64,000 nucleotides of DNA, taken from NCBI GenBank assembly GCA_001880285.1, contig CP016269.1:2738501-2802500 (forward strand), written 5' to 3'. Positions 1-64,000 of the stretch are shown piece by piece. The stretch is from Flavobacteriaceae bacterium UJ101. GTDB lineage: Bacteria; Bacteroidota; Bacteroidia; Flavobacteriales; UJ101. The notes beneath the pieces were generated by a model. The model saw only the letters and a list, made by a program, of their open reading frames with translations. It did not search any database and was not told the origin of the DNA. Position 1 is the stretch's first letter; each line of letters begins with the position of its first letter. The translations under genes were made by a program, and so were the position numbers.

Positions 1-1328
1 GAATTTAAAGGTTTACCTCTTAAACTGAAAACAGCCTGGGTTTCAACATCTCGTGATTTTGTAATGGATCCACTTGCTGAATCACCTTCGGTGATAAAAA
101 TAGAAGATTCTAGATTACGTACATTTTTTTGATTGTTATAATGTTGTCTACAATCACGTAATTTCTTATTATGTAAGTTGGCTTTTTTAGCTCGTTCTTT
201 GGCAATTTTACGTATCCCAGATAATTCTTTACGTTCTTTTTCTGCCTGAAGGATCTTTTTAAGTAGTCGTTCAGCTGTTTCGGGGTTTTTATGTAAGTAA
301 TTATCAAGTTTTGTTTTGATAAAATCATTGATGAAAGTACGTACGGTAGGTAAATTTCCTCCCATATCTGTTGAACCTAATTTTGTTTTAGTTTGCGATT
401 CAAAAACAGGTTCCATTACTTTAATACTAATAGCTCCAATAACGGATTTTCGTATGTCAGAAGCATCAAAGTTTTTATTATAAAACTCTCGAACAGTTTT
501 TACCAGAGCTTCACGAAAAGCAGCTTGGTGCGTTCCTCCTTGAGTAGTATGTTGTCCGTTTACAAAGGAATAATATTGTTCACTATATGATTTTCCACTA
601 TGGGTTAAAGCAATTTCAATATCTTCATCTTTTTGATGAATAATAGGGTAGATAATTTGTTCATCTATCGTATCTTCTAAAAGATCTTTTAAACCATTTT
701 GAGATTTATATTTTTCCCCATTATAAACAATAGTTAATCCAGGGTTTAAATAGGTATAATTTTTCAACATTTTAACGATATACTCGTTACGAAATTGAAA
801 ATTATTAAAGATTTCGCTGTCAGGGGTAAAACTAATTTTAGTTCCATTTCTTAATGAAGAAGAAGCAATTTCTTCGTCATGGGTTAAGGTTCCCTGTGAG
901 AATTCAGCAATTTTTGTTTGCCCTTCTCGAATAGCTTGAACTTTAAAATAATGAGAAAGTGCATTTACTGCTTTAGTACCAACACCATTTAATCCAACTG
1001 ATTTTTTAAAGGCTTTTGAGTCATATTTACCTCCTGTATTCATTTTAGAAACAGCATCGATCATTTTTCCTAACGGAATTCCTCGTCCATAATCGCGAAT
1101 GGTAACGGTTTGATCTTTTATGGTAACTTCTATTGTTTTTCCAGATCCCATTACAAATTCATCAATGGAGTTGTCAATAACTTCTTTTAAAAGAATGTAA
1201 ATTCCATCGTCAGGAGCTGATCCATCACCTAATTTCCCGATATACATCCCTGGACGTAATCGAATATGCTCTTTCCAATCTAATGATCGGATATTGTCTT
1301 CAGTATATGTGTTTTGCTGCTTACTCAT
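1..1328 (-). CDS. parE: DNA topoisomerase IV subunit B (ParE), 3' part cut by window edge
   Basis: 442 codons are present, from an ATG at 1328 to the window edge; the remainder lies outside. This is a type IIA topoisomerase ATPase subunit that works with ParC in decatenating daughter chromosomes. Visible motifs are LRPGMYIG (about residues 24-31), the N-box [10 protein letters not shown] with Glu49 and Asn53, DYGRGIP (79-85), the glycine-rich loop [10 protein letters not shown] (111-120), and the start of the TOPRIM domain EGDSASG near residue 411. The stretch after the TOPRIM glutamate reads [20 protein letters not shown], which is the ParE form in Bacteroidota and differs from the GyrB form. 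No overlap with trkH, which follows in the same direction after about 50 bases. Confidence 0.95.
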
Positions 1329-1377
1329 TAATCTCCAAAGATATAAAAAAATGAAAAAAAGATCAAGTAATCAAGCT

Positions 1378-2934
1378 TCAATTTTTTCTCCAGAAGAAAG
1401 GAGTGAATAAGATTAATATGGTGAATAATTCAAGTCTTCCTAATAGCATTAAAAATGAGCAAAACCATTTACCTAAACATGTCATGCTTGCAAAATTATC
1501 AACTGGGGAATAGTTCCCAAAAGCAGGTCCTACATTCCCTAATGCAGAGGCAGATACACCTATGGCCGATACAAAATCTTTTAGATTTGGAGTGCCGGCC
1601 TCTGATTCTGTAAAACTCAAAATGATAGAACTAAAAATGAAAATGAGCATATAGATCATGAAAAAGGCTAAAATGTTAAATACAATTTGTTGTTTAACAC
1701 TTTTTCCATTATGTCTTACTGGAATGATAGCATTAGGATGTAACAAACGTTTGAATTCTAACCAACTGTTTTTGATTAGGATAGTATGGCGAACTACTTT
1801 AACACCTCCTGCAGTAGATCCTGCTGAACCACCTGTAAACATTAAAGCAAAGAATAAAACGGCTAAAAAAGGTGTCCACATTGTAAAATCAGCTGAAACA
1901 AACCCTGTAGTAGTGACTACGGCTAATACTTGAAATAAAGCATGCCTGATTGATGCTTCAACAGTATAACGTAGCTGGTTTGTGGAATCGGTCCAAGCAT
2001 TGATTGTATTATCAGCTCCTACAGGTAAACTTTGAGAAGGATTAGCAAATAAATACATGGTTAGGGCTGTAATAATACTTACAAAAAGCACCATACCTGC
2101 ATACCATCTAAACTCTTCATCTTTAAACATTTTTTTGAATTTCCCTGTTACAAAGAAATAGTTTAATACAAAATTAGTTCCTGCAATAAACATGAAAAAT
2201 ATAATGATATACTGAATTAAAGGTTGATTATTCCAGTATGCAACACTTGCATTTTTGGTAGAGAAGCCACCAGTAGATAAGGTACATAAGGCATGGTTTA
2301 CTGCATCAAATAGTGTCATTCCTGCTCCCCAAAGTAAAATAGCTTGAATTAAAGTTAGTAAAACATAAATATACCATAGACGTTTGGCAGTTTCAGTAAT
2401 TCTAGGGTGGAGTTTATCTGCAGAAGGACCTGGAGATTCTGCAGAAAATAATTGCATTCCTCCAATTCCTAATAATGGTAAAATAGCCAATGTTAGTACA
2501 ATGATTCCCATACCACCAATCCAATGGGTGAAGCTTCTCCAAAAAAGAATCCCTTTTGGCATAGCTTCTATATCGTTTAAAATAGAAGATCCTGTTGTAG
2601 TGAATCCTGACATGGTTTCAAAGAAAGCGTCAGTGAAATGAGGAATACTACCTGAAAAGAGGTAAGGGAAAGTACCTACCAAAGCCATAAAAATCCAACC
2701 AAAGGTTACGATAAGATAGCCCTCTCTTTTTTGTACTGTTTTACAATGTTTTCTCGATGCAAAATACATAATTCCACCAATAGTTGCTGTTATCAAAGCG
2801 GCAAGAGCAATTCCTGTAACTGCTTCTTCACTGTAATATAAGCTCACAGGGACACATAAAAACATGAAGAGCGCATTCAAAATAAGAAGGACTCCTAAAA
2901 AATTAACAACAACTTTTATATTGAGTTTTTTCAT
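1378..2934 (-). CDS. trkH: Trk/Ktr potassium uptake channel subunit TrkH
   Basis: 518 residues, an integral inner-membrane K+ translocating subunit that works with the cytosolic gating protein TrkA. The four pore-loop filter regions of the family can be seen: TTTGSS (about 112-117), LSTGGFS (about 218-224), TTTGF around residue 342, and GNVGPAFGN near 470. Hydrophobic segments run throughout, starting with two N-terminal helices. The gene begins one base after the trkA stop codon (2934/2936), so the two form a trkA-trkH operon read on the minus strand. Length is close to the family norm (about 480-500). Assignment to TrkH is firm; the coupling ion is not decided by sequence. Confidence 0.95.
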   Translation of the reverse strand: MKKLNIKVVVNFLGVLLILNALFMFLCVPVSLYYSEEAVTGIALAALITATIGGIMYFASRKHCKTVQKREGYLIVTFGWIFMALVGTFPYLFSGSIPHFTDAFFETMSGFTTTGSSILNDIEAMPKGILFWRSFTHWIGGMGIIVLTLAILPLLGIGGMQLFSAESPGPSADKLHPRITETAKRLWYIYVLLTLIQAILLWGAGMTLFDAVNHALCTLSTGGFSTKNASVAYWNNQPLIQYIIIFFMFIAGTNFVLNYFFVTGKFKKMFKDEEFRWYAGMVLFVSIITALTMYLFANPSQSLPVGADNTINAWTDSTNQLRYTVEASIRHALFQVLAVVTTTGFVSADFTMWTPFLAVLFFALMFTGGSAGSTAGGVKVVRHTILIKNSWLEFKRLLHPNAIIPVRHNGKSVKQQIVFNILAFFMIYMLIFIFSSIILSFTESEAGTPNLKDFVSAIGVSASALGNVGPAFGNYSPVDNFASMTCLGKWFCSFLMLLGRLELFTILILFTPFFWRKN

Positions 2935-2935
2935 G

Positions 2936-4300
2936 TTATTTTTTATTTATGAAAAGACTTTCAACTTCTGATAATACGTCTGGTAAAGCTAGAACAACAA
3001 CACGGTCATTAGCTTTTATTTGAAAATCTCCTAATGGAATATAACTTTGACCGTTTCGAACAACTCCTGCTATAATAGCATCGCGTGGAAAATCAATATT
3101 TCGTATAATATCATGAGTTATTTTAGCATTTTGTACCACTTTAAACTCTAATAATTCAGCATCTAAATTACTAAGATGTGTTAGAGCTAATACTTCTCCT
3201 TTTCTAATAAAACGTACAATGTTATTGGCGGCTAAGAATTTCTTATTAATAAAAGCATCGATTCCAATCATTTGACTTAGGTGAATGTAATCCATGTTTT
3301 CTACTAAGGCAATGGTTTTTTTAACGCCTTTAGATTTTGCTAGTAAACAAGACATAATATTGGTTTCAGAACGACCTGTAACTGCTATGAAAGCATCCAT
3401 TTCCTCAATCGCCTCATCTTCTAAAAGCTCGCTATCACGACCATCTCCCTGAATAATAAGTGTTTTAGAAAGGTCATCAGCTAAATCAAACGCTTTTGAA
3501 GGATTTTTTTCAATCAAAGTAACACTATGGTTACTTTTTGAAAGATTTTCTGCGGTAGCTTTTCCTATTTTTCCACCTCCTAAAATCATGATTCGTTTTA
3601 AATCGACTTTAGTTTTTCCTAAGATTTTATAGATGTGTTTTGAAGCATCACCTAATAAAAGAAAATAAACTTGATCTCCCAGTTTATAAACTGTATCTCC
3701 ACGAGGTACAATAATATCTTGTGAATTTTTTCTTATGATAGCAATAGGTGTGAAGTCTGTTCTATTTTTATGTTCTTGATCTGCAACTTCTTTAACTGTT
3801 TTATTTAATAAAGTTGAATTTTCATCCAAAACAGAACCACTCATTTTTAACAACCCTTCTTCAAAGGCAAAATATTCATTGAATCCTGCTTCATTAATCA
3901 ATTCATCAATTTCATTAGCTGCTAAAGTCTCAGGTGAAATAAGGGAATCAATTCCCATACGTTGAAAATTTAAAGAGTTTTCTCTCAATAAATATTCAGG
4001 ATTATTAATTCGGGCAATACTTTTTTTTGCACCTGATTTTTTTGCAATCACGGCTGCTGTAAGATTGGTGTTTTGATCTTGCGTTACAGCAATAAAGATA
4101 TCGGCTTCATTAATGTTTGCTTCTCTCAATGTAATAAAAGAGGTAGCATCTCCTTTTAATGCAATGACATCGAGGTGCGACTCAATATGTTGTAATTTCT
4201 TTTTGTCAGAGTCAATGATGATGATATCTTGTGCTTCATGAGAAAGCAATTTAGCTAAATGAAAGCCTACATCTCCTGCACCGGCAATTATTATTTTCAT
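2936..4300 (-). CDS. trkA: Trk system potassium uptake regulatory protein TrkA
   Basis: 454 residues with the duplicated RCK architecture of TrkA. The first Rossmann NAD-binding motif GAGDVGFHLAK lies at about 6-16 with IIIIDSDKKKL after it. A second GGGKIGKATAENL lies near 240 with VTLIEKNPSKA. Each is followed by a TrkA_C-like beta-rich domain (around 150-225 and 370-454). It is a peripheral membrane protein that gates TrkH in response to nucleotide. It is the first gene of the trkAH pair, and a good promoter match is found at 4426-4455. Confidence 0.95.
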   Translation of the reverse strand: MKIIIAGAGDVGFHLAKLLSHEAQDIIIIDSDKKKLQHIESHLDVIALKGDATSFITLREANINEADIFIAVTQDQNTNLTAAVIAKKSGAKKSIARINNPEYLLRENSLNFQRMGIDSLISPETLAANEIDELINEAGFNEYFAFEEGLLKMSGSVLDENSTLLNKTVKEVADQEHKNRTDFTPIAIIRKNSQDIIVPRGDTVYKLGDQVYFLLLGDASKHIYKILGKTKVDLKRIMILGGGKIGKATAENLSKSNHSVTLIEKNPSKAFDLADDLSKTLIIQGDGRDSELLEDEAIEEMDAFIAVTGRSETNIMSCLLAKSKGVKKTIALVENMDYIHLSQMIGIDAFINKKFLAANNIVRFIRKGEVLALTHLSNLDAELLEFKVVQNAKITHDIIRNIDFPRDAIIAGVVRNGQSYIPLGDFQIKANDRVVVLALPDVLSEVESLFINKK

Positions 4301-4425
4301 CTGTTACTGTTTTATTTTCTCTAAGATCAGATGGAATTCACCTATTATCATTCGGTTGGTCTCAACTTCATTATTATGGCTCATTTCATAATATTTTTTT
4401 ATGATACTTACTTAGAGTTCAGACC

Positions 4426-4455
4426 CAAAGGTACAGTATTTAAAAAAAAAGCCAA
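4426..4455 (-). promoter_or_regulatory. Bacteroidota-type promoter for trkA
   Basis: On the minus strand TTG (4455-4453) is followed after 19 bases by TACCTTTG (4433-4426). This fits the flavobacterial consensus TTG-N17-23-TAnnTTTG. The trkA ATG is at 4300, so the leader would be about 120 bases. Confidence 0.6.
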
Positions 4456-4508
4456 GAAGATTTTAGAATAAAACGTAGTTTTAGCATCTTTGCAAAAAAT
4501 AAATTAAG

Positions 4509-6128
4509 ATGCAAAAGCCAAGTATTCCTAAAGGAACTCGAGATTTTACCCCAGCTGTTATGTTACGACGTAACTATATTATGGATATTATTAAAAGTGA
4601 ATTTAAACATTTTGGTTTTGCACCAATTGAAACACCTTCTATGGAAAATTCTTCTACTCTAATGGGGAAATATGGAGAAGAAGGTGATCGATTGATTTTT
4701 AAGATTTTAAATAGTGGAGATTATTTAAAAAAGGTAGATATCGTAAATGATATAGTTCATTTGGTAATTGAGTTAGAACGTTATTTAAAAGGGAATTATG
4801 AAGAGTCTTTTTTAGATTTTATTAGAAATAACAACACATATATTAATGATAAAGATTTAATTACAAATATTACTAATGAATTAAATTTAAATCAAGAATG
4901 TATAAGAATTAAAAATGAATTAGAAAATAGTGTAAATAGAAATAGTGATCATTTTATAGAGAGAAGTATTTGTTCTTTTCTTGAAAAAAGTGAGATTTTA
5001 GAAGAGTTTCAGAAAAGAAAAACTTTAAGTATTACTCCTAAAATCTCGGAAAAAGCACTTCGTTATGATTTAACAGTCCCATTTGCACGATTTGTGGTTC
5101 AAAATCAGAATGATTTGACTTTTCCTTTCAAACGCTATCAAATTCAACCCGTTTGGCGTGCAGATCGTCCTCAAAAAGGCCGTTTTAGAGAGTTTTATCA
5201 ATGTGATGCTGATGTAGTAGGTTCTAATTCTTTATATCAAGAGGTAGAGTTGATTCAATTGTATGATGCTGTTTTTTCAAAATTAGGTTTGAAAGTAACC
5301 ATTCAAATGAATAACCGCAAAATTTTAGCAGGATTAGCAGAAATTGCTGGAATTGAAGATAGGTTAATTGATTTTACAGTTGCTTTGGATAAGTTAGATA
5401 AAATAGGAGAGGAGAAAGTAAAGGAGGAAATGCGTTCGAAAGGTATTTCAGATGAAGCTATTTCCATTCTAAATCCATTATTTCATTTTGAAGGTGATTT
5501 TTTAACTAAGAAAGATAAATTGAAGGGATTACTTCAAGCATCTTCTATTGGTAAGGAAGGAATTGAAGATGTTGAGTTTGTTTATAACACTGTGGCTGAA
5601 TTAGGTCTAGGTAAAGCAGAACTTAATTTAGACGTTACCTTAGCACGAGGGCTAAACTATTATACAGGATGCATTTTTGAAGTATCTGCAGAGGGTGTTC
5701 AGATGGGATCTGTTGGAGGAGGAGGTCGTTATGATGATTTAACCTCTGTTTTTGGTTTAAAAAATATTTCAGGTGTTGGAATTTCATTTGGTTTAGATCG
5801 AATTTATTTAGTTTTAGAAGAATTAAATTTATTTCCTGATTTATCAGCTGATAGTGTACAGGTTTTGTTTGTTAATTTTGGAGAGGAAGAAGCATTACAG
5901 TCTTTAAAATATATTAAGCAACTTCGAGAAAAAGGTATTAATGCAGAACTATATCCTGATCCTGTAAAAATGAAGAAGCAATTGACTTATGCTAATAAGA
6001 AAGAGATTGGTTTTATAGTCATGATTGGTGAGAAAGAAATAGAAAACCAAACTCTAACATTGAAAAACATGCTTGACGGTTCTCAAAAAGAGATTACAGT
6101 AGAAAATTTAATTCAAGAATTAATATAA
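4509..6128 (+). CDS. hisS: Histidyl-tRNA synthetase with an internal insertion
   Basis: 539 residues, class II aminoacyl-tRNA synthetase charging tRNA-His. Motif 1 region PKGTRDFTP (8-15) and the ETPSMEN strand (41-47) are at the N-terminus; motif 2 is [17 protein letters not shown] with FREFYQCD; the histidine-A motif [14 protein letters not shown] and motif 3 GGGGRYDDL and GISFGLDR follow; an anticodon-binding domain ends the protein. Bacteroidota HisRS proteins usually have about 450-460 residues. The excess of about 80 sits between LNSGDYL (68-73) and [14 protein letters not shown] (175-188), at 4728-5024. That insert is rich in Asn, Ile, Glu and Lys and stays in frame. All catalytic motifs are intact, so the enzyme is probably active. 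Confidence 0.95.
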
Positions 6129-6129
6129 G

Positions 6130-6534
6130 TTATTTTTTTAAGTACAATGAAAATAATTGTTTAGCATATTTTGAACTATAGAATTTATCAAATCCATACT
6201 GTTCATAAACCAATTTATTTTCTTCATTAAAAGCGCAACTTAACCTTGACATATTTAATAAAGTTGCTTTTTTAATTAGGTATTGAATAACTTCAGAAGT
6301 ATGAATATAGGGTTTGTTTTCATAGATAGTAAAAAAAGCTTCGTTATTTTTAATCGAGATACAGGTAAAGGCTACTATTGTTTGGTCAGAATTAAATAGA
6401 CCATAGTGTAGTTTTTTTACGTCTGTCATTTCTTTTTCATCATCAATATCCCATTGTTTTTTTAACTTCCAAACTGTAGTAGTTGAAATTTGCTTAAATC
6501 CGTTCATTTTTTCCTTTTCATTTTTAAGTTTCAA
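6130..6534 (-). CDS. Small GNAT-like protein, function unknown
   Basis: 134 residues, convergent with hisS and separated from it by one base. The pattern is that of a short GNAT acetyltransferase fold: a central strand HYGLFNSDQTIVAFTCISI, then an acidic/hydrophobic helix VIQYLIKKATLLN, and a C-terminal LVYEQYGFDKFYSS resembling the family's motif B end (NxxAxxLYExxGF). The acetyl-CoA pyrophosphate loop is not clear, so activity is doubtful. Met10 (6507) is an alternative start. Substrate cannot be guessed. Confidence 0.5.
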   Translation of the reverse strand: MKLKNEKEKMNGFKQISTTTVWKLKKQWDIDDEKEMTDVKKLHYGLFNSDQTIVAFTCISIKNNEAFFTIYENKPYIHTSEVIQYLIKKATLLNMSRLSCAFNEENKLVYEQYGFDKFYSSKYAKQLFSLYLKK

Positions 6535-6650
6535 TCTTCATTTTATCGTTTAAAAGATATATAATAAAGAACATCTTAGATATTTTGTCGATAAAAATAG
6601 TGATTACTTACATTTATCCAAAACTTTTTTAACACAAAATGTTAATATAT

Positions 6651-6678
6651 AAAAAGACACTCCAAAAAGTGTCTTTTT
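6651..6678 (-). terminator. Rho-independent terminator after pepT
   Basis: Perfect 11-base-pair stem AAAAAGACACT / AGTGTCTTTTT (6651-6661 with 6668-6678) and a six-base loop. The run of T on the minus strand lies directly after the stem. It sits 24 bases beyond the pepT stop. Confidence 0.8.
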
Positions 6679-6701
6679 ATGCAGAATATTTTTATATTAA
6701 A

Positions 6702-7934
6702 TTATTTTTTACTACTGACTAATTGAGCGATGTTTACAATAACTTCTGTAGCTTTCATCATAGACTCAACAGGGACATATTCAAAACGTCCATGAAAATT
6801 GTGCCCTCCTGCGAAGATGTTAGGGCAAGGTAACCCTTTAAAAGAAAGTTGCGAACCATCAGTTCCTCCACGTATAGCTTTTATATTGGGTGTAACACCT
6901 GCCATTTTAATTGCTTCTTCTGCAATATCAACAATATGCATTACAGGTTCTACTTTTTCACGCATATTATAATACTGATCTTTAATATCAACATGAATTA
7001 AATCTTTTCCTAATTCTTGATTTAATTGAGAACCAATTTCTTGCATAAGATTTTTTCGAGCTTCAAATTGCTCACGATCATGATCACGAATGATATATTC
7101 TAATGTAGATTCTTCAACCGTTGCGTTAAGACGCATAAGGTGAAAAAAACCTTCATACCCTTCAGTATGTTCTGGAACTTCGTCAAAAGGTAACATGTCA
7201 GCAAAACGTCTGGCAAGAGTACCTGAATTAATCATTTTATCTTTTGCGGAACCAGGATGTACCATTTTCCCTTTAATAGTAATTTTAGCATAAGCTGCAT
7301 TAAAGTTTTCATATTCCAGTTCACCAATTTCACTACCATCTAGTGTATAAGCCCATTGAGCATCAAATTTTTTTACATCAAATAGTTCAGCTCCTCTTCC
7401 TACTTCTTCATCTGGTGTAAAGCAAATTCGAATTTTACCATGTTTTATTTCAGGATGATTGATTAAATATTCCATTGCAGTAACAATTTCTGCAATTCCA
7501 GCTTTATCATCAGCACCCAATAAGGTAGTTCCATCAGTAGTAATAATAGTTTGCCCTTTATATTGTTTTATTTCAGGGAATTCGTCTGTTTTTAAGATAA
7601 TATTTAAGTCTTCATTTAAAACAAGATCATTTCCATCATAATTCTCCCAAATTTGTGGTTTTGTATTCTTAGCAGTAAAGTCTGGAGATGTATCCATGTG
7701 AGCAACAAAACCAATAGTAGGTACTTCTTCATCGATGTTAGATGGTAGTGTTGCCATTACATAGGCATGTTCATCAACTGTGATGTCAGATAATCCAATT
7801 TGAGTAAGTTCTTCTTCTAAATAACGAGCTAAATCAAATTGACGTTCAGTACTAGGAATCTTTTCTACAAAAGGTTTACTTTCTGTATAAATACTAACGT
7901 ATTTTAAGAATCGATCGGTTATTGTTTGTTTCAT
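6702..7934 (-). CDS. pepT: Peptidase T (tripeptide aminopeptidase)
   Basis: 410 residues, M20 family zinc aminopeptidase of the cytosol that removes the N-terminal residue of tripeptides. Metal-site motifs are in order: VAHMDTSPD (first His and Asp), [12 protein letters not shown] (bridging Asp), [13 protein letters not shown] (general base Glu and metal Glu), [15 protein letters not shown], and a C-terminal [18 protein letters not shown] with the last metal His. Length equals the family norm. Monocistronic: promoter at 7960-7993 and terminator at 6651-6678. Confidence 0.96.
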
Positions 7935-7959
7935 TTTACGATTTTATTGTTTTGTTAAA

Positions 7960-7993
7960 CAAATTTACTGTTTTCACTAGATAAATTAATCAA
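7960..7993 (-). promoter_or_regulatory. Promoter for pepT
   Basis: Minus strand TTG (7993-7991), spacer of 23, then TAAATTTG (7967-7960), matching TTG-N17-23-TAnnTTTG. The start codon is 26 bases downstream of the -7 element. Confidence 0.5.
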
Positions 7994-8071
7994 AAAAAAG
8001 TGATTTAAAGTAAGAAAATATTTATTTAACGGATTTAAAGGTATTATTTAGTGTAATTTATTTTGAATGAT

Positions 8072-8079
8072 TATTTTTG
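8072..8079 (+). promoter_or_regulatory. -7 element for the PPIase operon
   Basis: TATTTTTG matches TAnnTTTG, 20 bases before the ATG at 8100. No clear -33 TTG is seen. Its position argues that the in-frame ATG at 8067 is not used. Confidence 0.4.
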
Positions 8080-8099
8080 TTTTCAAATTAACGATACAA

Positions 8100-9965
8100 A
8101 TGAAACAATTTCTCATAACAATTTTTGCAATAAATTTTTTTATTCTAAGTGCTCAAGATAATGTTTTGGTAGAAAAAGATAATCAGGCATTTATTACAGT
8201 AGAAGATTTTAAGAATAAATTTGGCTATACATTAGATCATGATAAAACACAACCAAAAGATGCTGTTTTAGATTATTATTTAACAATGAGGTTGAAATCA
8301 GATGAGGCTCGAAAATTAAAATTAGATGCTTCTCCAGTATTTACTAATAATATGCTTAAATTTATTGGTGAGAGAAAAGATTTTTATTTAGAGCAAGATC
8401 CTTTTAATAAAAAAATGGAGCAACAATTCAAAGAACGTGCTCAAAAAGAAGTGCTTATAGCACAGTATTTTGTAGAAGGAATAGATAAAATTAAAGCCCT
8501 TGATTATCAATCAAAATTAATGAAAAACACTCATTTTTTTGATCAAGTAAAAAATGTAAAACGTGTTGATAATCGTTATTACACTGTAGGCGAATTACCT
8601 TATGGTCTTGAAGAAGATATTTTTTCGAATTTAAAAGAAGGACGTGTATTAGAAATGCAAGAAGCCGGTAATCAGAAATATGTTTATACCGTAATAGAAG
8701 ACGTTAGACCGTATTCAGGAATCTATAAATTTCAATTGTTATTAATAAAAGATACGTTGAAACAAGGAAAAGAAAAAATTGATGCTATTTATAAGCAAGC
8801 TTTAAGAGGAGATTCTTTTGATAAATTAGTAAAAGAATTTTCTGAAGATGAGAATTCTAAGAAAAAAGGTGGGATTACATTGAATGGAATTGGGTTAGAT
8901 AATAAAATTTTGAGTATTTTGAATCCTTTGAAAGAGGGAGATATATCAAAGCCATTTAAAACAGATTTTGGATGGAATCTTGTAAAACTAATTGAACATG
9001 ATGTTACACTTAATGATGATGTACTTATTGGAAAATTTAAAAATTCTGGTGAATATGGGATTGTTTTAAAAGGATATAAAGTAAATTACATTAATCAAAA
9101 ATTACACCCAGTTGAAAAAAAATATAATGTAGCGAAAGATTTGAATAATAAAAAGTTGATTACATTATTAAAAAAAGACGCTATTTCGAAGGAAGATTTT
9201 GAAAAAGAACTGAGTGAAATTGTACGTAACGATATTAAACAAAAAAATATAGTAGAATTTAATAATGGAATAACTTATACCAATTGGAATTTTATTGCGG
9301 ACAATGCTACGTTCTTAAGAATGATTTATAAGAATAATGTGGAAAACCCTGAAGAAAAAATAAAACAACAGCTTCCAATCAGTATAACAAGATCAAAAGT
9401 TGAGTTATTTGATAATATGCAAGATGAATTTAACCCCCAATTTAAAAAAGAAGTAGAGTTATTAGAAGCAAATCTTTTAACGGAATTATATGATAAACAT
9501 ATATATGAAAAAGCTTTAAATGATAAGGAAGGATTGTTAGATGAATATCAAAAAATAAAAGGAAATTATAAGTGGAAAGAAAGAGTAGATTTAATTGTAG
9601 CTTATTGTAATTCCGATCATAAAGTGGCTAAAGAAATTGAAAAGGCTTTAAAAGAAAATAAAACGATTGAAGAGTTACAACAACAATTTGCTGGAAAAAA
9701 CGTTTATTTTAGAAGAATGAAACGTGAACTTTCTAGTGAAGATTTACCAAAAGAATATTCTAAAGAAGAGGAAATAAAAACATATAAAGAAAATGGGGAT
9801 TATTTCGTAACCAAAACATTGGGTGTTTTGCCGAGTCAGGATCCTACTTATGATGAGTTAAAATCTGTTGTTGAAAAAAGATATAAACAAAAATATTTAG
9901 ATAAAGAAATATCAAAATTAAAAGAGCAGGTTAAAGTAAATCAAAGTGTTTTAAATAATTTATAA
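8100..9965 (+). CDS. Periplasmic parvulin-type peptidyl-prolyl isomerase
   Basis: 621 residues from the ATG at 8100. This start is chosen because MKQFLITIFAINFFILSAQ is a proper signal peptide, whereas the in-frame ATG at 8067 lies before the -7 box. After the signal there is a SurA_N-like helical region, then one parvulin (rotamase) domain at about 195-310 with the typical GDSFDKLVKEFSED, GGITLNGIG and KPFKTDFGWNLVKL segments. The long C-terminal part is helical and Lys/Glu-rich with no domain I recognise. First gene of a three-gene operon with a lipoprotein and a SurA-like protein, an arrangement seen in many Bacteroidota. Likely role is outer-membrane protein folding in the periplasm. Confidence 0.85.
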   Translation: MKQFLITIFAINFFILSAQDNVLVEKDNQAFITVEDFKNKFGYTLDHDKTQPKDAVLDYYLTMRLKSDEARKLKLDASPVFTNNMLKFIGERKDFYLEQDPFNKKMEQQFKERAQKEVLIAQYFVEGIDKIKALDYQSKLMKNTHFFDQVKNVKRVDNRYYTVGELPYGLEEDIFSNLKEGRVLEMQEAGNQKYVYTVIEDVRPYSGIYKFQLLLIKDTLKQGKEKIDAIYKQALRGDSFDKLVKEFSEDENSKKKGGITLNGIGLDNKILSILNPLKEGDISKPFKTDFGWNLVKLIEHDVTLNDDVLIGKFKNSGEYGIVLKGYKVNYINQKLHPVEKKYNVAKDLNNKKLITLLKKDAISKEDFEKELSEIVRNDIKQKNIVEFNNGITYTNWNFIADNATFLRMIYKNNVENPEEKIKQQLPISITRSKVELFDNMQDEFNPQFKKEVELLEANLLTELYDKHIYEKALNDKEGLLDEYQKIKGNYKWKERVDLIVAYCNSDHKVAKEIEKALKENKTIEELQQQFAGKNVYFRRMKRELSSEDLPKEYSKEEEIKTYKENGDYFVTKTLGVLPSQDPTYDELKSVVEKRYKQKYLDKEISKLKEQVKVNQSVLNNL

Positions 9966-9976
9966 TAGATATTATA

Positions 9977-10834
9977 TTGAAAGTTAAATTAAAAATAGTA
10001 AGTTATTTTATATTAGGTAGTATCTTTTTTTCATGTACTTCTGAAAAAAAATCAGACATTATAGCAAAAGCAGGAAGTAGTTTTTTGAAAAAAAGTGAAA
10101 TTGATTCTTGGGTAGGAAAGGGATTGTCATCAGAAGATAGTGCGCAATTAGTTCAATCTAAAATACAACAATGGGCTGAAAATGAATTGCTTGCTCAAAA
10201 GGCTGAGAAAACTGTATCAGGAGAGACTAAAAAAGAAATAGAAGATAAAGTTCGAAATTACCGTAGTGAATTATTGAATGGTTATTTATTACAACAAAGT
10301 GAAGACTCCATAGTTAATAAGAATGAAATTAGTGAGTATTACGAGAAATATAAAGATAATTTTAAATTAAATAAAGATATTGTAAAATTACAGTACATAA
10401 AATTTAATAAAGATTCAGTTAATAATCAGACAATTTCTGAAGTTTCCCGATTATTTAGAAGTACAAAAAAAGATGATCAGAATAAACTCCGTTTAGAAGG
10501 TTTAAATAAAGCTTCAGAATTTAAATTAAACGACTCTACTTGGATTTATTTTTCAGATTATTACTTAAAATTTCCTTTTCCAAAGATTTCGAATAAGTCA
10601 GAGTTTTTGAAAAGAACAAAATTTTTACGTTTACATGATTCAATAAATGTATATTTGGTCAAAATTTCGGATTATAAATTAAAAAATGATCCAGAACCTA
10701 TTGAATTTAGTCAGGAGAAGATTAAAAATATGCTAAAGGTTCAAAAAAATAAAAATTATATCGATAAGTTAAAAGAAAGCTTATTGAATGAAGCAAAGAA
10801 AAACAAAGAGTTTGAAATTTATGAGAAAGATTAG
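9977..10834 (+). CDS. Lipoprotein related to SurA N-terminal domain
   Basis: 285 residues starting at TTG (9977), since no ATG precedes the signal sequence in this frame. The N-terminus is a lipoprotein signal with SIFFSC and lipid-bearing Cys at residue 20. The body is helical with many Lys and Asp and includes a SurA_N-like stretch (SEIDSWVG..., then LVQSKIQQWAENELLAQKAEK). No parvulin active-site pattern is seen, so it may be a chaperone partner rather than an isomerase. It lies 11 bases after the upstream PPIase gene and overlaps the next gene by 14 bases, so the three are surely co-transcribed. Confidence 0.75.
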   Translation: MKVKLKIVSYFILGSIFFSCTSEKKSDIIAKAGSSFLKKSEIDSWVGKGLSSEDSAQLVQSKIQQWAENELLAQKAEKTVSGETKKEIEDKVRNYRSELLNGYLLQQSEDSIVNKNEISEYYEKYKDNFKLNKDIVKLQYIKFNKDSVNNQTISEVSRLFRSTKKDDQNKLRLEGLNKASEFKLNDSTWIYFSDYYLKFPFPKISNKSEFLKRTKFLRLHDSINVYLVKISDYKLKNDPEPIEFSQEKIKNMLKVQKNKNYIDKLKESLLNEAKKNKEFEIYEKD

Positions 10835-12140
10835 TTTAGCCATAGCCATTTTTATTTCGTTGTGGAGTTTTTCACAAGAAAAGATAGATGGAATTGCTGC
10901 AGTAATTAATGAAGAAATCATTATACAATCTGAACTTAAAGCACAATTTGAGGAATTTAAACGCCAAAATTTTGGTGTTGAAACAGAATGTGCTGCTTTA
11001 GAAGGTATTATGCAAGAAAAATTATTGATTGCAGAAGCTAAAAAAGATACTTTAATAACGGTTAATGATCGTTCGTTAAAGCCACAAGTAGATGAAATGG
11101 CAAATGGAGCAATTTCTAGATACGGAGAAGAAGAAACCTTAAAATTGTATGGATTTGCTACATTACAAGAATTAAGACAAGAAATTTTAAAAAATCTTCA
11201 AGAACAAAGTTATTCAGAGCAAATTCGTGCTAAAATAACAGGGGGAGTAGATGCTTCTCCAGTAGAAGTGAATAACTTTTTTAGAGAATATGAATCACAG
11301 TTACCTAATGTAGAAGAGGAAATTGAGCTCTCACAAATTGTTATTAAACCAAAATTAACAGAGGAGCATAAGCAAGAACTAAAGGATAAGTTATTAGAAA
11401 TTAAAAAAGAAGTAGAGGATGGAGCAAGTTTTGCTACGATGGCCATCGTTCATTCTGAAGGACCTTCTTCTGTTGATGGAGGAATGTTAGCCAATACAAA
11501 AAGAGGGCAAATGGTTAAAGATTTTGAAGCGGTTGCCTATAATTTAGAAGAGGGTGAAATTTCTGAACCTTTTGAAACGGAATTTGGATTTCACATTGCA
11601 ATGCTTGAGAAACGTAGAGGTGAGATTTTAGATTTACGCCATATTTTATTGCTTAATAAACCGAATGAAGAAGAAATGAAAAAAGCAAAAGAATTGGCGG
11701 ATTCTATTAAAGCAAAGATAGATCAAGGAGTTTTGACATTTGAAGAAGCAGTGAAAGAGTTCTCTGGAGATAAAAATACCCGTTTGAATAAAGGGGTAGT
11801 GGCAGATCCGAGAACAGGAAATACTCGCTTCGTAAGAACAAATTTGCCAACTAATTTATACTTAGAAGTAACAGGAGTTGATGAGAATGGAATCACTTCT
11901 CCTTTTGAAGATACTATTGGAAGAGACGAAAAAGTTTATAAAATTATTCGTGTAGACAAAATAATTCCAGCTCATAAAATTAATTTAAAAGATGATTATG
12001 AGCGTATTAAAAAATTTGCAGTCAATAAAAAGAAGCAAGAAAAAATTGATGAATGGGCAAAGAAACATGTGTCAGAAAATTTTATTAAGATAGATGATGA
12101 TTATAAAACATGTGATTTTAAATTAGATTGGCTTCATTAG
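10821..12140 (+). CDS. surA: SurA-like periplasmic chaperone/peptidyl-prolyl isomerase
   Basis: 439 residues from ATG 10821. An upstream in-frame ATG at 10788 would put a basic stretch before the signal peptide, so it is not favoured. MRKISLAIAIFISLWSFSQ is the signal. A SurA_N domain follows (IAAVINEEIIIQSEL, then MQEKLLIAEAKKD), then two parvulin domains: about 165-270 (GASFATMAIVHSEGPSS, GGMLANTKRGQM, FETEFGFHIAML) and about 275-380 (RHILLLNKPNEEE, KEFSGDKNTRLNKG). It helps outer-membrane proteins fold in the periplasm. Last gene of the operon, with a terminator at 12163-12197. Confidence 0.9.
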   Translation: MRKISLAIAIFISLWSFSQEKIDGIAAVINEEIIIQSELKAQFEEFKRQNFGVETECAALEGIMQEKLLIAEAKKDTLITVNDRSLKPQVDEMANGAISRYGEEETLKLYGFATLQELRQEILKNLQEQSYSEQIRAKITGGVDASPVEVNNFFREYESQLPNVEEEIELSQIVIKPKLTEEHKQELKDKLLEIKKEVEDGASFATMAIVHSEGPSSVDGGMLANTKRGQMVKDFEAVAYNLEEGEISEPFETEFGFHIAMLEKRRGEILDLRHILLLNKPNEEEMKKAKELADSIKAKIDQGVLTFEEAVKEFSGDKNTRLNKGVVADPRTGNTRFVRTNLPTNLYLEVTGVDENGITSPFEDTIGRDEKVYKIIRVDKIIPAHKINLKDDYERIKKFAVNKKKQEKIDEWAKKHVSENFIKIDDDYKTCDFKLDWLH

Positions 12141-12162
12141 AAGTAAACTATAAAATACAGTG

Positions 12163-12197
12163 AGAGGGGATTACAAAAGTTTTCCTCTCTTTTTTTG
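12163..12197 (+). terminator. Rho-independent terminator after surA
   Basis: GAGAGG (12163-12168) pairs with CCTCTC (12184-12189), followed by a run of eight T. It lies 23 bases after the surA-like stop codon. Confidence 0.7.
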
Positions 12198-12228
12198 TAG
12201 TAAAATTAATTCATTATAAAGATTCTCT

Positions 12229-12236
12229 TACCTTTG
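12229..12236 (+). promoter_or_regulatory. -7 element of a near-leaderless promoter for the DEAD-box gene
   Basis: TACCTTTG is a full TAnnTTTG match and ends only four bases before the ATG at 12241, so transcription should begin at or next to the start codon. No good -33 TTG is seen at the usual spacing. Confidence 0.55.
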
Positions 12237-12240
12237 CAAT

Positions 12241-13356
12241 ATGGAAAAAACATTTTCAGAATTAGGTGTAGATAAACAATTTATTAAAGGATTGAATGAA
12301 CTTGGAATCAAACATCCAACGGATATTCAAGAGCAAGCTATTCCATTTTTATTAGAAGAAGGAACTGATTTTATTGGTCAAGCTCAAACAGGAACAGGAA
12401 AAACAGTTGCTTTTGGATTACCTGTTTTACACAAAATAGATCCAGATAGTCCTAAAGTTCAAGCTTTGATATTATGCCCAACTCGAGAATTAGGAAAGCA
12501 AATTGCCAAACAATTGTTCCGCTTTACGAAATATTCTGAAAAGATATTCACCGAAGCTGTGTATGGAGGAGAAAAAATAGAATTACAAATAGCTCGATTA
12601 AGTCGCCCAACACATATAGTAGTAGCTACCCCAGGAAGGTTAGTTGATTTGATTAGACGTAAAAAAGTAGATGTACGTCAAGTAAAACATGTTATTTTAG
12701 ATGAAGCAGATGAAATGCTTAAAATGGGATTTAAAGAAGATATTAATATCATTTTGGATGTAATCAAAACTCAAAGTTCAAAATGGTTGTTTTCTGCCAC
12801 ACTTTCTGAAGATGTAAATACTATTATTGATAATTATTTATCTAAGGAAGCTAAACGCATTACCATTGATATGGGAAATGTGGTAAATAAATCGATTGTT
12901 CATGAATATATTGTTTGTGAACAAAAGCAAAAGTTTACTGTATTATTAGATTTTTTAAAAAATAGAGAAAAGGAGCGAGGTGTTGTATTTTGTAAAACAA
13001 AAGCGAGTGCAAGGCAATTAACAAGACAACTGCGTTCTCAAAATTGCTTTGTAGATGTTATACATGGAGATTTATTGCAAAAAGAACGTGATAAGGTAAT
13101 GCGAGCTTTTAAAAATAAAAAAATACAAACTTTAATTGCAACAGATGTGTCTGCTAGAGGAATCGATATTGAAAATTTAGCTTATGTAGCCCATTATGAA
13201 CTACCTGATAATATTGATTATTATACACATCGTAGTGGTCGTACGGCTCGAGCAGGACGAAAGGGAGTCTCGTTAAGTTTTGTTACTTCAGATGAATTAA
13301 AGCATTTAAAATATATAGAAAGACAATTGAATATTGTGGTGAATGAAATTTCATAA
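12241..13356 (+). CDS. DEAD-box ATP-dependent RNA helicase (short form)
   Basis: 371 residues, just the two RecA-like helicase domains and no C-terminal RNA-binding extension. Motifs in order: Q-motif region GIKHPTDIQEQAIP, motif I AQTGTGKT, Ia PTRELGKQ, Ib ATPGRLVD, II DEAD (in VILDEADEMLKMGF), III SAT, IV VVFCKTKASA, V TDVSARGIDIENL, VI HRSGRTARAG. The cytosolic role is RNA unwinding in ribosome assembly or mRNA turnover, as for RhlE/CsdA relatives. Which paralogue it is cannot be settled from sequence. Confidence 0.93.
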   Translation: MEKTFSELGVDKQFIKGLNELGIKHPTDIQEQAIPFLLEEGTDFIGQAQTGTGKTVAFGLPVLHKIDPDSPKVQALILCPTRELGKQIAKQLFRFTKYSEKIFTEAVYGGEKIELQIARLSRPTHIVVATPGRLVDLIRRKKVDVRQVKHVILDEADEMLKMGFKEDINIILDVIKTQSSKWLFSATLSEDVNTIIDNYLSKEAKRITIDMGNVVNKSIVHEYIVCEQKQKFTVLLDFLKNREKERGVVFCKTKASARQLTRQLRSQNCFVDVIHGDLLQKERDKVMRAFKNKKIQTLIATDVSARGIDIENLAYVAHYELPDNIDYYTHRSGRTARAGRKGVSLSFVTSDELKHLKYIERQLNIVVNEIS

Positions 13357-13402
13357 AGACTACTGATTCGAGAATAGGAATTCTTATACTTTATAGAAAT
13401 TT

Positions 13403-14338
13403 TTAATCATTGCTTAATAAAAAGAGTAGAGGTTGATCTAAGCGGCTTTTCCATGCATTTTCTGAATGATCATGTCCTTCAAATTTTGAAGTTTTCCAGT
13501 TTTTATTAGTGAAATGATGTTTACGCATAATAGAATCTACTTGTAATTGAAAAGGTTCGTATAAAGCATCTAATGTTTCAGTTCCATAATCAAAATATAG
13601 CTTATGTGTATCAGGGTTAGGTAAATTGTTATCTAAATAGGTTATAAATTGATGTGGAATAGGGTTGTTTTTATCTGTAAAAGTTCCTACCCAATGTGTT
13701 GATAAACAAGCTGCGCCACTAAAAATTTCAGGATATTCACAAATAGCGTACATAGAAATAAGTCCTCCCATGCTAGACCCCATAATAAAAGTGTTTTCCT
13801 TTTCTTTTTTAGTAGAATAGTGTTGATCAATGTAAGGTTTTAATTCTTGAACTAGAAATTTTAAATAATCATCTGATCGGACGTTTATTGAAAATAAATT
13901 AGTTTCATGATCACGTTGTACCTTATGAAGTAAAGAGTCTCGATAACTTTTAAGTAAGTATTCAAATGGTTTTTGAGGGAAATAATCAGAGTGTCTTGTC
14001 TTTGAGTTATTCCAAATACCTACTACAATACAATCTTCAATTTTTTTTTGATTCATTAATTCTTCCATTACTTCATCAACACCCCATTCTTGTTTATTCC
14101 ATGTCTTTGTAGCATCATATAACATTTGTCCGTCATGCATATATAAAACAGCATATTTTTTATTAGGAGTGTACTGATCAGGTAACCATATATCAATAGT
14201 ACGGGGTGCAAAAAAATTAGAAGAAAAGTTCTCGATACGATCAATTGTTCCAAATGAAGTTTGAGGAATAGAATTATTTGAGTGTGTGCATTGTATTAAA
14301 AAAGTAATAGGAAAAAGAAGAACTAAAATACGTTTCAT
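13403..14338 (-). CDS. Lipoprotein esterase, enterochelin-esterase-like alpha/beta hydrolase
   Basis: 311 residues. The N-terminus has a lipoprotein signal ending FLIQC (Cys17). The rest matches the esterase D / Fes-like fold: RTIDIWLPDQYTP, VLYMHDGQMLYD, a nucleophile elbow GSSMGG with Ser in the middle of the chain (about residue 189), and a late His in EGHDHSENAWKSR. The acidic residue is probably within YFDYGTET. Such proteins hydrolyse esters, in some cases of siderophores, but no siderophore genes lie nearby. Convergent with the helicase gene. Confidence 0.8.
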   Translation of the reverse strand: MKRILVLLFPITFLIQCTHSNNSIPQTSFGTIDRIENFSSNFFAPRTIDIWLPDQYTPNKKYAVLYMHDGQMLYDATKTWNKQEWGVDEVMEELMNQKKIEDCIVVGIWNNSKTRHSDYFPQKPFEYLLKSYRDSLLHKVQRDHETNLFSINVRSDDYLKFLVQELKPYIDQHYSTKKEKENTFIMGSSMGGLISMYAICEYPEIFSGAACLSTHWVGTFTDKNNPIPHQFITYLDNNLPNPDTHKLYFDYGTETLDALYEPFQLQVDSIMRKHHFTNKNWKTSKFEGHDHSENAWKSRLDQPLLFLLSND

Positions 14339-14358
14339 AATGACTGTGTAATGATTAT

Positions 14359-14366
14359 CAAATATA
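14359..14366 (-). promoter_or_regulatory. -7 element for the esterase gene
   Basis: Minus strand TATATTTG (14366-14359) matches TAnnTTTG and lies 21 bases before the ATG at 14338. It sits just beyond the nap operon terminator. Confidence 0.45.
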
Positions 14367-14376
14367 GTAATTATTT

Positions 14377-14412
14377 AAAAAAACCCACTCTGAAACAAAT
14401 TCAGAATGGGTT
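14377..14412 (-). terminator. Terminator of the nap operon
   Basis: Thirteen-base arms AACCCACTCTGAA (14382-14394) and TTCAGAATGGGTT (14400-14412) around a five-base loop. The single mismatch is a G-U wobble only on the minus strand, and the T run also follows on the minus strand. It therefore serves the genes ending at 14435. Confidence 0.8.
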
Positions 14413-14434
14413 CAAAAGGATATTATAAAAATGA

Positions 14435-15640
14435 TTACTTCTTAAAACGTAATCTTCCTAATTCAATATTAATGGCTACTTTTGCTAAAGCAGAGAAAAT
14501 AAAGGCTCCCATAGACCAAATTCCAATGGTAACAAAGATTTCAACCATAGTAGGAGTGTACTCTTTAATTACTCCATAAGGACCAGGTAAAAAACCAGGT
14601 ATAATTAATCCCATCCCTTTTTCAATCCATATTCCAACGAAAAGAATTAAACAAGAGATGTATAATAAATTTCTAGATTTTGTAAATCGATTAAGAGTTA
14701 AAGCAACTGTTGCAAATACATTCATCGCGACAGCAGTCCATACCCATGGTACTAAACCATCTTTCCCATCTAATCCAAAGTATAAATATTGAGCACTAAT
14801 ACCGTGGTGTGTTGGAAAATAAAATTCTTTAAACAATTCAGAAATTAACATTACTAAATTAATTTGAGCAGCAACGGTTACAATTAAAGAAATCTTATCT
14901 AATGTTTTATCACTCACATTAAAGCTTGTAAACTTACGAACCATAGCTAAAACAATAATAATCATTGCAGGACCTGCTGCAAATGCTGAAGCTAAGAATT
15001 TAGGTCCTAATAACGAACTGTTCCAGAAAGGTTTTGCAGGTAATCCAGCGTATAAAAAGGCCGTTACCATATGAATTCCAATAGCCCATGCAATAGATAA
15101 AAATACCCCTGGTAAATAGAAGCTTTTACTAGGTTCTTTTCCTTGATAATGCATATATAAGATGTAAAAAGGAATGGTTAAATTAAGGAATAGATATCCA
15201 TTTAAAACCAATACATCCCATGATAACATAGAATCAGGCCAGTTGAATAAACCAATAAAAGGAATTAAGTGCCATGCTCTTCCTGGTCCACCTAAATCGG
15301 CAACAACAAAGGCTAAACACATACATAGTGCTGCTACGGCTAATCCTTCACCAATTAATACGGCTTGTTTAAAATCAAGATCTTTAAATACATAAGCTGG
15401 TAGAACTAACATAACGGCAGCTGCGGCTAAACCTACTAAGAAGGTGAAATTTGATATATACAATCCCCAACTTACACGGTCATGCATTCCAGTTGCAGAA
15501 AGACCTTGGTCTAATTGAATGGAATAGGCGTAAGCTCCTACTAACATAAAAAAAGTAAGAATAGCCATCCATATATTATAACGCTTACTACCAATGATAG
15601 CAGTTTGAAACGCGTCTTTGAAAAAATTTACTAATGTCAT
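14435..15640 (-). CDS. nrfD: NrfD/PsrC-family membrane quinol-oxidising subunit
   Basis: 401 residues with about ten transmembrane segments. The family NrfD/PsrC/ActC exchanges electrons with the membrane quinone pool through a partner Fe-S protein. Segments such as YISNFTFLVGLAAAAVMLV, LNGYLFLNLTIPFYIL and FLASAFAAGPAMIIIVLAM are typical. It follows the NrfC-like ferredoxin gene after 12 bases and ends the nap operon. In this cluster it probably replaces NapC and NapGH as the quinol dehydrogenase. The gene symbol marks the family; no NrfA nitrite reductase is in the window. Confidence 0.88.
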   Translation of the reverse strand: MTLVNFFKDAFQTAIIGSKRYNIWMAILTFFMLVGAYAYSIQLDQGLSATGMHDRVSWGLYISNFTFLVGLAAAAVMLVLPAYVFKDLDFKQAVLIGEGLAVAALCMCLAFVVADLGGPGRAWHLIPFIGLFNWPDSMLSWDVLVLNGYLFLNLTIPFYILYMHYQGKEPSKSFYLPGVFLSIAWAIGIHMVTAFLYAGLPAKPFWNSSLLGPKFLASAFAAGPAMIIIVLAMVRKFTSFNVSDKTLDKISLIVTVAAQINLVMLISELFKEFYFPTHHGISAQYLYFGLDGKDGLVPWVWTAVAMNVFATVALTLNRFTKSRNLLYISCLILFVGIWIEKGMGLIIPGFLPGPYGVIKEYTPTMVEIFVTIGIWSMGAFIFSALAKVAINIELGRLRFKK

Positions 15641-15652
15641 AATTACTATTTT

Positions 15653-16675
15653 TTAGTCCATATAATACCAAAACTTAGGTTCTGTACCTAAATCTTCTTT
15701 TAAACGAAATACTTTTTTATTCTCTAATACCCATCGAATTTCACTTTTTGGATCTAATAAATTCCCAAAAACACGAGCTCCTGTTGGACATGCATCAGCA
15801 CAAGCAGGTAATTGACCTTTTCGAGAACGTTGGATACAGAATGTACATTTTTCCATAACACCCTTCATTCTTGGACGATTTCCTAAGTAATGCTGTTCTT
15901 TATTTAACTCATTAGCTGGAATTTCAGGTGTAGACCAATTAAAACGTCTACCATCGTATGGACATGCAGCCATACAATAACGACATCCAATACACCAGTT
16001 GTAATCTACAACTACAATTCCATCTTCTTCTTTCCAAGTTGCTTTTACAGGACAAACTTCAACACAAGGTGGATTTTCGCAATGGAAGCATTGTGTCCCC
16101 ATATAAAAACTCCCTTCTGCAGGAACCATATGATAATAATTATCATCTGCATGTTCGAAGTCCATAGAACCGTTTTGTTGTTCATGAATTCGAATGTATT
16201 GCATATCAGATTTACGATCTTGGTTGTTTTCTTTTATACAAGCATTAATACAGTCCATATACCCTTGACATTTTGAAATGTTAAAGGCATAACCGTATAA
16301 TACATTTTCTAAAGGACCAGCATCTGAAATGCTTACTTTAGTATTATGCTGTAGTTCATAACTTCTTTCCAAACGTTTGACAGCTTCATTTTTTTCTTCA
16401 GGTGTCATGAGACGATAATTCTTTTGAAAATACTCTTCCCATTTCAATCCTGCATTTTCTTTTTCTTTATCACTCGAAAAAGAACTGCATGATGTTGCTG
16501 CAAAACCAGTTCCGGCCAATAATCCTGCTGTTAAACCTTTGATAGCGTTACGGCGATCTACTTTTTGATTTAACGTACGATCTAACTTTGTTTCTGCAAG
16601 ATTTTGTGAAGCTTCTTTGGTTAGATCAATCGAATCAGGAATTGATTTTTTATTTTTAAATATACTCTTAAACAT
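15653..16675 (-). CDS. nrfC: NrfC-like periplasmic 4Fe-4S ferredoxin subunit
   Basis: 340 residues. A twin-arginine-type signal is visible but set unusually far in (RRNAIKGLTAGLLAG at about 42-56, then ATSCSS, a possible lipobox). The body has several cysteine clusters: CQGYMDCINACIKEN, CFHCENPPCVEVCP, CIGCRYCMAACPY and CTFCIQRSRKGQLPACADACP. That pattern fits the four-cluster DmsB/NrfC/PsrB electron-transfer subunits. It would carry electrons from NrfD to the periplasmic cytochromes. It sits between the tetraheme lipoprotein and nrfD genes with gaps of about 11 bases. Confidence 0.88.
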   Translation of the reverse strand: MFKSIFKNKKSIPDSIDLTKEASQNLAETKLDRTLNQKVDRRNAIKGLTAGLLAGTGFAATSCSSFSSDKEKENAGLKWEEYFQKNYRLMTPEEKNEAVKRLERSYELQHNTKVSISDAGPLENVLYGYAFNISKCQGYMDCINACIKENNQDRKSDMQYIRIHEQQNGSMDFEHADDNYYHMVPAEGSFYMGTQCFHCENPPCVEVCPVKATWKEEDGIVVVDYNWCIGCRYCMAACPYDGRRFNWSTPEIPANELNKEQHYLGNRPRMKGVMEKCTFCIQRSRKGQLPACADACPTGARVFGNLLDPKSEIRWVLENKKVFRLKEDLGTEPKFWYYMD

Positions 16676-16686
16676 GTTTTCCTTTT

Positions 16687-17304
16687 TTAGTGTTCTTCAT
16701 TTAACGTTTGATCCTCACTTGAAACATTCAAGTGTCTAGAAGGCATACGCTGCTTAAATTTAGGATCGTGTGGGTTATGACATTCTACACAAGTATAAGA
16801 AACTCTTGGGGGAGCCCATGCAGATAAACGTTTTCCATGTGCACCTCCTTTCCAATCTTCAAATTGATTAGTGTGACATTGTGAACAGAGTTGATAACTA
16901 TGATCAAAGTCTATCGGAGTTCCATTAATATCTTTTAAATGATTTAAATTTCCTTTAGTATCGTGGCAAGAAGAACAGGCCATAATTTCGGCATGATTTA
17001 TTTTAATATTCCAGTGTGAGTTTTTCTTTCCTCCTTGTTTGCTTGCAATATTTTCTAATGATTCTGAGTGACATTTAGAACATTCAAATGAAGTAATCTC
17101 TGATTTTCGATCTCGTATGTAAATCGTATGATCAGGTACTTTAGCTAGAATCAAACTATCTCCTAAAATAAACTCTTCCGAAGAAACAGTATAATCAATA
17201 GGTACATTATGTTTGGTTACTTTGCTAATGTTCGATTCGTGATGTCCTCCTCTACATCCTATTAGAAAGGTTGTGAACAAAAGTATGTATGGTATAATTT
17301 TCAT
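16687..17304 (-). CDS. Tetraheme c-type cytochrome lipoprotein of the nap operon
   Basis: 205 residues with lipoprotein signal FLIGC (Cys17). Four CxxCH heme-binding motifs are at residues 75 (CSKCH), 110 (CSSCH), 140 (CSQCH) and 172 (CVECH). Further His residues such as NHAEIM and GGAHGKR are likely distal ligands. A close paralogue is found at 27920-28534 beside the TMAO-type reductase; both share QFEDWKGGAHGKR and the final CxxCHNPHxP block. It probably relays electrons from NrfCD to the NapB-like protein. Lipid anchoring could be to either membrane. Confidence 0.85.
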   Translation of the reverse strand: MKIIPYILLFTTFLIGCRGGHHESNISKVTKHNVPIDYTVSSEEFILGDSLILAKVPDHTIYIRDRKSEITSFECSKCHSESLENIASKQGGKKNSHWNIKINHAEIMACSSCHDTKGNLNHLKDINGTPIDFDHSYQLCSQCHTNQFEDWKGGAHGKRLSAWAPPRVSYTCVECHNPHDPKFKQRMPSRHLNVSSEDQTLNEEH

Positions 17305-17308
17305 AATA

Positions 17309-18001
17309 TTATTTGTTTTTAGTACGATGCCATGATGGAACTTGATCTTTCTCTACACCATTGAGAGCATGACATTGTAAACAATTTGCTCGTTCTGGGT
17401 GATCCGTAAGAATTTCTTTTGGAACAGCGGGTCCTGCATGACATGCTAGACAATTACTTCTCAATTGTAAACTATGAGGCATAGTAGGAGGACTTGTTAA
17501 CAAAGCATTATTATTTAAATCGACTTTAATAGGTTTAAAATCGTTTTCTACAAATAATTTTTGGGTATTTATAGGAACATGGCATTGTCTACAATTAACA
17601 TAGGTTGGGTGGGGAGTTGTAGGTGCAAAATTTTTAAATTCTGCTACATATCCACCATTTTCATGACATTGTAAACATTCTTTTCCTCCCATTAATAAGT
17701 CACTCTCAACTTCATGAGGAATATAAGGAGGAGCCCCTTCGTAAGCTCTATTTTCCATATATTCTGCATAGGTTCTTCTATTAGGATTTTCAGGACTTTC
17801 GTATAGATATTCCTCTCCTAATTGTAAACTTTGTTCGGCTTCTTCTAAAGCACTTAAGTTCATATCCCGATTCATATTAATTGGCTGAATACTAGCTTCG
17901 TCAATTTGAGCATCACTGTTAGAAGTTACTGCACTTCCAACAATGATGACAAATACTAGCATTAGTAATGAAATTAATATGATTTGAGTGATTTTCTTCA
18001 T
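17309..18001 (-). CDS. napB: NapB-like cytochrome with four heme motifs
   Basis: 230 residues with an uncleaved or cleavable N-terminal hydrophobic helix (4-24). Residues 85-160 match NapB, the small subunit of periplasmic nitrate reductase: APPYIPHEVE, CLQCH at 109, a conserved His in TTPHPTYVNCRQCH (CRQCH at 137) and VENDFKPI. Canonical NapB has only these two hemes. Here two more CxxCH motifs follow, CLACH at 184 and CLQCH at 207, in about 60 extra residues. It lies seven bases after napA and four before the tetraheme lipoprotein gene. Confidence 0.85.
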   Translation of the reverse strand: MKKITQIILISLLMLVFVIIVGSAVTSNSDAQIDEASIQPINMNRDMNLSALEEAEQSLQLGEEYLYESPENPNRRTYAEYMENRAYEGAPPYIPHEVESDLLMGGKECLQCHENGGYVAEFKNFAPTTPHPTYVNCRQCHVPINTQKLFVENDFKPIKVDLNNNALLTSPPTMPHSLQLRSNCLACHAGPAVPKEILTDHPERANCLQCHALNGVEKDQVPSWHRTKNK

Positions 18002-18008
18002 AGCTCAA

Positions 18009-20354
18009 TTAAACTTTTTCAATTTTTACAGCACACTTTTTATAATCTGGCTCTTTTGAAATAGGACAAAAGGCATCAAGTGTTACATCATTGATTAACA
18101 TGTTTTCATCAAAGAATGGTACAAATACTTGTCCTTTAGTAGGAATACCACGACCGTTTATTGAAGCAGGTAAAGTCATTGAACCTCTTCGTGAAGTAAC
18201 TTTTATAGGTTCTCCTTCAACAATTCCTAATTCTTTAGCATCTGATGGATGTATTTCTACATAAGCATTAGGTACTGCTCTATGTAAAACAGGAATTCTT
18301 CTTGTCATAGATCCTGTGTGCCAGTGTTCAATAACACGTCCAGTATCTAACCAGAAAGGATATTCTTGATCAGGAGATTCTGCTGGAGCTTCATAAGGTC
18401 TTTGCCAAATAATCGCTCTTCCATCTTTTTTCCCATAAAAATCAAAGTCTTTCCCGTTGCTACAAGCTGGATCATATTTAGCATTGTAACGCCAGTGAGT
18501 TGATTTTCCTCCAGCGGGGTCATTTTTATCTTCCACAAAAGGCCAAATAACACCTGACTCACGTTTTAAAACTTCTAAAGGAGCCATATTGTGTTTTTTC
18601 CCAGCATGGAATTGTCTATATTCATTATAAAGTTCTTCGTAATGGTTTTCTTTTGAGTACGGGAAAAGATCTCCATATCCCATACGTTTTGCTACTTCAA
18701 TGAACATCCAAGCATCAGATGTAGCATCACCAGGAGCATCAACCATTTTTTGCCAATATTGAGTTCTTCTTTCAGAATTTCCATACATACCATTTTTTTC
18801 AATATGCCATGCTGATGGTAAAATTACATCAGCAACATCAGTGGTTGGAGTAGGGAATACATCAGACACGACAATAAAACGTCCATCTTTTTTAGCCCCA
18901 GCTCTGAATCGACGAAGATTAGGTAAAGAAACTAATGGATTAGTAGCCTGTATCCACATAAACTTAATATCTCCACGGTCTAATGCTCGGAACATTTCCG
19001 TAGCATGATAAGTAGGTTTAGCTGGGATTCTTTCTACAGGAACTTTCCATATTTTAGCAGCCATTTCTCTATCATGTTCGTTTGTTACAACACCATGAGG
19101 TAATTTATGAGTAAAAGTACCTACTTCACGAGCAGTACCACAAGCACTTGGTTGTCCTGTTAATGAGAAAGGACTGTTCCCTGGAGAAGAAATTTTACCA
19201 GTTAATAAGTGAATATTATAAATAAGGTTATTCATCCAAGTTCCTCGAGTATGTTGGTTTACACCCATACACCAGAAAGAAATAACCTTTTTATTAGGAT
19301 TCCCGTATAGAGAAGCCATATATTTAATATCTTTTACAGAAACACCTGATAATTTGGATACTTTTTCAGGAGTATAATCTTCTAAGAACTTCTTGTAATC
19401 TTCAAATGAAATAGGTTTTGGCTCATCTTTAAATTTAAAATGATCTTCTGTACCGTAACCAATATTAGTTTTTCCTTTAAGGAAATTACAGTGTTCTTCA
19501 ACAAATTGATTATTTACCCAACCGTTTTTAATAATTTCATAAGCGATTGCATTTGCTACAGCTAAATCGGTTTGAGGATTAAACATAATTGATTTATCAG
19601 AAGCTGCACTAGAGCGAGTCTTTCGAGTTGCAAAATCAATTATAGTTAAATTTCGTTTTTGTTTTTGATCTAATAATCTTGAGAATAATACAGGGTGCAT
19701 TTCAGCCATATTATTTCCCCAAGTAATTACTACGTCAGCATGATCCATATCTTCATAACATCCCATTGGTTCATCTAAACCAAAAGATGATAGAAAACCA
19801 GTAACGGCACTGGCCATACATAAACGAGCATTACAGTCTAAGTTGTTAGAACCAATCGCTCCTTTCATTAATTTTGATGCAGCATATCCTTCTGGAATAG
19901 TAGATTGCCCTGAAGTAAACATGGCAACAGAATCTTTTCCATGTTCTTCCATGGTTCCCTTCATTTTAGAAGCTACTAAATCTAAAGCTTCTTCTAATGG
20001 TGTTTCAACCATTACACCATTTTTCCTAACTAAAGCCTTTTTTAAACGATCTTTGGCATTGATACACATAATTTGGTGATATCCTTTAACACAAAGTAAT
20101 CCTTTATTTACTTCACAATTAGGATCCCCTTTAACTCCTACTGCTTTTCCATTTTGTGTTCCTACTAAAATTCCACAACCTGTTCCGCAAAATCTACACG
20201 GACCTTTCGTCCAGTTGATATCGCCTGAAGGTAAATTTGCATCCTGTTCTTCTGCAAATACGATTCCGGGTACAAGAGCCGCTGCCGCAGTCATAGCAGA
20301 CATGACAGCCATTTTCTTTAAAAACTCTCGTCTATTTGTTTTCTTTTCGAACAT
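18009..20354 (-). CDS. napA: Periplasmic nitrate reductase catalytic subunit NapA
   Basis: 781 residues. A Tat signal ([10 protein letters not shown], 6-15) precedes the mature enzyme. The 4Fe-4S cluster ligands are Cys53, Cys56, Cys60 (CRFCGTGCG) and Cys88 ([11 protein letters not shown]). The molybdenum ligand is most likely Cys179 in [10 protein letters not shown]. The C-terminal cofactor-binding domain has [13 protein letters not shown] and a CAVKIEK end. It reduces nitrate to nitrite in the periplasm using a bis-MGD cofactor. It is slightly shorter than proteobacterial NapA (about 830). It is preceded by napD and followed by its cytochrome subunit. Confidence 0.96.
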
Positions 20355-20359
20355 TGTTG

Positions 20360-20605
20360 TTATTGTTTTTCTTTATTTTCCGTTTCAAATCCTGCTACGA
20401 CTGTTAATAAGCGTAGACTTTTTATTGCATAAATTTTATCTTCCAATTCTTTATCTTCCAATTCAGAATGGGTGTCGGTCACTATAATAATGATATCATG
20501 TGATTGTGAAGGGATAATTTCACAGTTTTCTAGTTCATTTAAAGCCATCTCAAGATCCTTTTTTTGATCAGGTTGAGGATGTGCTAAATAACTTTTTATC
20601 GGCAT
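20360..20605 (-). CDS. napD: NapD-like chaperone for NapA export
   Basis: 81 residues. NapD binds the Tat signal of NapA and delays export until the cofactor is inserted. The size and the ferredoxin-like pattern fit: N-terminal strand [13 protein letters not shown], helix [20 protein letters not shown], strand [10 protein letters not shown], helix [19 protein letters not shown]. The last segment resembles the NapD end (I..I..V.GV....V.). First gene of the nap operon, five bases before napA. Sequence alone is weak, but position makes the call good. Confidence 0.8.
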
Positions 20606-20688
20606 GTAATCTTTGATTTAAGTTAATCTCTATTAAATTATATAATGTTGTTTTCTGTTTAAAATTAGATACTAGCTAAGTATAAAAG

Positions 20689-20704
20689 CATGACTAAGAT
20701 CATG
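20689..20704. promoter_or_regulatory. Inverted repeat between napD and moeA
   Basis: CATGA-N6-TCATG, a perfect five-base inverted repeat, in the 266-base divergent region shared by the nap and moeA operons. Together with 20805-20818 it is a candidate regulator site. The regulator is not known; it does not match the FNR consensus TTGAT-N4-ATCAA. Confidence 0.25.
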
Positions 20705-20804
20705 TTTTTGTCAATTTACGATATGAAAACGTGAAAACCAATTTAAAAGCTTATGAATAAAGTGATTATGTGTAATTTTTAATGATTTTAAATAAGTTTA
20801 GAAC

Positions 20805-20818
20805 ATGATTTGAATCAT
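20805..20818. promoter_or_regulatory. Palindrome upstream of moeA
   Basis: ATGATT-TG-AATCAT, a perfect six-base inverted repeat, 25 bases upstream of the moeA -7 element. It is placed where an activator could bind. Confidence 0.3.
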
Positions 20819-20842
20819 TTTTTTTACATTTTTGTTTATCGT

Positions 20843-20850
20843 TATATTTG
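20843..20850 (+). promoter_or_regulatory. -7 element of the molybdenum cofactor operon
   Basis: TATATTTG matches TAnnTTTG and lies 21 bases before the moeA ATG at 20872. No good -33 element is seen, which is compatible with an activator-dependent promoter. Confidence 0.5.
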
Positions 20851-20871
20851 TAGAGGAATAACGTATATGTA

Positions 20872-22059
20872 ATGACAATGATATCAGTAGAAAAAGCTAT
20901 AGATTATATAGAAAATGTTGAGTGTAATCCGCAAGAAGTAAAAGTATCAGTCTCTAGAAAAATAATCGATACTATTTTTGCTGAAGATGTACATTCAACC
21001 TATACATTACCTTTATTTAATCAATCTGCAATGGACGGATATGCTGTTTGTTTTGGAGAAGAATTGCATTTTAGAATTTTAGAAGAAGAGGTAAAGGCTG
21101 GAGATGATAGGATGATTTCTCTAAAAAAAGGTGAAGCAGTTCGGATTTTTACAGGTGCTCCTGTTCCAGATACTGCTGATGCTGTAATTATGCAGGAAAA
21201 AGTAACGATAAAGGAAGGTATGCTTTATGTAGAAGGAGATTATCATAAAGGTCAAAATATTCGTTACAAAGGGGAGGAAATTCAGAAAGGAGATAAAGTA
21301 TTTGAAGCTGGAGAAAAAATTACACCCGCAACAGTTGGTGTTTTAGCTAGTTTAGGAATTTCTGAAGTGAATGTATATAGAAAACCTAAAATAGCAATTA
21401 TTGTCACAGGTAATGAATTATCATCTATTCATAAAGAGCTTGCTTATGGTGAAATATACGATTCTAATACCTATACATTAGGTTCTTTTTTAGAGGAACA
21501 GAGAATTGAACATATACATTATTATCATGTAAAAGATAATTTAGAAGAAACACAAAAAATTATTTCAGAAGCACTGAAAGCACATGATATTGTTTTAATA
21601 ACAGGAGGAGTTTCCGTAGGAGATTATGATTTTGTGAAAGAGTCTCTTGACCATAATGGTGTAGAAGAGGTTTTCTATAAAATTAAACAGAAGCCAGGAA
21701 AACCTTTATTTTTTGGGAAGGTTGAGAATACTTTTGTTTTTGGGCTTCCCGGAAATCCAGCAGCAGCTTTAACTTGTTCATATGTATATGTTTTACCTTT
21801 AATTAAACGTTTCAAAGGACAAGATTCAATTCATTTAAAACGTTTATCAGGAATTGCTGTAAACTCTTATAAAAAGAAAGGGAATCGAGCACATTTTCTA
21901 AAAGCCATTTTTAATGATGGAAAAGTTGAAATATTAGATGGACAAGGTTCAGGAATGATGCATTCATTTGCTAAAAGTAATGCATTAGTTTATATGCCAG
22001 AAAGTAAAATGGAAATAAAGAGAGAAGAGAATGTAGAAAATATTATAATGTTATATTAA
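20872..22059 (+). CDS. moeA: Molybdopterin molybdenumtransferase MoeA
   Basis: 395 residues. MoeA inserts molybdate into adenylylated molybdopterin. Family segments seen: LPLFNQSAMDGYAV (49-62), IFTGAPVPDTADAVIMQE, VGVLASLGISEVNVYRKPKIAIIVTGNEL, YDSNTYTL, ITGGVSVGDYDFVKESL and FGLPGNPAAALTCSYVYV. An ATG six bases in (20878) is an alternative start. First gene of the cofactor operon, divergent from the nap operon. Confidence 0.95.
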   Translation: MTMISVEKAIDYIENVECNPQEVKVSVSRKIIDTIFAEDVHSTYTLPLFNQSAMDGYAVCFGEELHFRILEEEVKAGDDRMISLKKGEAVRIFTGAPVPDTADAVIMQEKVTIKEGMLYVEGDYHKGQNIRYKGEEIQKGDKVFEAGEKITPATVGVLASLGISEVNVYRKPKIAIIVTGNELSSIHKELAYGEIYDSNTYTLGSFLEEQRIEHIHYYHVKDNLEETQKIISEALKAHDIVLITGGVSVGDYDFVKESLDHNGVEEVFYKIKQKPGKPLFFGKVENTFVFGLPGNPAAALTCSYVYVLPLIKRFKGQDSIHLKRLSGIAVNSYKKKGNRAHFLKAIFNDGKVEILDGQGSGMMHSFAKSNALVYMPESKMEIKREENVENIIMLY

Positions 22060-22097
22060 ATTACTGATATATAGTTGTTAAATTATTTTATTTAAAG

Positions 22098-22442
22098 ATG
22101 AAGTTTAAAGTAAAAAGTAGGGTTTGGATAGAAAGTGAAGAAGGTGTTTTCTTGGGAGAGGGAAGAATTCATTTGTTAAAATTAGTTGATGAATTGGGTT
22201 CCATTAGCAAGGCTGCAAAAGAATTAAAAATGTCTTATAAAAAAGCCTGGTTTTTATTAGATTCAATGAATAAACAAGCCCCAATGTTAATTTTAATGAA
22301 AAAAACAGGAGGAAAAAATGGTGGAGGTGCAGAACTAACTAAATATGGAAAAAAAATAATCGATGATTTTGAACAACTTAATACATCTTGTTGGAATTTT
22401 TTAGATGATGAATTTGAAAAAATAGATTTTACAAAATATTAA
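22098..22442 (+). CDS. ModE-type winged helix regulator, DNA-binding domain only
   Basis: 114 residues matching the N-terminal HTH domain of ModE: WIESEEGVFLGEGRIHLLKLVDELGSISKAAKELKMSYKKAW and a later GGKNGGGAELTKYGKKII. The molybdate-binding TOBE domains of full-length ModE are absent. Such short proteins are common beside molybdenum enzymes and may regulate this operon, though molybdate sensing would need another partner. It lies 39 bases after moeA and four before the next gene. Confidence 0.85.
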   Translation: MKFKVKSRVWIESEEGVFLGEGRIHLLKLVDELGSISKAAKELKMSYKKAWFLLDSMNKQAPMLILMKKTGGKNGGGAELTKYGKKIIDDFEQLNTSCWNFLDDEFEKIDFTKY

Positions 22443-22446
22443 AAAT

Positions 22447-23406
22447 ATGGAAGCTTATACAGCTAATTTAAGTGACAATCATCCCATCAAAGTGTATTTT
22501 GAAGAGAGAAAATTGATTGAAGATATTATTGAAGAGTTGGAAAAAACTGAGGTAGAAACAGATTTTCAAAAATATTTTAATCTTTTCAATCAATTGTCAG
22601 AGATTGATAAACGTTTTACTCGAAAAGAAAATCAATTGTTTCCTTACTTAGAAAAATATGGGTGGAACGGGCCAAGTCAAGGAATGTGGTCTTTTCATGA
22701 TAATTTAAGAGATCAGATTAGATTATTAAAACAATTTAATGAAGAAAAAAATATAGAGAAAATAAATCAAAATTTACTTTTCTTAGTTGATGGAATTAAA
22801 CGTTTAATGGTGATAGAAGAATTGAAATTATTTCCTACATCATTAGAATTGCTTGTCCAAGAAGATTGGGATGAAATGGAGAAAGGAGAGGAGGAAATAG
22901 GTTGGATGCATAAAAAAGCTTCTTTAGAAGTTAATAATGAGGCTTATATTCATCCAAGTAAGGATTTTACAAAACGGAATGTATCTTTCTCTACTGAAGA
23001 CACCTTTCACTATGATGAAGGGTATATGACACCTGAACAAGTCAATTTATTATTAAAAACGATGCCTGTTGATTTAACTTATGTAGATGAAAATGATAAA
23101 GTTATCTTCTATAACAGAGGAGAAGAGCGCGTTTTTCCACGAAGTGCGGGTATTATAGGTAGAGAGGTGAGATTTTGTCATCCACCCAAAAGTGTTGGGA
23201 CCGTTTTAAAAATATTAGAAGAATTTAAAAAAGGAACACAAAATACAGCTGATTTCTGGATTCGTTTTAAGGAACGGCTGATTTTAATACGATATTTTGC
23301 TGTTCGAGATGAAAATAAAAAGTATCGAGGTGTTATTGAAATGTCTCAAGATATAACCGATATTCAGAAATTAGAAGGAGAACAAAGATTATTAGATTGG
23401 GAATAA
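22447..23406 (+). CDS. Hemerythrin-HHE and PAS domain protein (DUF438-like)
   Basis: 319 residues. Residues 10-150 form a hemerythrin-like four-helix region (DNHPIKVYFEE with His12, RKENQLFPYLEKYGW with Glu61, WSFHDNLRDQI with His84, EELKLFP with Glu124/125). Residues about 200-310 form a PAS domain with VDLTYVDENDKVIFYN, FCHPPKSVGTVLKILEEF and RYFAVRDENKKYRGVIEMSQDIT. This layout is that of DUF438 proteins. The His usually found four positions before the RKEN block seems to be Arg56, so the metal site may be incomplete. Set inside the cofactor operon; a role in sensing oxygen or nitric oxide is an inference. It overlaps mobA by 10 bases. Confidence 0.8.
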   Translation: MEAYTANLSDNHPIKVYFEERKLIEDIIEELEKTEVETDFQKYFNLFNQLSEIDKRFTRKENQLFPYLEKYGWNGPSQGMWSFHDNLRDQIRLLKQFNEEKNIEKINQNLLFLVDGIKRLMVIEELKLFPTSLELLVQEDWDEMEKGEEEIGWMHKKASLEVNNEAYIHPSKDFTKRNVSFSTEDTFHYDEGYMTPEQVNLLLKTMPVDLTYVDENDKVIFYNRGEERVFPRSAGIIGREVRFCHPPKSVGTVLKILEEFKKGTQNTADFWIRFKERLILIRYFAVRDENKKYRGVIEMSQDITDIQKLEGEQRLLDWE

Positions 23407-23960
23407 CAGCATTCATATTAGCAGGAGGAAAAAGCTCAAGAATGGGAATGAATAAAGGATTATGTGTTTTACATGATGAAAGATTTATTCAATTATTAAT
23501 TAATGAGTTAGAGATTTTATTTAAAGATATGGTTTTAGTTGCTTCTATTGAAGAATATGATGTTTTTGAAATAGAAAAAATAGAAGATATTATACCTGAT
23601 AAAGGACCAATAGGAGGTATTTATACAGCACTAAATAAAAGTGAAACAGAAGATAATATAATTGTAAGCTGTGATATTCCTTTAATTAGTTCAGATGTAT
23701 TAAAATTATTGGTAGAAGATAAATCAAATGCAGATGTAGTTCAATTGGCTACAAAGAGTAAAAACATGCCTTTAATAGCACGTTATAAGAAAAAATTAGA
23801 GCCTTTTTTCTTAGAAAAAATAAAGAATAATGATTTAAAATTGAATAAGGTTTTAAAAGAATTAAATGTTAAAACAATTGTAGTTTCAGAGGAGCAAGAA
23901 AAACAGTTACAAAACATTAATACACCAATAGAATTAAAAAAAATTCAAAATGAAAGTTAA
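23397..23960 (+). CDS. mobA: Molybdenum cofactor guanylyltransferase MobA
   Basis: 187 residues from TTG at 23397 (no ATG available; ATT at 23391 is another option). MobA attaches GMP to Mo-molybdopterin to make the MGD cofactor that NapA and the TorA-like enzyme need. The nucleotide-binding signature ITAFILAGGKSSRMGMNKGL is at the N-terminus, followed by PDKGPIGGIYTAL and VSCDIPLIS, all typical. It overlaps the HHE/PAS gene and the moaD-like gene, so translation is coupled. Confidence 0.93.
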   Translation: MGITAFILAGGKSSRMGMNKGLCVLHDERFIQLLINELEILFKDMVLVASIEEYDVFEIEKIEDIIPDKGPIGGIYTALNKSETEDNIIVSCDIPLISSDVLKLLVEDKSNADVVQLATKSKNMPLIARYKKKLEPFFLEKIKNNDLKLNKVLKELNVKTIVVSEEQEKQLQNINTPIELKKIQNES

Positions 23961-24186
23961 AGTTAAGTATCTAGGATTAATTGTAGATCATACGAAATGT
24001 AAAGAAGAACAGTTTGACTTAAAAACAGCTAGTTTTGAAGAATTGGAAAGTCAATTACGGTCAAAATATACTTTCTTACATGATATATCATACAAAATAA
24101 CCATAAATCATGAATTTGGTAAAAAAGGTATTATGATAAATGAAGAAGATGAAATAGCCATTTTACCCCCTTTTGCAGGAGGATAA
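23950..24186 (+). CDS. moaD: Molybdopterin synthase small subunit MoaD
   Basis: 78 residues, ubiquitin-like sulphur carrier. It starts with VKVKYLGLIVDHTKC and ends in PPFAGG, the di-glycine tail that is adenylylated by MoeB and thiocarboxylated. Overlaps mobA by 11 bases and precedes moeB by 33 bases. Confidence 0.92.
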   Translation: MKVKVKYLGLIVDHTKCKEEQFDLKTASFEELESQLRSKYTFLHDISYKITINHEFGKKGIMINEEDEIAILPPFAGG

Positions 24187-24219
24187 GGATATTATTCAAT
24201 AAACAAATAATTAAAGACA

Positions 24220-25329
24220 ATGGATAAGGAACGATACAGTAGACATATTAAATTATCTGAAATAGGAATAGAAGGGCAACAAAAATTACTTGAAGCAAAA
24301 GTTTTGGTTATAGGAGCTGGAGGTTTGGGGTGTCCTGTGTTACAGTATTTAGTAGCAGCTGGAGTTGGAACAGTGGGAATAATAGATGATGATGTCGTTG
24401 AAAAGTCCAATTTGCAGCGACAAATTTTGTTTGGAGTATCTGATATTGGTAAAAATAAAGCACGAGCAGTAAAAAATCGTTTGAATAATTTAAATCCTGA
24501 TGTACAAATTGAAGCTATTCCAGAACGTTTAAGTTCTAAAAATGCTTTAAAATTATTTGAAGATTATGATATTATTGTCGATGGTACCGATAATTTTTCC
24601 ACTCGATATATGGTAAATGATGCCTGTATCTTAGCTAATAAACCACTTGTTTCTGGAGCTATTTATAAATTTGAAGGACAAGTAGCTGTTTTAAATTATA
24701 AAGGATCAGCAAGCTACCGTTGTTTATTCCCTAAATTACCTAAACAAGATTTAATTCCTAGTTGTAATGAAATAGGAGTATTGGGTGTGTTACCAGGTAT
24801 TATAGGAACATTGCAAGCAAATGAAGTATTAAAAATGATTCTAGGTTTAGAAAATATATTAAAAGGACAGTTATTAGTATATTCTGCTTTGAAAAATGAG
24901 ATGAATGTGTTTCATATTGCTCGAAATGAATCTGAAATTCAACAAGTAAAGGAGAAAAAAGATTTTTTTGAAACAACAGATTATGAAGTATTATGCGGAG
25001 TGAAAGATGAATCAGTTGAAGAAATAACAGTAGATGAATTTTTAAATAATATAGATAAAAAATTAGTTCAAATTATCGATGTTCGTGAGAAAGAAGAATT
25101 GGAATTAGATCCTATAGCTTTGGATTTTTCAATTCAACATATTCCATTAGGAAAAATACAAGATTCATTAGAATTAGTAGATAAAGAGAAAAAGAAAATA
25201 ATCTTTTGTCAAAAAGGAATGAGAAGTTTAAAAGCGGTTAAAATTTTGAAAGAACATAAAATTGATCATAGTGTAAGCTTAAAAGGTGGAGCAAGTGAAT
25301 TGTTTAAAATGATAATAGAAAAAGTATGA
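24220..25329 (+). CDS. moeB: MoeB-type adenylyltransferase fused to a rhodanese domain
   Basis: 369 residues. The N-terminal E1-like domain (1-245) has RYSRHIKLSEIG, the ATP loop GAGGLGCPVLQYL, DDDVVEKSNLQRQILF and DGTDNFSTRYMVND. The C-terminal rhodanese domain (about 270-369) has IIDVREKEELE and active-site CQKGMRS. The protein activates the MoaD C-terminus and probably supplies the sulphur itself. The zinc-binding CxxC pairs of E. coli MoeB are not complete (only YRCLFP and PSCNEIG remain), as is common in HesA/MoeB fusions. Overlaps moaE by four bases (ATGA). Confidence 0.93.
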   Translation: MDKERYSRHIKLSEIGIEGQQKLLEAKVLVIGAGGLGCPVLQYLVAAGVGTVGIIDDDVVEKSNLQRQILFGVSDIGKNKARAVKNRLNNLNPDVQIEAIPERLSSKNALKLFEDYDIIVDGTDNFSTRYMVNDACILANKPLVSGAIYKFEGQVAVLNYKGSASYRCLFPKLPKQDLIPSCNEIGVLGVLPGIIGTLQANEVLKMILGLENILKGQLLVYSALKNEMNVFHIARNESEIQQVKEKKDFFETTDYEVLCGVKDESVEEITVDEFLNNIDKKLVQIIDVREKEELELDPIALDFSIQHIPLGKIQDSLELVDKEKKKIIFCQKGMRSLKAVKILKEHKIDHSVSLKGGASELFKMIIEKV

Positions 25330-25766
25330 CGAAAAAAATAAAAAATGTCTTTGTAGAAGGTCCTATTTCTCCAGAAAAAATAGCACAATCTATCGCAAAT
25401 CATCAAGTAAAAACTAATATTGGAGCTCATAATATTTTTTTAGGGCAAGTTAGAGCTGATGTAATAGAAGGAAAAGAAGTTAAAGCTATAGAGTATTCGG
25501 CATATGAAGAAATGGCTTTAAAAGAGTTTCATAAAATTCGAGAAGCAGCTTTTGAACAGTTTGATTTAACATGTATGCATATTTACCATAGTTTAGGTGT
25601 GGTAAAAGCAGGTGAAATATGTCTTTTTGTATTTGTATCATCACCAAGAAGAAAAGAAGTTTTTAAGGCTTTAGAATTTGTAGTAGAAGAAATCAAAGCT
25701 AATGTACCTGTTTTTGGTAAAGAACTTTTTGAAGATGATTCTTATCAATGGAAGGAAAATCATTAA
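25326..25766 (+). CDS. moaE: Molybdopterin synthase catalytic subunit MoaE
   Basis: 146 residues. MoaE converts cPMP to molybdopterin with thiocarboxylated MoaD. Signatures: GAHNIFLGQVRADV, AIEYSAYEEMALKEF, HSLGVVKAGEICLFVFVSSPRRKEVFKALEFVVEEIKANVPVFGKE. The last block carries the conserved Lys and Arg residues. Start overlaps the moeB stop. Confidence 0.95.
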   Translation: MTKKIKNVFVEGPISPEKIAQSIANHQVKTNIGAHNIFLGQVRADVIEGKEVKAIEYSAYEEMALKEFHKIREAAFEQFDLTCMHIYHSLGVVKAGEICLFVFVSSPRRKEVFKALEFVVEEIKANVPVFGKELFEDDSYQWKENH

Positions 25767-25878
25767 ATTAATTAAGAGTTAAAAATCAAGAATGTAGATA
25801 TTAGAATAAAAATAATAATTATAGACATGAAAGATTGAGTCAAATTATTAATATCCAACATACTAAATGCACTAAAAA

Positions 25879-26793
25879 ATGGTTGATATAACACATAAAT
25901 CCAATACACTTCGAATTGCAACAGCTCAAGCTGTAGTAAAAGTAAGTAAGCAAGAGACGATAGAAGCTATTCAAAATGATACAGTTCCAAAGGGAAATGT
26001 TTTTGCAATGTCAAAAGCAGTGGGATTACTAGCAGTGAAAAAAACACCTGATATTTTAGCAGACTGCCATCCTTTACCTATCGAGTTTACAGGGATTGAT
26101 TACGAAATTAATGATTTGGAAATAATTGTTAAAGTAACTATTAAAACTATTTATAAAACAGGAGTAGAGGTTGAGGCAATGCATGGGGCAAGTGCTGTTG
26201 CTTTGAATATGTACGATATGCTTAAACCTATTGATAAGGGAATAGAGATTCAAAATATTAAATTGTTAAAGAAAAAAGGAGGGAAGTCAGATTTTAAAGA
26301 TAAATTTAGTAAAGAATTAACCGCACGTGTTATTGTTTGCTCTGATTCAATTTCAGCAGGAAAAAAAGAAGACAAAGCAGGAAAGGCTATTATAAAAAAA
26401 TTAGAAGAATGTAATGTAGCTATTACAGATTATGTTATCATTCCAGATGAACCTTTTGATATAGAACAAAAAATAGAAAAATCACTTGAAGAAGAAACCG
26501 ATTTAGTTATTTTTACAGGAGGTACAGGTTTATCAAAACGTGATGTAACACCCGAAACGATCATTCCTTTACTCGATACTCGAATTCCTGGAATCGAAGA
26601 AGCCATTCGAAGTTATGGGCAAGATCGAACACCGTATTCTATGCTCTCACGAAGTGTAGTTGGCTTAAAAAATAATAGTCTAATTTTGGCTTTGCCAGGA
26701 TCCACAAAAGGTGCAGCAGAATCAATGGATGCTATTTTTCCATTTGTAATGCATATATTTAATGTTATAAAAGGAGTACAACATTATACATAA
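25879..26793 (+). CDS. moaCB: Bifunctional MoaC-MoaB/Mog fusion
   Basis: 304 residues. Residues 1-140 match MoaC (cyclic pyranopterin monophosphate synthase): MVDITHKSNTLRIATA, ADCHPLPIEFTGID and AMHGASAVALNMYDMLK. Residues 158-304 match MoaB/MogA (molybdopterin adenylyltransferase): ARVIVCSDSISAGKKEDKAG, DLVIFTGGTGLSKRDVTPE, PGIEEAIRSYGQ, MLSRSVVGLKNNSLILALPGS. One protein thus covers an early and a late step. Such fusions are known in Bacteroidota. It follows a 112-base gap after moaE. Confidence 0.93.
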   Translation: MVDITHKSNTLRIATAQAVVKVSKQETIEAIQNDTVPKGNVFAMSKAVGLLAVKKTPDILADCHPLPIEFTGIDYEINDLEIIVKVTIKTIYKTGVEVEAMHGASAVALNMYDMLKPIDKGIEIQNIKLLKKKGGKSDFKDKFSKELTARVIVCSDSISAGKKEDKAGKAIIKKLEECNVAITDYVIIPDEPFDIEQKIEKSLEEETDLVIFTGGTGLSKRDVTPETIIPLLDTRIPGIEEAIRSYGQDRTPYSMLSRSVVGLKNNSLILALPGSTKGAAESMDAIFPFVMHIFNVIKGVQHYT

Positions 26794-26859
26794 CTTGGAA
26801 GTCAAAAAACAGGAATGAAAAGTAACAATTACTACTAAACAATAATCAAAAAATAGTTT

Positions 26860-27855
26860 ATTATCAATTTAAAAGATTCACATAACCGAAATCACAATTA
26901 TTTAAGAATTTCTCTTACAGATCGGTGTAATTTGAGGTGTACTTATTGTATGCCTAATGAAAAAATCCAATTCACACCTAGAGAAAATCAAATGAATGCA
27001 GAAGAACTGCTGGCTATTACCCAAGAATTTGTGAAATCGGGTGTTCAGAAAGTTCGTTTAACTGGAGGAGAACCTTTGATTAGAAAAGATATTACAACCA
27101 TTTTAAAAGGTTTATCAGCATTACCCATTCAATTGGCTATGACAACCAATGGTGTTTTATTAGGGGAGTATTTTGATTTGTTAGAAGAGGTTAATCTTAA
27201 AGTCATTAATATTAGTTTAGACTCTCTAAATAAAGAAAAATTTAATCAAATTACGAAGCGTGATTATTTTGATCAAGTTTGGGAAAATATTCATGCAGCA
27301 ATTGAAAAAGGGTTTAAAGTAAAGCTTAATACCGTTTTGATCAAAGGGTTTAATGACGATGAAATTTTAGATTTAGTAGAGTTATCGTTAAAATATAAAT
27401 TGCAAGTTCGTTTTATAGAGTTCATGCCTTTTGATGGAAATCGTTGGGATTTTTCTAAAATGGTATCGGAAGAAGAGATTTTACGAAAAGTATATCAAAA
27501 ATATCCAGAGAAAACAATAGAAATATTACCTGTAAAAAAACATGCAACTGCTAGGAATTTTAAATTGCCAAATGGTTTAGGAAATTTTGGAATAATAAGT
27601 TCTGTAACGAATCCTTTTTGTGATTCATGTAATCGTTTGCGTTTAACTTCTGATGGGAAAATGAAAAACTGTTTATTTTCAAATGACGAAGCAGATCTTT
27701 TGACGCTTTTTCGACAAGGAAAATCAATTGGTGAAGCAGTTAATTTGTTGATCATGAAGAAATATAAAGTTCGAGCAGGAATGAATGAATTAGAAGATTT
27801 CAAAACCTCAGATCAACACGGATTGAATCGAAGTATGGTACGTATTGGAGGGTAG
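26860..27855 (+). CDS. moaA: GTP 3',8-cyclase MoaA with a non-AUG start
   Basis: 331 residues if begun at ATT (26860). MoaA is the radical SAM enzyme making the first pterin intermediate from GTP. The N-terminal cluster is CNLRCTYC, preceded by the family's NYLRISLTDR; a C-terminal second cluster is CDSCNRLRL with a third Cys in KMKNCLFS; the protein ends in GG. The first Cys lies before any ATG, GTG or TTG in this frame: the only conventional start (TTG 26932) would remove it. A stop codon (TAG 26854) limits the start to 26857 or later, leaving ATT 26860 or ATC 26863. Confidence 0.88.
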   Translation: MINLKDSHNRNHNYLRISLTDRCNLRCTYCMPNEKIQFTPRENQMNAEELLAITQEFVKSGVQKVRLTGGEPLIRKDITTILKGLSALPIQLAMTTNGVLLGEYFDLLEEVNLKVINISLDSLNKEKFNQITKRDYFDQVWENIHAAIEKGFKVKLNTVLIKGFNDDEILDLVELSLKYKLQVRFIEFMPFDGNRWDFSKMVSEEEILRKVYQKYPEKTIEILPVKKHATARNFKLPNGLGNFGIISSVTNPFCDSCNRLRLTSDGKMKNCLFSNDEADLLTLFRQGKSIGEAVNLLIMKKYKVRAGMNELEDFKTSDQHGLNRSMVRIGG

Positions 27856-27919
27856 AGGTTCGTTATTGCTTTGTTATATTAAATTTTATAACGAGTAATT
27901 TAATTTTTGTTTACATTTT

Positions 27920-28534
27920 TCACTCTTCATTTCCTATAAAATGTCTTGCAGGATATTTTTGTTTAAAAGCAGGGTTATGAGGATTGTGACATTGAACACA
28001 GGTTTTAGAGATTCTTGGCTCAGCCCAAAAACTAATTCTTTTCCCATGAGCACCTCCTTTCCAATCTTCAAATTGATGCGGATGACATTGTCCACACAAA
28101 CGATAACTCTCATTAAAATCAATGGATGTTTGATTCATATTATGTAAAACATCCATATTATGATCTGTATGACATGTAGTACATTCCATTATAAGAGTAT
28201 TGGAATGTTGTAGTTTAATTTCTTGATGCGTTCTTTTGTCATAAGTAGCTGAAGCTGTTTGAAGCTTTTGTATACTTTCCGTATGACATTTAGAGCATTT
28301 ATATCGTGTGATTTGATCTTTTCTTTTAGGAATATAAAAATTACGATGTGAAGCTTTAACAAGCATCAAATTTGTTGTATCAATATCAAAGTTTAGTACT
28401 ACTTCCTTTTCGTGAGACTTTAACGATCTATTTTTAATTTTTGTATAATTTGAAATAGGATGTTTTGAAAAATCACAAGAACTCAGAAATAATAAGCAAA
28501 ATACGAATACAGACAACCTCCAAAATAATTTCAT
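27920..28534 (-). CDS. Tetraheme c-type cytochrome lipoprotein of the TMAO-type module
   Basis: 204 residues from ATG 28534. A TTG at 28555 is rejected because it lies inside the likely -7 element. Lipoprotein signal LLFLSSC with Cys20. Four CxxCH motifs: CSKCH (80), CTTCH (118), CGQCH (147) and CVQCH (179). It is clearly paralogous to the cytochrome at 16687-17304, sharing PHQFEDWKGGAHGKR-like and CHNPHNPAFKQ blocks. Divergent from the outer-membrane protein and reductase genes that follow, it probably feeds electrons to the latter's heme domain. Confidence 0.85.
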   Translation of the reverse strand: MKLFWRLSVFVFCLLFLSSCDFSKHPISNYTKIKNRSLKSHEKEVVLNFDIDTTNLMLVKASHRNFYIPKRKDQITRYKCSKCHTESIQKLQTASATYDKRTHQEIKLQHSNTLIMECTTCHTDHNMDVLHNMNQTSIDFNESYRLCGQCHPHQFEDWKGGAHGKRISFWAEPRISKTCVQCHNPHNPAFKQKYPARHFIGNEE

Positions 28535-28552
28535 TTTAACTGTAATTTTCAG

Positions 28553-28560
28553 CAAATATA
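28553..28560 (-). promoter_or_regulatory. -7 element for the tetraheme lipoprotein gene
   Basis: Minus strand TATATTTG (28560-28553), a TAnnTTTG match 19 bases before the ATG at 28534. Confidence 0.5.
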
Positions 28561-28710
28561 TTTTTTAGCAATAGATTATAAAGATGATAAATAACATGTT
28601 TTAAGTTAATTATAGATTAAAAGCTTATTAAAGTAGCTGTTTCAAATGAATTGTAATTTTATGGATTTCATAAATGATATTAGTCATGTTTCAAATAGAA
28701 TAGATAATAA

Positions 28711-28718
28711 TAGATTTG
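28711..28718 (+). promoter_or_regulatory. -7 element for the barrel/reductase operon
   Basis: TAGATTTG matches TAnnTTTG, 27 bases before the ATG at 28745. It supports that start over the upstream ATG at 28646. Confidence 0.5.
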
Positions 28719-28744
28719 TAGGTCAATTTGAAAAATTAAAAGAC

Positions 28745-29875
28745 ATGAAAAATTACAGCATCAGTAGTATTGTTGTCTTTTTTATTTGTAGTACAATACT
28801 ATATAGCCAAGATAAACCACAAGTTAGATTAGAAGGAGCTTTGAGATTTAATTATAACAATTCTTCATGGAAAGAAGCACAGAAAAAAAGAGGAGGAGAC
28901 ATTAGTTATGATATGTTTGCTATAAGCCCAAAAGTAGCTTATAAAGGATTTATATTGGATATTAAATATCGAATTTATGAAGATCAATCAGGAGGAGGAA
29001 TGCTTCGTCAAGGATTTATAGGATATGATTTAAATGAAAAAAATCAATTACAATTTGGTTTAACACGTGTTCCATTTGGTATAGAACCCTACAATTCACA
29101 TAGTTATTTTTTGGGAATGGGTTATTATTTGGGGCTTGAAGATGATTATGATGTTGGTTTGAAATATAAAAGAGAAGGAGAAAAGTTTGATTATCAGTTG
29201 GCGTTTTTTAAAAATTCTGATTTAGCATCAGAAATTGGTGGAGATGGAGTAGAATCAATGCGACGCTATTCTTATGATGTGGGAGGAAGAAACCGGGAAA
29301 CAAATCAATTTAATGGGAAATTGGTATACAAAACGGAAGGGGAATTTAAGCATAGAATAGGAGCTTCTTTTATGTATGGAGGCTTATATAATGTTGATAC
29401 AAAAGAAATGGGAGATCATTTTGCTTTAGCAGGACATTATGAGCTTGATTATAAACGGTTTAACTTAAAAACACAAGTTTCCAGATTTGAAAAAAATCCT
29501 AAAAATATAGAAGGTGAAAGCCGTGATATTGTTGAGTTAATTGCCTACAATGCAGCTTATGAAGTAGCGGCAAAAGGTACATTATATACAGTAGGAGCTT
29601 CTTATGATTTCCCAATAAATAGAAAAGCTCTATCACAAATACAAGTGTATAATGATTTTGCCTATTTAGATAAAGATAAAAGTGAATTTGAAAGTTCTAT
29701 CACTAATAAATTGGGAATTCGGTTACAATCAGGAGGTATTTATACCTATGTAGAATATGTAGCTGCAAAAAATCAACCTTGGTTTGGGCCAGAATGGACA
29801 AAAGCTTTTTCAGAAGGAGATCCTAATCATGATTGGGAAGGAAGGTTTAATATTAATGTAGGGTACTATTTTTAA
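28745..29875 (+). CDS. Outer-membrane beta-barrel (porin-like) protein
   Basis: 376 residues from ATG 28745, which begins a proper signal peptide (MKNYSISSIVVFFICSTILYSQ). The body has alternating polar/hydrophobic strands and ends in FNINVGYYF, a typical outer-membrane C-terminal aromatic. Segments such as GFILDIKYRIYEDQ, QLQFGLTRVPFG and YDVGLKYKREGEKFDY resemble porins of the OprO/P-like type. It precedes the TMAO-type reductase gene by 24 bases, so it may let the reductase's substrate in. The substrate is unknown. Confidence 0.7.
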   Translation: MKNYSISSIVVFFICSTILYSQDKPQVRLEGALRFNYNNSSWKEAQKKRGGDISYDMFAISPKVAYKGFILDIKYRIYEDQSGGGMLRQGFIGYDLNEKNQLQFGLTRVPFGIEPYNSHSYFLGMGYYLGLEDDYDVGLKYKREGEKFDYQLAFFKNSDLASEIGGDGVESMRRYSYDVGGRNRETNQFNGKLVYKTEGEFKHRIGASFMYGGLYNVDTKEMGDHFALAGHYELDYKRFNLKTQVSRFEKNPKNIEGESRDIVELIAYNAAYEVAAKGTLYTVGASYDFPINRKALSQIQVYNDFAYLDKDKSEFESSITNKLGIRLQSGGIYTYVEYVAAKNQPWFGPEWTKAFSEGDPNHDWEGRFNINVGYYF

Positions 29876-29899
29876 TAAATAAAAATATAAAAATTAAAA

Positions 29900-32551
29900 A
29901 TGAATAGAAGGGATTTTTTAGAATTATCATCAATTGCAGCTACAGGTGTCGCTTTAGGAGGGTTAACTTTGTTTAGTTGTGATCATCAATTTGATAATGA
30001 AACCGTTTTGATTCCTCATGCATGCCATTGGGGACCTTTTAAAGCCGTTGTTAAAAATGGTACCTTAATAGGTGTACAACCACTCAAAGAGTTCGATGAA
30101 ATGCCTACCCAAATGCTTACAAAAGGTGTTTTAAGTAGGGTTTATGATAAAACAAGGATCAAGTATCCTATGGTTAGAAGATCTTATTTAGAAGGTTTAA
30201 GAACAGGAAATACAAAACCGGAATTAAGAGGAAAAGATTCTTTTGTACGTTTAACATGGGACGAAGCACTGGCATTAACTTCCAATGCGATAGTAGATGT
30301 TATGGAAAAATATGGAAATGGTTCTTTATTTAGTAGCTCATATGGAGGATGGTCCCATGCAGGAATTTTACGCCCTCATGTTTTACAAGGACGTTTTTTT
30401 GGATTGATAGGAGGACATTCTATTACAAAAGGAGATTATTCAGGAGGAGCTTCTCAAATTAGTTTACCACACATCATTGGAGATATGGAAGTCTATTCTC
30501 CTCAAACTGCATGGAAAGTACTAGAAAGAAACACCGAGTTAGTTGTTTTAATAGGTTGTGATCCCTGGAAAAATAGTCGGGTAGAATATCGTGTGGCTGA
30601 TCATCAAATGTATCCTATTTGGAAAAAATTAAAAGAAAAAGGAGTTCAATTTGTTTCCATAAATCCACATTATACCAATACCGATGAGGTTTTAGATGCC
30701 GAATGGATAAAAATAATTCCCAATACTGATACTGCTTTATTTACAGCCATGTCATATTATATATATCAAACAGGAATGTATGATAAAGCCTATTTAAATA
30801 AATATACTGTAGGATTCGATCGATATTTAGCTTATTTATTAGGAGAAGAAGGAGATGATATCCCAAAAACACCTGAGTGGGCAGCTAAAATAACGGGAAT
30901 TTCTGCAAAGAAAATTATAGAATTAGCTGAGTTATGTGCATCTAAGAGGACCCAATTTGCTCCTGGTTGGTCAGTTCAAAGAGCACAACATGGTGAAATG
31001 ACCCATTGGTCTATGATTAATTTTGCCGCAATGTTAGGTAAAATTGGTAAAAGAGGAGAAGGTATTGGATTTAGTTTCCATTATGGAAATGGAGGTACAT
31101 TACAGTCAGGTAAAACCGTTCCAGGAGGGTTGCCACAAGGAAGAAACCCTGTTAAAACAAAATGTCCAGCTTCCCGAATATCAGAAATGTTGCTAAATCC
31201 AGGTAAAAAATACATGCATAATGGTCATGAGTCTGTTTTTCCAAATGCAAAATTGGTGTATAATTCTGGAAATAATTTTATGTCGCATCAGCAAGACACT
31301 AATGAATTGATTAGAGCTTTAAATCAACAAGTTAAAACCATTATTTGTCAAGACCCATGGTGGTGTGCATCAGCCCGTTTTGCTGATATTGTACTTCCTG
31401 CAACCAGTACATTAGAACGTGATGGATTAGCCTCTGGAGGAACATATAGTAATGACCGAATATATGCAATGCGTCAAGTAATTGAACCAGTAGGAGAAAG
31501 TTTAAACGATTTTGAAATTTTTAGAAGATTAGCAGCCATATTTGGAGTAGAAGAGAAATTTACAGGAGGAAAAACAAATTTTCAAATTTTACAAGAAGCA
31601 TATGAAAATTCTGATGGGAAGAAAGTTATGCCGTTTAATGAATTTTGGGAAAAAGGAATTGTACGTTTAGAAGTACCTGAAGAGGCGAAAAATTGGACAC
31701 GACATGGTGCTTTTTATGAAAATCCTATGTTAAATCCATTGCATACTAATTCTGGAAAAATAGAATTATATTCTAGTGTTATTGATGGTTTTAAAGCAAA
31801 AGGATGCCCACCAATGCCAAAATTTATTGAGCCTATGGAATATTTAGGGAATGCAAAAAAAGGTCAGTTACACGTTTTGGGACCACATCCTAATATGCGT
31901 TTGCATTCACAAATGGCTAATGCTGATATTAGAAAAATAGAAAACATTCAAGGTCGACAACACATTTTAATTAATACAGAAGATGCTAAAGAAAGAGGTA
32001 TTTCAAACGGAGATTTAGTTGAAGTATATAATAAAAGAGGTACACTTTTAGCAGGTGCAAAAGTAACGGATATTATTATGAAAGGTGTTTTAAGTCTTGA
32101 AGAAGGAAATTGGATTCAATTAGATTCAAAAGGGCGTTGTAATAGTGGTAGTATTAATATGCTAACACCAAGTATTGCAAGTAGTGATTTGAGTCAAGCA
32201 ACTAGTGCCAATACATGTTTGGCCTATCTTAAAAAATGTACAGATCCTGAATCCGAAAATAAAGCTTTTGAACCTCCTGAAATTGAAGAAAACTATCAAT
32301 ATAAAATGATTTATTTAGGATTGGCACCAAGAATAGAAACATTGAAAGAACAATTTGCCTCTGCTAATATGACACCAGGAGAAGCTTTATTTTATAATAA
32401 ATGTTCTATTTGTCACGCACCTCATGAGCCAAAAGAATTAACTTTAAAACAATGGGAGGGTGTTATGCAAGGGATGGCTCCAAGAGCAGGTTTAAAAGGA
32501 GATGAGAAAAAATTAGTAATGGATTTTCTAGCAGAAAATGCAAAAAAATAA
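29900..32551 (+). CDS. TorA/DorA-family reductase with fused C-terminal c-type heme domain
   Basis: 883 residues. Tat-type signal RRDFLEL with a lipobox-like LFSC (Cys27). No N-terminal 4Fe-4S motif, as in the DMSO/TMAO/biotin sulfoxide reductase group, but the conserved HWG (43-45). The molybdenum ligand is most likely Ser181 in TKGDYSGGAS. Cofactor-binding segments include IGCDPWKNS, PGWSVQRAQHGEM and LGPHPNMRLHSQ. After about residue 815 a monoheme domain follows: CSICH at 835-839, a likely axial Met859 in GMAPRAGL. This tail resembles the C-terminal domain of the pentaheme TorC. Substrate (TMAO, DMSO, other S- or N-oxide) is not decided. Confidence 0.88.
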   Translation: MNRRDFLELSSIAATGVALGGLTLFSCDHQFDNETVLIPHACHWGPFKAVVKNGTLIGVQPLKEFDEMPTQMLTKGVLSRVYDKTRIKYPMVRRSYLEGLRTGNTKPELRGKDSFVRLTWDEALALTSNAIVDVMEKYGNGSLFSSSYGGWSHAGILRPHVLQGRFFGLIGGHSITKGDYSGGASQISLPHIIGDMEVYSPQTAWKVLERNTELVVLIGCDPWKNSRVEYRVADHQMYPIWKKLKEKGVQFVSINPHYTNTDEVLDAEWIKIIPNTDTALFTAMSYYIYQTGMYDKAYLNKYTVGFDRYLAYLLGEEGDDIPKTPEWAAKITGISAKKIIELAELCASKRTQFAPGWSVQRAQHGEMTHWSMINFAAMLGKIGKRGEGIGFSFHYGNGGTLQSGKTVPGGLPQGRNPVKTKCPASRISEMLLNPGKKYMHNGHESVFPNAKLVYNSGNNFMSHQQDTNELIRALNQQVKTIICQDPWWCASARFADIVLPATSTLERDGLASGGTYSNDRIYAMRQVIEPVGESLNDFEIFRRLAAIFGVEEKFTGGKTNFQILQEAYENSDGKKVMPFNEFWEKGIVRLEVPEEAKNWTRHGAFYENPMLNPLHTNSGKIELYSSVIDGFKAKGCPPMPKFIEPMEYLGNAKKGQLHVLGPHPNMRLHSQMANADIRKIENIQGRQHILINTEDAKERGISNGDLVEVYNKRGTLLAGAKVTDIIMKGVLSLEEGNWIQLDSKGRCNSGSINMLTPSIASSDLSQATSANTCLAYLKKCTDPESENKAFEPPEIEENYQYKMIYLGLAPRIETLKEQFASANMTPGEALFYNKCSICHAPHEPKELTLKQWEGVMQGMAPRAGLKGDEKKLVMDFLAENAKK

Positions 32552-32580
32552 AAAAGTGGTTTAGGTTGAATTATTATTTT

Positions 32581-32619
32581 TAATGCCTTGTTTAGTTTTT
32601 TTAAATTAGCAAGGCATTA
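32581..32619. terminator. Hairpin between convergent genes
   Basis: TAATGCCTTG (32581-32590) and CAAGGCATTA (32610-32619) are perfect ten-base arms. Only a weak T tract follows on the plus strand. The right arm touches the stop codon of the convergent gene. Confidence 0.5.
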
Positions 32620-32988
32620 TATTTTAAAAGTACCATAAAGCATTTTTATAGCAGCAAAAAGCATAATGCATCCAAAAATACGCTTTACTAATTTTTCATC
32701 AATTGATAAAGCTATTTTTGATCCTAAAAAACCACCTATAACAAATGAAAGAGCCATAATCAAAGCAAATTTCCAGTTAATTTGTCCTTCTGAATGATAA
32801 TTATAAGCTGCTAGAATACCAATGGGAAAAAGTAAGGTTGCTGTTGAAGTCCCTTGTGCATTCACTTGGGTAAAACCAAAAAGAAAAACTAAAGTTGGAA
32901 CAATAATAATTCCACCTCCTAAACCTGTCATACCACCTACAATTCCAGCTGCTATTCCAATAATAGCTAATAAAATAAGTTCTTGCAT
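32617..32988 (-). CDS. TauE/SafE-family membrane protein, half size
   Basis: 123 residues with four hydrophobic segments. The N-terminal IIGIAAGIVGGMTGLGGGII and GTSTATLLFPIGIL are the family hallmark; GGFLGSKIALSIDEKLVKRIFG is the usual last part of one repeat. Full-length TauE/SafE proteins hold two such repeats (about 250 residues). This one has a single repeat and would need to dimerise. The family exports sulphite, sulphoacetate or similar anions. Confidence 0.75.
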   Translation of the reverse strand: MQELILLAIIGIAAGIVGGMTGLGGGIIIVPTLVFLFGFTQVNAQGTSTATLLFPIGILAAYNYHSEGQINWKFALIMALSFVIGGFLGSKIALSIDEKLVKRIFGCIMLFAAIKMLYGTFKI

Positions 32989-32992
32989 AAAT

Positions 32993-33559
32993 TTAACTTT
33001 GGATAAAGGTATACAAATTATTTTTTATTTCTTTTAGCCATTCTTCTTTTAAAATGCTTAGAACAATGGTATCACGTCTTCGATCTCTTAGTTGAGCATG
33101 GTTTCGAAGAATTCCTTCCTCGGTACATCCAATTTTTTTCATTGCTTTTACCGATTGTTTGTTTAAAACGTCAGCAAAAAACTCAACTCGCTCCATGTTT
33201 AATGTTTCAAAAGCATATTCTAGCATAAGATATTTTATGTTTTGATTTAATTTAGTTCCTTGAAATTCTTTTCCTAACCATGTAAAACCTATAGCCAAAC
33301 GTTTATGAGGTTTTGAAATCATGTAATAACGAGTACTTCCAGCATAGCGTTGTTTTAATTTATCAAAAATGATAAATGGAATAGCATTTGGATCTTGTAT
33401 TGCTTTCGAAATATAGTTTTCTAAATCTAATTTTGTGTGAATTGGGTCGGGTGTGTAGGGCATTTCCATATCTTGAGCAATAGGAAAAAGATGATGAAAG
33501 GAATCTTTGGTTAAGGGGACTAATTCAACGCGAGTATTTTCTAAAGTAATGTGATTCAT
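32993..33559 (-). CDS. GNAT acetyltransferase of the RimJ/RimL type
   Basis: 188 residues. Features of the family: MNHITLENTRVELVPL at the start, YYMISKPHKRLAIGFTWLGKEFQGTKLNQNIKYLMLEYAFETLNMERVEF with the acetyl-CoA region, and NKQSVKAMKKIGCTEEGILRNH near the end. Targets vary in this family (protein N-termini, antibiotics). It starts five bases before the TauE-like gene in the same direction. Confidence 0.85.
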   Translation of the reverse strand: MNHITLENTRVELVPLTKDSFHHLFPIAQDMEMPYTPDPIHTKLDLENYISKAIQDPNAIPFIIFDKLKQRYAGSTRYYMISKPHKRLAIGFTWLGKEFQGTKLNQNIKYLMLEYAFETLNMERVEFFADVLNKQSVKAMKKIGCTEEGILRNHAQLRDRRRDTIVLSILKEEWLKEIKNNLYTFIQS

Positions 33560-33583
33560 AGTATAGTGTATTAAAAATGTTAA

Positions 33584-34351
33584 TTAAATTTGGTCTTCTA
33601 AAAAAGAGAATTTTTCCCGAAATTGAATAAGTTTTGTTTTGCTTAATAAAGTTTGTACAATTTGAATGGTATTCTTTTCTGCCAGTTTTAAAATGTTTCC
33701 TTCAAAATTAAGGATTTGAGAATCTCCCGAATGATTTACTTGGTTAATATCATTTCCCACACGATTTGTAGCGATAACATAACTTAGATTTTCAATAGCA
33801 CGAGCTTTTAATAAAGTATTCCATGCATATGAACGACGTTCAGGCCAATTGGCAACGTAAATTAAAAGATCATAATTTTTTGTTTGAATATTTCGTGAAG
33901 ATTCAGGAAAACGAAGGTCATAACAAATTTGAGGATAAATTTTCCATTCTTTATAATGAATAATAGGAGCAACGGTAGTATCTTTTTGATATACTTTTTC
34001 TTCTCCAGCTAATGAAAATAAGTGGGTTTTATTATAATAGATTTTTTGACCTGTTTCATCAATCCATAAAAAACGATTGTAATATGTGTCCTTTTCTTTG
34101 AAAATAATGCTTCCACAGACAGCGCATTGCTTAGTATGTGCTATATTTTGCATCCAACTGATTATATTTTCTTGATGATGATTTTCAAATAGCTGAGGAG
34201 TCATAGAAAATCCCGTAGAAAACATTTCAGGTAAAACAATTACATTGGTTTTTTCAATAGTGGAAATAAATTGGGAAAGGTATGTTAAATTTTGATCAGG
34301 ATTTTCCCAAGAAATATCAAATTGAACTGATGAGACATGTAAATTTTCCAT
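33584..34351 (-). CDS. Nitrilase-family amidase (omega-amidase/YafV-like)
   Basis: 255 residues, cytosolic. The catalytic triad is visible: Glu42 in IVLPEMFSTGF, Lys108 in IYYNKTHLF and Cys143 in YPQICYDLRFPE. NWPERRSYAWNTLLKARAIEN is also typical. The YafV/Nit2-like group hydrolyses 2-oxoglutaramate in metabolite repair. Its ATG overlaps the stop codon of menD by one base, so both are co-transcribed. Confidence 0.88.
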   Translation of the reverse strand: MENLHVSSVQFDISWENPDQNLTYLSQFISTIEKTNVIVLPEMFSTGFSMTPQLFENHHQENIISWMQNIAHTKQCAVCGSIIFKEKDTYYNRFLWIDETGQKIYYNKTHLFSLAGEEKVYQKDTTVAPIIHYKEWKIYPQICYDLRFPESSRNIQTKNYDLLIYVANWPERRSYAWNTLLKARAIENLSYVIATNRVGNDINQVNHSGDSQILNFEGNILKLAEKNTIQIVQTLLSKTKLIQFREKFSFLEDQI

Positions 34352-36024
34352 TATTTTAATGCTTGAAAATAGTTTCTTAAAATAGTCGCATTTTCAACAT
34401 TTCGTGTATCAATCTCTAGTAAAGTAGGTTGATTATGAGAAAAGACATGCTGTAATTGGTTTTGCAAATCATTCAATTGTATTACTTTGGAATATTGATA
34501 GCCATACATGGTGGCTAAATGTTTAGCTGTTAAAGTATGTTCAGTTGCAAAATAATCTTTTAAAGCATTAGTTTGATCAGGACCTGGGATAAATTTAAAG
34601 ATCTCACCACCACCATTGTTGAGTAAAATAATTACAAAATTCTGGGGAGTATAAGAGTTCCATAATGCATTGGAATCATAAAAAAAACTAATATCGCCTG
34701 TAATAAAAACAGTTTGCTTTGAAGATGCTATCGCAGATCCAATGGCAGTGCTTGTACTTCCATCAATGCCACTCGTTCCTCTGTTGCAAAAGTGTTCAAT
34801 TGTAGGATTTAGATCAAATAATTGAGCATATCGAACAATAGAACTATTGCTTAGATGTAAATCAATATTTTGAGGAAGTTGTTGAAGAACTGTTTCAAAC
34901 ACTTTTAAATCTGAAAATTCACATTGGTTCAAAAAGGTTTGATGTTTTTGATGTTTCTCTTTTTTGAGATTTAACCATCTTTCTTGGTAATCAGATTCAT
35001 GAGGCTGTGTCAGATAAAAAAACTGTGAAAAAAATAATTCTTCCTTAGTTTCAAAATTGTGGGTTAAACTAGAAAAAGTATCGATTATATTTCCATTTGG
35101 AGCAATGTTAGCATGGTATCTAGCTGGAAATTGTTCCAGTAATTTTTTTATCTTTTTTGAAATAATATTTTTACCTACTGTAATAAGAATTTCTGGTTTT
35201 ATTTTTTCAAAATTATGAGGAGATAAAGAAAAAATAGTTTTATCAATACTATTGATTGCTTTCTCGTGATTTATATTAGAGGTAGTTTCATGTAAAACAA
35301 TAACAGAAGGATCTTTTAATAAATGGTTAATTTGTTCCTGAAATAGTGTTTGTTTAGGTAATTGACCTATTAAAACCATTTTTTTCTTTGATACGTTCCA
35401 TTTTTTGGCAAATTCATCTAATTCATTAACATTAAGAACTTTATCAAATGGAGTGTGCTGAATAATTTTAGGTGAAACAGAGATCGATTCTTCCAATCCA
35501 TAAAAAGGTTCTGAAAAGGGAATATTAATATGTACAGGAAGCTGTTTTTGAATAGCAATATTTAAAGCTTCATTAATTAAACGTTCGTTATAACGTAATC
35601 CTTTTTCTGAAGAATCTTCAATTAAATTAGCAGAAAAACCAATATGATTTTTAAAAACATTTTCTTGGCGAATGGTTTGCCCAAAAGATTGATCTATTTT
35701 TTCTTTAGGACGATCTGCTGAAATAATAATTAAGGGTTTGTTTTGATAAAAAGCTTCACTAACTGCTGGGTAATAATTTAAAAGAGCCGATCCAGAAGTA
35801 CAACAAGCAACAACCGGTCTTTTAATTTTTTGAATTATCCCTAAAGAAACAAAAGCAGCACAGCGTTCATCAACAATACTGTAAGGTTTAATGGATGGGT
35901 GCGACTGAAATGTTGTGGTTAAAGGCGCATTGCGTGATCCTGGTGATATTACAGTATGTGTAATTTGTTTCGCAACCAGTATTTCAGTAAGGCTTTGTAC
36001 TATTTTTTTAGAACTATATTTCAT
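34351..36024 (-). CDS. menD: SEPHCHC synthase MenD (menaquinone biosynthesis)
   Basis: 557 residues, thiamine diphosphate-dependent enzyme joining isochorismate and 2-oxoglutarate. Signatures: SPGSRNAPLTTTF, VDERCAAFVSLGI, CTSGSALLNYYPAVSEAFYQ, IIISADRPKE, NRGTSGIDGSTSTAIGSA, FITGDISFFYDSNAL, ILLNNGGGEIFKF. Menaquinone is the quinone from which the NrfCD-type module upstream would draw electrons. First gene of a two-gene transcript with the amidase. Confidence 0.95.
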   Translation of the reverse strand: MKYSSKKIVQSLTEILVAKQITHTVISPGSRNAPLTTTFQSHPSIKPYSIVDERCAAFVSLGIIQKIKRPVVACCTSGSALLNYYPAVSEAFYQNKPLIIISADRPKEKIDQSFGQTIRQENVFKNHIGFSANLIEDSSEKGLRYNERLINEALNIAIQKQLPVHINIPFSEPFYGLEESISVSPKIIQHTPFDKVLNVNELDEFAKKWNVSKKKMVLIGQLPKQTLFQEQINHLLKDPSVIVLHETTSNINHEKAINSIDKTIFSLSPHNFEKIKPEILITVGKNIISKKIKKLLEQFPARYHANIAPNGNIIDTFSSLTHNFETKEELFFSQFFYLTQPHESDYQERWLNLKKEKHQKHQTFLNQCEFSDLKVFETVLQQLPQNIDLHLSNSSIVRYAQLFDLNPTIEHFCNRGTSGIDGSTSTAIGSAIASSKQTVFITGDISFFYDSNALWNSYTPQNFVIILLNNGGGEIFKFIPGPDQTNALKDYFATEHTLTAKHLATMYGYQYSKVIQLNDLQNQLQHVFSHNQPTLLEIDTRNVENATILRNYFQALK

Positions 36025-36040
36025 GTAAAGATTGTAAATT

Positions 36041-36270
36041 AAAAATGAAAACTAAAAATGAAGAAGGTTTATGAAAATACCGAAATGAAAACTATTGAAA
36101 TAAGTTTTTCACTTTTCATTTTTACTTTTCACTTAGAATATAGACAAAGATAATCGTTTTATAGAAACTAAAAATGAAAAACTAAAAATGAATAATAGAT
36201 TTAAAAATAATGGATTGAAACAAAAAAGTGAGAAAAGTTCCTTTTTTCATTTTTTACTTTTCGTTTTTCA
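36041..36270. repeat. Cluster of short direct and inverted A-rich repeats
   Basis: Three copies of AAACTAAAAATGAA (36049-36062, 36165-36178, 36179-36192) and two related blocks in the opposite orientation (36105-36132 and 36242-36270, built on TTTTCATTTTT and ACTTTTC). They fill most of the divergent region between menD and trxB. Confidence 0.5.
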
Positions 36271-36284
36271 GTCAAAAATATAAG

Positions 36285-36292
36285 TATATTTG
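36285..36292 (+). promoter_or_regulatory. -7 element for trxB
   Basis: TATATTTG, a TAnnTTTG match 18 bases before the trxB ATG at 36311. Confidence 0.5.
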
Positions 36293-36310
36293 TAACTCAA
36301 AATAAAAAAT

Positions 36311-37264
36311 ATGTCAGTAGAAAGATTAAAGACACTTATAATAGGTTCAGGTCCAGCAGGATATACAGCGGCTATTTATGCTTCAAGAGCAGATTTAAAC
36401 CCTGTAATGTATACAGGAATGCAAATGGGAGGACAGTTGACAACGACAACAGAGGTAGACAATTTTCCAGGTTACCCAAAAGGAATTACAGGACCTGAAT
36501 TAATGGAAGATTTAAAACAGCAAGCAGAACGCTTTGGTACAGAAGTACGTTTTGGTGTTGCGACAAAAGTTGATTTTTCCAAAGAAAAAGGAGGAATTCA
36601 TAAAGTAACGATTAATGATGGAGCTGAGGAAAAAATAATAGAAGCTCAAACAGTTATTATTTCTACAGGAGCTTCAGCTAAATATTTAGGTTTAGAAAGT
36701 GAAACACGTCTTATGGGAGGTGGAGTATCTGCTTGTGCTACTTGTGATGGCTTTTTCTATAAAGGAAAAGATGTAATTGTAGTAGGAGGAGGTGATACTG
36801 CAACAGAAGAAGCAACGTATTTGGCTAATTTATGTAATAAAGTATATTTAGCAGTTCGTCGTGATGAATTTAGAGCTTCAAAGGCGATGGTACATCGTGT
36901 AGAAAGAACAGAAAATGTAGAAGTTTTATTTAATACTGAAGTAGAAGAAATTTTAGGAGAATCTGTTGTAGAAGGAGTTCGTGTAGTGAATAATCAAACA
37001 GGAGAAAAGAAAGAAATCAAATTAGATGGTTATTTCTCTGCGATTGGTCATAAACCGAATACCGATTTATTTGCAGAACACTTAAAGTTAGATGAAACAG
37101 GTTATATTATTACAGAATCAGGAAGTTCAAGAACCGAAATTCCTGGAGTTTTTGCAGCAGGAGATGTGCAAGATCATATTTATCGCCAGGCAATTACAGC
37201 TGCAGGAAGTGGGTGTATGGCTGCAATTGATGCAGAGCGTTATATTGCTGAATTGGCTCATTAA
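36311..37264 (+). CDS. trxB: Thioredoxin-disulfide reductase
   Basis: 317 residues, cytosolic NADPH-dependent flavoenzyme. FAD motif GSGPAGYTAAIYASRA (12-27), QMGGQLTTTTEVDNFPG, redox-active CATCDG (near 139-144), NADPH motif GGGDTATEEATYLA and the C-terminal FAD motif GVFAAGDVQDHIYRQ are all present. Length equals the family norm. Monocistronic with promoter and terminator on either side. Confidence 0.97.
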   Translation: MSVERLKTLIIGSGPAGYTAAIYASRADLNPVMYTGMQMGGQLTTTTEVDNFPGYPKGITGPELMEDLKQQAERFGTEVRFGVATKVDFSKEKGGIHKVTINDGAEEKIIEAQTVIISTGASAKYLGLESETRLMGGGVSACATCDGFFYKGKDVIVVGGGDTATEEATYLANLCNKVYLAVRRDEFRASKAMVHRVERTENVEVLFNTEVEEILGESVVEGVRVVNNQTGEKKEIKLDGYFSAIGHKPNTDLFAEHLKLDETGYIITESGSSRTEIPGVFAAGDVQDHIYRQAITAAGSGCMAAIDAERYIAELAH

Positions 37265-37290
37265 GAATAAAAAATAATATATTTTATAGA

Positions 37291-37322
37291 AAAACCTTCT
37301 CTTTTTTGAGGAGGTTTTTTAT
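37291..37322 (+). terminator. Terminator after trxB
   Basis: AAACCTTCTC pairs with GAGGAGGTTT (one G-U wobble) around TTTTTT, and a T run follows. Confidence 0.75.
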
Positions 37323-37351
37323 ATATTTGAACGATTATAAAAGATTATTAT

Positions 37352-37972
37352 ATGAAACGATTAAAAAAGACATGGTTATCCTTATTTGTATTTTCTATAA
37401 TGGCTCTTTCGGGGCAAGAAGCCAAAACAAATAAAGAAGTGTCAAAAATAAATCTAAATAATGGGACAGTTGAACAACGTATTGACTATCTTATTTCTTC
37501 ATCTAATAATTATCAAGAATATAAAGTTGTTAAAAAATCATCATTAAATTCAATTAAAAAGACCATTCTTGATACCATAAAAGGATTAGAAAATTCATTA
37601 GGTAAATCGAATAAGATTATCGATGAAAAATCTAAAGAAATTGTAACATTACAGACTAATTTAAAGAAAACTAATGAAGACCTTAAGAAAGTTACAGATG
37701 AAAAAGATAGTTTTTCTTTTTTAGGGATATTAATTGGTAAGGATTTGTATAGTATTTTGTTATGGGGAACTATAGCAGCATTGTTAATAGGTTTGTTTAT
37801 TATTTTTGGAATGTTCAAAAGAGCCAATAGTATTACGACAAAAACCAAAAAAGATTTTGATGAAGTTGAAGAGGAGTTTGAAAATTATCGTAAATCTTCT
37901 TTAGAAAGGGAACAAAAGATTAAACGAGAGTTGCAAGATTATAAAAATAAAGAGAAATACGAAAATCAATAA
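37352..37972 (+). CDS. Coiled-coil membrane protein, unknown function
   Basis: 206 residues. Hydrophobic N-terminus (LKKTWLSLFVFSIMALSGQ) that reads as a signal peptide, then a coiled coil of Lys, Glu and Asn (about 65-125), one transmembrane helix (DLYSILLWGTIAALLIGLFIIFGMF, about 131-155) and a charged C-terminal coil. Similar flavobacterial proteins have been labelled tRNA methyltransferase in databases; I see no methyltransferase motif here. Stands alone between two terminators. Confidence 0.7.
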   Translation: MKRLKKTWLSLFVFSIMALSGQEAKTNKEVSKINLNNGTVEQRIDYLISSSNNYQEYKVVKKSSLNSIKKTILDTIKGLENSLGKSNKIIDEKSKEIVTLQTNLKKTNEDLKKVTDEKDSFSFLGILIGKDLYSILLWGTIAALLIGLFIIFGMFKRANSITTKTKKDFDEVEEEFENYRKSSLEREQKIKRELQDYKNKEKYENQ

Positions 37973-37975
37973 AAC

Positions 37976-38008
37976 AAAAAGGCTTCTAATTATTAGGAGC
38001 CTTTTTTT
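37976..38008. terminator. Bidirectional terminator
   Basis: AAAAAGGCTTCTAA (37976-37989) pairs with TTAGGAGCCTTTTT (37993-38006) with one wobble; A run on one side and T run on the other serve both convergent genes. Confidence 0.8.
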
Positions 38009-38324
38009 AATATAATTTATTTTTAACTTCTGAGATTATTTTTGATTCGTTTTCTGTTCGAATTAAATTAGAATCAGCTAATTTTTCTAATGCTTTTATA
38101 ATTTTGTCCTTTTCTACTTTATGTAGATTTTTTAATACTTCAAAGGCTTCTGATCTTCCTATTTCATTGGGCTCAACTAATAACATCTCATCAAAACCAA
38201 ATTTTTGAATTAATAATTCTTCAAATCGATTTTCAATTGCATCAATTTGTTCATCTGCAACAATGACCATATCGAATAACCTTAAAATCGCCTGTTGTTG
38301 TTGTGTACTTAATTGATTTTTCAT
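38007..38324 (-). CDS. Small TerB-like helical protein
   Basis: 105 residues from the ATG at 38324. An upstream in-frame ATG (38402) would overlap the divergent rlmD promoter and add a hydrophobic non-conserved stretch. QQAILRLFDMVIVADEQIDAIENRFEELL resembles the TerB/DUF533 pattern of helices with acidic residues. The rest is helical, Lys- and Glu-rich. Function unknown. Confidence 0.6.
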   Translation of the reverse strand: MKNQLSTQQQQAILRLFDMVIVADEQIDAIENRFEELLIQKFGFDEMLLVEPNEIGRSEAFEVLKNLHKVEKDKIIKALEKLADSNLIRTENESKIISEVKNKLY

Positions 38325-38410
38325 AATTATATAATTTATAACGCCTTTTAAAGTTACTAAAAAATGTATAGAAAACGAATAAAATAGGATGATAATCTTC
38401 ACTCTTTATG

Positions 38411-38418
38411 TATTTTTG
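38411..38418 (+). promoter_or_regulatory. -7 element of a near-leaderless promoter for rlmD
   Basis: TATTTTTG matches TAnnTTTG and ends four bases before the ATG at 38423, so the transcript should start at about the initiation codon. It rules out the upstream ATG at 38408. Confidence 0.5.
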
Positions 38419-38422
38419 CGCT

Positions 38423-39829
38423 ATGGGAAGACGAAAAAAGAATCAAATTTTTGAAAATATAGAACTGATTGATGCGGGAGCTAAAGGAGTAGCGATAGGT
38501 AAAAATGAAGAAGGACGCGTTGTTTTTGTAAAAAATGCAGTTCCAGGAGATATAGTGGATGTTCAAGTTAGAAAGCAAAAAAGAAAATATGTGGAAGGTG
38601 TTCCAATTGCATTTCATCAATATTCTGATAAGCGAGTTGAACCTGAATGTGAACATTTTGGAATATGTGGAGGGTGTAAATGGCAAAATTTAGGATACGA
38701 ACATCAGTTATTTTATAAACAAAAAGAAGTTGAGAATAATTTAAAACGTCTTGGAGGTATTCAAATTCCTGAAATAACATCTATTAAAGGTTCTGAAGCG
38801 ATCTATTTTTATCGTAATAAAATGGAATTTTCATTTTCTGATAAAAGATGGATTACCGAAGAGGAAATTAAAAGTGGAAAAGAATTTACAGATACAAATG
38901 CCTTAGGTTTTCATATTCCTGGTATGTGGAGTAAAATTTTAGACTTGAACAAGTGCTATTTGCAAGCAGAACCTTCTAATAGTATTCGTCTGGCTGTAAA
39001 AAAATATGCAGAAGAACATCAATTGGAGTTTTTCGATTTATATAATCAAGAAGGGTTTTTACGTACATTGATGATTCGTACTTCTTCTACAGGTGAATTG
39101 ATGGTTTTGATTCAATTTTTTAAAGAAAATAAAGAGCAACGAGAAGGTTTGTTAAACTTTTTAAAAAATGAATTTGATATAACTTCTTTATTGTATGCTA
39201 TTAACCCTAAAGGTAATGATTCTCTTTATGATTTAGATGTTAAACTTTTTGATGGTAGAGATCATATTTTTGAAGAAATGGAAGGGTTACAATTTAAAAT
39301 TGGGCCTAAATCCTTTTACCAAACCAATTCAGATCAAGCATATGAATTATACAAACTTACACGTGATTTTGCAGATTTAAAAGGAGATGAGTTGGTGTAT
39401 GATTTGTATACTGGTACAGGAACAATAGCTCAATTTATTAGTAAAAAGGCTAAAAAGGTAGTAGGAGTAGAAGCAGTACCAGAAGCCATTGAAGCAGCAA
39501 AAGAAAATGCGAAGCGAAATAATATTGAAAATTGTACTTTTTATTGTGGCGATATGAAAACTGTTTTTACAGAAGATTTTATAAAACAACATGGACATCC
39601 TGATGTGATTATAACGGATCCTCCACGTGATGGAATGCATAAAAAAGTTGTAGAACAAATTTTAAAAGTAGCTCCGCAAAAAGTAGTATATGTTAGTTGT
39701 AACTCTGCTACACAAGCGAGAGACTTAGCATTGATGAATGAAATATATAAAGTGACAAGGGTTCAACCTGTTGATATGTTCCCTCAAACTCATCATGTTG
39801 AGAATATTGTTTTATTAGAAAAAAGATAA
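38423..39829 (+). CDS. rlmD: 23S rRNA (uracil-5-)-methyltransferase RlmD/RumA
   Basis: 468 residues. N-terminal TRAM domain (to about 60), then Fe-S cysteines CEHFGICGGCKW, the SAM domain with DLYTGTGTIAQFI, ITDPPRDGMHKKV and the catalytic Cys in VVYVSCNSATQARDL. The product methylates a uridine of 23S rRNA. The end of the gene is the integration site of the mobile element: its last 18 codons lie within the attL repeat, so the reading frame is rebuilt intact. A copy of that end lies at 52218-52270. Confidence 0.93.
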   Translation: MGRRKKNQIFENIELIDAGAKGVAIGKNEEGRVVFVKNAVPGDIVDVQVRKQKRKYVEGVPIAFHQYSDKRVEPECEHFGICGGCKWQNLGYEHQLFYKQKEVENNLKRLGGIQIPEITSIKGSEAIYFYRNKMEFSFSDKRWITEEEIKSGKEFTDTNALGFHIPGMWSKILDLNKCYLQAEPSNSIRLAVKKYAEEHQLEFFDLYNQEGFLRTLMIRTSSTGELMVLIQFFKENKEQREGLLNFLKNEFDITSLLYAINPKGNDSLYDLDVKLFDGRDHIFEEMEGLQFKIGPKSFYQTNSDQAYELYKLTRDFADLKGDELVYDLYTGTGTIAQFISKKAKKVVGVEAVPEAIEAAKENAKRNNIENCTFYCGDMKTVFTEDFIKQHGHPDVIITDPPRDGMHKKVVEQILKVAPQKVVYVSCNSATQARDLALMNEIYKVTRVQPVDMFPQTHHVENIVLLEKR

Positions 39830-39843
39830 GGAAACACACTGTT
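39777..39843 (+). repeat. attL: left copy of 67 bp direct repeat (end of rlmD)
   Basis: Identical to 52218-52284 over 67 bases (begins TGTTCCCTCAAACTCATC, ends ACACACTGTT). Similarity continues with a few mismatches through the terminator at 39868-39910. It contains the last codons and stop of rlmD. Confidence 0.93.
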
Positions 39844-39867
39844 TATAAGAGTTAAGTGAATATTTTT

Positions 39868-39910
39868 AAAAGCTCAAAAAATCAAATTTATATGGTTTTT
39901 GAGCTTTTTT
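39868..39910 (+). terminator. rlmD terminator (element-side copy)
   Basis: AAAAGCTCAAAAA (39868-39880) pairs with TTTTTGAGCTTTT (39896-39908), followed by T. A near-identical hairpin exists at 52310-52351 beyond attR. Confidence 0.85.
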
Positions 39911-39956
39911 ATACGTTTTTTGTGTTATATTTATACGTATTTTATACGTTTTTTTT
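39909..39956 (+). repeat. Repeated TTATACGT motifs next to the integrase (possible arm sites)
   Basis: TTATACGT occurs at 39909, 39931 and 39942, two of them followed by a T run. A 21-base copy (ACGTATTTTATACGTTTTTTT) recurs at 52145-52165 near attR. Such repeats flanking a core are typical of integrase arm-binding sites. Confidence 0.55.
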
Positions 39957-39976
39957 AATTGATATAACATCTAAAT

Positions 39977-41266
39977 ATGGAAGCTTCAGTAAGACTATTT
40001 ACCTCGGAAAGAGAAACCAAAAAAGGATTCCCAATAAAAGTTGAAGTAAATCATTTAGGAAAAATTAAAAGAAAAACAATTGGTCATTCAAAAAAAGAAG
40101 ATTGGAATGACCTTGAAAATTTACCATTAAAATCACATCCATCTTACCGTATTCTTTATACCTATATTCTTAATTTAAAATCAAAAATTCATGAAGTTTC
40201 ATTGATGAATTTATCAATCGAATCGACCATGAATTATATTTTGAGAGATAATAAAACTTCTACTTTTGTAGAATTTGTTGAGTTGAGAATTTCTGAACTG
40301 GAAAAACAAGGTAAACTTGGAAATAAAAAGGTATATGAAAAAGCATTAAAAGAGTGGAATAAAATAATTGGTGATGTTGAATTTTCTGAAATTAATCATT
40401 CATTACTGACTAAGTTTAAAAATGCAAAGAAGAATCAACTTTATAAAGATAAGAATGGAGAAGTTATTCGTGTTGGAGTAAAAAACAGAACGATACATAC
40501 TTATTTTAGAACATATAAGGCATGTTATAATGAAGCGGTTAATCGAGGTCTAATTGATGATAAAAGACCGTTTAAAAACATTACAAAAGATATACCTTAC
40601 AGTGCAACTGCTAATCGAAAAAAGTATTTGTTAAAAAAGGATTGGAAGAAGATAGAAGAAATTCAATTGACAGATTATTTATCTCAAAGTCGTGATCTTT
40701 TTTTGCTTCAATTTTATTTAGGAGGTCATGATTTAATGGATATTTATTATTTAAAGAAAAAAGATATTCAAAGTGGTAGAGTTTATTTAATTAGACATAA
40801 GTTAGGGGAAAGAGCTAAAATAATTGATGTTAAACTAACTGATAAAGCAAAAATTATTATAGACCGCTATAAATGTGATGATGATAAAAACGAATTCTTA
40901 TTTCCTTGGCCAGTGCGTTATGACAAGAAAAAGAATAAGCAATCTTTACAAGAGAATAGACATTTAGCGTATACTACTTTTTCAGTGAATCACAGACGTG
41001 ATTTAAATATTATTAAAGATCGTATTGAAGGATTTCAAGTCCACCCTGTAGATGGACCTATGGGGCAAAAAATAGCGAGACATAGTTTTGCTACCATTGG
41101 TAAACGATTATTTATTATGGAGGATATTTTAAGAGAAATAATGGGGCATGAGCGAGTAGGTGATATTGATACGATCTATAAAGATAAATATCCTGAAAAA
41201 ATCCGAGATGATGCTCAAATAAAGATTACAGATACTTCAAATCAAGATGATGAGTTGTATGATTAA
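39977..41266 (+). CDS. int: Tyrosine recombinase/integrase of the element
   Basis: 429 residues. N-terminal arm-binding-like beta segment (ASVRLFTSERETKKGFPIKVEVNHLGKIKRKTIG), a SAM-like core-binding domain (TFVEFVELRISELEKQGKLGNKKVYEKALKEW), and a catalytic domain with RHSFATIGKRL, EIMGHERVGDIDTIYKDKY, where Tyr in DTIY is the likely nucleophile. The first catalytic Arg, normally in GMR, reads GGHD here, and the HxxR His reads Lys. Relatives in Bacteroidota such as IntDOT also lack the first Arg. It would integrate and excise the element at the rlmD end. Confidence 0.88.
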   Translation: MEASVRLFTSERETKKGFPIKVEVNHLGKIKRKTIGHSKKEDWNDLENLPLKSHPSYRILYTYILNLKSKIHEVSLMNLSIESTMNYILRDNKTSTFVEFVELRISELEKQGKLGNKKVYEKALKEWNKIIGDVEFSEINHSLLTKFKNAKKNQLYKDKNGEVIRVGVKNRTIHTYFRTYKACYNEAVNRGLIDDKRPFKNITKDIPYSATANRKKYLLKKDWKKIEEIQLTDYLSQSRDLFLLQFYLGGHDLMDIYYLKKKDIQSGRVYLIRHKLGERAKIIDVKLTDKAKIIIDRYKCDDDKNEFLFPWPVRYDKKKNKQSLQENRHLAYTTFSVNHRRDLNIIKDRIEGFQVHPVDGPMGQKIARHSFATIGKRLFIMEDILREIMGHERVGDIDTIYKDKYPEKIRDDAQIKITDTSNQDDELYD

Positions 41267-41347
41267 CTATACTAATTTATATAAATAGTGTTACATTTTG
41301 ATTATTCTTTATATGTAATAAAGTGAAATCTATAAAATAATATTAAA

Positions 41348-41986
41348 TCATAAATTATTTTTTTTTAAGATTGAAAAACAAACTTTTTCAATCTGAGTTA
41401 TAATTTGATTTAATTGCTTATTTATTTCATCATTTTCGTAATTTTCCCATATACAACTTTCATACTTATGCATTCTTTCAAGATGTTTTTCAAATTCTTC
41501 TTCTGTGAATTTTTTTCTTCCTTGGTCTTTCCAATATCTTGTCCCTAAAAAATGAGATGCAGTAATTATTTCATTCATTATTTTATCAATATCACTGAAA
41601 CACTTTTCATATTCTTTTCCAAAAACTGTTATAAAACGATATTTAATTGTTCTTAACTTATAAAAAGGTTCTTTATTGTCATTAAACCTTTCTAGAATAA
41701 TATATGCTCTATTTAATCTTTCAGTTTCCTCAATACTTTCATTTTCTTTTTTCTTTCTTGTATTTCCTTCAGTTGTATAACTAAAAGGGTTTCTTATTAT
41801 CGAAATAGAGTCTTTTACCTCATAAAAAAGTGATAATGTATCTTCAGCAAGTTGGTATTTTCTTTTCCATTTTGTTTCTCTTCTCCATGAATTAATACCA
41901 AATATGGCAACTATAGATACAATTATTACAGATATACTTTTTAATATATCTAATATTAAGCTCCAATTTATTTCAGTGAAATTCAA
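41348..41986 (-). CDS. Membrane-anchored protein of unknown function
   Basis: 212 residues. One transmembrane helix near the N-terminus (ILDILKSISVIIVSIVAIFGI, about 11-31), then a long charged helical cytosolic region. No domain recognised. It lies inside the element, transcribed towards the integrase gene. DUF4760-like proteins have a similar layout (one helix plus a helical tail), but I cannot confirm membership. Confidence 0.6.
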   Translation of the reverse strand: MNFTEINWSLILDILKSISVIIVSIVAIFGINSWRRETKWKRKYQLAEDTLSLFYEVKDSISIIRNPFSYTTEGNTRKKKENESIEETERLNRAYIILERFNDNKEPFYKLRTIKYRFITVFGKEYEKCFSDIDKIMNEIITASHFLGTRYWKDQGRKKFTEEEFEKHLERMHKYESCIWENYENDEINKQLNQIITQIEKVCFSILKKNNL

Positions 41987-42100
41987 TTTATTTTTAATTT
42001 ACAATTATACCTACTGAAACCTCCATAGATCACAACTAATAATCTGAATTATATTCAATTTTTTTTCGGTTATACTATTTTCAAAGATTGATAAAGTAAT

Positions 42101-43162
42101 TTATTCGTAAGACATAGCAACTTTTAAGTATTCATCTTGATATTGATAAAGATCGTCGATGGATTCAATGTCATGTTTAATACTCTCTTTATTTTCATCA
42201 AAAATTTCAACCCTTTTTTGCTTCCCATCTAAATAAAGTCGACATATAGGTTTTCGATTGTTATCATCATATAATATCCCAAAGTAAGATTGAGTATCTC
42301 TGTAAGCAATTTTTGAAGTTTCAATCTCTCTTCTTAAAATTGCTTTAATGATTTGGAATCCTTCTAACTCTTCTTCAGTAGTAATTACTTTAGATTCCTC
42401 AGTGTCGATTAATTCTGTTACATTATTTTGAATTTCACCTTGAACAACTTCCTCTTTTGATAAAGCAGATTGTAATCGTTTATTAATTTTATCGTTAATA
42501 GATGATTTTAGTGCTATTTTAGTGTATTCACTGAAGCTTTCAAGTCTTTTAGAAGTTATGATACCGTCAAAGAATTTTCCAACTAAAAGTTTGGTTAATT
42601 CGGTAGATGGATTTTCAATCTCTTTTTCAAACTCTTTTTTTATAGATTGGATGTATTTTAATGAACTGGCCGAACTAAGGATATTGTCGATGCTAAAGTG
42701 TTCTTTTTGGAATTTTTGAAGCTCTTTAATATTTTGATCTTTTAGTTCATCTAAATTAATTTCTAAAAAGGGTTTAGAATCCATGATGTTGGATTTTTCT
42801 AAATCTGTGAAGAATAGGTATTGAATTCCGTTTGTTAATATTGCAAATCTTGCTTTTACAACGTTAAAGTAACGATTAAGTTGCGAATTATGATTATCAA
42901 GGTTTTCGTTCCAATGTTTGCATTCAATGATGATAATAGGTTGGTTTTCTTTCATGATTGCATAATCAACTTTTTCCCCTTTTTTTGTTCCAATATCAGC
43001 AGTATATTCAGGTACAACTTCAGTTGGATTAAATATATCGTAGCCAAGTAGTTGAATGAAAGGCATTATAAATGCATTTTTTGTGGCTTCTTCAGTTGTT
43101 ATTTGAGCTTTGATTCCATGTACTCTATTATGAAGTTGGTCTAACTGTTGTTTTAATTCCAT
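42101..43162 (-). CDS. HsdR N-terminal-like (PD-(D/E)XK) nuclease domain protein
   Basis: 353 residues. The N-terminal 130 residues match the HSDR_N-type restriction domain: TEEATKNAFIMPFIQLLGYDIFNPTEVVPEYTAD, then KVDYAIMKENQPIIIIECKHW, in which Asp66-like D and ECK form the PD-(D/E)XK site, and ARFAILTNGIQYLFFTDL. No helicase motor or methylase is attached. The C-terminal part may bind a partner or nucleic acid (KRVEIFDENKESIKHDIESIDD). Stand-alone proteins like this occur widely on mobile elements; restriction activity is an inference. Confidence 0.8.
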   Translation of the reverse strand: MELKQQLDQLHNRVHGIKAQITTEEATKNAFIMPFIQLLGYDIFNPTEVVPEYTADIGTKKGEKVDYAIMKENQPIIIIECKHWNENLDNHNSQLNRYFNVVKARFAILTNGIQYLFFTDLEKSNIMDSKPFLEINLDELKDQNIKELQKFQKEHFSIDNILSSASSLKYIQSIKKEFEKEIENPSTELTKLLVGKFFDGIITSKRLESFSEYTKIALKSSINDKINKRLQSALSKEEVVQGEIQNNVTELIDTEESKVITTEEELEGFQIIKAILRREIETSKIAYRDTQSYFGILYDDNNRKPICRLYLDGKQKRVEIFDENKESIKHDIESIDDLYQYQDEYLKVAMSYE

Positions 43163-43303
43163 TGTATTTTAAATTTATGAATAGGTTATTGTTTTAATAT
43201 ATTTATGATATTATTCCCAAATTTAATACTTTTTGCACCAAACAAGAAATAAAAAGTTAAAGAAATCTAAAGATTTTTACCAATAATTATGTAAATTTGA
43301 TTG

Positions 43304-43325
43304 ATTGACGATTATAATTGTCAAT
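43304..43325. promoter_or_regulatory. 22 bp near-perfect palindrome
   Basis: ATTGAC-GATTATAATT-GTCAAT: outer six-base arms match exactly, the centre ATTATAAT is itself palindromic, and only one pair mismatches. Position is about 110 bases upstream of the lipoprotein stub start, in the non-coding gap 43163-43412. It could be an operator. Confidence 0.4.
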
Positions 43326-43382
43326 TTATCGACAGAAAGCTAAAAAAGAAACCAGAAAAATTCATTGCTATAATTTGTATCT

Positions 43383-43408
43383 TTATACTTTAATCAATTA
43401 AAGTATAA
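43383..43408. promoter_or_regulatory. 26 bp perfect palindrome just before the 43413 start
   Basis: TTATACTTTAAT-CA-ATTAAAGTATAA, arms of 12 with no mismatch, ending five bases before ATG 43413. It could fold in the 5' leader or serve as an operator for the operon downstream. Confidence 0.45.
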
Positions 43409-43412
43409 GAAA

Positions 43413-43565
43413 ATGAAAAAAGTATTTATTTTAGGAGCAATCATGATGTTAAGCCTAACATTTACCAACTGTAGTAATGATGATTCGAAAGAAACACAAA
43501 CGAATTATGCAGAACTACAAGCCATTGAAAAAGACAAGGTCGAACACCCAGGGAATACCAAATAA
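43413..43565 (+). pseudogene. Truncated lipoprotein gene (5' stub)
   Basis: Fifty codons: a clear lipoprotein signal (MKKVFILGAIMMLSLTFTNC, Cys20) then SNDDSKETQTNYAELQAIEKDKVEHPGNTK and a stop. The sequence resembles the start of flavobacterial surface lipoproteins but ends abruptly. The frame shifts into the membrane-protein gene that overlaps it from 43477. It is probably a remnant at a recombination joint near 43540. Confidence 0.6.
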
Positions 43566-44127
43566 AGGATTTATTGTTTATATAGTTTTAGGGATAATAG
43601 CTTTTTTTATTCCGTTTGTACACCTTTTTTTATCTAGAGAAGATAATAAAACTCTTTATGATTTATTTGGGTTTACCTCTTATTATTCTATGTTTTTTGC
43701 ACTAGGATTTCCTATTTTAGTGTTTATTATAGGATTCTTTTTTTATCTATTATCTGGTAAGATTCAGGATATTTATTTTAGAAGGTTTGCACGAACATTT
43801 GGTTTTGCATGTCAGTTAACATCGCTATTTTTTATAACATGGGCACTTTTTCCTAGAATAGAATTAGAGAATAATGATTTTCCACGTTATTTATATAAAG
43901 TATTTTCACTTATTATAGCTTTAATTCTTTCATATACTTTTTATTGGTTAGGTAAATATTTTTCTAATACAGAATCTAAATTAAAAGCATTTCTCAATTA
44001 TATATTATTTACTCGTGTTAAGACGCTTTATCGATTAGCAAGAGAAGATGATTTTTCAAAACGAGCGAATATTGTAGAGGAAAATGAAAAAGAGCTATTA
44101 AAAACATATAAAAAAGTTAGATCATAA
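43477..44127 (+). CDS. Four-helix membrane protein, first gene of the AAA-TOPRIM operon
   Basis: 216 residues from ATG 43477. Four transmembrane segments: about 34-54 (VYIVLGIIAFFIPFVHLFL), 69-94 (SMFFALGFPILVFIIGFFFYLL), 108-126 (FGFACQLTSLFFITWALF) and 140-160 (VFSLIIALILSYTFYWLG), then a charged cytosolic tail of about 50 residues. The first 20-25 codons come from sequence that in another frame encodes the lipoprotein stub, so the original start may have been lost and replaced. The next gene begins one base after its stop. Function unknown. Confidence 0.7.
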   Translation: MMIRKKHKRIMQNYKPLKKTRSNTQGIPNKGFIVYIVLGIIAFFIPFVHLFLSREDNKTLYDLFGFTSYYSMFFALGFPILVFIIGFFFYLLSGKIQDIYFRRFARTFGFACQLTSLFFITWALFPRIELENNDFPRYLYKVFSLIIALILSYTFYWLGKYFSNTESKLKAFLNYILFTRVKTLYRLAREDDFSKRANIVEENEKELLKTYKKVRS

Positions 44128-44128
44128 T

Positions 44129-44434
44129 ATGTTTAGCTTTTTTAGAAAGATATTTTCTTCTACGGGTAAAGAAGATGTATCAATTAGGGATTTTTTAGAT
44201 TTTGCAAAAAGAAAAGGAGTTGAATCCGAGTTGTATGAGCTTAATTTATGTGAAAATATTCTTGATTTGAAAAAAGAAGAAAGAGAGTATAAAAAATTGC
44301 TTGTAAAACGAAAAAGATATAATAAAGCTATTGTTCAAGTTTTTGAAATAATTTTAAGTAATGAAGATATAAAATTTGACAATCCAGAACACATTGAAGA
44401 GTTGATGGATTATGTAAAAGAATTAAAAATATAA
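44129..44434 (+). CDS. Small helical protein, second gene of the operon
   Basis: 101 residues, Lys- and Glu-rich, predicted mainly helical, with an N-terminal MFSFFRKIFSSTG that might touch the membrane. No domain recognised. It is packed between the membrane-protein gene (one base gap) and the ATPase gene (seven base gap), which argues that the three products act together. Confidence 0.7.
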   Translation: MFSFFRKIFSSTGKEDVSIRDFLDFAKRKGVESELYELNLCENILDLKKEEREYKKLLVKRKRYNKAIVQVFEIILSNEDIKFDNPEHIEELMDYVKELKI

Positions 44435-44441
44435 TTATTAG

Positions 44442-46460
44442 ATGAATTTAATTTTAGAAAATACTGAAGGTTTAAAAGATTACAATATTGATGAAGTCGG
44501 TGGTAATTTATGTTTACCAAATGCGTCAAGTATAAATATTTTTATTGGAGCAAATAACTCTGGAAAAAGTAGATTTTTAAGAGAATTGATGATTCAAGAT
44601 CAATTATATTTTGATAATGAGTTTAATATATTAATTAATGAATTCAATAAATCTGTAAGGACACAAAGTGTGGACTATAATCAGTTGAAAAATATTAATT
44701 TACAGATACCATTATTAGAATCTATTGATGAATCTATAATAAAAAGAGGGTTATTAGGAGATCAATATATTTATAAAAATAAGAATATTAAAGATAGTAT
44801 ATTGAATAGGTACGAATGGACTAATGAAGTTAATAAAGTTTTTGAATTTTATGATAATTTCGATTATATCAGTAACCATTATACGTTTTCTGATAATGCT
44901 AGATATATTCTTGTAAAAGAACATATTGCATGGCAATTTCAAAACTTAGAAAAGATTAAAGCAAGTATTGATTTTATTTATTATTCTTCTGAAAGATTTG
45001 TTTATATACCAACTATGAGGTCAGCACATTTATTGTATATGGATAATGATATTCAAGAAGATAAAACTTATTATAAAGATACAAGATTAGTAAATGATGT
45101 TTTTAAAACAACTTTAAGAGAATATTATAAATTAGATGTATCTGATAAAAATGAAAGATTAGATATATTTACTGGACAACGATTGTATTATGAAATTGTA
45201 AAGTTACGTAATAGTAATAAAGATGTAAGAGAAAAGTTTTACAGTTTTGAGAAATTTTTGGGAGATAATTTTTTTAATAAGAAGCAAGTAGATATTATTG
45301 CTCATTTTGACTTAGAATTTAGTAAAGATGATTTAAAGAAAAGTATTTCTTTAAATATAGAAGATGTAGAAAAAGATAAAAAAATATATGAATTAGGAGA
45401 TGGGTTGCAAGCTTTGATTTTACTGTTGTTTAAGATTTATATGTCTGAGGAAAAATCTACTATTTTTATTGATGAACCAGAATTGAATCTCCATCCTGGT
45501 ATGCAACGAATATTTTTAAATGAAATAGTAAAATTATCAGAAGAAAAGCAGTTGATAATATATATTGTTACACATTCTAATCATTTTTTAGATTTAACAG
45601 TAGATCAGGAAAAAATTTCTATATATAATTTTATAAATGTAGGTAATAGTCACTTTGAAATAAGGAATGTTAAAAATGGAGATTTTTCAATTTTAAAAGA
45701 TCTTGGGGTTCAGTCTTCGTCAGTTTTTATTGCAAATTGTACAATATGGGTTGAAGGTCCTTCTGATGTTTATTATTTAAGAGGTTTTTTAGATGCATAT
45801 TTAAATCAAGAAGAAAGTGAAGAAGATTTGTTAGATTTTAAAGAAGATATTGACTATGCTTTTTTTGAATTTGGAGGTAATTTGATTGATACATATATAT
45901 TTGATGAAGATTATTTAGATAATAATTCAGATCAAGTTAATGCGTTAGCTTTAAATAATAGGATATTTTTACTTCATGATAATGATGGCTATCTTCATGA
46001 TAATGAGGGTGAAGTAGCAATGAGAAAGAATAAAATTAAGAGATTTGAGGAGTTTTTTGAACAAAATAAAATTAATAATAATTTTTTATTTAGAGATACT
46101 GGAGGAAAAGAGATAGAGAATATTTTGAATAAAGAAATTTGGAGAGAGATAATTATTGAATCGTCAATTAATAAAAAGACTAATGTGCCGGATGAAGTAG
46201 ATTTGAAAGATATAATCAGAGCGAATATGGATTATGAAATAGATGAAATTGAATCAGTTGAATTTTCTAAATATTTACATGACAAACTAAAAGACATAGA
46301 ATATTTTAATAAAATTTCTAAGACAAAAAAAACATTATATGCTCAAACATTTCTAAAGTTAGTTAAAAAAGGTAATATCAAATGGGAGCATATTAAAAAT
46401 AAACATGTAGAATCAATTATTGAAAGCTTATATGATTTTATTAAAGATAGTAGGAATTAA
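44442..46460 (+). CDS. AAA/ABC-type ATPase with C-terminal TOPRIM domain (OLD-like)
   Basis: 672 residues. ATPase part: Walker A GANNSGKS (36-43), a long lineage-specific helical insert (about 55-300), signature-like ELGDGLQ (317-323), Walker B IFIDEPELNLHP (341-352) and switch His in VTHSNHFLD (376-384). TOPRIM part: WVEGPSDVYYL (436-446) with Glu438, FFEFGGN (474-480), LHDND (511-515) with Asp513 and Asp515, and KEIENIL (556-562). This order is that of OLD-family nucleases, which act in phage defence (GajA, the Eco8 retron effector). It ends an operon with a membrane protein and a small protein, carried by a mobile element. A defence role is inferred, not shown. Confidence 0.85.
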   Translation: MNLILENTEGLKDYNIDEVGGNLCLPNASSINIFIGANNSGKSRFLRELMIQDQLYFDNEFNILINEFNKSVRTQSVDYNQLKNINLQIPLLESIDESIIKRGLLGDQYIYKNKNIKDSILNRYEWTNEVNKVFEFYDNFDYISNHYTFSDNARYILVKEHIAWQFQNLEKIKASIDFIYYSSERFVYIPTMRSAHLLYMDNDIQEDKTYYKDTRLVNDVFKTTLREYYKLDVSDKNERLDIFTGQRLYYEIVKLRNSNKDVREKFYSFEKFLGDNFFNKKQVDIIAHFDLEFSKDDLKKSISLNIEDVEKDKKIYELGDGLQALILLLFKIYMSEEKSTIFIDEPELNLHPGMQRIFLNEIVKLSEEKQLIIYIVTHSNHFLDLTVDQEKISIYNFINVGNSHFEIRNVKNGDFSILKDLGVQSSSVFIANCTIWVEGPSDVYYLRGFLDAYLNQEESEEDLLDFKEDIDYAFFEFGGNLIDTYIFDEDYLDNNSDQVNALALNNRIFLLHDNDGYLHDNEGEVAMRKNKIKRFEEFFEQNKINNNFLFRDTGGKEIENILNKEIWREIIIESSINKKTNVPDEVDLKDIIRANMDYEIDEIESVEFSKYLHDKLKDIEYFNKISKTKKTLYAQTFLKLVKKGNIKWEHIKNKHVESIIESLYDFIKDSRN

Positions 46461-46474
46461 TTTAACGTGATAAA

Positions 46475-46588
46475 CTATTTAGTTGGTTTGATTCTTTCCA
46501 TTAACTTTTGTTTAATATCTTCATGAATTGCTTCTGTTAAATTTTCTTCTTTTTTAACTTCTAAATACGGTACGAGAAGTTTATCCCA
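46475..46588 (-). pseudogene. C-terminal fragment of an unidentified gene
   Basis: On the minus strand an open frame reads WDKLLVPYLEVKKEEN... and ends MERIKPTK before a stop at 46475-46477. No start exists. Codon use looks real and the segment is flanked by the tail-gene fragment, so it is a gene end left by a deletion. Its parent is unknown. Confidence 0.45.
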
Positions 46589-46608
46589 TTATTACCGATA
46601 TTACTGTT

Positions 46609-47199
46609 TTGGGTTACAATGCTACAGTGGTTTGGTCCATTGCTGATGGATCACCAAATAATTCCACTTCAACTTGGCAATTGGAATATTCAGTTAATGG
46701 CGGTGCTTGGCGTGTCAATCATGGTGGTGGTTCTCCAAGAACGATCAGTATAGAAAGCTTAGAAACAGGTAAAGTACGTTTTCGTGTAAAACGGGTTTCA
46801 ACACCTGTGACAGGTTATTCCAATGTATATGAGATCGATTATACAACTCCAAAAGCCTTTTTGAATTGTTCTATAGTGGATTTGTTGGATAGTGATCCGT
46901 ATGGAGATGTAGCACCTGAATCAGGAACTGTATGTGTGACAGGTGGTGTCTATACAGGGAATGTGTATGTAGAACAACAATACGAAAATGCGATTGCTGA
47001 GGGAGTGCAATTGTATATTGATCAAACGCATGAACTAACGGCTACAAATGTACGCCTGTACGGAAATGAGAACATGAAAAAACGTGTTCCAAATGGTGCA
47101 AAGTTGGTACGTTTTTACAATGCTCAAGCTGATACAGTGTGGGATGTGGATGCAAGTACGGGAAAAATAAAGGGTGCAGCATCGAGACAATGTAGATAA
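46609..47199 (+). pseudogene. Phage tail/fibre-like protein lacking its N-terminus
   Basis: The frame is open from about 46561 and the first usable codon is TTG 46609; sequence before it (VYPIITDITVLGYNATVVW) reads as part of the same protein, so the start is lost. It contains a fibronectin-type-III-like pattern: ATVVWSIADGSPNNSTSTWQLEYSVNG, then VRFRVKRVSTPVTGYSNVYEIDY. The C-terminus has TNVRLYGNENMKKRVPNGAKLVRFYNAQ. Base composition is less AT-rich than neighbours. Likely tail or receptor-binding protein remnant. Confidence 0.6.
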
Positions 47200-47216
47200 T
47201 AATTAAGAATAAAGAA

Positions 47217-48062
47217 ATGAAGTTAATTGTAAGAGATCAAAATGGAGATGGAAAGAACGAAGTGGAGTTCTTATTGGATGGAGAAAAGGATAAAATGATC
47301 CTTGCGGTGTTAGGGAGTAGTCCTGTGTTTATGAAGATTGGAGAAGATGAAACTTCAATCGTATTACAAGGTGAAAATGAAGGAGGAACAATGAATGAAG
47401 AAATTTTACAACGTATTGAAGCACTTGAAAAACCTCGAGTGTTTAAAAACCTAGTACCTCAAATAGTGGGTCAAAAGGAAAATGGAGATAATATTTACGA
47501 GGTATACGTAAAGATGAATCAGTTCGAAAATGGAATGATTGCGAAAGAAGTGTATGCACCTAGTATTGATGTTACGAACCTTGATATTGTAACAGCTTCA
47601 ACAGGTGTTTACAAAAGATTTAGTGCGGTGTTGTCGGTGATGTACAATAACAGTAATTTTAGTGGTATTAGTGGTTGGTATGAAATTGAAGGCTTGGGTA
47701 CAGCAGCTATTAGAAAATGGACATTTCAAGATGAAGTAGTGAATGAAGGCGGGTTTTACATTGCACAAGGTGATATTGAAGAATCGACTGTTGCAGGTAG
47801 TCAATTAGTTATCGAAGAATACAGTATTGAAGGAAAAATTATCACACCAGAGGAACCTGTTGTTTTAGAGATTCCTGAGATTGAGGATAAAACAAAGAAT
47901 GTAACACTTAAAAAGGATTTGTTTTTAGAATTAATGGGGGAACAGATCAGTAATTTAAGTACAGATGGAGAGTGGAACATTATGCATTGGGGGCAAATTA
48001 AGTCACCTGAAGATGAAGTGTTTATTCGTTTTCAAGGAAAGCCAATTCAGGAAGAAGTGTAA
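47217..48062 (+). CDS. Phage structural (tail-associated) protein, unknown
   Basis: 281 residues. No domain recognised. Features: MKLIVRDQNGDGKNEVEFLLDG at the start, a short coiled segment MNEEILQRIEALEKP (about 60-74), then beta-rich sequence with LSVMYNNSNFSGISGWYEIEG, and no signal peptide. It lies between the tail-like remnant and the lysis genes, which supports a tail or base-plate accessory role. Confidence 0.6.
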   Translation: MKLIVRDQNGDGKNEVEFLLDGEKDKMILAVLGSSPVFMKIGEDETSIVLQGENEGGTMNEEILQRIEALEKPRVFKNLVPQIVGQKENGDNIYEVYVKMNQFENGMIAKEVYAPSIDVTNLDIVTASTGVYKRFSAVLSVMYNNSNFSGISGWYEIEGLGTAAIRKWTFQDEVVNEGGFYIAQGDIEESTVAGSQLVIEEYSIEGKIITPEEPVVLEIPEIEDKTKNVTLKKDLFLELMGEQISNLSTDGEWNIMHWGQIKSPEDEVFIRFQGKPIQEEV

Positions 48063-48068
48063 ATCATT

Positions 48069-48377
48069 ATGAAAGAATTTTTAATGAAATACGGAATACT
48101 TTATGCGATAGCCGGAGCCATTGGGGCTATCGTATTAAGATTTAAACGTAAAATGAACTGGACTTCATTTTTAGGCTTATTAGTGTTCAGTTCTTTTACA
48201 GGATGGGTGGTAGGTGTTTCAATTGAACATTACTTAAAATTACCACAAGAAGTTATGTATGCATTTTGTGCAGTATGTGGTGTGTTTTCAGATGAAATTT
48301 ATAAAGAGATTTCAGAGTTTGTGAGCTCTTTATCAGATGTGTTGAAAAAGGTGATTAATAAATATTTAGGATCATGA
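48069..48377 (+). CDS. Putative phage holin
   Basis: 102 residues with about three hydrophobic segments (YGILYAIAGAIGAIVLRF; WTSFLGLLVFSSFTGWVVGVSI; VMYAFCAVCGVFSDEI). Its stop overlaps the lysozyme start by four bases. Size, topology and position fit a holin that lets the endolysin through the inner membrane. Confidence 0.7.
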   Translation: MKEFLMKYGILYAIAGAIGAIVLRFKRKMNWTSFLGLLVFSSFTGWVVGVSIEHYLKLPQEVMYAFCAVCGVFSDEIYKEISEFVSSLSDVLKKVINKYLGS

Positions 48378-48820
48378 AAACATCACAAAAAGGAATTGAT
48401 TTAATCAAAAAGTATGAAGGCTTTCGATCGCATCCTTATATGTGTCCTGCTGGTGTACCTACCATTGGTTATGGAGCAACCTATTATTCCAATGGAAGAA
48501 AGGTGCGATTAAGTGATCCTGCTATTTCAAAGGCCGAAGCAGAAAAACTTTTACGTTATCAGTTAAAACATTATGAAAGGGCAGTGGATCGGTATACACG
48601 GGATGATATTTCACAAGAACAATTTGATGCCTTAGTTTCTTTTGCTTACAACTTAGGGCCATCAGCTTTGAGAAGATCTACTTTACTTAAAAAGGTAAAC
48701 AGAAATCCAAATGATAAAGGAATAGGGTATCAATTTAAGAGATGGGTACGTGCAAACGGACGTATATTAAAAGGGTTACAGAGAAGAAGAAACGAAGAAG
48801 CTCAATTGTATTTTTCATGA
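48374..48820 (+). CDS. Phage lysozyme (GH24 endolysin)
   Basis: 148 residues. The catalytic pattern E-x8-C-x5-T is exact: Glu15, Cys24, Thr30 in KKYEGF...PTIGYG. Further typical parts: EQFDALVSFAYNLG, STLLKKVN and RWVRANGRILKGLQRRRNEEAQLY. No signal peptide, so it depends on a holin. It cleaves peptidoglycan at the end of a lytic cycle. Confidence 0.92.
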   Translation: MKTSQKGIDLIKKYEGFRSHPYMCPAGVPTIGYGATYYSNGRKVRLSDPAISKAEAEKLLRYQLKHYERAVDRYTRDDISQEQFDALVSFAYNLGPSALRRSTLLKKVNRNPNDKGIGYQFKRWVRANGRILKGLQRRRNEEAQLYFS

Positions 48821-49326
48821 AAAGTTTAATTTATATAACAGGAGTTGTTTTATTGTTGACTTCATGCTTGGGAACTAAGAAAGTTCAAGAAACCAAGCAT
48901 GAGGTTTTTAGTGAAGTCAAACAAGATTCAATATCAATTCAGAAAAAGGAAATAGAGATTATTCCAACTTTGGTTCAAGAAGAGAGTTTTACGATTCCTT
49001 TAGAAGTAGCTGAACAAATGGAAGATTTTGAGAAACGTATTTCCACACAAGAAGGAAAAGCTTCAGCAGCAATCTCAAAAAAAGGAAATACGATTACCAT
49101 TCGTAACATTATACCGGGCTCAAAAAATCAAAAAACAGAAACGAATACAAAGGTTACAAAAGAAATCACTTTTGAAGAACGTATTGATGCTTATATAGAA
49201 AAACGAATCGCTTCCATTCCTTGGTATTTATGGCTAGGAGCTATTGTATTTTTATTTCGTGGTTTTCTTTGGAATGTGTTATGTTTGATTTTTCCTGGAT
49301 TACAAATTTTGAATTTCAAAAAATAA
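48817..49326 (+). CDS. Putative unimolecular spanin (u-spanin)
   Basis: 169 residues from ATG 48817, overlapping the lysozyme stop (ATGA). The N-terminus is a lipoprotein signal VLLLTSC (Cys17), the middle is a charged periplasmic segment, and the C-terminus is a transmembrane helix (about 134-160, WYLWLGAIVFLFRGFLWNVL). A protein anchored by lipid at one end and a helix at the other is the defining layout of u-spanins, which fuse inner and outer membranes in the last step of lysis. Position after holin and endolysin supports this. Confidence 0.65.
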   Translation: MKSLIYITGVVLLLTSCLGTKKVQETKHEVFSEVKQDSISIQKKEIEIIPTLVQEESFTIPLEVAEQMEDFEKRISTQEGKASAAISKKGNTITIRNIIPGSKNQKTETNTKVTKEITFEERIDAYIEKRIASIPWYLWLGAIVFLFRGFLWNVLCLIFPGLQILNFKK

Positions 49327-49393
49327 ATAGTAAATTTAATTACTTTTAAAGGGTTATGTAAGTAACTTTTTCATAGTTTAAATTAGTTAGGTT

Positions 49394-49426
49394 ACCTTCC
49401 AATTGTTAGTTGGGAGGTTTTTTTAT
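49394..49426 (+). terminator. Terminator of the lysis cassette
   Basis: ACCTTCCAA (49394-49402) pairs with TTGGGAGGT (49410-49418), one wobble, then a T run. Confidence 0.7.
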
Positions 49427-49457
49427 ATATTTGGGAAAAATTTAAAAAAAATAAATC

Positions 49458-49976
49458 ATGAAAAAGTTATTATTGATTACTGTAGTAGGACTGTTTGGTC
49501 TAACTGTTTCTAAAGCTCAAGAGTTTAATATGAAAGAATTGGCAACAAAGTACAATTCAGAAGAATTTAAGAAATATAGGCTGTATTATGAAGAAGATGA
49601 GAGTAAAGTGAAAATGTATAAAACTAATGGGAAGTTAAAAGAAATGAATAGGCCTGCTTCTTTTAAAAATCTTATTCCTTATTATTATTGTAACGGTTTG
49701 ATGCTTTTTATTAATGGTCTTGATATTATATATACCAATACTGTTTCAGGTTCAAAGAAAACAACTGAGATGTTACAAATATACTTTCAAGATGCGGATG
49801 AAAAGTATCCAACATATTTAGGATATGGGAAAGGGAGTTTTAAAAAGAATTCGGTGAAGTATTTCGAAGAGAACGAAGAGTTATCTGCTAAATTATCCAA
49901 AGGAGGGAAAGGATATTCTTTCAAAAAGTATAAAGATTTAGATGTATTAGCTAAGAACATATGTTTATTGAATTGA
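49458..49976 (+). CDS. Small secreted protein, unknown
   Basis: 172 residues. Signal peptide MKKLLLITVVGLFGLTVSKAQ, then charged sequence with many Lys, Glu and Tyr, ending CLLN. No known domain. It stands alone inside the element between two terminators, so it may be cargo expressed in the lysogenic state. Confidence 0.6.
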   Translation: MKKLLLITVVGLFGLTVSKAQEFNMKELATKYNSEEFKKYRLYYEEDESKVKMYKTNGKLKEMNRPASFKNLIPYYYCNGLMLFINGLDIIYTNTVSGSKKTTEMLQIYFQDADEKYPTYLGYGKGSFKKNSVKYFEENEELSAKLSKGGKGYSFKKYKDLDVLAKNICLLN

Positions 49977-50003
49977 TATTTTTTTATAAAATTAAAACCT
50001 CAT

Positions 50004-50032
50004 AACCGCGACATTATGTTAGCGGTTTTTTT
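50004..50032 (+). terminator. Terminator before the umuC stub
   Basis: AACCGC (50004-50009) pairs with GCGGTT (50022-50027), followed by a T run; serves the 49458 gene. Confidence 0.7.
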
Positions 50033-50045
50033 ATACTATTGCAGT

Positions 50046-50174
50046 ATGTACGCCCTAGTTGATTGCAATAATTTTTTCGCATCCTGCGAACGAGTGTTTC
50101 GTCCTGAATTACAAGGTAAGCCTATTGCGGTTTTATCCAACAATGACGGTTGTGTGATTGCACGTAGTAATGAA
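50046..50174 (+). pseudogene. umuC: umuC 5' stub (DNA polymerase V subunit, truncated)
   Basis: Codons 1-43 from ATG 50046 match the start of UmuC: MYALVDCNNFFASCERVF, then LSNNDGCVIARSNE. Full-length UmuC has about 420 residues; here the match stops at SNE and the frame runs into non-coding bases to a stop at 50210. The catalytic core is missing. A short inverted repeat ATACT-N5-AGTAT (50033-50047) overlaps the ATG and might be an old operator. Confidence 0.8.
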
Positions 50175-50196
50175 GTGAATTCTCTTAATTTTTATA

Positions 50197-50658
50197 ATGA
50201 AACTAATTAACATCCATAATATATCAAAGGATTCAGAAATAGAGCTTATACCATTTAAAACAGATGGGATGAAAATCTATGTAAAGTATTATTCTGATGG
50301 AGTACAAGCTGGTTTTCCTTCTCCTGCCGAAGATTATGCAGAACTTCCTTTGTCGTTGGATGAAAAGTTTCTTTCCAAGCCTGAAAGCACCTATTTGGTA
50401 CGTGTAAAATCAGATAGTATGGAACCAACTTTAATTGAAGGTGATATTTTAATTGTACGTTCTGATCTTCCTATTACACATAATAAAATTGTTATTGTTT
50501 CATTAAATTCAGATGCTTTTACAGTAAAACGTTTTCTTAAAACAAAAGACCAAAATACATTGAGTCCTGATAATACCAAATACAAACCTGTTTCAATAGC
50601 TGAAGAAGATACCGTATTGTATTTAGGGCAGGTGGTAAGTTTGGTAAGGGAGTTTTAA
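50197..50658 (+). CDS. umuD: UmuD-like S24 peptidase
   Basis: 153 residues. Self-cleavage site Ala38-Gly39 in VQAGFPSPAEDY, catalytic Ser74 in KSDSMEPT and Lys111 in FTVKRFLK. These proteins are cleaved after DNA damage to form the accessory subunit of DNA polymerase V. Usually umuD precedes umuC directly; here only a umuC stub lies upstream and none follows. Whether it still has a function without UmuC in the window is open. Confidence 0.88.
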   Translation: MKLINIHNISKDSEIELIPFKTDGMKIYVKYYSDGVQAGFPSPAEDYAELPLSLDEKFLSKPESTYLVRVKSDSMEPTLIEGDILIVRSDLPITHNKIVIVSLNSDAFTVKRFLKTKDQNTLSPDNTKYKPVSIAEEDTVLYLGQVVSLVREF

Positions 50659-50659
50659 T

Positions 50660-51031
50660 TTAATATATAGGTGCATCAAAAGAAACAAAAGTAGTATCAT
50701 TATCTACTGTGAAATCAATCCAATGATCAAGGGAGCCTCCATTTGTGTAATAACCACTTCCAATCGTTTCTTTTTGACCATTTGTACGGATAAAGGTCAG
50801 TAAATAGGAACCGTCAGATTTGTTTTTACTCATTGATAAAAATTTAGTAATACATTCGTTCGGTTTGATTTTATCAATTTTTATAACTTCAAGTTTTTCG
50901 GTTGTTGTGAATTCAATATTTGTGATCGTATTATCTGAATTATTTATAATTTTCATTTCAATGCCATTTCTTTTAAACATTAAACATGAATTAAAGGTTA
51001 GAATAAAAATTATTGGAATAAGTTTTTTCAT
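50660..51031 (-). CDS. Small lipoprotein, unknown
   Basis: 123 residues. Signal with FILTFNSC (Cys16), then beta-strand-rich sequence with several Asn and Thr (KIINNSDNTITNIEFTTTEK). No family recognised. Followed in the same direction by no gene, and preceded 18 bases upstream by the 51049 gene, so the pair is probably an operon near attR. Confidence 0.6.
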   Translation of the reverse strand: MKKLIPIIFILTFNSCLMFKRNGIEMKIINNSDNTITNIEFTTTEKLEVIKIDKIKPNECITKFLSMSKNKSDGSYLLTFIRTNGQKETIGSGYYTNGGSLDHWIDFTVDNDTTFVSFDAPIY

Positions 51032-51048
51032 ATTAAATCAGAAAATTA

Positions 51049-52008
51049 TTATTTGTTATAAATAAGCTCAATAGAAATAGTTTCAATTTTTTTTGTACTA
51101 GTATCATCTAGTTTCAATAATATTTCTCGTGATGATTCAATTTTGTGTGGAATACCTGGATTATAATAATACTCAAAGTTATTTCGGTCAATGATGTTAA
51201 ATTTAGATCTTTCTAATTCTTTAGTAAAGTGTTTATCTTCAGGATTTATTTTAGATAAAAAATTAATTACTATTTTTTTACTTTCATCAGGATCTATTTT
51301 TGATTCTGATTTCATTATACAAAATTTATTTTCAGAATCAACTTCCTCAAAATATATATGAGTTATATTTTTGATAGGAGTACCATCAAAAATGTTAGGA
51401 ACTTCTCCTTCATATGATGAAGGGGTGGTATTGTATTCTAGTCCTAAAGGATTATGAAATATTTGTATTTCTTTTGCTAATAAATTTTCTATAGCTTCTT
51501 GTGTAGTTAATATATTTGAAATTACTTTGATTTTTTCTATAGCTTCTTTTCTTTTATTTTCTTCTGAATCTTTAAATTCTACTTCAATTAAATCTTTAAA
51601 CATAGAATTTAACATTGTACTAATTTCTTTCCAATTTAATATTTCGATGAATTCTCCTACTTCATTAGTTTTATATTTAATTTTTATTAAATCATATTTT
51701 GAAAGTTTTTCTTCTAATTCTTTTGGAAAATTATATTCATTAAGAATATCATTTTTGTATGTCCAATCAATTGTATAAGAGTTTTCTGTTGAATCTATTA
51801 CATTAAAATTCACTATGTATGCGTTGACTCTATCTTTATTTAAAGTGTCATTTTTCCATTGTTGTGTAATTTTAGTTATTTTGAAATCATAACTATCTCC
51901 AATAGACCAATATGCAACAAAAGGGACTTTATCTAAATCAATTTGTGAAAAAGAGAAATTTGAAATAAGTACAGTTAAATAGAGAATGAATTTTTTTAAT
52001 ATTTTCAT
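51049..52008 (-). CDS. Exported protein, unknown
   Basis: 319 residues. Signal MKILKKFILYLTVLISNFSFSQ. Otherwise Lys/Asp/Ile-rich with beta strands (YWSIGDSYDFKITKITQQW, IYFEEVDSENKFCIMKSESK). It resembles the many flavobacterial secreted proteins with no assigned domain. With the lipoprotein gene downstream it forms the last transcription unit of the element. Confidence 0.6.
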   Translation of the reverse strand: MKILKKFILYLTVLISNFSFSQIDLDKVPFVAYWSIGDSYDFKITKITQQWKNDTLNKDRVNAYIVNFNVIDSTENSYTIDWTYKNDILNEYNFPKELEEKLSKYDLIKIKYKTNEVGEFIEILNWKEISTMLNSMFKDLIEVEFKDSEENKRKEAIEKIKVISNILTTQEAIENLLAKEIQIFHNPLGLEYNTTPSSYEGEVPNIFDGTPIKNITHIYFEEVDSENKFCIMKSESKIDPDESKKIVINFLSKINPEDKHFTKELERSKFNIIDRNNFEYYYNPGIPHKIESSREILLKLDDTSTKKIETISIELIYNK

Positions 52009-52144
52009 AAAGTTTTTAATTAGTATAATACAAGCAATATACTAATAATTATTTTAATATTGGAGTCCAAAATAGTTTAGATTTTCTATGCGAGTTTTTG
52101 TTTGTATCTTTGTGAAAATAATAGTTAAAAAGAATATTTATACT

Positions 52145-52165
52145 ACGTATTTTATACGTTTTTTT
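52145..52165 (+). repeat. Right-end copy of the TATACGT repeat
   Basis: ACGTATTTTATACGTTTTTTT, identical over 21 bases to 39935-39955, 53 bases before attR. Confidence 0.6.
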
Positions 52166-52217
52166 ATTATAAAATATGTTAAATTAATGATAATTAGATA
52201 TTTAATGATATGTTGTG

Positions 52218-52284
52218 TGTTCCCTCAAACTCATCATGTTGAGAATATTGTTTTATTAGAAAAAAGATAAGGAAACACACTGTT
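52218..52284 (+). repeat. attR: right copy of the 67 bp direct repeat
   Basis: Exact copy of 39777-39843. It still holds the last codons of rlmD (FPQTHHVENIVLLEKR and stop), now separated from the gene by the element. Confidence 0.93.
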
Positions 52285-52309
52285 AATAGGTGTTAAGTGA
52301 ATATTTTTT

Positions 52310-52351
52310 AAAAGCTCAAAAATCAAATTTATATGATTTTTGAGCTTTTTT
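52310..52351 (+). terminator. Original rlmD terminator beyond attR
   Basis: AAAAGCTCAAAAA (52310-52322) pairs with TTTTTGAGCTTTT, followed by T. Nearly the same as 39868-39910. Confidence 0.8.
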
Positions 52352-52371
52352 ATGAATTAACTTTTTTTTAT

Positions 52372-52899
52372 TTAAAATTCTTTTTTCAAAATCTTCATTG
52401 CAATAATAGAGGGAACTTCTTCTTCCTTTTCAGTTGATTGAATAATAAGATCTTTTCGTAGTTCCTCTATTGATTGAGATTCTTGAGCAATTTGCAAAAT
52501 CATCGCTTTAGTAGCATTTTTAGCCTTTTTTATAGCAGTATATGTATGGTCTTGTAGATAAATTTGTTGTGCTATATTGTGCTCAAATTCTTGATCAATA
52601 ATTTGATTTAACGTACTAGAATATACTTGAACATCTGAAGTAGTAGGTTGTATACGAGTAACTAAATTAACAGGGTTAATACGTTCTAAGTAAATAGCAA
52701 AACGTTCACAAGCTTGGGTTTTGTTTAAAACCATTTGATTACTTTGTTGTTTACGTAATTCAAATTCTCTACGATTGGCTTCATTATTTAGGAATAACCC
52801 TAACACACGATTAAAATAGAGTTTTAAGGCAATAAATAGCATAGCCCCCATAATAAAAGAGGGAAGTATGGCAATTAAAAGTTCATGTAAATTATCCAT
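52372..52899 (-). CDS. Membrane-anchored helical protein, unknown
   Basis: 175 residues. One N-terminal transmembrane helix (LLIAILPSFIMGAMLFIALKLYF, about 7-29), then a helical region with QMVLNKTQACERFAIYLERINPVNLVTRI, which is a recurrent flavobacterial motif with no known role. It overlaps the prfB stop by one base and follows it in an operon. Confidence 0.7.
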   Translation of the reverse strand: MDNLHELLIAILPSFIMGAMLFIALKLYFNRVLGLFLNNEANRREFELRKQQSNQMVLNKTQACERFAIYLERINPVNLVTRIQPTTSDVQVYSSTLNQIIDQEFEHNIAQQIYLQDHTYTAIKKAKNATKAMILQIAQESQSIEELRKDLIIQSTEKEEEVPSIIAMKILKKEF

Positions 52900-54002
52900 T
52901 ATAAATCCGTTTTTTCTTCTTCTTGTCCCATCATCATTAGATAGGCTTTAATAAATTTATCAATATCACCATTTAGAACCGCATCAGTATTACTAGTTTG
53001 TTCATTAGTTCGATGATCTTTCACACGTCGGTCATCTAGTACATAGCTTCTAATTTGTGAACCCCATTCAATTTTCTTTTTAGAAGCTTCTATTTCGTTT
53101 CGTTTTGCACGTTTTTTTTCTAATTCAATTTCATATAACTGAGATTTTAATAATTGCATGGCTTTCTCTTTGTTTGCCAATTGAGAACGTGATTCTGAAT
53201 TTTCAATGATAATTCCAGTAGGGTGGTGGCGTAAACGAACAGCAGTTTCAACTTTGTTTACATTTTGTCCTCCAGCTCCACTGGCACGCATGGTTTCGTA
53301 TGTATAATCTGCTGGACTAATGTTAATTTCGATAGAATCATCAGCTAAAGGATAAACATAAACAGAAGCAAATGAAGTATGACGTTTAGCATTACTGTCA
53401 AAAGGCGAAACGCGAACCAATCGGTGTACCCCATTTTCACTTTTTAAGTATCCAAAACCGTAGTCTCCATCAATTTCTAGTGTGACGGTTTTTACTCCAG
53501 CAACATCTCCAGCTTGGTAGTCTAATTCTTTTACTTTGAAACCATTTTTCTCCCCCCACATTAAATACATTCGCATTAACATACTCGCCCAATCACAACT
53601 TTCAGTACCACCAGCACCAGCTGTAATTTGTAAAACAGCTGATAAAGGATCTTCTTCATCTGAAAGCATATTGCGAAATTCAATTTCTTCTAATTGTGTG
53701 ATGATAGAATGATAGGTTTTTTCCACTTCTTCTTCAGTTGCTTCTCCTTCTTTTACAAAGTCGATTAGAACAGTTAAATCATCAAAACTAGTGGCTATTT
53801 CAGTGTAATCTTCTACCCAACGTTTTAAATTACGAAGGTGCTTCATGACTTTTTGTGCTTCTTTTTGGTCATTCCAAAATTCAGGTACATTAGTTTTTTC
53901 TTCTTCGTTCTCTATCTCAATCTTTTTTTGGTCAATACGTAAGTAAGTATTCAATTTTTGAATACGATCGTTTAAAGTCTTTATTTGGTCTTGTGTAATC
54001 AC
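52899..54002 (-). CDS. prfB: Peptide chain release factor 2
   Basis: 367 residues from GTG 54002. RF2 hydrolyses peptidyl-tRNA at UGA and UAA codons. Stop-codon tripeptide SPF ([12 protein letters not shown]) and catalytic GGQ ([14 protein letters not shown]) are present, along with [21 protein letters not shown]. The N-terminal reading frame is continuous from start to stop, so the programmed frameshift that regulates prfB in many bacteria is absent here. Confidence 0.95.
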
Positions 54003-54070
54003 TTATTTTAAAGTATAAATTATAAAGATTTATTTCTAGTCAAAAATCTTTATTTAATAATTGAATTTAA

Positions 54071-54078
54071 CAAAGATA
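54071..54078 (-). promoter_or_regulatory. -7 element for prfB
   Basis: Minus strand TATCTTTG (54078-54071), a TAnnTTTG match about 70 bases before the GTG at 54002. No clear -33. Confidence 0.35.
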
Positions 54079-54202
54079 CTATTTTGAATAAATTATCATA
54101 AAGTTTAATGAGTAGTTTTATAGGAAACCGTTTTTTTAATGATGAAATATTAAAAAATAATATGTATTTTTCCAACGTAAATCAAATAATTAGGAGCAGA
54201 TA

Positions 54203-55624
54203 ATGTCTGGAATTAGTGTTTTTGAGATATTGAAAATAGGTGTGGGACCTTCGAGTTCCCATACATTAGGGCCTTGGCGTGCAGCTGAACGTTGGATACA
54301 AGAGTTAAAAAAGAAAGATGTTTTTGAAGAAATTCAAGAAATAAAAGTGCATTTGTATGGATCTTTATCGTTGACAGGAAAAGGGCATGCAACTGATTTA
54401 GCATCTATTTTAGGATTGAATGGAGAAGATCCTGAATATATAGATGTGTACCAAATCGAGACTATTTTACAAGAAATAAAAGATACGAAAATAATTCGTT
54501 TAGGTGGAAAGCAAGATGTACATTTTGATTTTGATAAAAATGTCGTTTTTCATAAAGAGTTTTTGCCATTTCATCCAAATGGAATAACATTTGAAGCTAT
54601 TTTGAATGACGGAATGATAAGCTCAGAAACGTATTATTCTATTGGAGGTGGTTTTGTAGTTAAAGAAGATGATGATTCGGGTAAATCGACTTCTAAGAAA
54701 CCTTTTGATTTTCCTATTGAAACAGCCAGTCAATTATTACATTATTGTAAAGAATTTAAGTTGCCTATTTCAGATGTTGTATTGCGTAACGAAAAATCAT
54801 TAAGATCAGTAGACGATATTAAATCGGAATTAAACCGTATTTGGAATGTAATGTTAGAGTCTATGTATATTGGATGTCATACAGAAGGTATACTTCCAGG
54901 AGGATTGAATGTACGTCGTAGAGCCTATGATATTCATAAAAAACATAAATCAGTTCGAAATTATAATTCACATGAAAATTGGATAGATTCATTTCGATCC
55001 TTAAAAATCACCCGTTTTCAACAAATTTTAAAATGGATAGGTTGTTTTGCATTGAGTGTTAATGAAGTGAATGCATCATTAGGACGTGTAGTAACGGCAC
55101 CGACTAATGGTAGTTCTGGCGTTATTCCGGCTGTGATGATGTATTATTTATGTTTTATTAATCATGAAGCAGGAGAAGAAGAAATTCAGAAATTTTTACT
55201 AGTTGCAGGAGAAATAGGGAGTATTTATAAAAAAGGTGCTACTATTTCGGCAGCTATGGGAGGGTGTCAAGCTGAAATAGGTGTTTCAAGTTCTATGGCA
55301 GCAGCTGCACTTTGTGAATTGATGGGAGGAAGTCCTGAGCAAGCTTTGGCTGCAGCAGAGATTGCAATGGAGCATCATTTAGGACTCACTTGTGATCCAA
55401 TTGGGGGGTTAGTACAAATACCCTGTATTGAACGAAATTATATGGGAGCTGTAAAAGCTATTAGTGCTGCTGAATTAGCTTTAGAAACGGATACAGATCA
55501 TTCTAAAGTGTCACTTGATGAGGTAGTTAGAACTATGATGGAGACGGCAAAAGACATGAATCGAAAATATAAAGAAACTTCAGAAGGTGGTTTGGCTATT
55601 CAAACCTTTTTAGTGGATTGTTAA
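54203..55624 (+). CDS. sdaA: L-serine ammonia-lyase (single-chain, Fe-S)
   Basis: 473 residues, converts L-serine to pyruvate and ammonia with a 4Fe-4S cluster. N-terminal domain: [25 protein letters not shown] and [10 protein letters not shown]-terminal domain: [41 protein letters not shown] and [22 protein letters not shown]. The Cys residues in GGCQ, LTCDP and IPCIE are the likely cluster ligands. Length matches the single-chain enzyme. Confidence 0.95.
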
Positions 55625-55630
55625 GAAAGT

Positions 55631-55936
55631 TTACCAGCGAACTGTATATTTTTTAGGTTTTTTATTGGGATCAAAAAATATTTGATTGATTAAGTAGCCT
55701 TCTTCATCATAAAATTGCCAATAACCATCTCTTTTTCCTTCTACAAAAAGACCTCTTGCTTTCATAATGCCATTAGGATAAAATTCAGTCTAGTATCCTT
55801 CTTCTAAATTATTTTGAAGTACACCATGTACATATATTCTTCCATTAGGATAATATTCTACGTAACTTGAATTTTGAGCATTCAAATAATTGTTAATAGT
55901 GAACAATATAATTAAAAATGTAAAAGGAGTTTTCAT
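55631..55936 (-). pseudogene. MORN-repeat exported protein broken by an in-frame TAG
   Basis: 102 codons from ATG 55936 to the stop at 55631-55633. Signal peptide MKTPFTFLIILFTINNYLNAQ, then YVEYYPNGRIYVHGVLQNNLEEGY, a TAG (55792-55790), and TEFYPNGIMKARGLFVEGKRDGYWQFYDEEG. The repeat pattern G-Y-W-x-x-F-Y-x-N-G predicts Trp at the TAG, so one base change (TGG to TAG) explains it. Such repeats occur in YwqK-like and other exported Bacteroidota proteins. The reading frame is otherwise intact. Confidence 0.8.
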
Positions 55937-56068
55937 AATTAAGATTTATTTGAAAAGACGCAAATTTTATACCAAAACGATATAAATTTTATGTAACATA
56001 TGTTTTGAGCATTTCTATAATTGTCAATTAATTATAATATATTTGTTTTACATTAATATAGATTTATT

Positions 56069-56854
56069 ATGGGAATTTTAGATAGTTTATTTGGTAAGAA
56101 AAATTATTTTGAAAGTTATACAACAGTTGCACGTACACGTGTAATTCGTGGAGTTTCTTTTCCATCGTTTATAAAAAAAGAAGATCAATATATTTTTACT
56201 GATTTTGAAATATTTGAAGATGGTATCTTTTATTGTAATGATTTTGTTGATCAACCACTTTTAAAAGAACGTTTGGAGGAACAATGGTTAAATTATCAAG
56301 TTCCAGAAGGAGAGCGTTTTGTAATAAATGATTTAGGTAGTATTCGAATTCAAGATGCTGAATGGAATTTTAAAGATCATAAAGGTTTTTTTAAACTAGC
56401 TAAAAAATATTTAAAAGAATTAAACCCTTCTCTAAAAAACTTATATGATTTTTTTGGAGAAAATACGCAAGAGATTAATGGTGTCAAAGTTCCTGTTTTT
56501 AAGAAAAATTCTTTTTCTATTTATGAAGAAGAAGTTTCTCAAATAAACAGTAAGCAAATTCAAGGTAGATCTACAAATGTATTTTATCAGGAAAAAGGAA
56601 AGACTTTCTTAGCTGATTTAGCCATTTTTGAAGATGGGACAGTTAAAATATCACGTGTTCCTGAAGTTATGGTAGGAAATATTGCTGAAATTGAGCGTAT
56701 GTTTGAAGAAGGAGCGTTAAAGACACTGTTAGACAATGAAGAAAGAGTTTTGATTTTGGGGCTTGGAGAGTTTTCAGCAACAGAAGTAGAAATGGTAAGT
56801 CCCGCTGTGAAAATTCAAGAAATAAAAAAGATCTTTGAAGATTTAAAAGTATAA
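56069..56854 (+). CDS. Two-domain protein of unknown function
   Basis: 261 residues. Begins MGILDSLFGKK. Two related halves: residues 20-105 (YIFTDFEIFEDGIFYCNDF, then GERFVINDLGSIRIQDAEW) and 165-250 (TFLADLAIFEDGTVKISRV, then EERVLILGLGEFSATEVEM). This suggests a duplicated domain. No signal peptide. It overlaps the Nudix gene by one base (TAATG), so the two are co-translated. Confidence 0.65.
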   Translation: MGILDSLFGKKNYFESYTTVARTRVIRGVSFPSFIKKEDQYIFTDFEIFEDGIFYCNDFVDQPLLKERLEEQWLNYQVPEGERFVINDLGSIRIQDAEWNFKDHKGFFKLAKKYLKELNPSLKNLYDFFGENTQEINGVKVPVFKKNSFSIYEEEVSQINSKQIQGRSTNVFYQEKGKTFLADLAIFEDGTVKISRVPEVMVGNIAEIERMFEEGALKTLLDNEERVLILGLGEFSATEVEMVSPAVKIQEIKKIFEDLKV

Positions 56855-57252
56855 TGAATACTAACCCAAAAGTAAAGATAGGAGTTGGAGTTCTTATTAA
56901 AAAAGGGAATAAAGTACTGATAGGAAAAAGGACTGGAAGCCATGGTGAAAATACATGGTCTTTTCCTGGAGGACACTTGGAATTTGGTGAAACAGAATTT
57001 GAAACGGCTACTCGTGAGGTAAAGGAAGAAACGGATTTAAATATAGAAAACCTTCAAAAATATGGATATACCAATGATTTCTTTGAAGAAGAAAATAAAC
57101 ACTATATCACACTTTTTGTAAAAGCAGACTGGAAATCAGGTGAGCCAAAACGAATGGAACCTGAAAAGTGCTCAGAATGGCGATGGGAGAGACTTGATAA
57201 TTTACCAAAACCATTATTTTTACCTATAGAAAATTTATTAAAACAATCATAA
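56854..57252 (+). CDS. Nudix hydrolase
   Basis: 132 residues. Nudix box GxxxxFGExxxxxATREVKEET is present in order (GGHLEFGETEFETATREVKEE), followed by DLNIENLQKYGYTNDFF and WRWERLDNLPKPLFLPI. It most resembles the small nucleotide or CTP pyrophosphohydrolase group (NudG/MutT-like). It hydrolyses nucleoside diphosphate-linked compounds; the exact substrate is unknown. Confidence 0.88.
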   Translation: MNTNPKVKIGVGVLIKKGNKVLIGKRTGSHGENTWSFPGGHLEFGETEFETATREVKEETDLNIENLQKYGYTNDFFEEENKHYITLFVKADWKSGEPKRMEPEKCSEWRWERLDNLPKPLFLPIENLLKQS

Positions 57253-57406
57253 TCATACTTTTATATTTTCTAAGTTATTTATTTACTCTTATATATTATT
57301 TTGATTGCAATACTGAATTAGAATAATTTTAAGAGTTAAAGAAGGAATCTTATACTAAAAAGAATAATATGACCGTTTTTAGTATAAATTATTTAGAGAA
57401 AATGAT

Positions 57407-58849
57407 ATGAAAAGGGTTGGTTGGCTTCTTCTTTTATGTACTACATTTATTTTAAAGGCACAAGAACAATTTAATTTTAAAGCAGATAATTATGCTGGAA
57501 TTAATGGTGTTTTATTAGATCCTACCCATAATTTATCAAATCCTAATAATTGGGATGTAAATATTATTGGAGTTGATGCTTTTGCACAGAATAATTATAG
57601 CTATATTAGTGATGCAAGTCTTTTATCATTATTGATAAAAGGTGATTTAGAAGTCGCAGAACCTATTAATGGAATAACGGGAGCTACTCGAAAACGTACA
57701 TGGGATTTTTACTCCACGTCAGAAGATAAAGATGCATATGTACAAGTAGATGTTTTAGGACCTTCAGGATCTATGCGTATCAATTATCACAACACTATAG
57801 GTTTATTTACTAGAGCTAGAGTTGTAGCTTCAGCTCGTAATATTGATTCAGGCTTTAACTATTACAATTTTAATGAAATAAATTTTGGAACACCTTTTAC
57901 TGCTGATAAAAGTGATTTACAAGGAGCTGCTTGGGCAGAAATTGGATTAAACTATGCAAAGGTTTTAAAAGATTCAAAAGAATATAAATTTTCAACAGGT
58001 GTCAATTTAAAATATTTGATAGGAACTGATGCAGCGTATGCGGTTAATCATAGAAGAGTAGGAGCAGTGGCAGAGCAGGATACGATTGTTTTTAATAATT
58101 TAGATGTTGAAGTAGGAGTAGTGACAGGCTCTGAAATGTATGATGAAGCAACAGCAGGAGAATATAGCTTAAAGAAGAATGGAAGTGGTTTAGCGATGGA
58201 TTTAGGTTTTACATTTGAAAAAAAGAAATATCCTACGGATATTTTGATTGATACAGATGTTACGTATAAATGGAAATTGAATGCAAGTATTTTAGACATT
58301 GGACGTATTAAGTATAAAAATGCCGAAGTACACCGGTATACCTTAGATGGAGAACAATTAATTGATTTTGAACAGGCAGGAGATACCGAGACCATCGAAC
58401 AATATTTTCAAGATTTAAGTATGCAAGTCTATGGAGATTCTATTCAATCAAAAATAGGAAATGATTTTATAATAGGGCTTCCAACTGCATTGAATTTAAA
58501 TTTTGATTATGGATTATCAGACAGATGGTATGTAAAAACTAATATTGTACAAAGAGTACCTGTTTTTGAAAACTCTTTAAAACGAAGTAATGTAGTTAAC
58601 GTAAATGGTCGTTACCAAAAAAATTGGTTTGGAATTTCAGGAGGAATTACTGCATATGAATATCAAAATGTTTATTTAGGAGGAAGTCTTAGAATGGGAC
58701 CTTTAACTATTGGATCTGATAATTTTATTCCAATTGCGGTTCCAATAAAGGAAATGAAAGGAGCAGACTTCTATTTTGCTTTAAAAATTAATTCATTTTG
58801 GGATGATCTTTGGAAAAGGCATAAAAGAAGATGTTGTCCTAGGTTTTAA
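57407..58849 (+). CDS. DUF5723-like outer-membrane beta-barrel protein
   Basis: 480 residues. Signal peptide MKRVGWLLLLCTTFILKAQ, then DNYAGINGVLLDPTHNLSNPNNWDVNIIG, typical of the DUF5723 family of Bacteroidota, and strands ending FALKINSFWDDLWKRHKRR. Predicted to lie in the outer membrane. Its last 57 bases overlap the 3' end of the convergent kinase gene. Confidence 0.75.
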   Translation: MKRVGWLLLLCTTFILKAQEQFNFKADNYAGINGVLLDPTHNLSNPNNWDVNIIGVDAFAQNNYSYISDASLLSLLIKGDLEVAEPINGITGATRKRTWDFYSTSEDKDAYVQVDVLGPSGSMRINYHNTIGLFTRARVVASARNIDSGFNYYNFNEINFGTPFTADKSDLQGAAWAEIGLNYAKVLKDSKEYKFSTGVNLKYLIGTDAAYAVNHRRVGAVAEQDTIVFNNLDVEVGVVTGSEMYDEATAGEYSLKKNGSGLAMDLGFTFEKKKYPTDILIDTDVTYKWKLNASILDIGRIKYKNAEVHRYTLDGEQLIDFEQAGDTETIEQYFQDLSMQVYGDSIQSKIGNDFIIGLPTALNLNFDYGLSDRWYVKTNIVQRVPVFENSLKRSNVVNVNGRYQKNWFGISGGITAYEYQNVYLGGSLRMGPLTIGSDNFIPIAVPIKEMKGADFYFALKINSFWDDLWKRHKRRCCPRF

Positions 58850-60763
58850 AAGTGATCTTTTATTAGAGGATTTTTTTTCCTTTCTTTTTTTTAATTTTTT
58901 TTTATCAAAAATAACACCAATAAGAGTACCATCATTTTCTTTTGAATCAATTGTGATACTAATATTATGATAACTAGCTATTTTTCTTGTAATAAATAAA
59001 CCTAAGCCAACACCTTTTTCTAGTGATTTAAATTCGTCTTGTGAAAAAGCTTCAAAAATTGTTTTTAGCTTTTCTTTCTTAATACCGATACCGTTATCTT
59101 TTATATATACAATGGTATTTCCTTTACAAACTTTAGTGTACACATGAATTACTAAAGGAATTTCTGTTTTTCTATATTTTATGGAATTTTGAATAAAGTT
59201 TTGAAACATTTGAATTAACAATTGTTCATTACCATGAACTTTTTGATCTAAATTATTGTAATGAATAGTAATTGATGCTTGGTGTATTTCAGCATATAAA
59301 TTTTGTTCTACTATTGTGAAAATATTTTGAAGAGAACATGATCTTCGTTTAATATTTTTATCATTCATTTTAGCCAAAGCTAACATATTCATGATAAGAA
59401 TTTGAGCACCTTTAGTTGAATTATGAATAGCTTTTATATTTTCTTTAGTATCATCTGAAAGATTCTTTTCATCTTCTTCAATAAAGGTAGTCAATTGATC
59501 AATTGTTCGAATAGGAGCTTTAAGATCATGAGAAGCTATTTGAGCGAATTTTTCAAGATTCTCATTTACTTCTTTTAGTTGAATGTTTTTTAATTCAACC
59601 ATTCTTTTATTTAGAATAATTTTACGCATTAATTTTTGGCGTTGCCAAAGCACCAATAAAAGAAAGATGAATAGAGAAACAATGATGATAGTTAGTATTT
59701 GCCATTTTGTTAAAATGGTAGTATATTTTATTTTTTCTTGTTTTTTAGAATTTTCAATTTCAAGTAATAATAATGAGTTATCATTTCTTGTTTTTAATGT
59801 TTTTTGGTTTTTTAAATAGCCTTCTTTTAAAATATTATAAGCGTTGTATATGTTTTCTTCTCGTTTTAAAATATCGGAATACATTAAATAAGAATCAAAA
59901 TAATCATCATTTTTGGGAGATTCTGTTTCTAGAAAATCTTTTAAATAATGTTTTGCATTTTCAAAATCTCCCAATTTATAGTAAGTTTTTCCAATAATGT
60001 TTTTAATATCTATTAGATGAGGTGAGTTAGCTAAACGGGTTTTTGAATATAAATTAATAATTTCTTGATAACGTTTCTGAAGATAAAGGCTGTAAAATTT
60101 TTGACTATAAATAGAACTATTTAAAGTTGTTGGTTTAGAATGAGTAATAATTTTATCAAGAATTGAATCTGCTTTTTTATAATCTTGATAAAGATGAATT
60201 CTAATAAATGCTTTTTGAGTTAAGAAATAATCTATTAATTGAGCAGATTTTACTTCCCCAGTATTACAATAATTAAAAAAAGCATCGTTCATCTTTTTTG
60301 CTTGAATATAATTTCGTGTATGTAGATAATGATCCATTAAAACTAATTCAACTCGGTGAAAATGATCAATGAAATGTTCATGTTGTTTAATTTCTAATGC
60401 TTTAAAATAATAAGAAAGTTCACTTACCTTATCAGATTTGGTTTTAAAATATAAACCTTTTAATGTGTACAGAAGATATTTTTGGTATGCATTAGATGCA
60501 TAATCGTTACACTTTGCTATATAGTTATAAGCAAAGTCAGGATTGTTTCTAATAATTTGATCTAAAGAAAGTATGTGATAAGCACTAAAAAGTAATTTAT
60601 CACTTACTTTCTGACCAGAATTGATAGTTTCTAGGGCTTTATTTACTGAAATATCCATTGACTTATCATATCGGATATTCAAAAAATGATCTTTAAACAC
60701 TATGTTACTAGCTGATAAACATAGAGATAAGAATAGCAGGGGTATTATAATTATCTTTATCAC
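58793..60763 (-). CDS. TPR-containing sensor histidine kinase
   Basis: 656 residues. Signal peptide (MIKIIIIPLLFLSLCLSAS), a periplasmic TPR region (about 30-345, including IGKTYYKLGDFENAKHYL), one transmembrane helix (about 350-372, WQILTIIIVSLFIFLLLVLW), a coiled linker, then the kinase core: H-box FAQIASHDLKAPIRTIDQL, N-box QNFIQNSIKYRK, G1 DNGIGIKKEK and G2 GVGLGLFITRKI. Response regulator not adjacent. A basic tail (KKLKKRKEKKSSNKRSLLKPR...) follows the last domain and is encoded by the overlap with the convergent gene. Confidence 0.88.
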   Translation of the reverse strand: MIKIIIIPLLFLSLCLSASNIVFKDHFLNIRYDKSMDISVNKALETINSGQKVSDKLLFSAYHILSLDQIIRNNPDFAYNYIAKCNDYASNAYQKYLLYTLKGLYFKTKSDKVSELSYYFKALEIKQHEHFIDHFHRVELVLMDHYLHTRNYIQAKKMNDAFFNYCNTGEVKSAQLIDYFLTQKAFIRIHLYQDYKKADSILDKIITHSKPTTLNSSIYSQKFYSLYLQKRYQEIINLYSKTRLANSPHLIDIKNIIGKTYYKLGDFENAKHYLKDFLETESPKNDDYFDSYLMYSDILKREENIYNAYNILKEGYLKNQKTLKTRNDNSLLLLEIENSKKQEKIKYTTILTKWQILTIIIVSLFIFLLLVLWQRQKLMRKIILNKRMVELKNIQLKEVNENLEKFAQIASHDLKAPIRTIDQLTTFIEEDEKNLSDDTKENIKAIHNSTKGAQILIMNMLALAKMNDKNIKRRSCSLQNIFTIVEQNLYAEIHQASITIHYNNLDQKVHGNEQLLIQMFQNFIQNSIKYRKTEIPLVIHVYTKVCKGNTIVYIKDNGIGIKKEKLKTIFEAFSQDEFKSLEKGVGLGLFITRKIASYHNISITIDSKENDGTLIGVIFDKKKLKKRKEKKSSNKRSLLKPRTTSSFMPFPKIIPK

Positions 60764-61169
60764 AAACTAAATATACAATAAAAAGATAAAAAAGTTAACA
60801 AAAATATAATTTTGTTAAAATTTCTTAACATTTATCATGTTTTGTATAGTTGAAATTATGTTTAATATAATATGTATTTATATAATTATATTTATATTGA
60901 ATAATATATAGATTATTACACTTAACATTGAATTTGTTTACTAAATAACCTTTTATTTTATAAATAGTATCTTTTTTATGACAGATTAAATAAAAAGGAA
61001 TTTTTTTTTTATATATGAACCTTATGTGTGTGTCTATAATTTCCTAGCTTTGAAAGAATTAATCGATGAATTTGGTTTTTTTAACATATTTTAAAGTTAA
61101 TCTAACTACAAAATATGTCAACTTATCGAAAAAAAACTAAGGGAAATTCATAAGAAGGGGTAAAATATT
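60764..61169. other. AT-rich intergenic region
   Basis: 406 bases between the divergent kinase gene and the first AraC-like gene. It holds TTAACAAAA-N6-TTTTGTTAA (60795-60818), a perfect nine-base inverted repeat, placed where the kinase promoter should be. Otherwise I see only low-complexity AT tracts and no open frame of note. Confidence 0.5.
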
Positions 61170-62039
61170 ATGGAGAATTACAAATATGCAGATTTTGTAA
61201 AAAAAAGTCAGCAAGAATTTTTCGTTTTTGAAAAAAAAGATTTAATAAAAAGCGAAAATATAAATGATGTATTACAAACTCCAAGCATAAACTTAATAAT
61301 TTTATTTGTAACTAAAGGAGAGGCCGTTTTTACTATAAATGGAGAAGATGTTGTTTTAAAAGAAGAAGAAACCCGAATATTTTCATCAGATGATTATTCG
61401 GATATTCATAAGAATATTTTACATGAAGAAAAATTAGACTTCATGCTTATGTGTATATCGGAAGGTTTTATAAATAAATATATCATTACTTCACCAACAT
61501 CACCTTTTTATAACGAGATTTTTGAGAATAATACTCAAAAAATTGAAAAGGATACAAGAGTGAGTTCTTGCCTTCAAAAGATAAAACAGTTATACGATCA
61601 AGTAGAAAATGATATTGATAAACTGGAATACTACCTGATAATTGAAACATTTATTTATTTGTTATTAATAATAAGTAAATATTTTATTAAGAAAAAATAC
61701 GTTGAAAATAGAATAAGAGGAAAAGAAGTAATAAATAAATTACATAATCTATTTTTATTAAACCCCACAATCAATTTTACAATAGGAGACTTTAGTAATC
61801 AATTAGGTATATCAAAATATTTGTTAAATAAATCAGTTAAAAATACTTTGGGTATTTCTGCCAAAAAGTTACTAAATGATTGGTTAATAGAAGAAGTGAA
61901 AAAAGATTTAGTAAGGGGAGAATTAGTCAAAAATGTAGCTTCAAAGTATGGTTTTAGTGAATCAACTAATTTTTCAAAATTTTTTAAAAAGAATGAAAAA
62001 ATTACCATACGTGAATTTTGTTGTAAAATCAATCAATAG
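61170..62039 (+). CDS. AraC-like transcriptional regulator, first of a tandem array
   Basis: 289 residues. An N-terminal cupin-like segment (NLIILFVTKGEAVFTINGEDVVLKEEETRIF), a helical linker, and a C-terminal two-HTH AraC domain (about 190-289). The HTH part has FTIGDFSNQLGISKYLLNKSVK, LGISAKKLLNDWLIEEVKKDL and VASKYGFSESTNFSKFFKK. It is the most divergent of the three copies. Confidence 0.8.
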   Translation: MENYKYADFVKKSQQEFFVFEKKDLIKSENINDVLQTPSINLIILFVTKGEAVFTINGEDVVLKEEETRIFSSDDYSDIHKNILHEEKLDFMLMCISEGFINKYIITSPTSPFYNEIFENNTQKIEKDTRVSSCLQKIKQLYDQVENDIDKLEYYLIIETFIYLLLIISKYFIKKKYVENRIRGKEVINKLHNLFLLNPTINFTIGDFSNQLGISKYLLNKSVKNTLGISAKKLLNDWLIEEVKKDLVRGELVKNVASKYGFSESTNFSKFFKKNEKITIREFCCKINQ

Positions 62040-62172
62040 AAAAATGATGGAATTAAAAACGAAAATAGTTTTTTTAATTAATAGTTACGATTTAAAGTTA
62101 GTTAAGAAAATTCATATAAATAAAATAGAATAAATGAAAATTTTATTTTCATAATAAAGTAAAATAGTGAAG

Positions 62173-63111
62173 ATGGAGAAAATTAGTAATAAAGGGGAGG
62201 GGAAAATTGATCTATTAAAGTTTTTAGGGCAAGAATTTGCCGTTTTGGAAAAAAAAGATGCTTATGAAATTTTACTTAAAAATGATTTTTTTGGTAAATA
62301 TTCAAATGTTTATAATCATGATGTAAATCCTAATGCTGCAATAGCTTATATTACAAGAGGTAGTTGTGATTTAGTGATTAATGATATAGTATATACTTTA
62401 AAAGAAGGGGATGTCATAATCATTCCAACAGGATATATAAGAAATTCAAGTTATAGACAAGTTTTTAGTCGAGATGATGTTGATTATATTAGTGTTGTTT
62501 TATCACCTGAATTCATTCAAAATTATTTAAATACACCTTCTATTTCGCCTTCTTTTATAGCCATTTTAAAGAGAGAATTTCTTGTAGCACGTTCTTTTTA
62601 TAAGATGGAAGATTATATGAATTCCTTAAAAGATTTATACAAAAAATCAAAAGATAATTTAACAGATTTAGATAAACACTTGAGAAGTCATTCAGTTATA
62701 TACATATTAAAGAAAATCAATGAATATTTAATTAATAAAACGTATATACGAAAAACAGATCCAAGAGATGAAATCATAAATAAATTACATGATTTATTTA
62801 TAGAAAACCCTACAATTAATTATAGTGTAGAAGAATATAGTCAAAAGCTTTATATATCAAAGTATATATTAAATAAAATATCAAAAGAAATTAAGGGGTT
62901 AACAGCAAAAGAATTGATTAATAAGTGGTTAATGTATGAAATAAGACGCGACTTGTTGACCAGTGATTTGATCGTTAAAGAAATAGCTGCAAAATATGGT
63001 TTTAGTGAATCAACCAATTTTTCAAAGTTTTTTAGAAGAAATGAAAAGATGAATGTTAGAGAGTATCTTAAAAAATTTGAAGAAACTGATTTAATTGAAA
63101 TAGGTGTTTAA
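62173..63111 (+). CDS. AraC-like transcriptional regulator, second of the array
   Basis: 312 residues from ATG 62173, chosen because it aligns with the ATG of the third copy; a GTG six bases earlier is also in frame. Same architecture: cupin-like AAIAYITRGSCDLVINDIVYTLKEGDVIIIP, then YSVEEYSQKLYISKYILNKISKEI, LTAKELINKWLMYEIRRDL and IAAKYGFSESTNFSKFFRR. It is much closer to the third copy than to the first. Confidence 0.8.
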   Translation: MEKISNKGEGKIDLLKFLGQEFAVLEKKDAYEILLKNDFFGKYSNVYNHDVNPNAAIAYITRGSCDLVINDIVYTLKEGDVIIIPTGYIRNSSYRQVFSRDDVDYISVVLSPEFIQNYLNTPSISPSFIAILKREFLVARSFYKMEDYMNSLKDLYKKSKDNLTDLDKHLRSHSVIYILKKINEYLINKTYIRKTDPRDEIINKLHDLFIENPTINYSVEEYSQKLYISKYILNKISKEIKGLTAKELINKWLMYEIRRDLLTSDLIVKEIAAKYGFSESTNFSKFFRRNEKMNVREYLKKFEETDLIEIGV

Positions 63112-63297
63112 AAACTATTTTTGGAGTTAAATTCTTGATGTATAAAATGGTCTTTAAAGGGTTCTGAAATAAACAAAAAAGATCATTTTGTTAAACAGTG
63201 TAAAAAGGTTAACTATCGTTATATAAAGTTATCCAAAAGAATTTATTAAAATAAAAACAATTAAACCGTTAAGTTTACTTACATAATATAAAAGGGG

Positions 63298-64000
63298 ATG
63301 GACAAGATTAATAATGTAAAAGGAGATAAAGGAGACAAAGTTGATTTACTTAAATTATTAGGACAAGAATTTGCTGTTTTAGGAAAAAAAGATACTTATA
63401 AAATCTTACTTGAAAATAATGTCTTAAATGGAGAAGGAGCTAATATGTATTATGATGTAAATCCTAATGCTTCAATAGCTTATGTTACAAAAGGTAGTTA
63501 TGATTTAAAAGTTAATGATAAAACATATACTTTACAAGAAGGGGATGTAATAATCGTTCCTGCAAGGTATGTAAGAAATTCAAGTTTTCGGCAAGTTTTT
63601 AATAATGATAACGTTGATTACATTAACATTGTTTTGTCACCTGAGTTTATTCAGGAGTATTTAATGACATCTTCGATTTCGCCTTCATTTATAGCTAGTT
63701 TAAAGCGAGAACTTCTCGTAGCTCACTCTTTTTATAAGATGGAAGATTATATGAAATCTCTAAAAGATTTATACGAAAAATCAAAAGAAAACTTAACGGA
63801 TTTAGATAATCATTTGAGAATTCAATCAGTTATATATATAATTAGAAAAATCAATGAATACTTAATTCATAAAACGTATATACGAAAAACAGATAGAAGA
63901 GATGAAATTATAAATAAATTACATGATTTATTTATAGAAAATCCTACAATTAATTATAGCATAGAACAGTACAGCCAAAAGTTATTTATATCAAAATATA
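63298..64000 (+). CDS. AraC-like transcriptional regulator, third of the array, cut by window edge
   Basis: 234 codons from ATG 63298. Near-identical in long stretches to the second copy: KVDLLKLLGQEFAVL, SIAYVTKGSYDLKVNDKTYTLQEGD, HSFYKMEDYMKSLKDLY, DEIINKLHDLFIENPTINYS. The HTH region begins at YSIEQYSQKLFISKY and continues beyond the window. Confidence 0.8.
   Translation, partial: MDKINNVKGDKGDKVDLLKLLGQEFAVLGKKDTYKILLENNVLNGEGANMYYDVNPNASIAYVTKGSYDLKVNDKTYTLQEGDVIIVPARYVRNSSFRQVFNNDNVDYINIVLSPEFIQEYLMTSSISPSFIASLKRELLVAHSFYKMEDYMKSLKDLYEKSKENLTDLDNHLRIQSVIYIIRKINEYLIHKTYIRKTDRRDEIINKLHDLFIENPTINYSIEQYSQKLFISKY

Follow-up and report, generated by a model that had tools for sequence, protein, structure and literature searches.

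The window, a 64,000-nucleotide stretch of the genome of Flavobacteriaceae bacterium UJ101 (3.07 Mb, one contig, completeness 99.95%; placed in Flavobacteriales by its homology matches), carries a molybdenum-cofactor gene cluster that contains moaA, the gene for GTP 3',8-cyclase (Table 1). The protein read from position 26860 matches the family profile TIGR02666 at 358.4 bits (cut-off 284.05) over profile positions 1-336 of 336, from residue 4; it is the single TIGR02666 match in the genome and has no internal stops. The features that we take to mark the MoaA family, i.e., an N-terminal CxxxCxxC, a second cluster motif at the C-terminus and a GG end, are present as CNLRCTYC (at 26926), FCDSC...NC and a final IGG. 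The moaC-moaB fusion lies on the same strand, with 66 bases between its stop and the ATT at 26860. Downstream, the BisC/TorA-like reductase has a CxxCH motif at its C-terminus, and its gene lies near that of the multihaem cytochrome and the cofactor cluster. An Rfam search of positions 20000-32000 (E up to 1) detected no riboswitch or other element.

Table 1. Features of the moaA region, in window positions.
Feature	Position	Strand	Remarks
moeA-like gene	20872		open frame
mobA-like gene	23397		TTG start, open frame
moaD/ThiS-like gene	23950		open frame
moeB-like gene	24220		open frame
moaE-like gene	25326		open frame
moaC-moaB fusion	25879..26793	+	5' of moaA; NF002947, 392.6 bits (cut-off 285)
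ATG mini-ORF	26815..26838	+	leader; 7 codons, same frame as moaA, closed by TAA
In-frame TAG	26854..26856	+	upstream bound of possible start
moaA open frame	26857..27855	+	codon after TAG to own stop TAG; TIGR02666
Candidate start ATT	26860..26862	+	codon -22 from first Cys; one base from ATG
Candidate start ATC	26863..26865	+	codon -21 from first Cys; one base from ATG
Radical-SAM CxxxCxxC	26926..26949	+	TGT 26926, TGT 26938, TGT 26947
First canonical start-like codon, TTG	26932..26934	+	between first and second Cys of CxxxCxxC
Multihaem cytochrome gene	27920-28555	minus	3' of moaA
Porin-like gene			3' of moaA; just below Pfam cut-off
BisC/TorA-like S/N-oxide reductase	29900-32551		below curated NCBIfam cut-offs

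The N-terminus of MoaA and its missing canonical start codon

From 26854, the codons read TAG TTT ATT ATC AAT TTA AAA GAT TCA CAT AAC CGA AAT CAC and then AAT TAT TTA AGA ATT TCT CTT ACA GAT CGG TGT (26926) AAT TTG (26932). The first-pass annotation had claimed that ATG, GTG and TTG are all absent from the codons that separate the TAG from the first Cys of the radical-SAM motif, and this codon reading bears it out. As in genes of the infC kind, the stretch from the upstream stop to the conserved N-terminus holds no canonical start, and the sole codons one base from ATG in this gap are ATT 26860 and ATC 26863. The TTG at 26932 was rejected as a start, since it would delete the first cluster Cys and lies in a poor context (-2.49 on the scale described below, under 96% of 282 ATG genes). 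Gene prediction that allows the three canonical codons only would cut MoaA short at this TTG, inside the catalytic motif.

Having 25 open codons ahead of the first canonical start is in itself unremarkable in this genome, where the 95th percentile is 22 codons and the 99th is 33.5 (349 ORFs); the case for a missing start therefore comes from homology within the open extension and not from its length. The N-terminal family match, said in the first-pass annotation to run from 26860, is real and begins at 26869 (query residue 4). Alignments with relatives likewise begin at residue 4 in 144 of 159, at residue 2 or 3 in 12 and at residue 5 or 6 in three, and the solved MoaA structure 1tv7 aligns from residue 4 over the same residues; codons 26860-26868 (I I N) make up the start-site region. 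Mean identity to the 159 relatives is 63% across residues 4-22 and 53% across the remainder of the protein; 54 of these relatives were read near the start only. D6, R10, Y14 and R16 are invariant in all 159 distinct relatives, as are the three Cys of CxxxCxxC. Given this homology and these invariant residues ahead of the Cys, translation must start after the TAG and by about 26869, upstream of TTG 26932.

Start codons in relatives and elsewhere in the genome

We read moaA start regions at 110 loci (80 from genome_contigs, 29 from an order search, and the UJ101 gene) and at 54 other places from the order search, which at E<=1e-60 had found a match in 84 of 395 genomes. These 164 places comprised 160 distinct start regions, 159 of relatives plus that of the window. 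Every one of the 159 relatives carries a canonical codon at least 17 codons before the Cys (GTG or TTG without ATG in seven of them); the window gene is the only exception among the 160, and its odd start is thus conserved in none. The first-pass annotation had proposed close relatives as one check of the start, and those found are too distant to settle it for UJ101: identity reaches 57% for the best full-length relative among the best 80 of 538 genome_contigs matches, outside which near records may fall, so none can tell what a near strain has. Searches of genomes at genus and family level returned UJ101 itself as the sole genome, with no congeneric or same-species sequence, and a scan of viral_contigs for such sequence found no relative.

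Several relatives (e.g., L057, L097, L153, L162) have ATG at codon -22; at codon -21 the sole canonical codon seen was a GTG, that of L186, which also has ATG at -20. ATT 26860 fits the start position of the relatives better and ATC 26863 has the better context, and we favour neither. Two relatives have unusual start regions of their own. In L150 (G009:C42:29538-30038), ATT occupies the very position of the ATG in related genes, but a TTG precedes it by one codon and makes the start ambiguous; this moaA is a possible second case of a near-cognate or shifted start. In L107 (G317), ACG replaces the ATG of the sister locus L104 at codons -30 and -26, and the ATG at -19 alone remains.

Start context was scored with base frequencies at -20 to -1 of 282 ATG-started ORFs from 464 kb of the genome. 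The profile is A-rich, most strongly at -13 to -10, and shows a further preference for A at -3. It agrees with the features A-3, A-6 and A-12/A-13 in Flavobacterium; PMC8710568 reports that these help initiation in F. johnsoniae and that Bacteroidia generally lack Shine-Dalgarno (SD) sequences. Mean scores were 2.20 bits for ATG genes versus -2.31 for random positions. ATC 26863, which has an A at -3 and a run of A from -15 to -10, scored 4.07 bits and exceeded 75% of the 282 ATG genes; ATT 26860 scored 3.05 bits, above 61%. The neighbouring upstream TTT scored 2.76, so context places the start region and not the exact codon. Scores as high as those of ATT and ATC occur at about 1-2% of random genome positions, and because the leader is AT-rich a good score is weak evidence. 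Folding of the leader RNA was no better than that of shuffled sequences and revealed no special structure, and no extended SD comparable to those of Staphylococcus aureus infC, cvfC1 and ccpN was seen at the moaA leader.

We surveyed 400 kb plus the window, i.e., 15% of the genome, for other ORFs that lack a start. Among 349 ORFs of at least 120 codons, 47, moaA included, have an open extension of at least 14 codons; 20 of the 46 others were searched in NCBIfam (E up to 1e-15) and 26 in Pfam (E up to 1e-5). Matches were obtained for 37 of the 46, and the best match never began more than 2 residues ahead of the first canonical start, a close test of the start only in the approximately 17 of 37 in which it begins no more than 12 residues from that codon. 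The moaA family match begins 21 codons ahead of its first canonical codon. Lower-ranked subfamily models extended upstream of the start by 7 residues for acetolactate synthase (L203:17577-19301) and 3 for RecG (L198:2800-4983). A coding-potential scan for start-lacking genes was without power, as the moaA extension itself scored negative. As far as this 15% sample shows, near-cognate starts are not common in UJ101. Elsewhere in the window, the open frame 46558-47199 had no match in Pfam, and its earliest canonical codon, a TTG, comes 17 codons in.

The tRNA that we take to be the initiator from the features of this class (in L234) is ordinary-looking, with a CAT anticodon; an altered initiator tRNA was thus rejected. 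The infC gene of UJ101 (L111, G000:C1:2967303-2967806, minus strand) also lacks a canonical start: ATA-GCA-ATT-AGA lies at its conserved N-terminus, with ATA where homologues start. An infC search gave a match in 58 of 60 genomes; of the 30 Flavobacteriales loci read (L111 and L112-L140, UJ101 included), 28 have no canonical start at the N-terminus, with ATA in 14, ATC in 11 and CTG in three, while in the two exceptions, L125 and L127, an ATG occurs further in. Automatic annotation may misplace the IF3 start in Flavobacteriales. With infC lacking a canonical start and the initiator tRNA looking ordinary, near-cognate initiation in UJ101 is plausible. The infC pattern fits published rare starts for IF3 autoregulation: two sources describe IF3 repression of infC ATT/ATC and sigR GTC starts (PMC5472188) and rare starts in S. 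aureus infC (AUA), cvfC1 (AUU) and ccpN (AUA), which an extended SD is predicted to direct (PMC13009471).

Explanations for the absent canonical start

The best reading is that moaA is intact and starts by near-cognate initiation at AUU or AUC, which we consider probable, if far from assured. The first-pass annotation had held that the gene must start at ATT or ATC unless the sequence is in error. This either/or survives and leans towards the near-cognate start, but "must" is too strong, since a one-base error or a start truly lost in this strain may also explain the sequence. Against near-cognate initiation stands the canonical start of every relative read.

That same uniformity, with canonical starts in all 159 relatives, favours a one-base assembly error near 26853-26865 in a real gene with a normal start. 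Six consecutive A adjoin the stretch, and by eye single-base differences here could make an in-frame canonical codon, as is true of almost any AT-rich leader. An error by frame slip is countered by the other two frames, neither of which has an upstream canonical start that stays open into 26857; a frameshift from them was rejected on this ground. The completeness and single contig of the assembly speak against an error-rich sequence, as do long enzymes of the sample such as IMP dehydrogenase, PEP carboxykinase and RecG, whose family matches are nearly full-length. We regard an assembly error as unlikely, although it and a start loss confined to this strain are the chief rivals of the near-cognate reading.

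Still less likely is that the sequence is true and the moaA start was lost recently in this strain, leaving the gene silent or nearly so. A lone case among 160 would suit such a loss, as would the weakness of near-cognate codons as starts. However, the moaA frame is otherwise open with a family match to its end, the neighbouring moeA-, mobA-, moaD-, moeB-, moaE-like and moaCB frames are open, and a BisC/TorA-like molybdoenzyme, though below curated cut-offs, follows at 29900. This enzyme is a likely client of MoaA, and together with the open cofactor neighbours it indicates that MoaA is probably needed.

The close linkage of moaCB and moaA raises termination-reinitiation, from moaCB or from the mini-ORF at 26815, which would relax selection on the start. 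The two genes share a strand across the 66-base gap, and they overlap or lie at most 16 bases apart in 79 of the 105 loci measured. However, gaps of 39-121 bases occur in the other 26, so the gap in UJ101 is ordinary. The mini-ORF ATG has a poor context (-3.23, lower than 99% of 282 ATG genes) and is probably not an efficient start. Reinitiation would also still require ATT or ATC as the start, and we judge it improbable.

Stops appear to be read normally in UJ101. TAA ends 276 and TAG 42 of the 349 sampled ORFs, and TAG also ends moaA itself, marking it as an ordinary stop; no tRNA with a UAA or UAG anticodon was among those found (an initial scan covered 150 of the 302 candidates). Stop reassignment was rejected on these grounds, and readthrough or recoding of TAA/TAG from ATG 26815 or moaCB, although both share the frame of moaA, would have to pass two or three consecutive such stops and is scarcely credible. 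Among the tRNA-like sequences, ARAGORN called a pair as tRNA-SeC (tca) (L223:1870-1947 and L224:1127-1206), each beside a tRNA-Val(tac) with which it shares its 3' end; in Rfam one reached 28.5 bits against 29 and the other was not listed. The pair is probably a degenerate, duplicated tRNA-Val derivative.

Proposed near-cognate initiation and known systems

Were moaA to start at AUU (26860) or AUC (26863), the ordinary initiator tRNA would read the codon with a third-position mismatch, and the A-rich, unstructured leader would position the ribosome in a lineage that makes little use of SD pairing. We infer initiation at these codons, its weakness and its sensitivity to IF3 from these features and from analogy. 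If infC and sigR are a guide, such initiation would be weak and IF3 would reduce it further, so that little MoaA would be made; as raised IF3 inhibits non-canonical starts in E. coli (PMC2268962), moaA expression would be low. Repression of this start by IF3 is plausible only, given that UJ101 infC also lacks a canonical start. It is a speculative and rather doubtful extension that the AUU/AUC start throttles the first step of cofactor synthesis, with MoaA tracking an IF3 level itself set by an AUA start, in a lineage low in SD sequences.

Starts outside ATG, GTG and TTG are rarely documented beyond infC. No title on moaA starts was among those that surfaced in a literature search limited to titles, and the accessible part of PMC11445065 holds nothing on AUU or AUC. 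If the near-cognate start is true, its use by a metabolic enzyme gene in a group with little SD would suggest that such starts need no strong SD.

The moaA gene resembles infC (AUU/AUC/AUA): each is intact, lacks a canonical start and carries a near-cognate codon at its conserved N-terminus, and infC of UJ101 (ATA) is itself an example. In contrast, the odd infC start is common to 28 of 30 loci in the order and autoregulatory where studied, whereas that of moaA was seen in UJ101 only. The pcnB gene of E. coli is likewise an enzyme gene with an AUU start, in an organism group that uses SD. Like moaA, sigR of Streptomyces is a non-IF3 gene with a start outside ATG/GTG/TTG that automatic annotation misplaces; its GTC codon differs in being conserved in Streptomyces, served by an extensive ribosome-binding site, repressed by IF3 and shown experimentally (PMC5472188). 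S. aureus cvfC1 (AUU) and ccpN (AUA) are also ordinary genes with near-cognate codons, but theirs are conserved, have an extended SD and were mapped by Ribo-Ret, according to PMC13009471. If real, the moaA start would join the infC/sigR kind of near-cognate starts and, unlike the studied cases, would operate with little help from SD pairing in its lineage.
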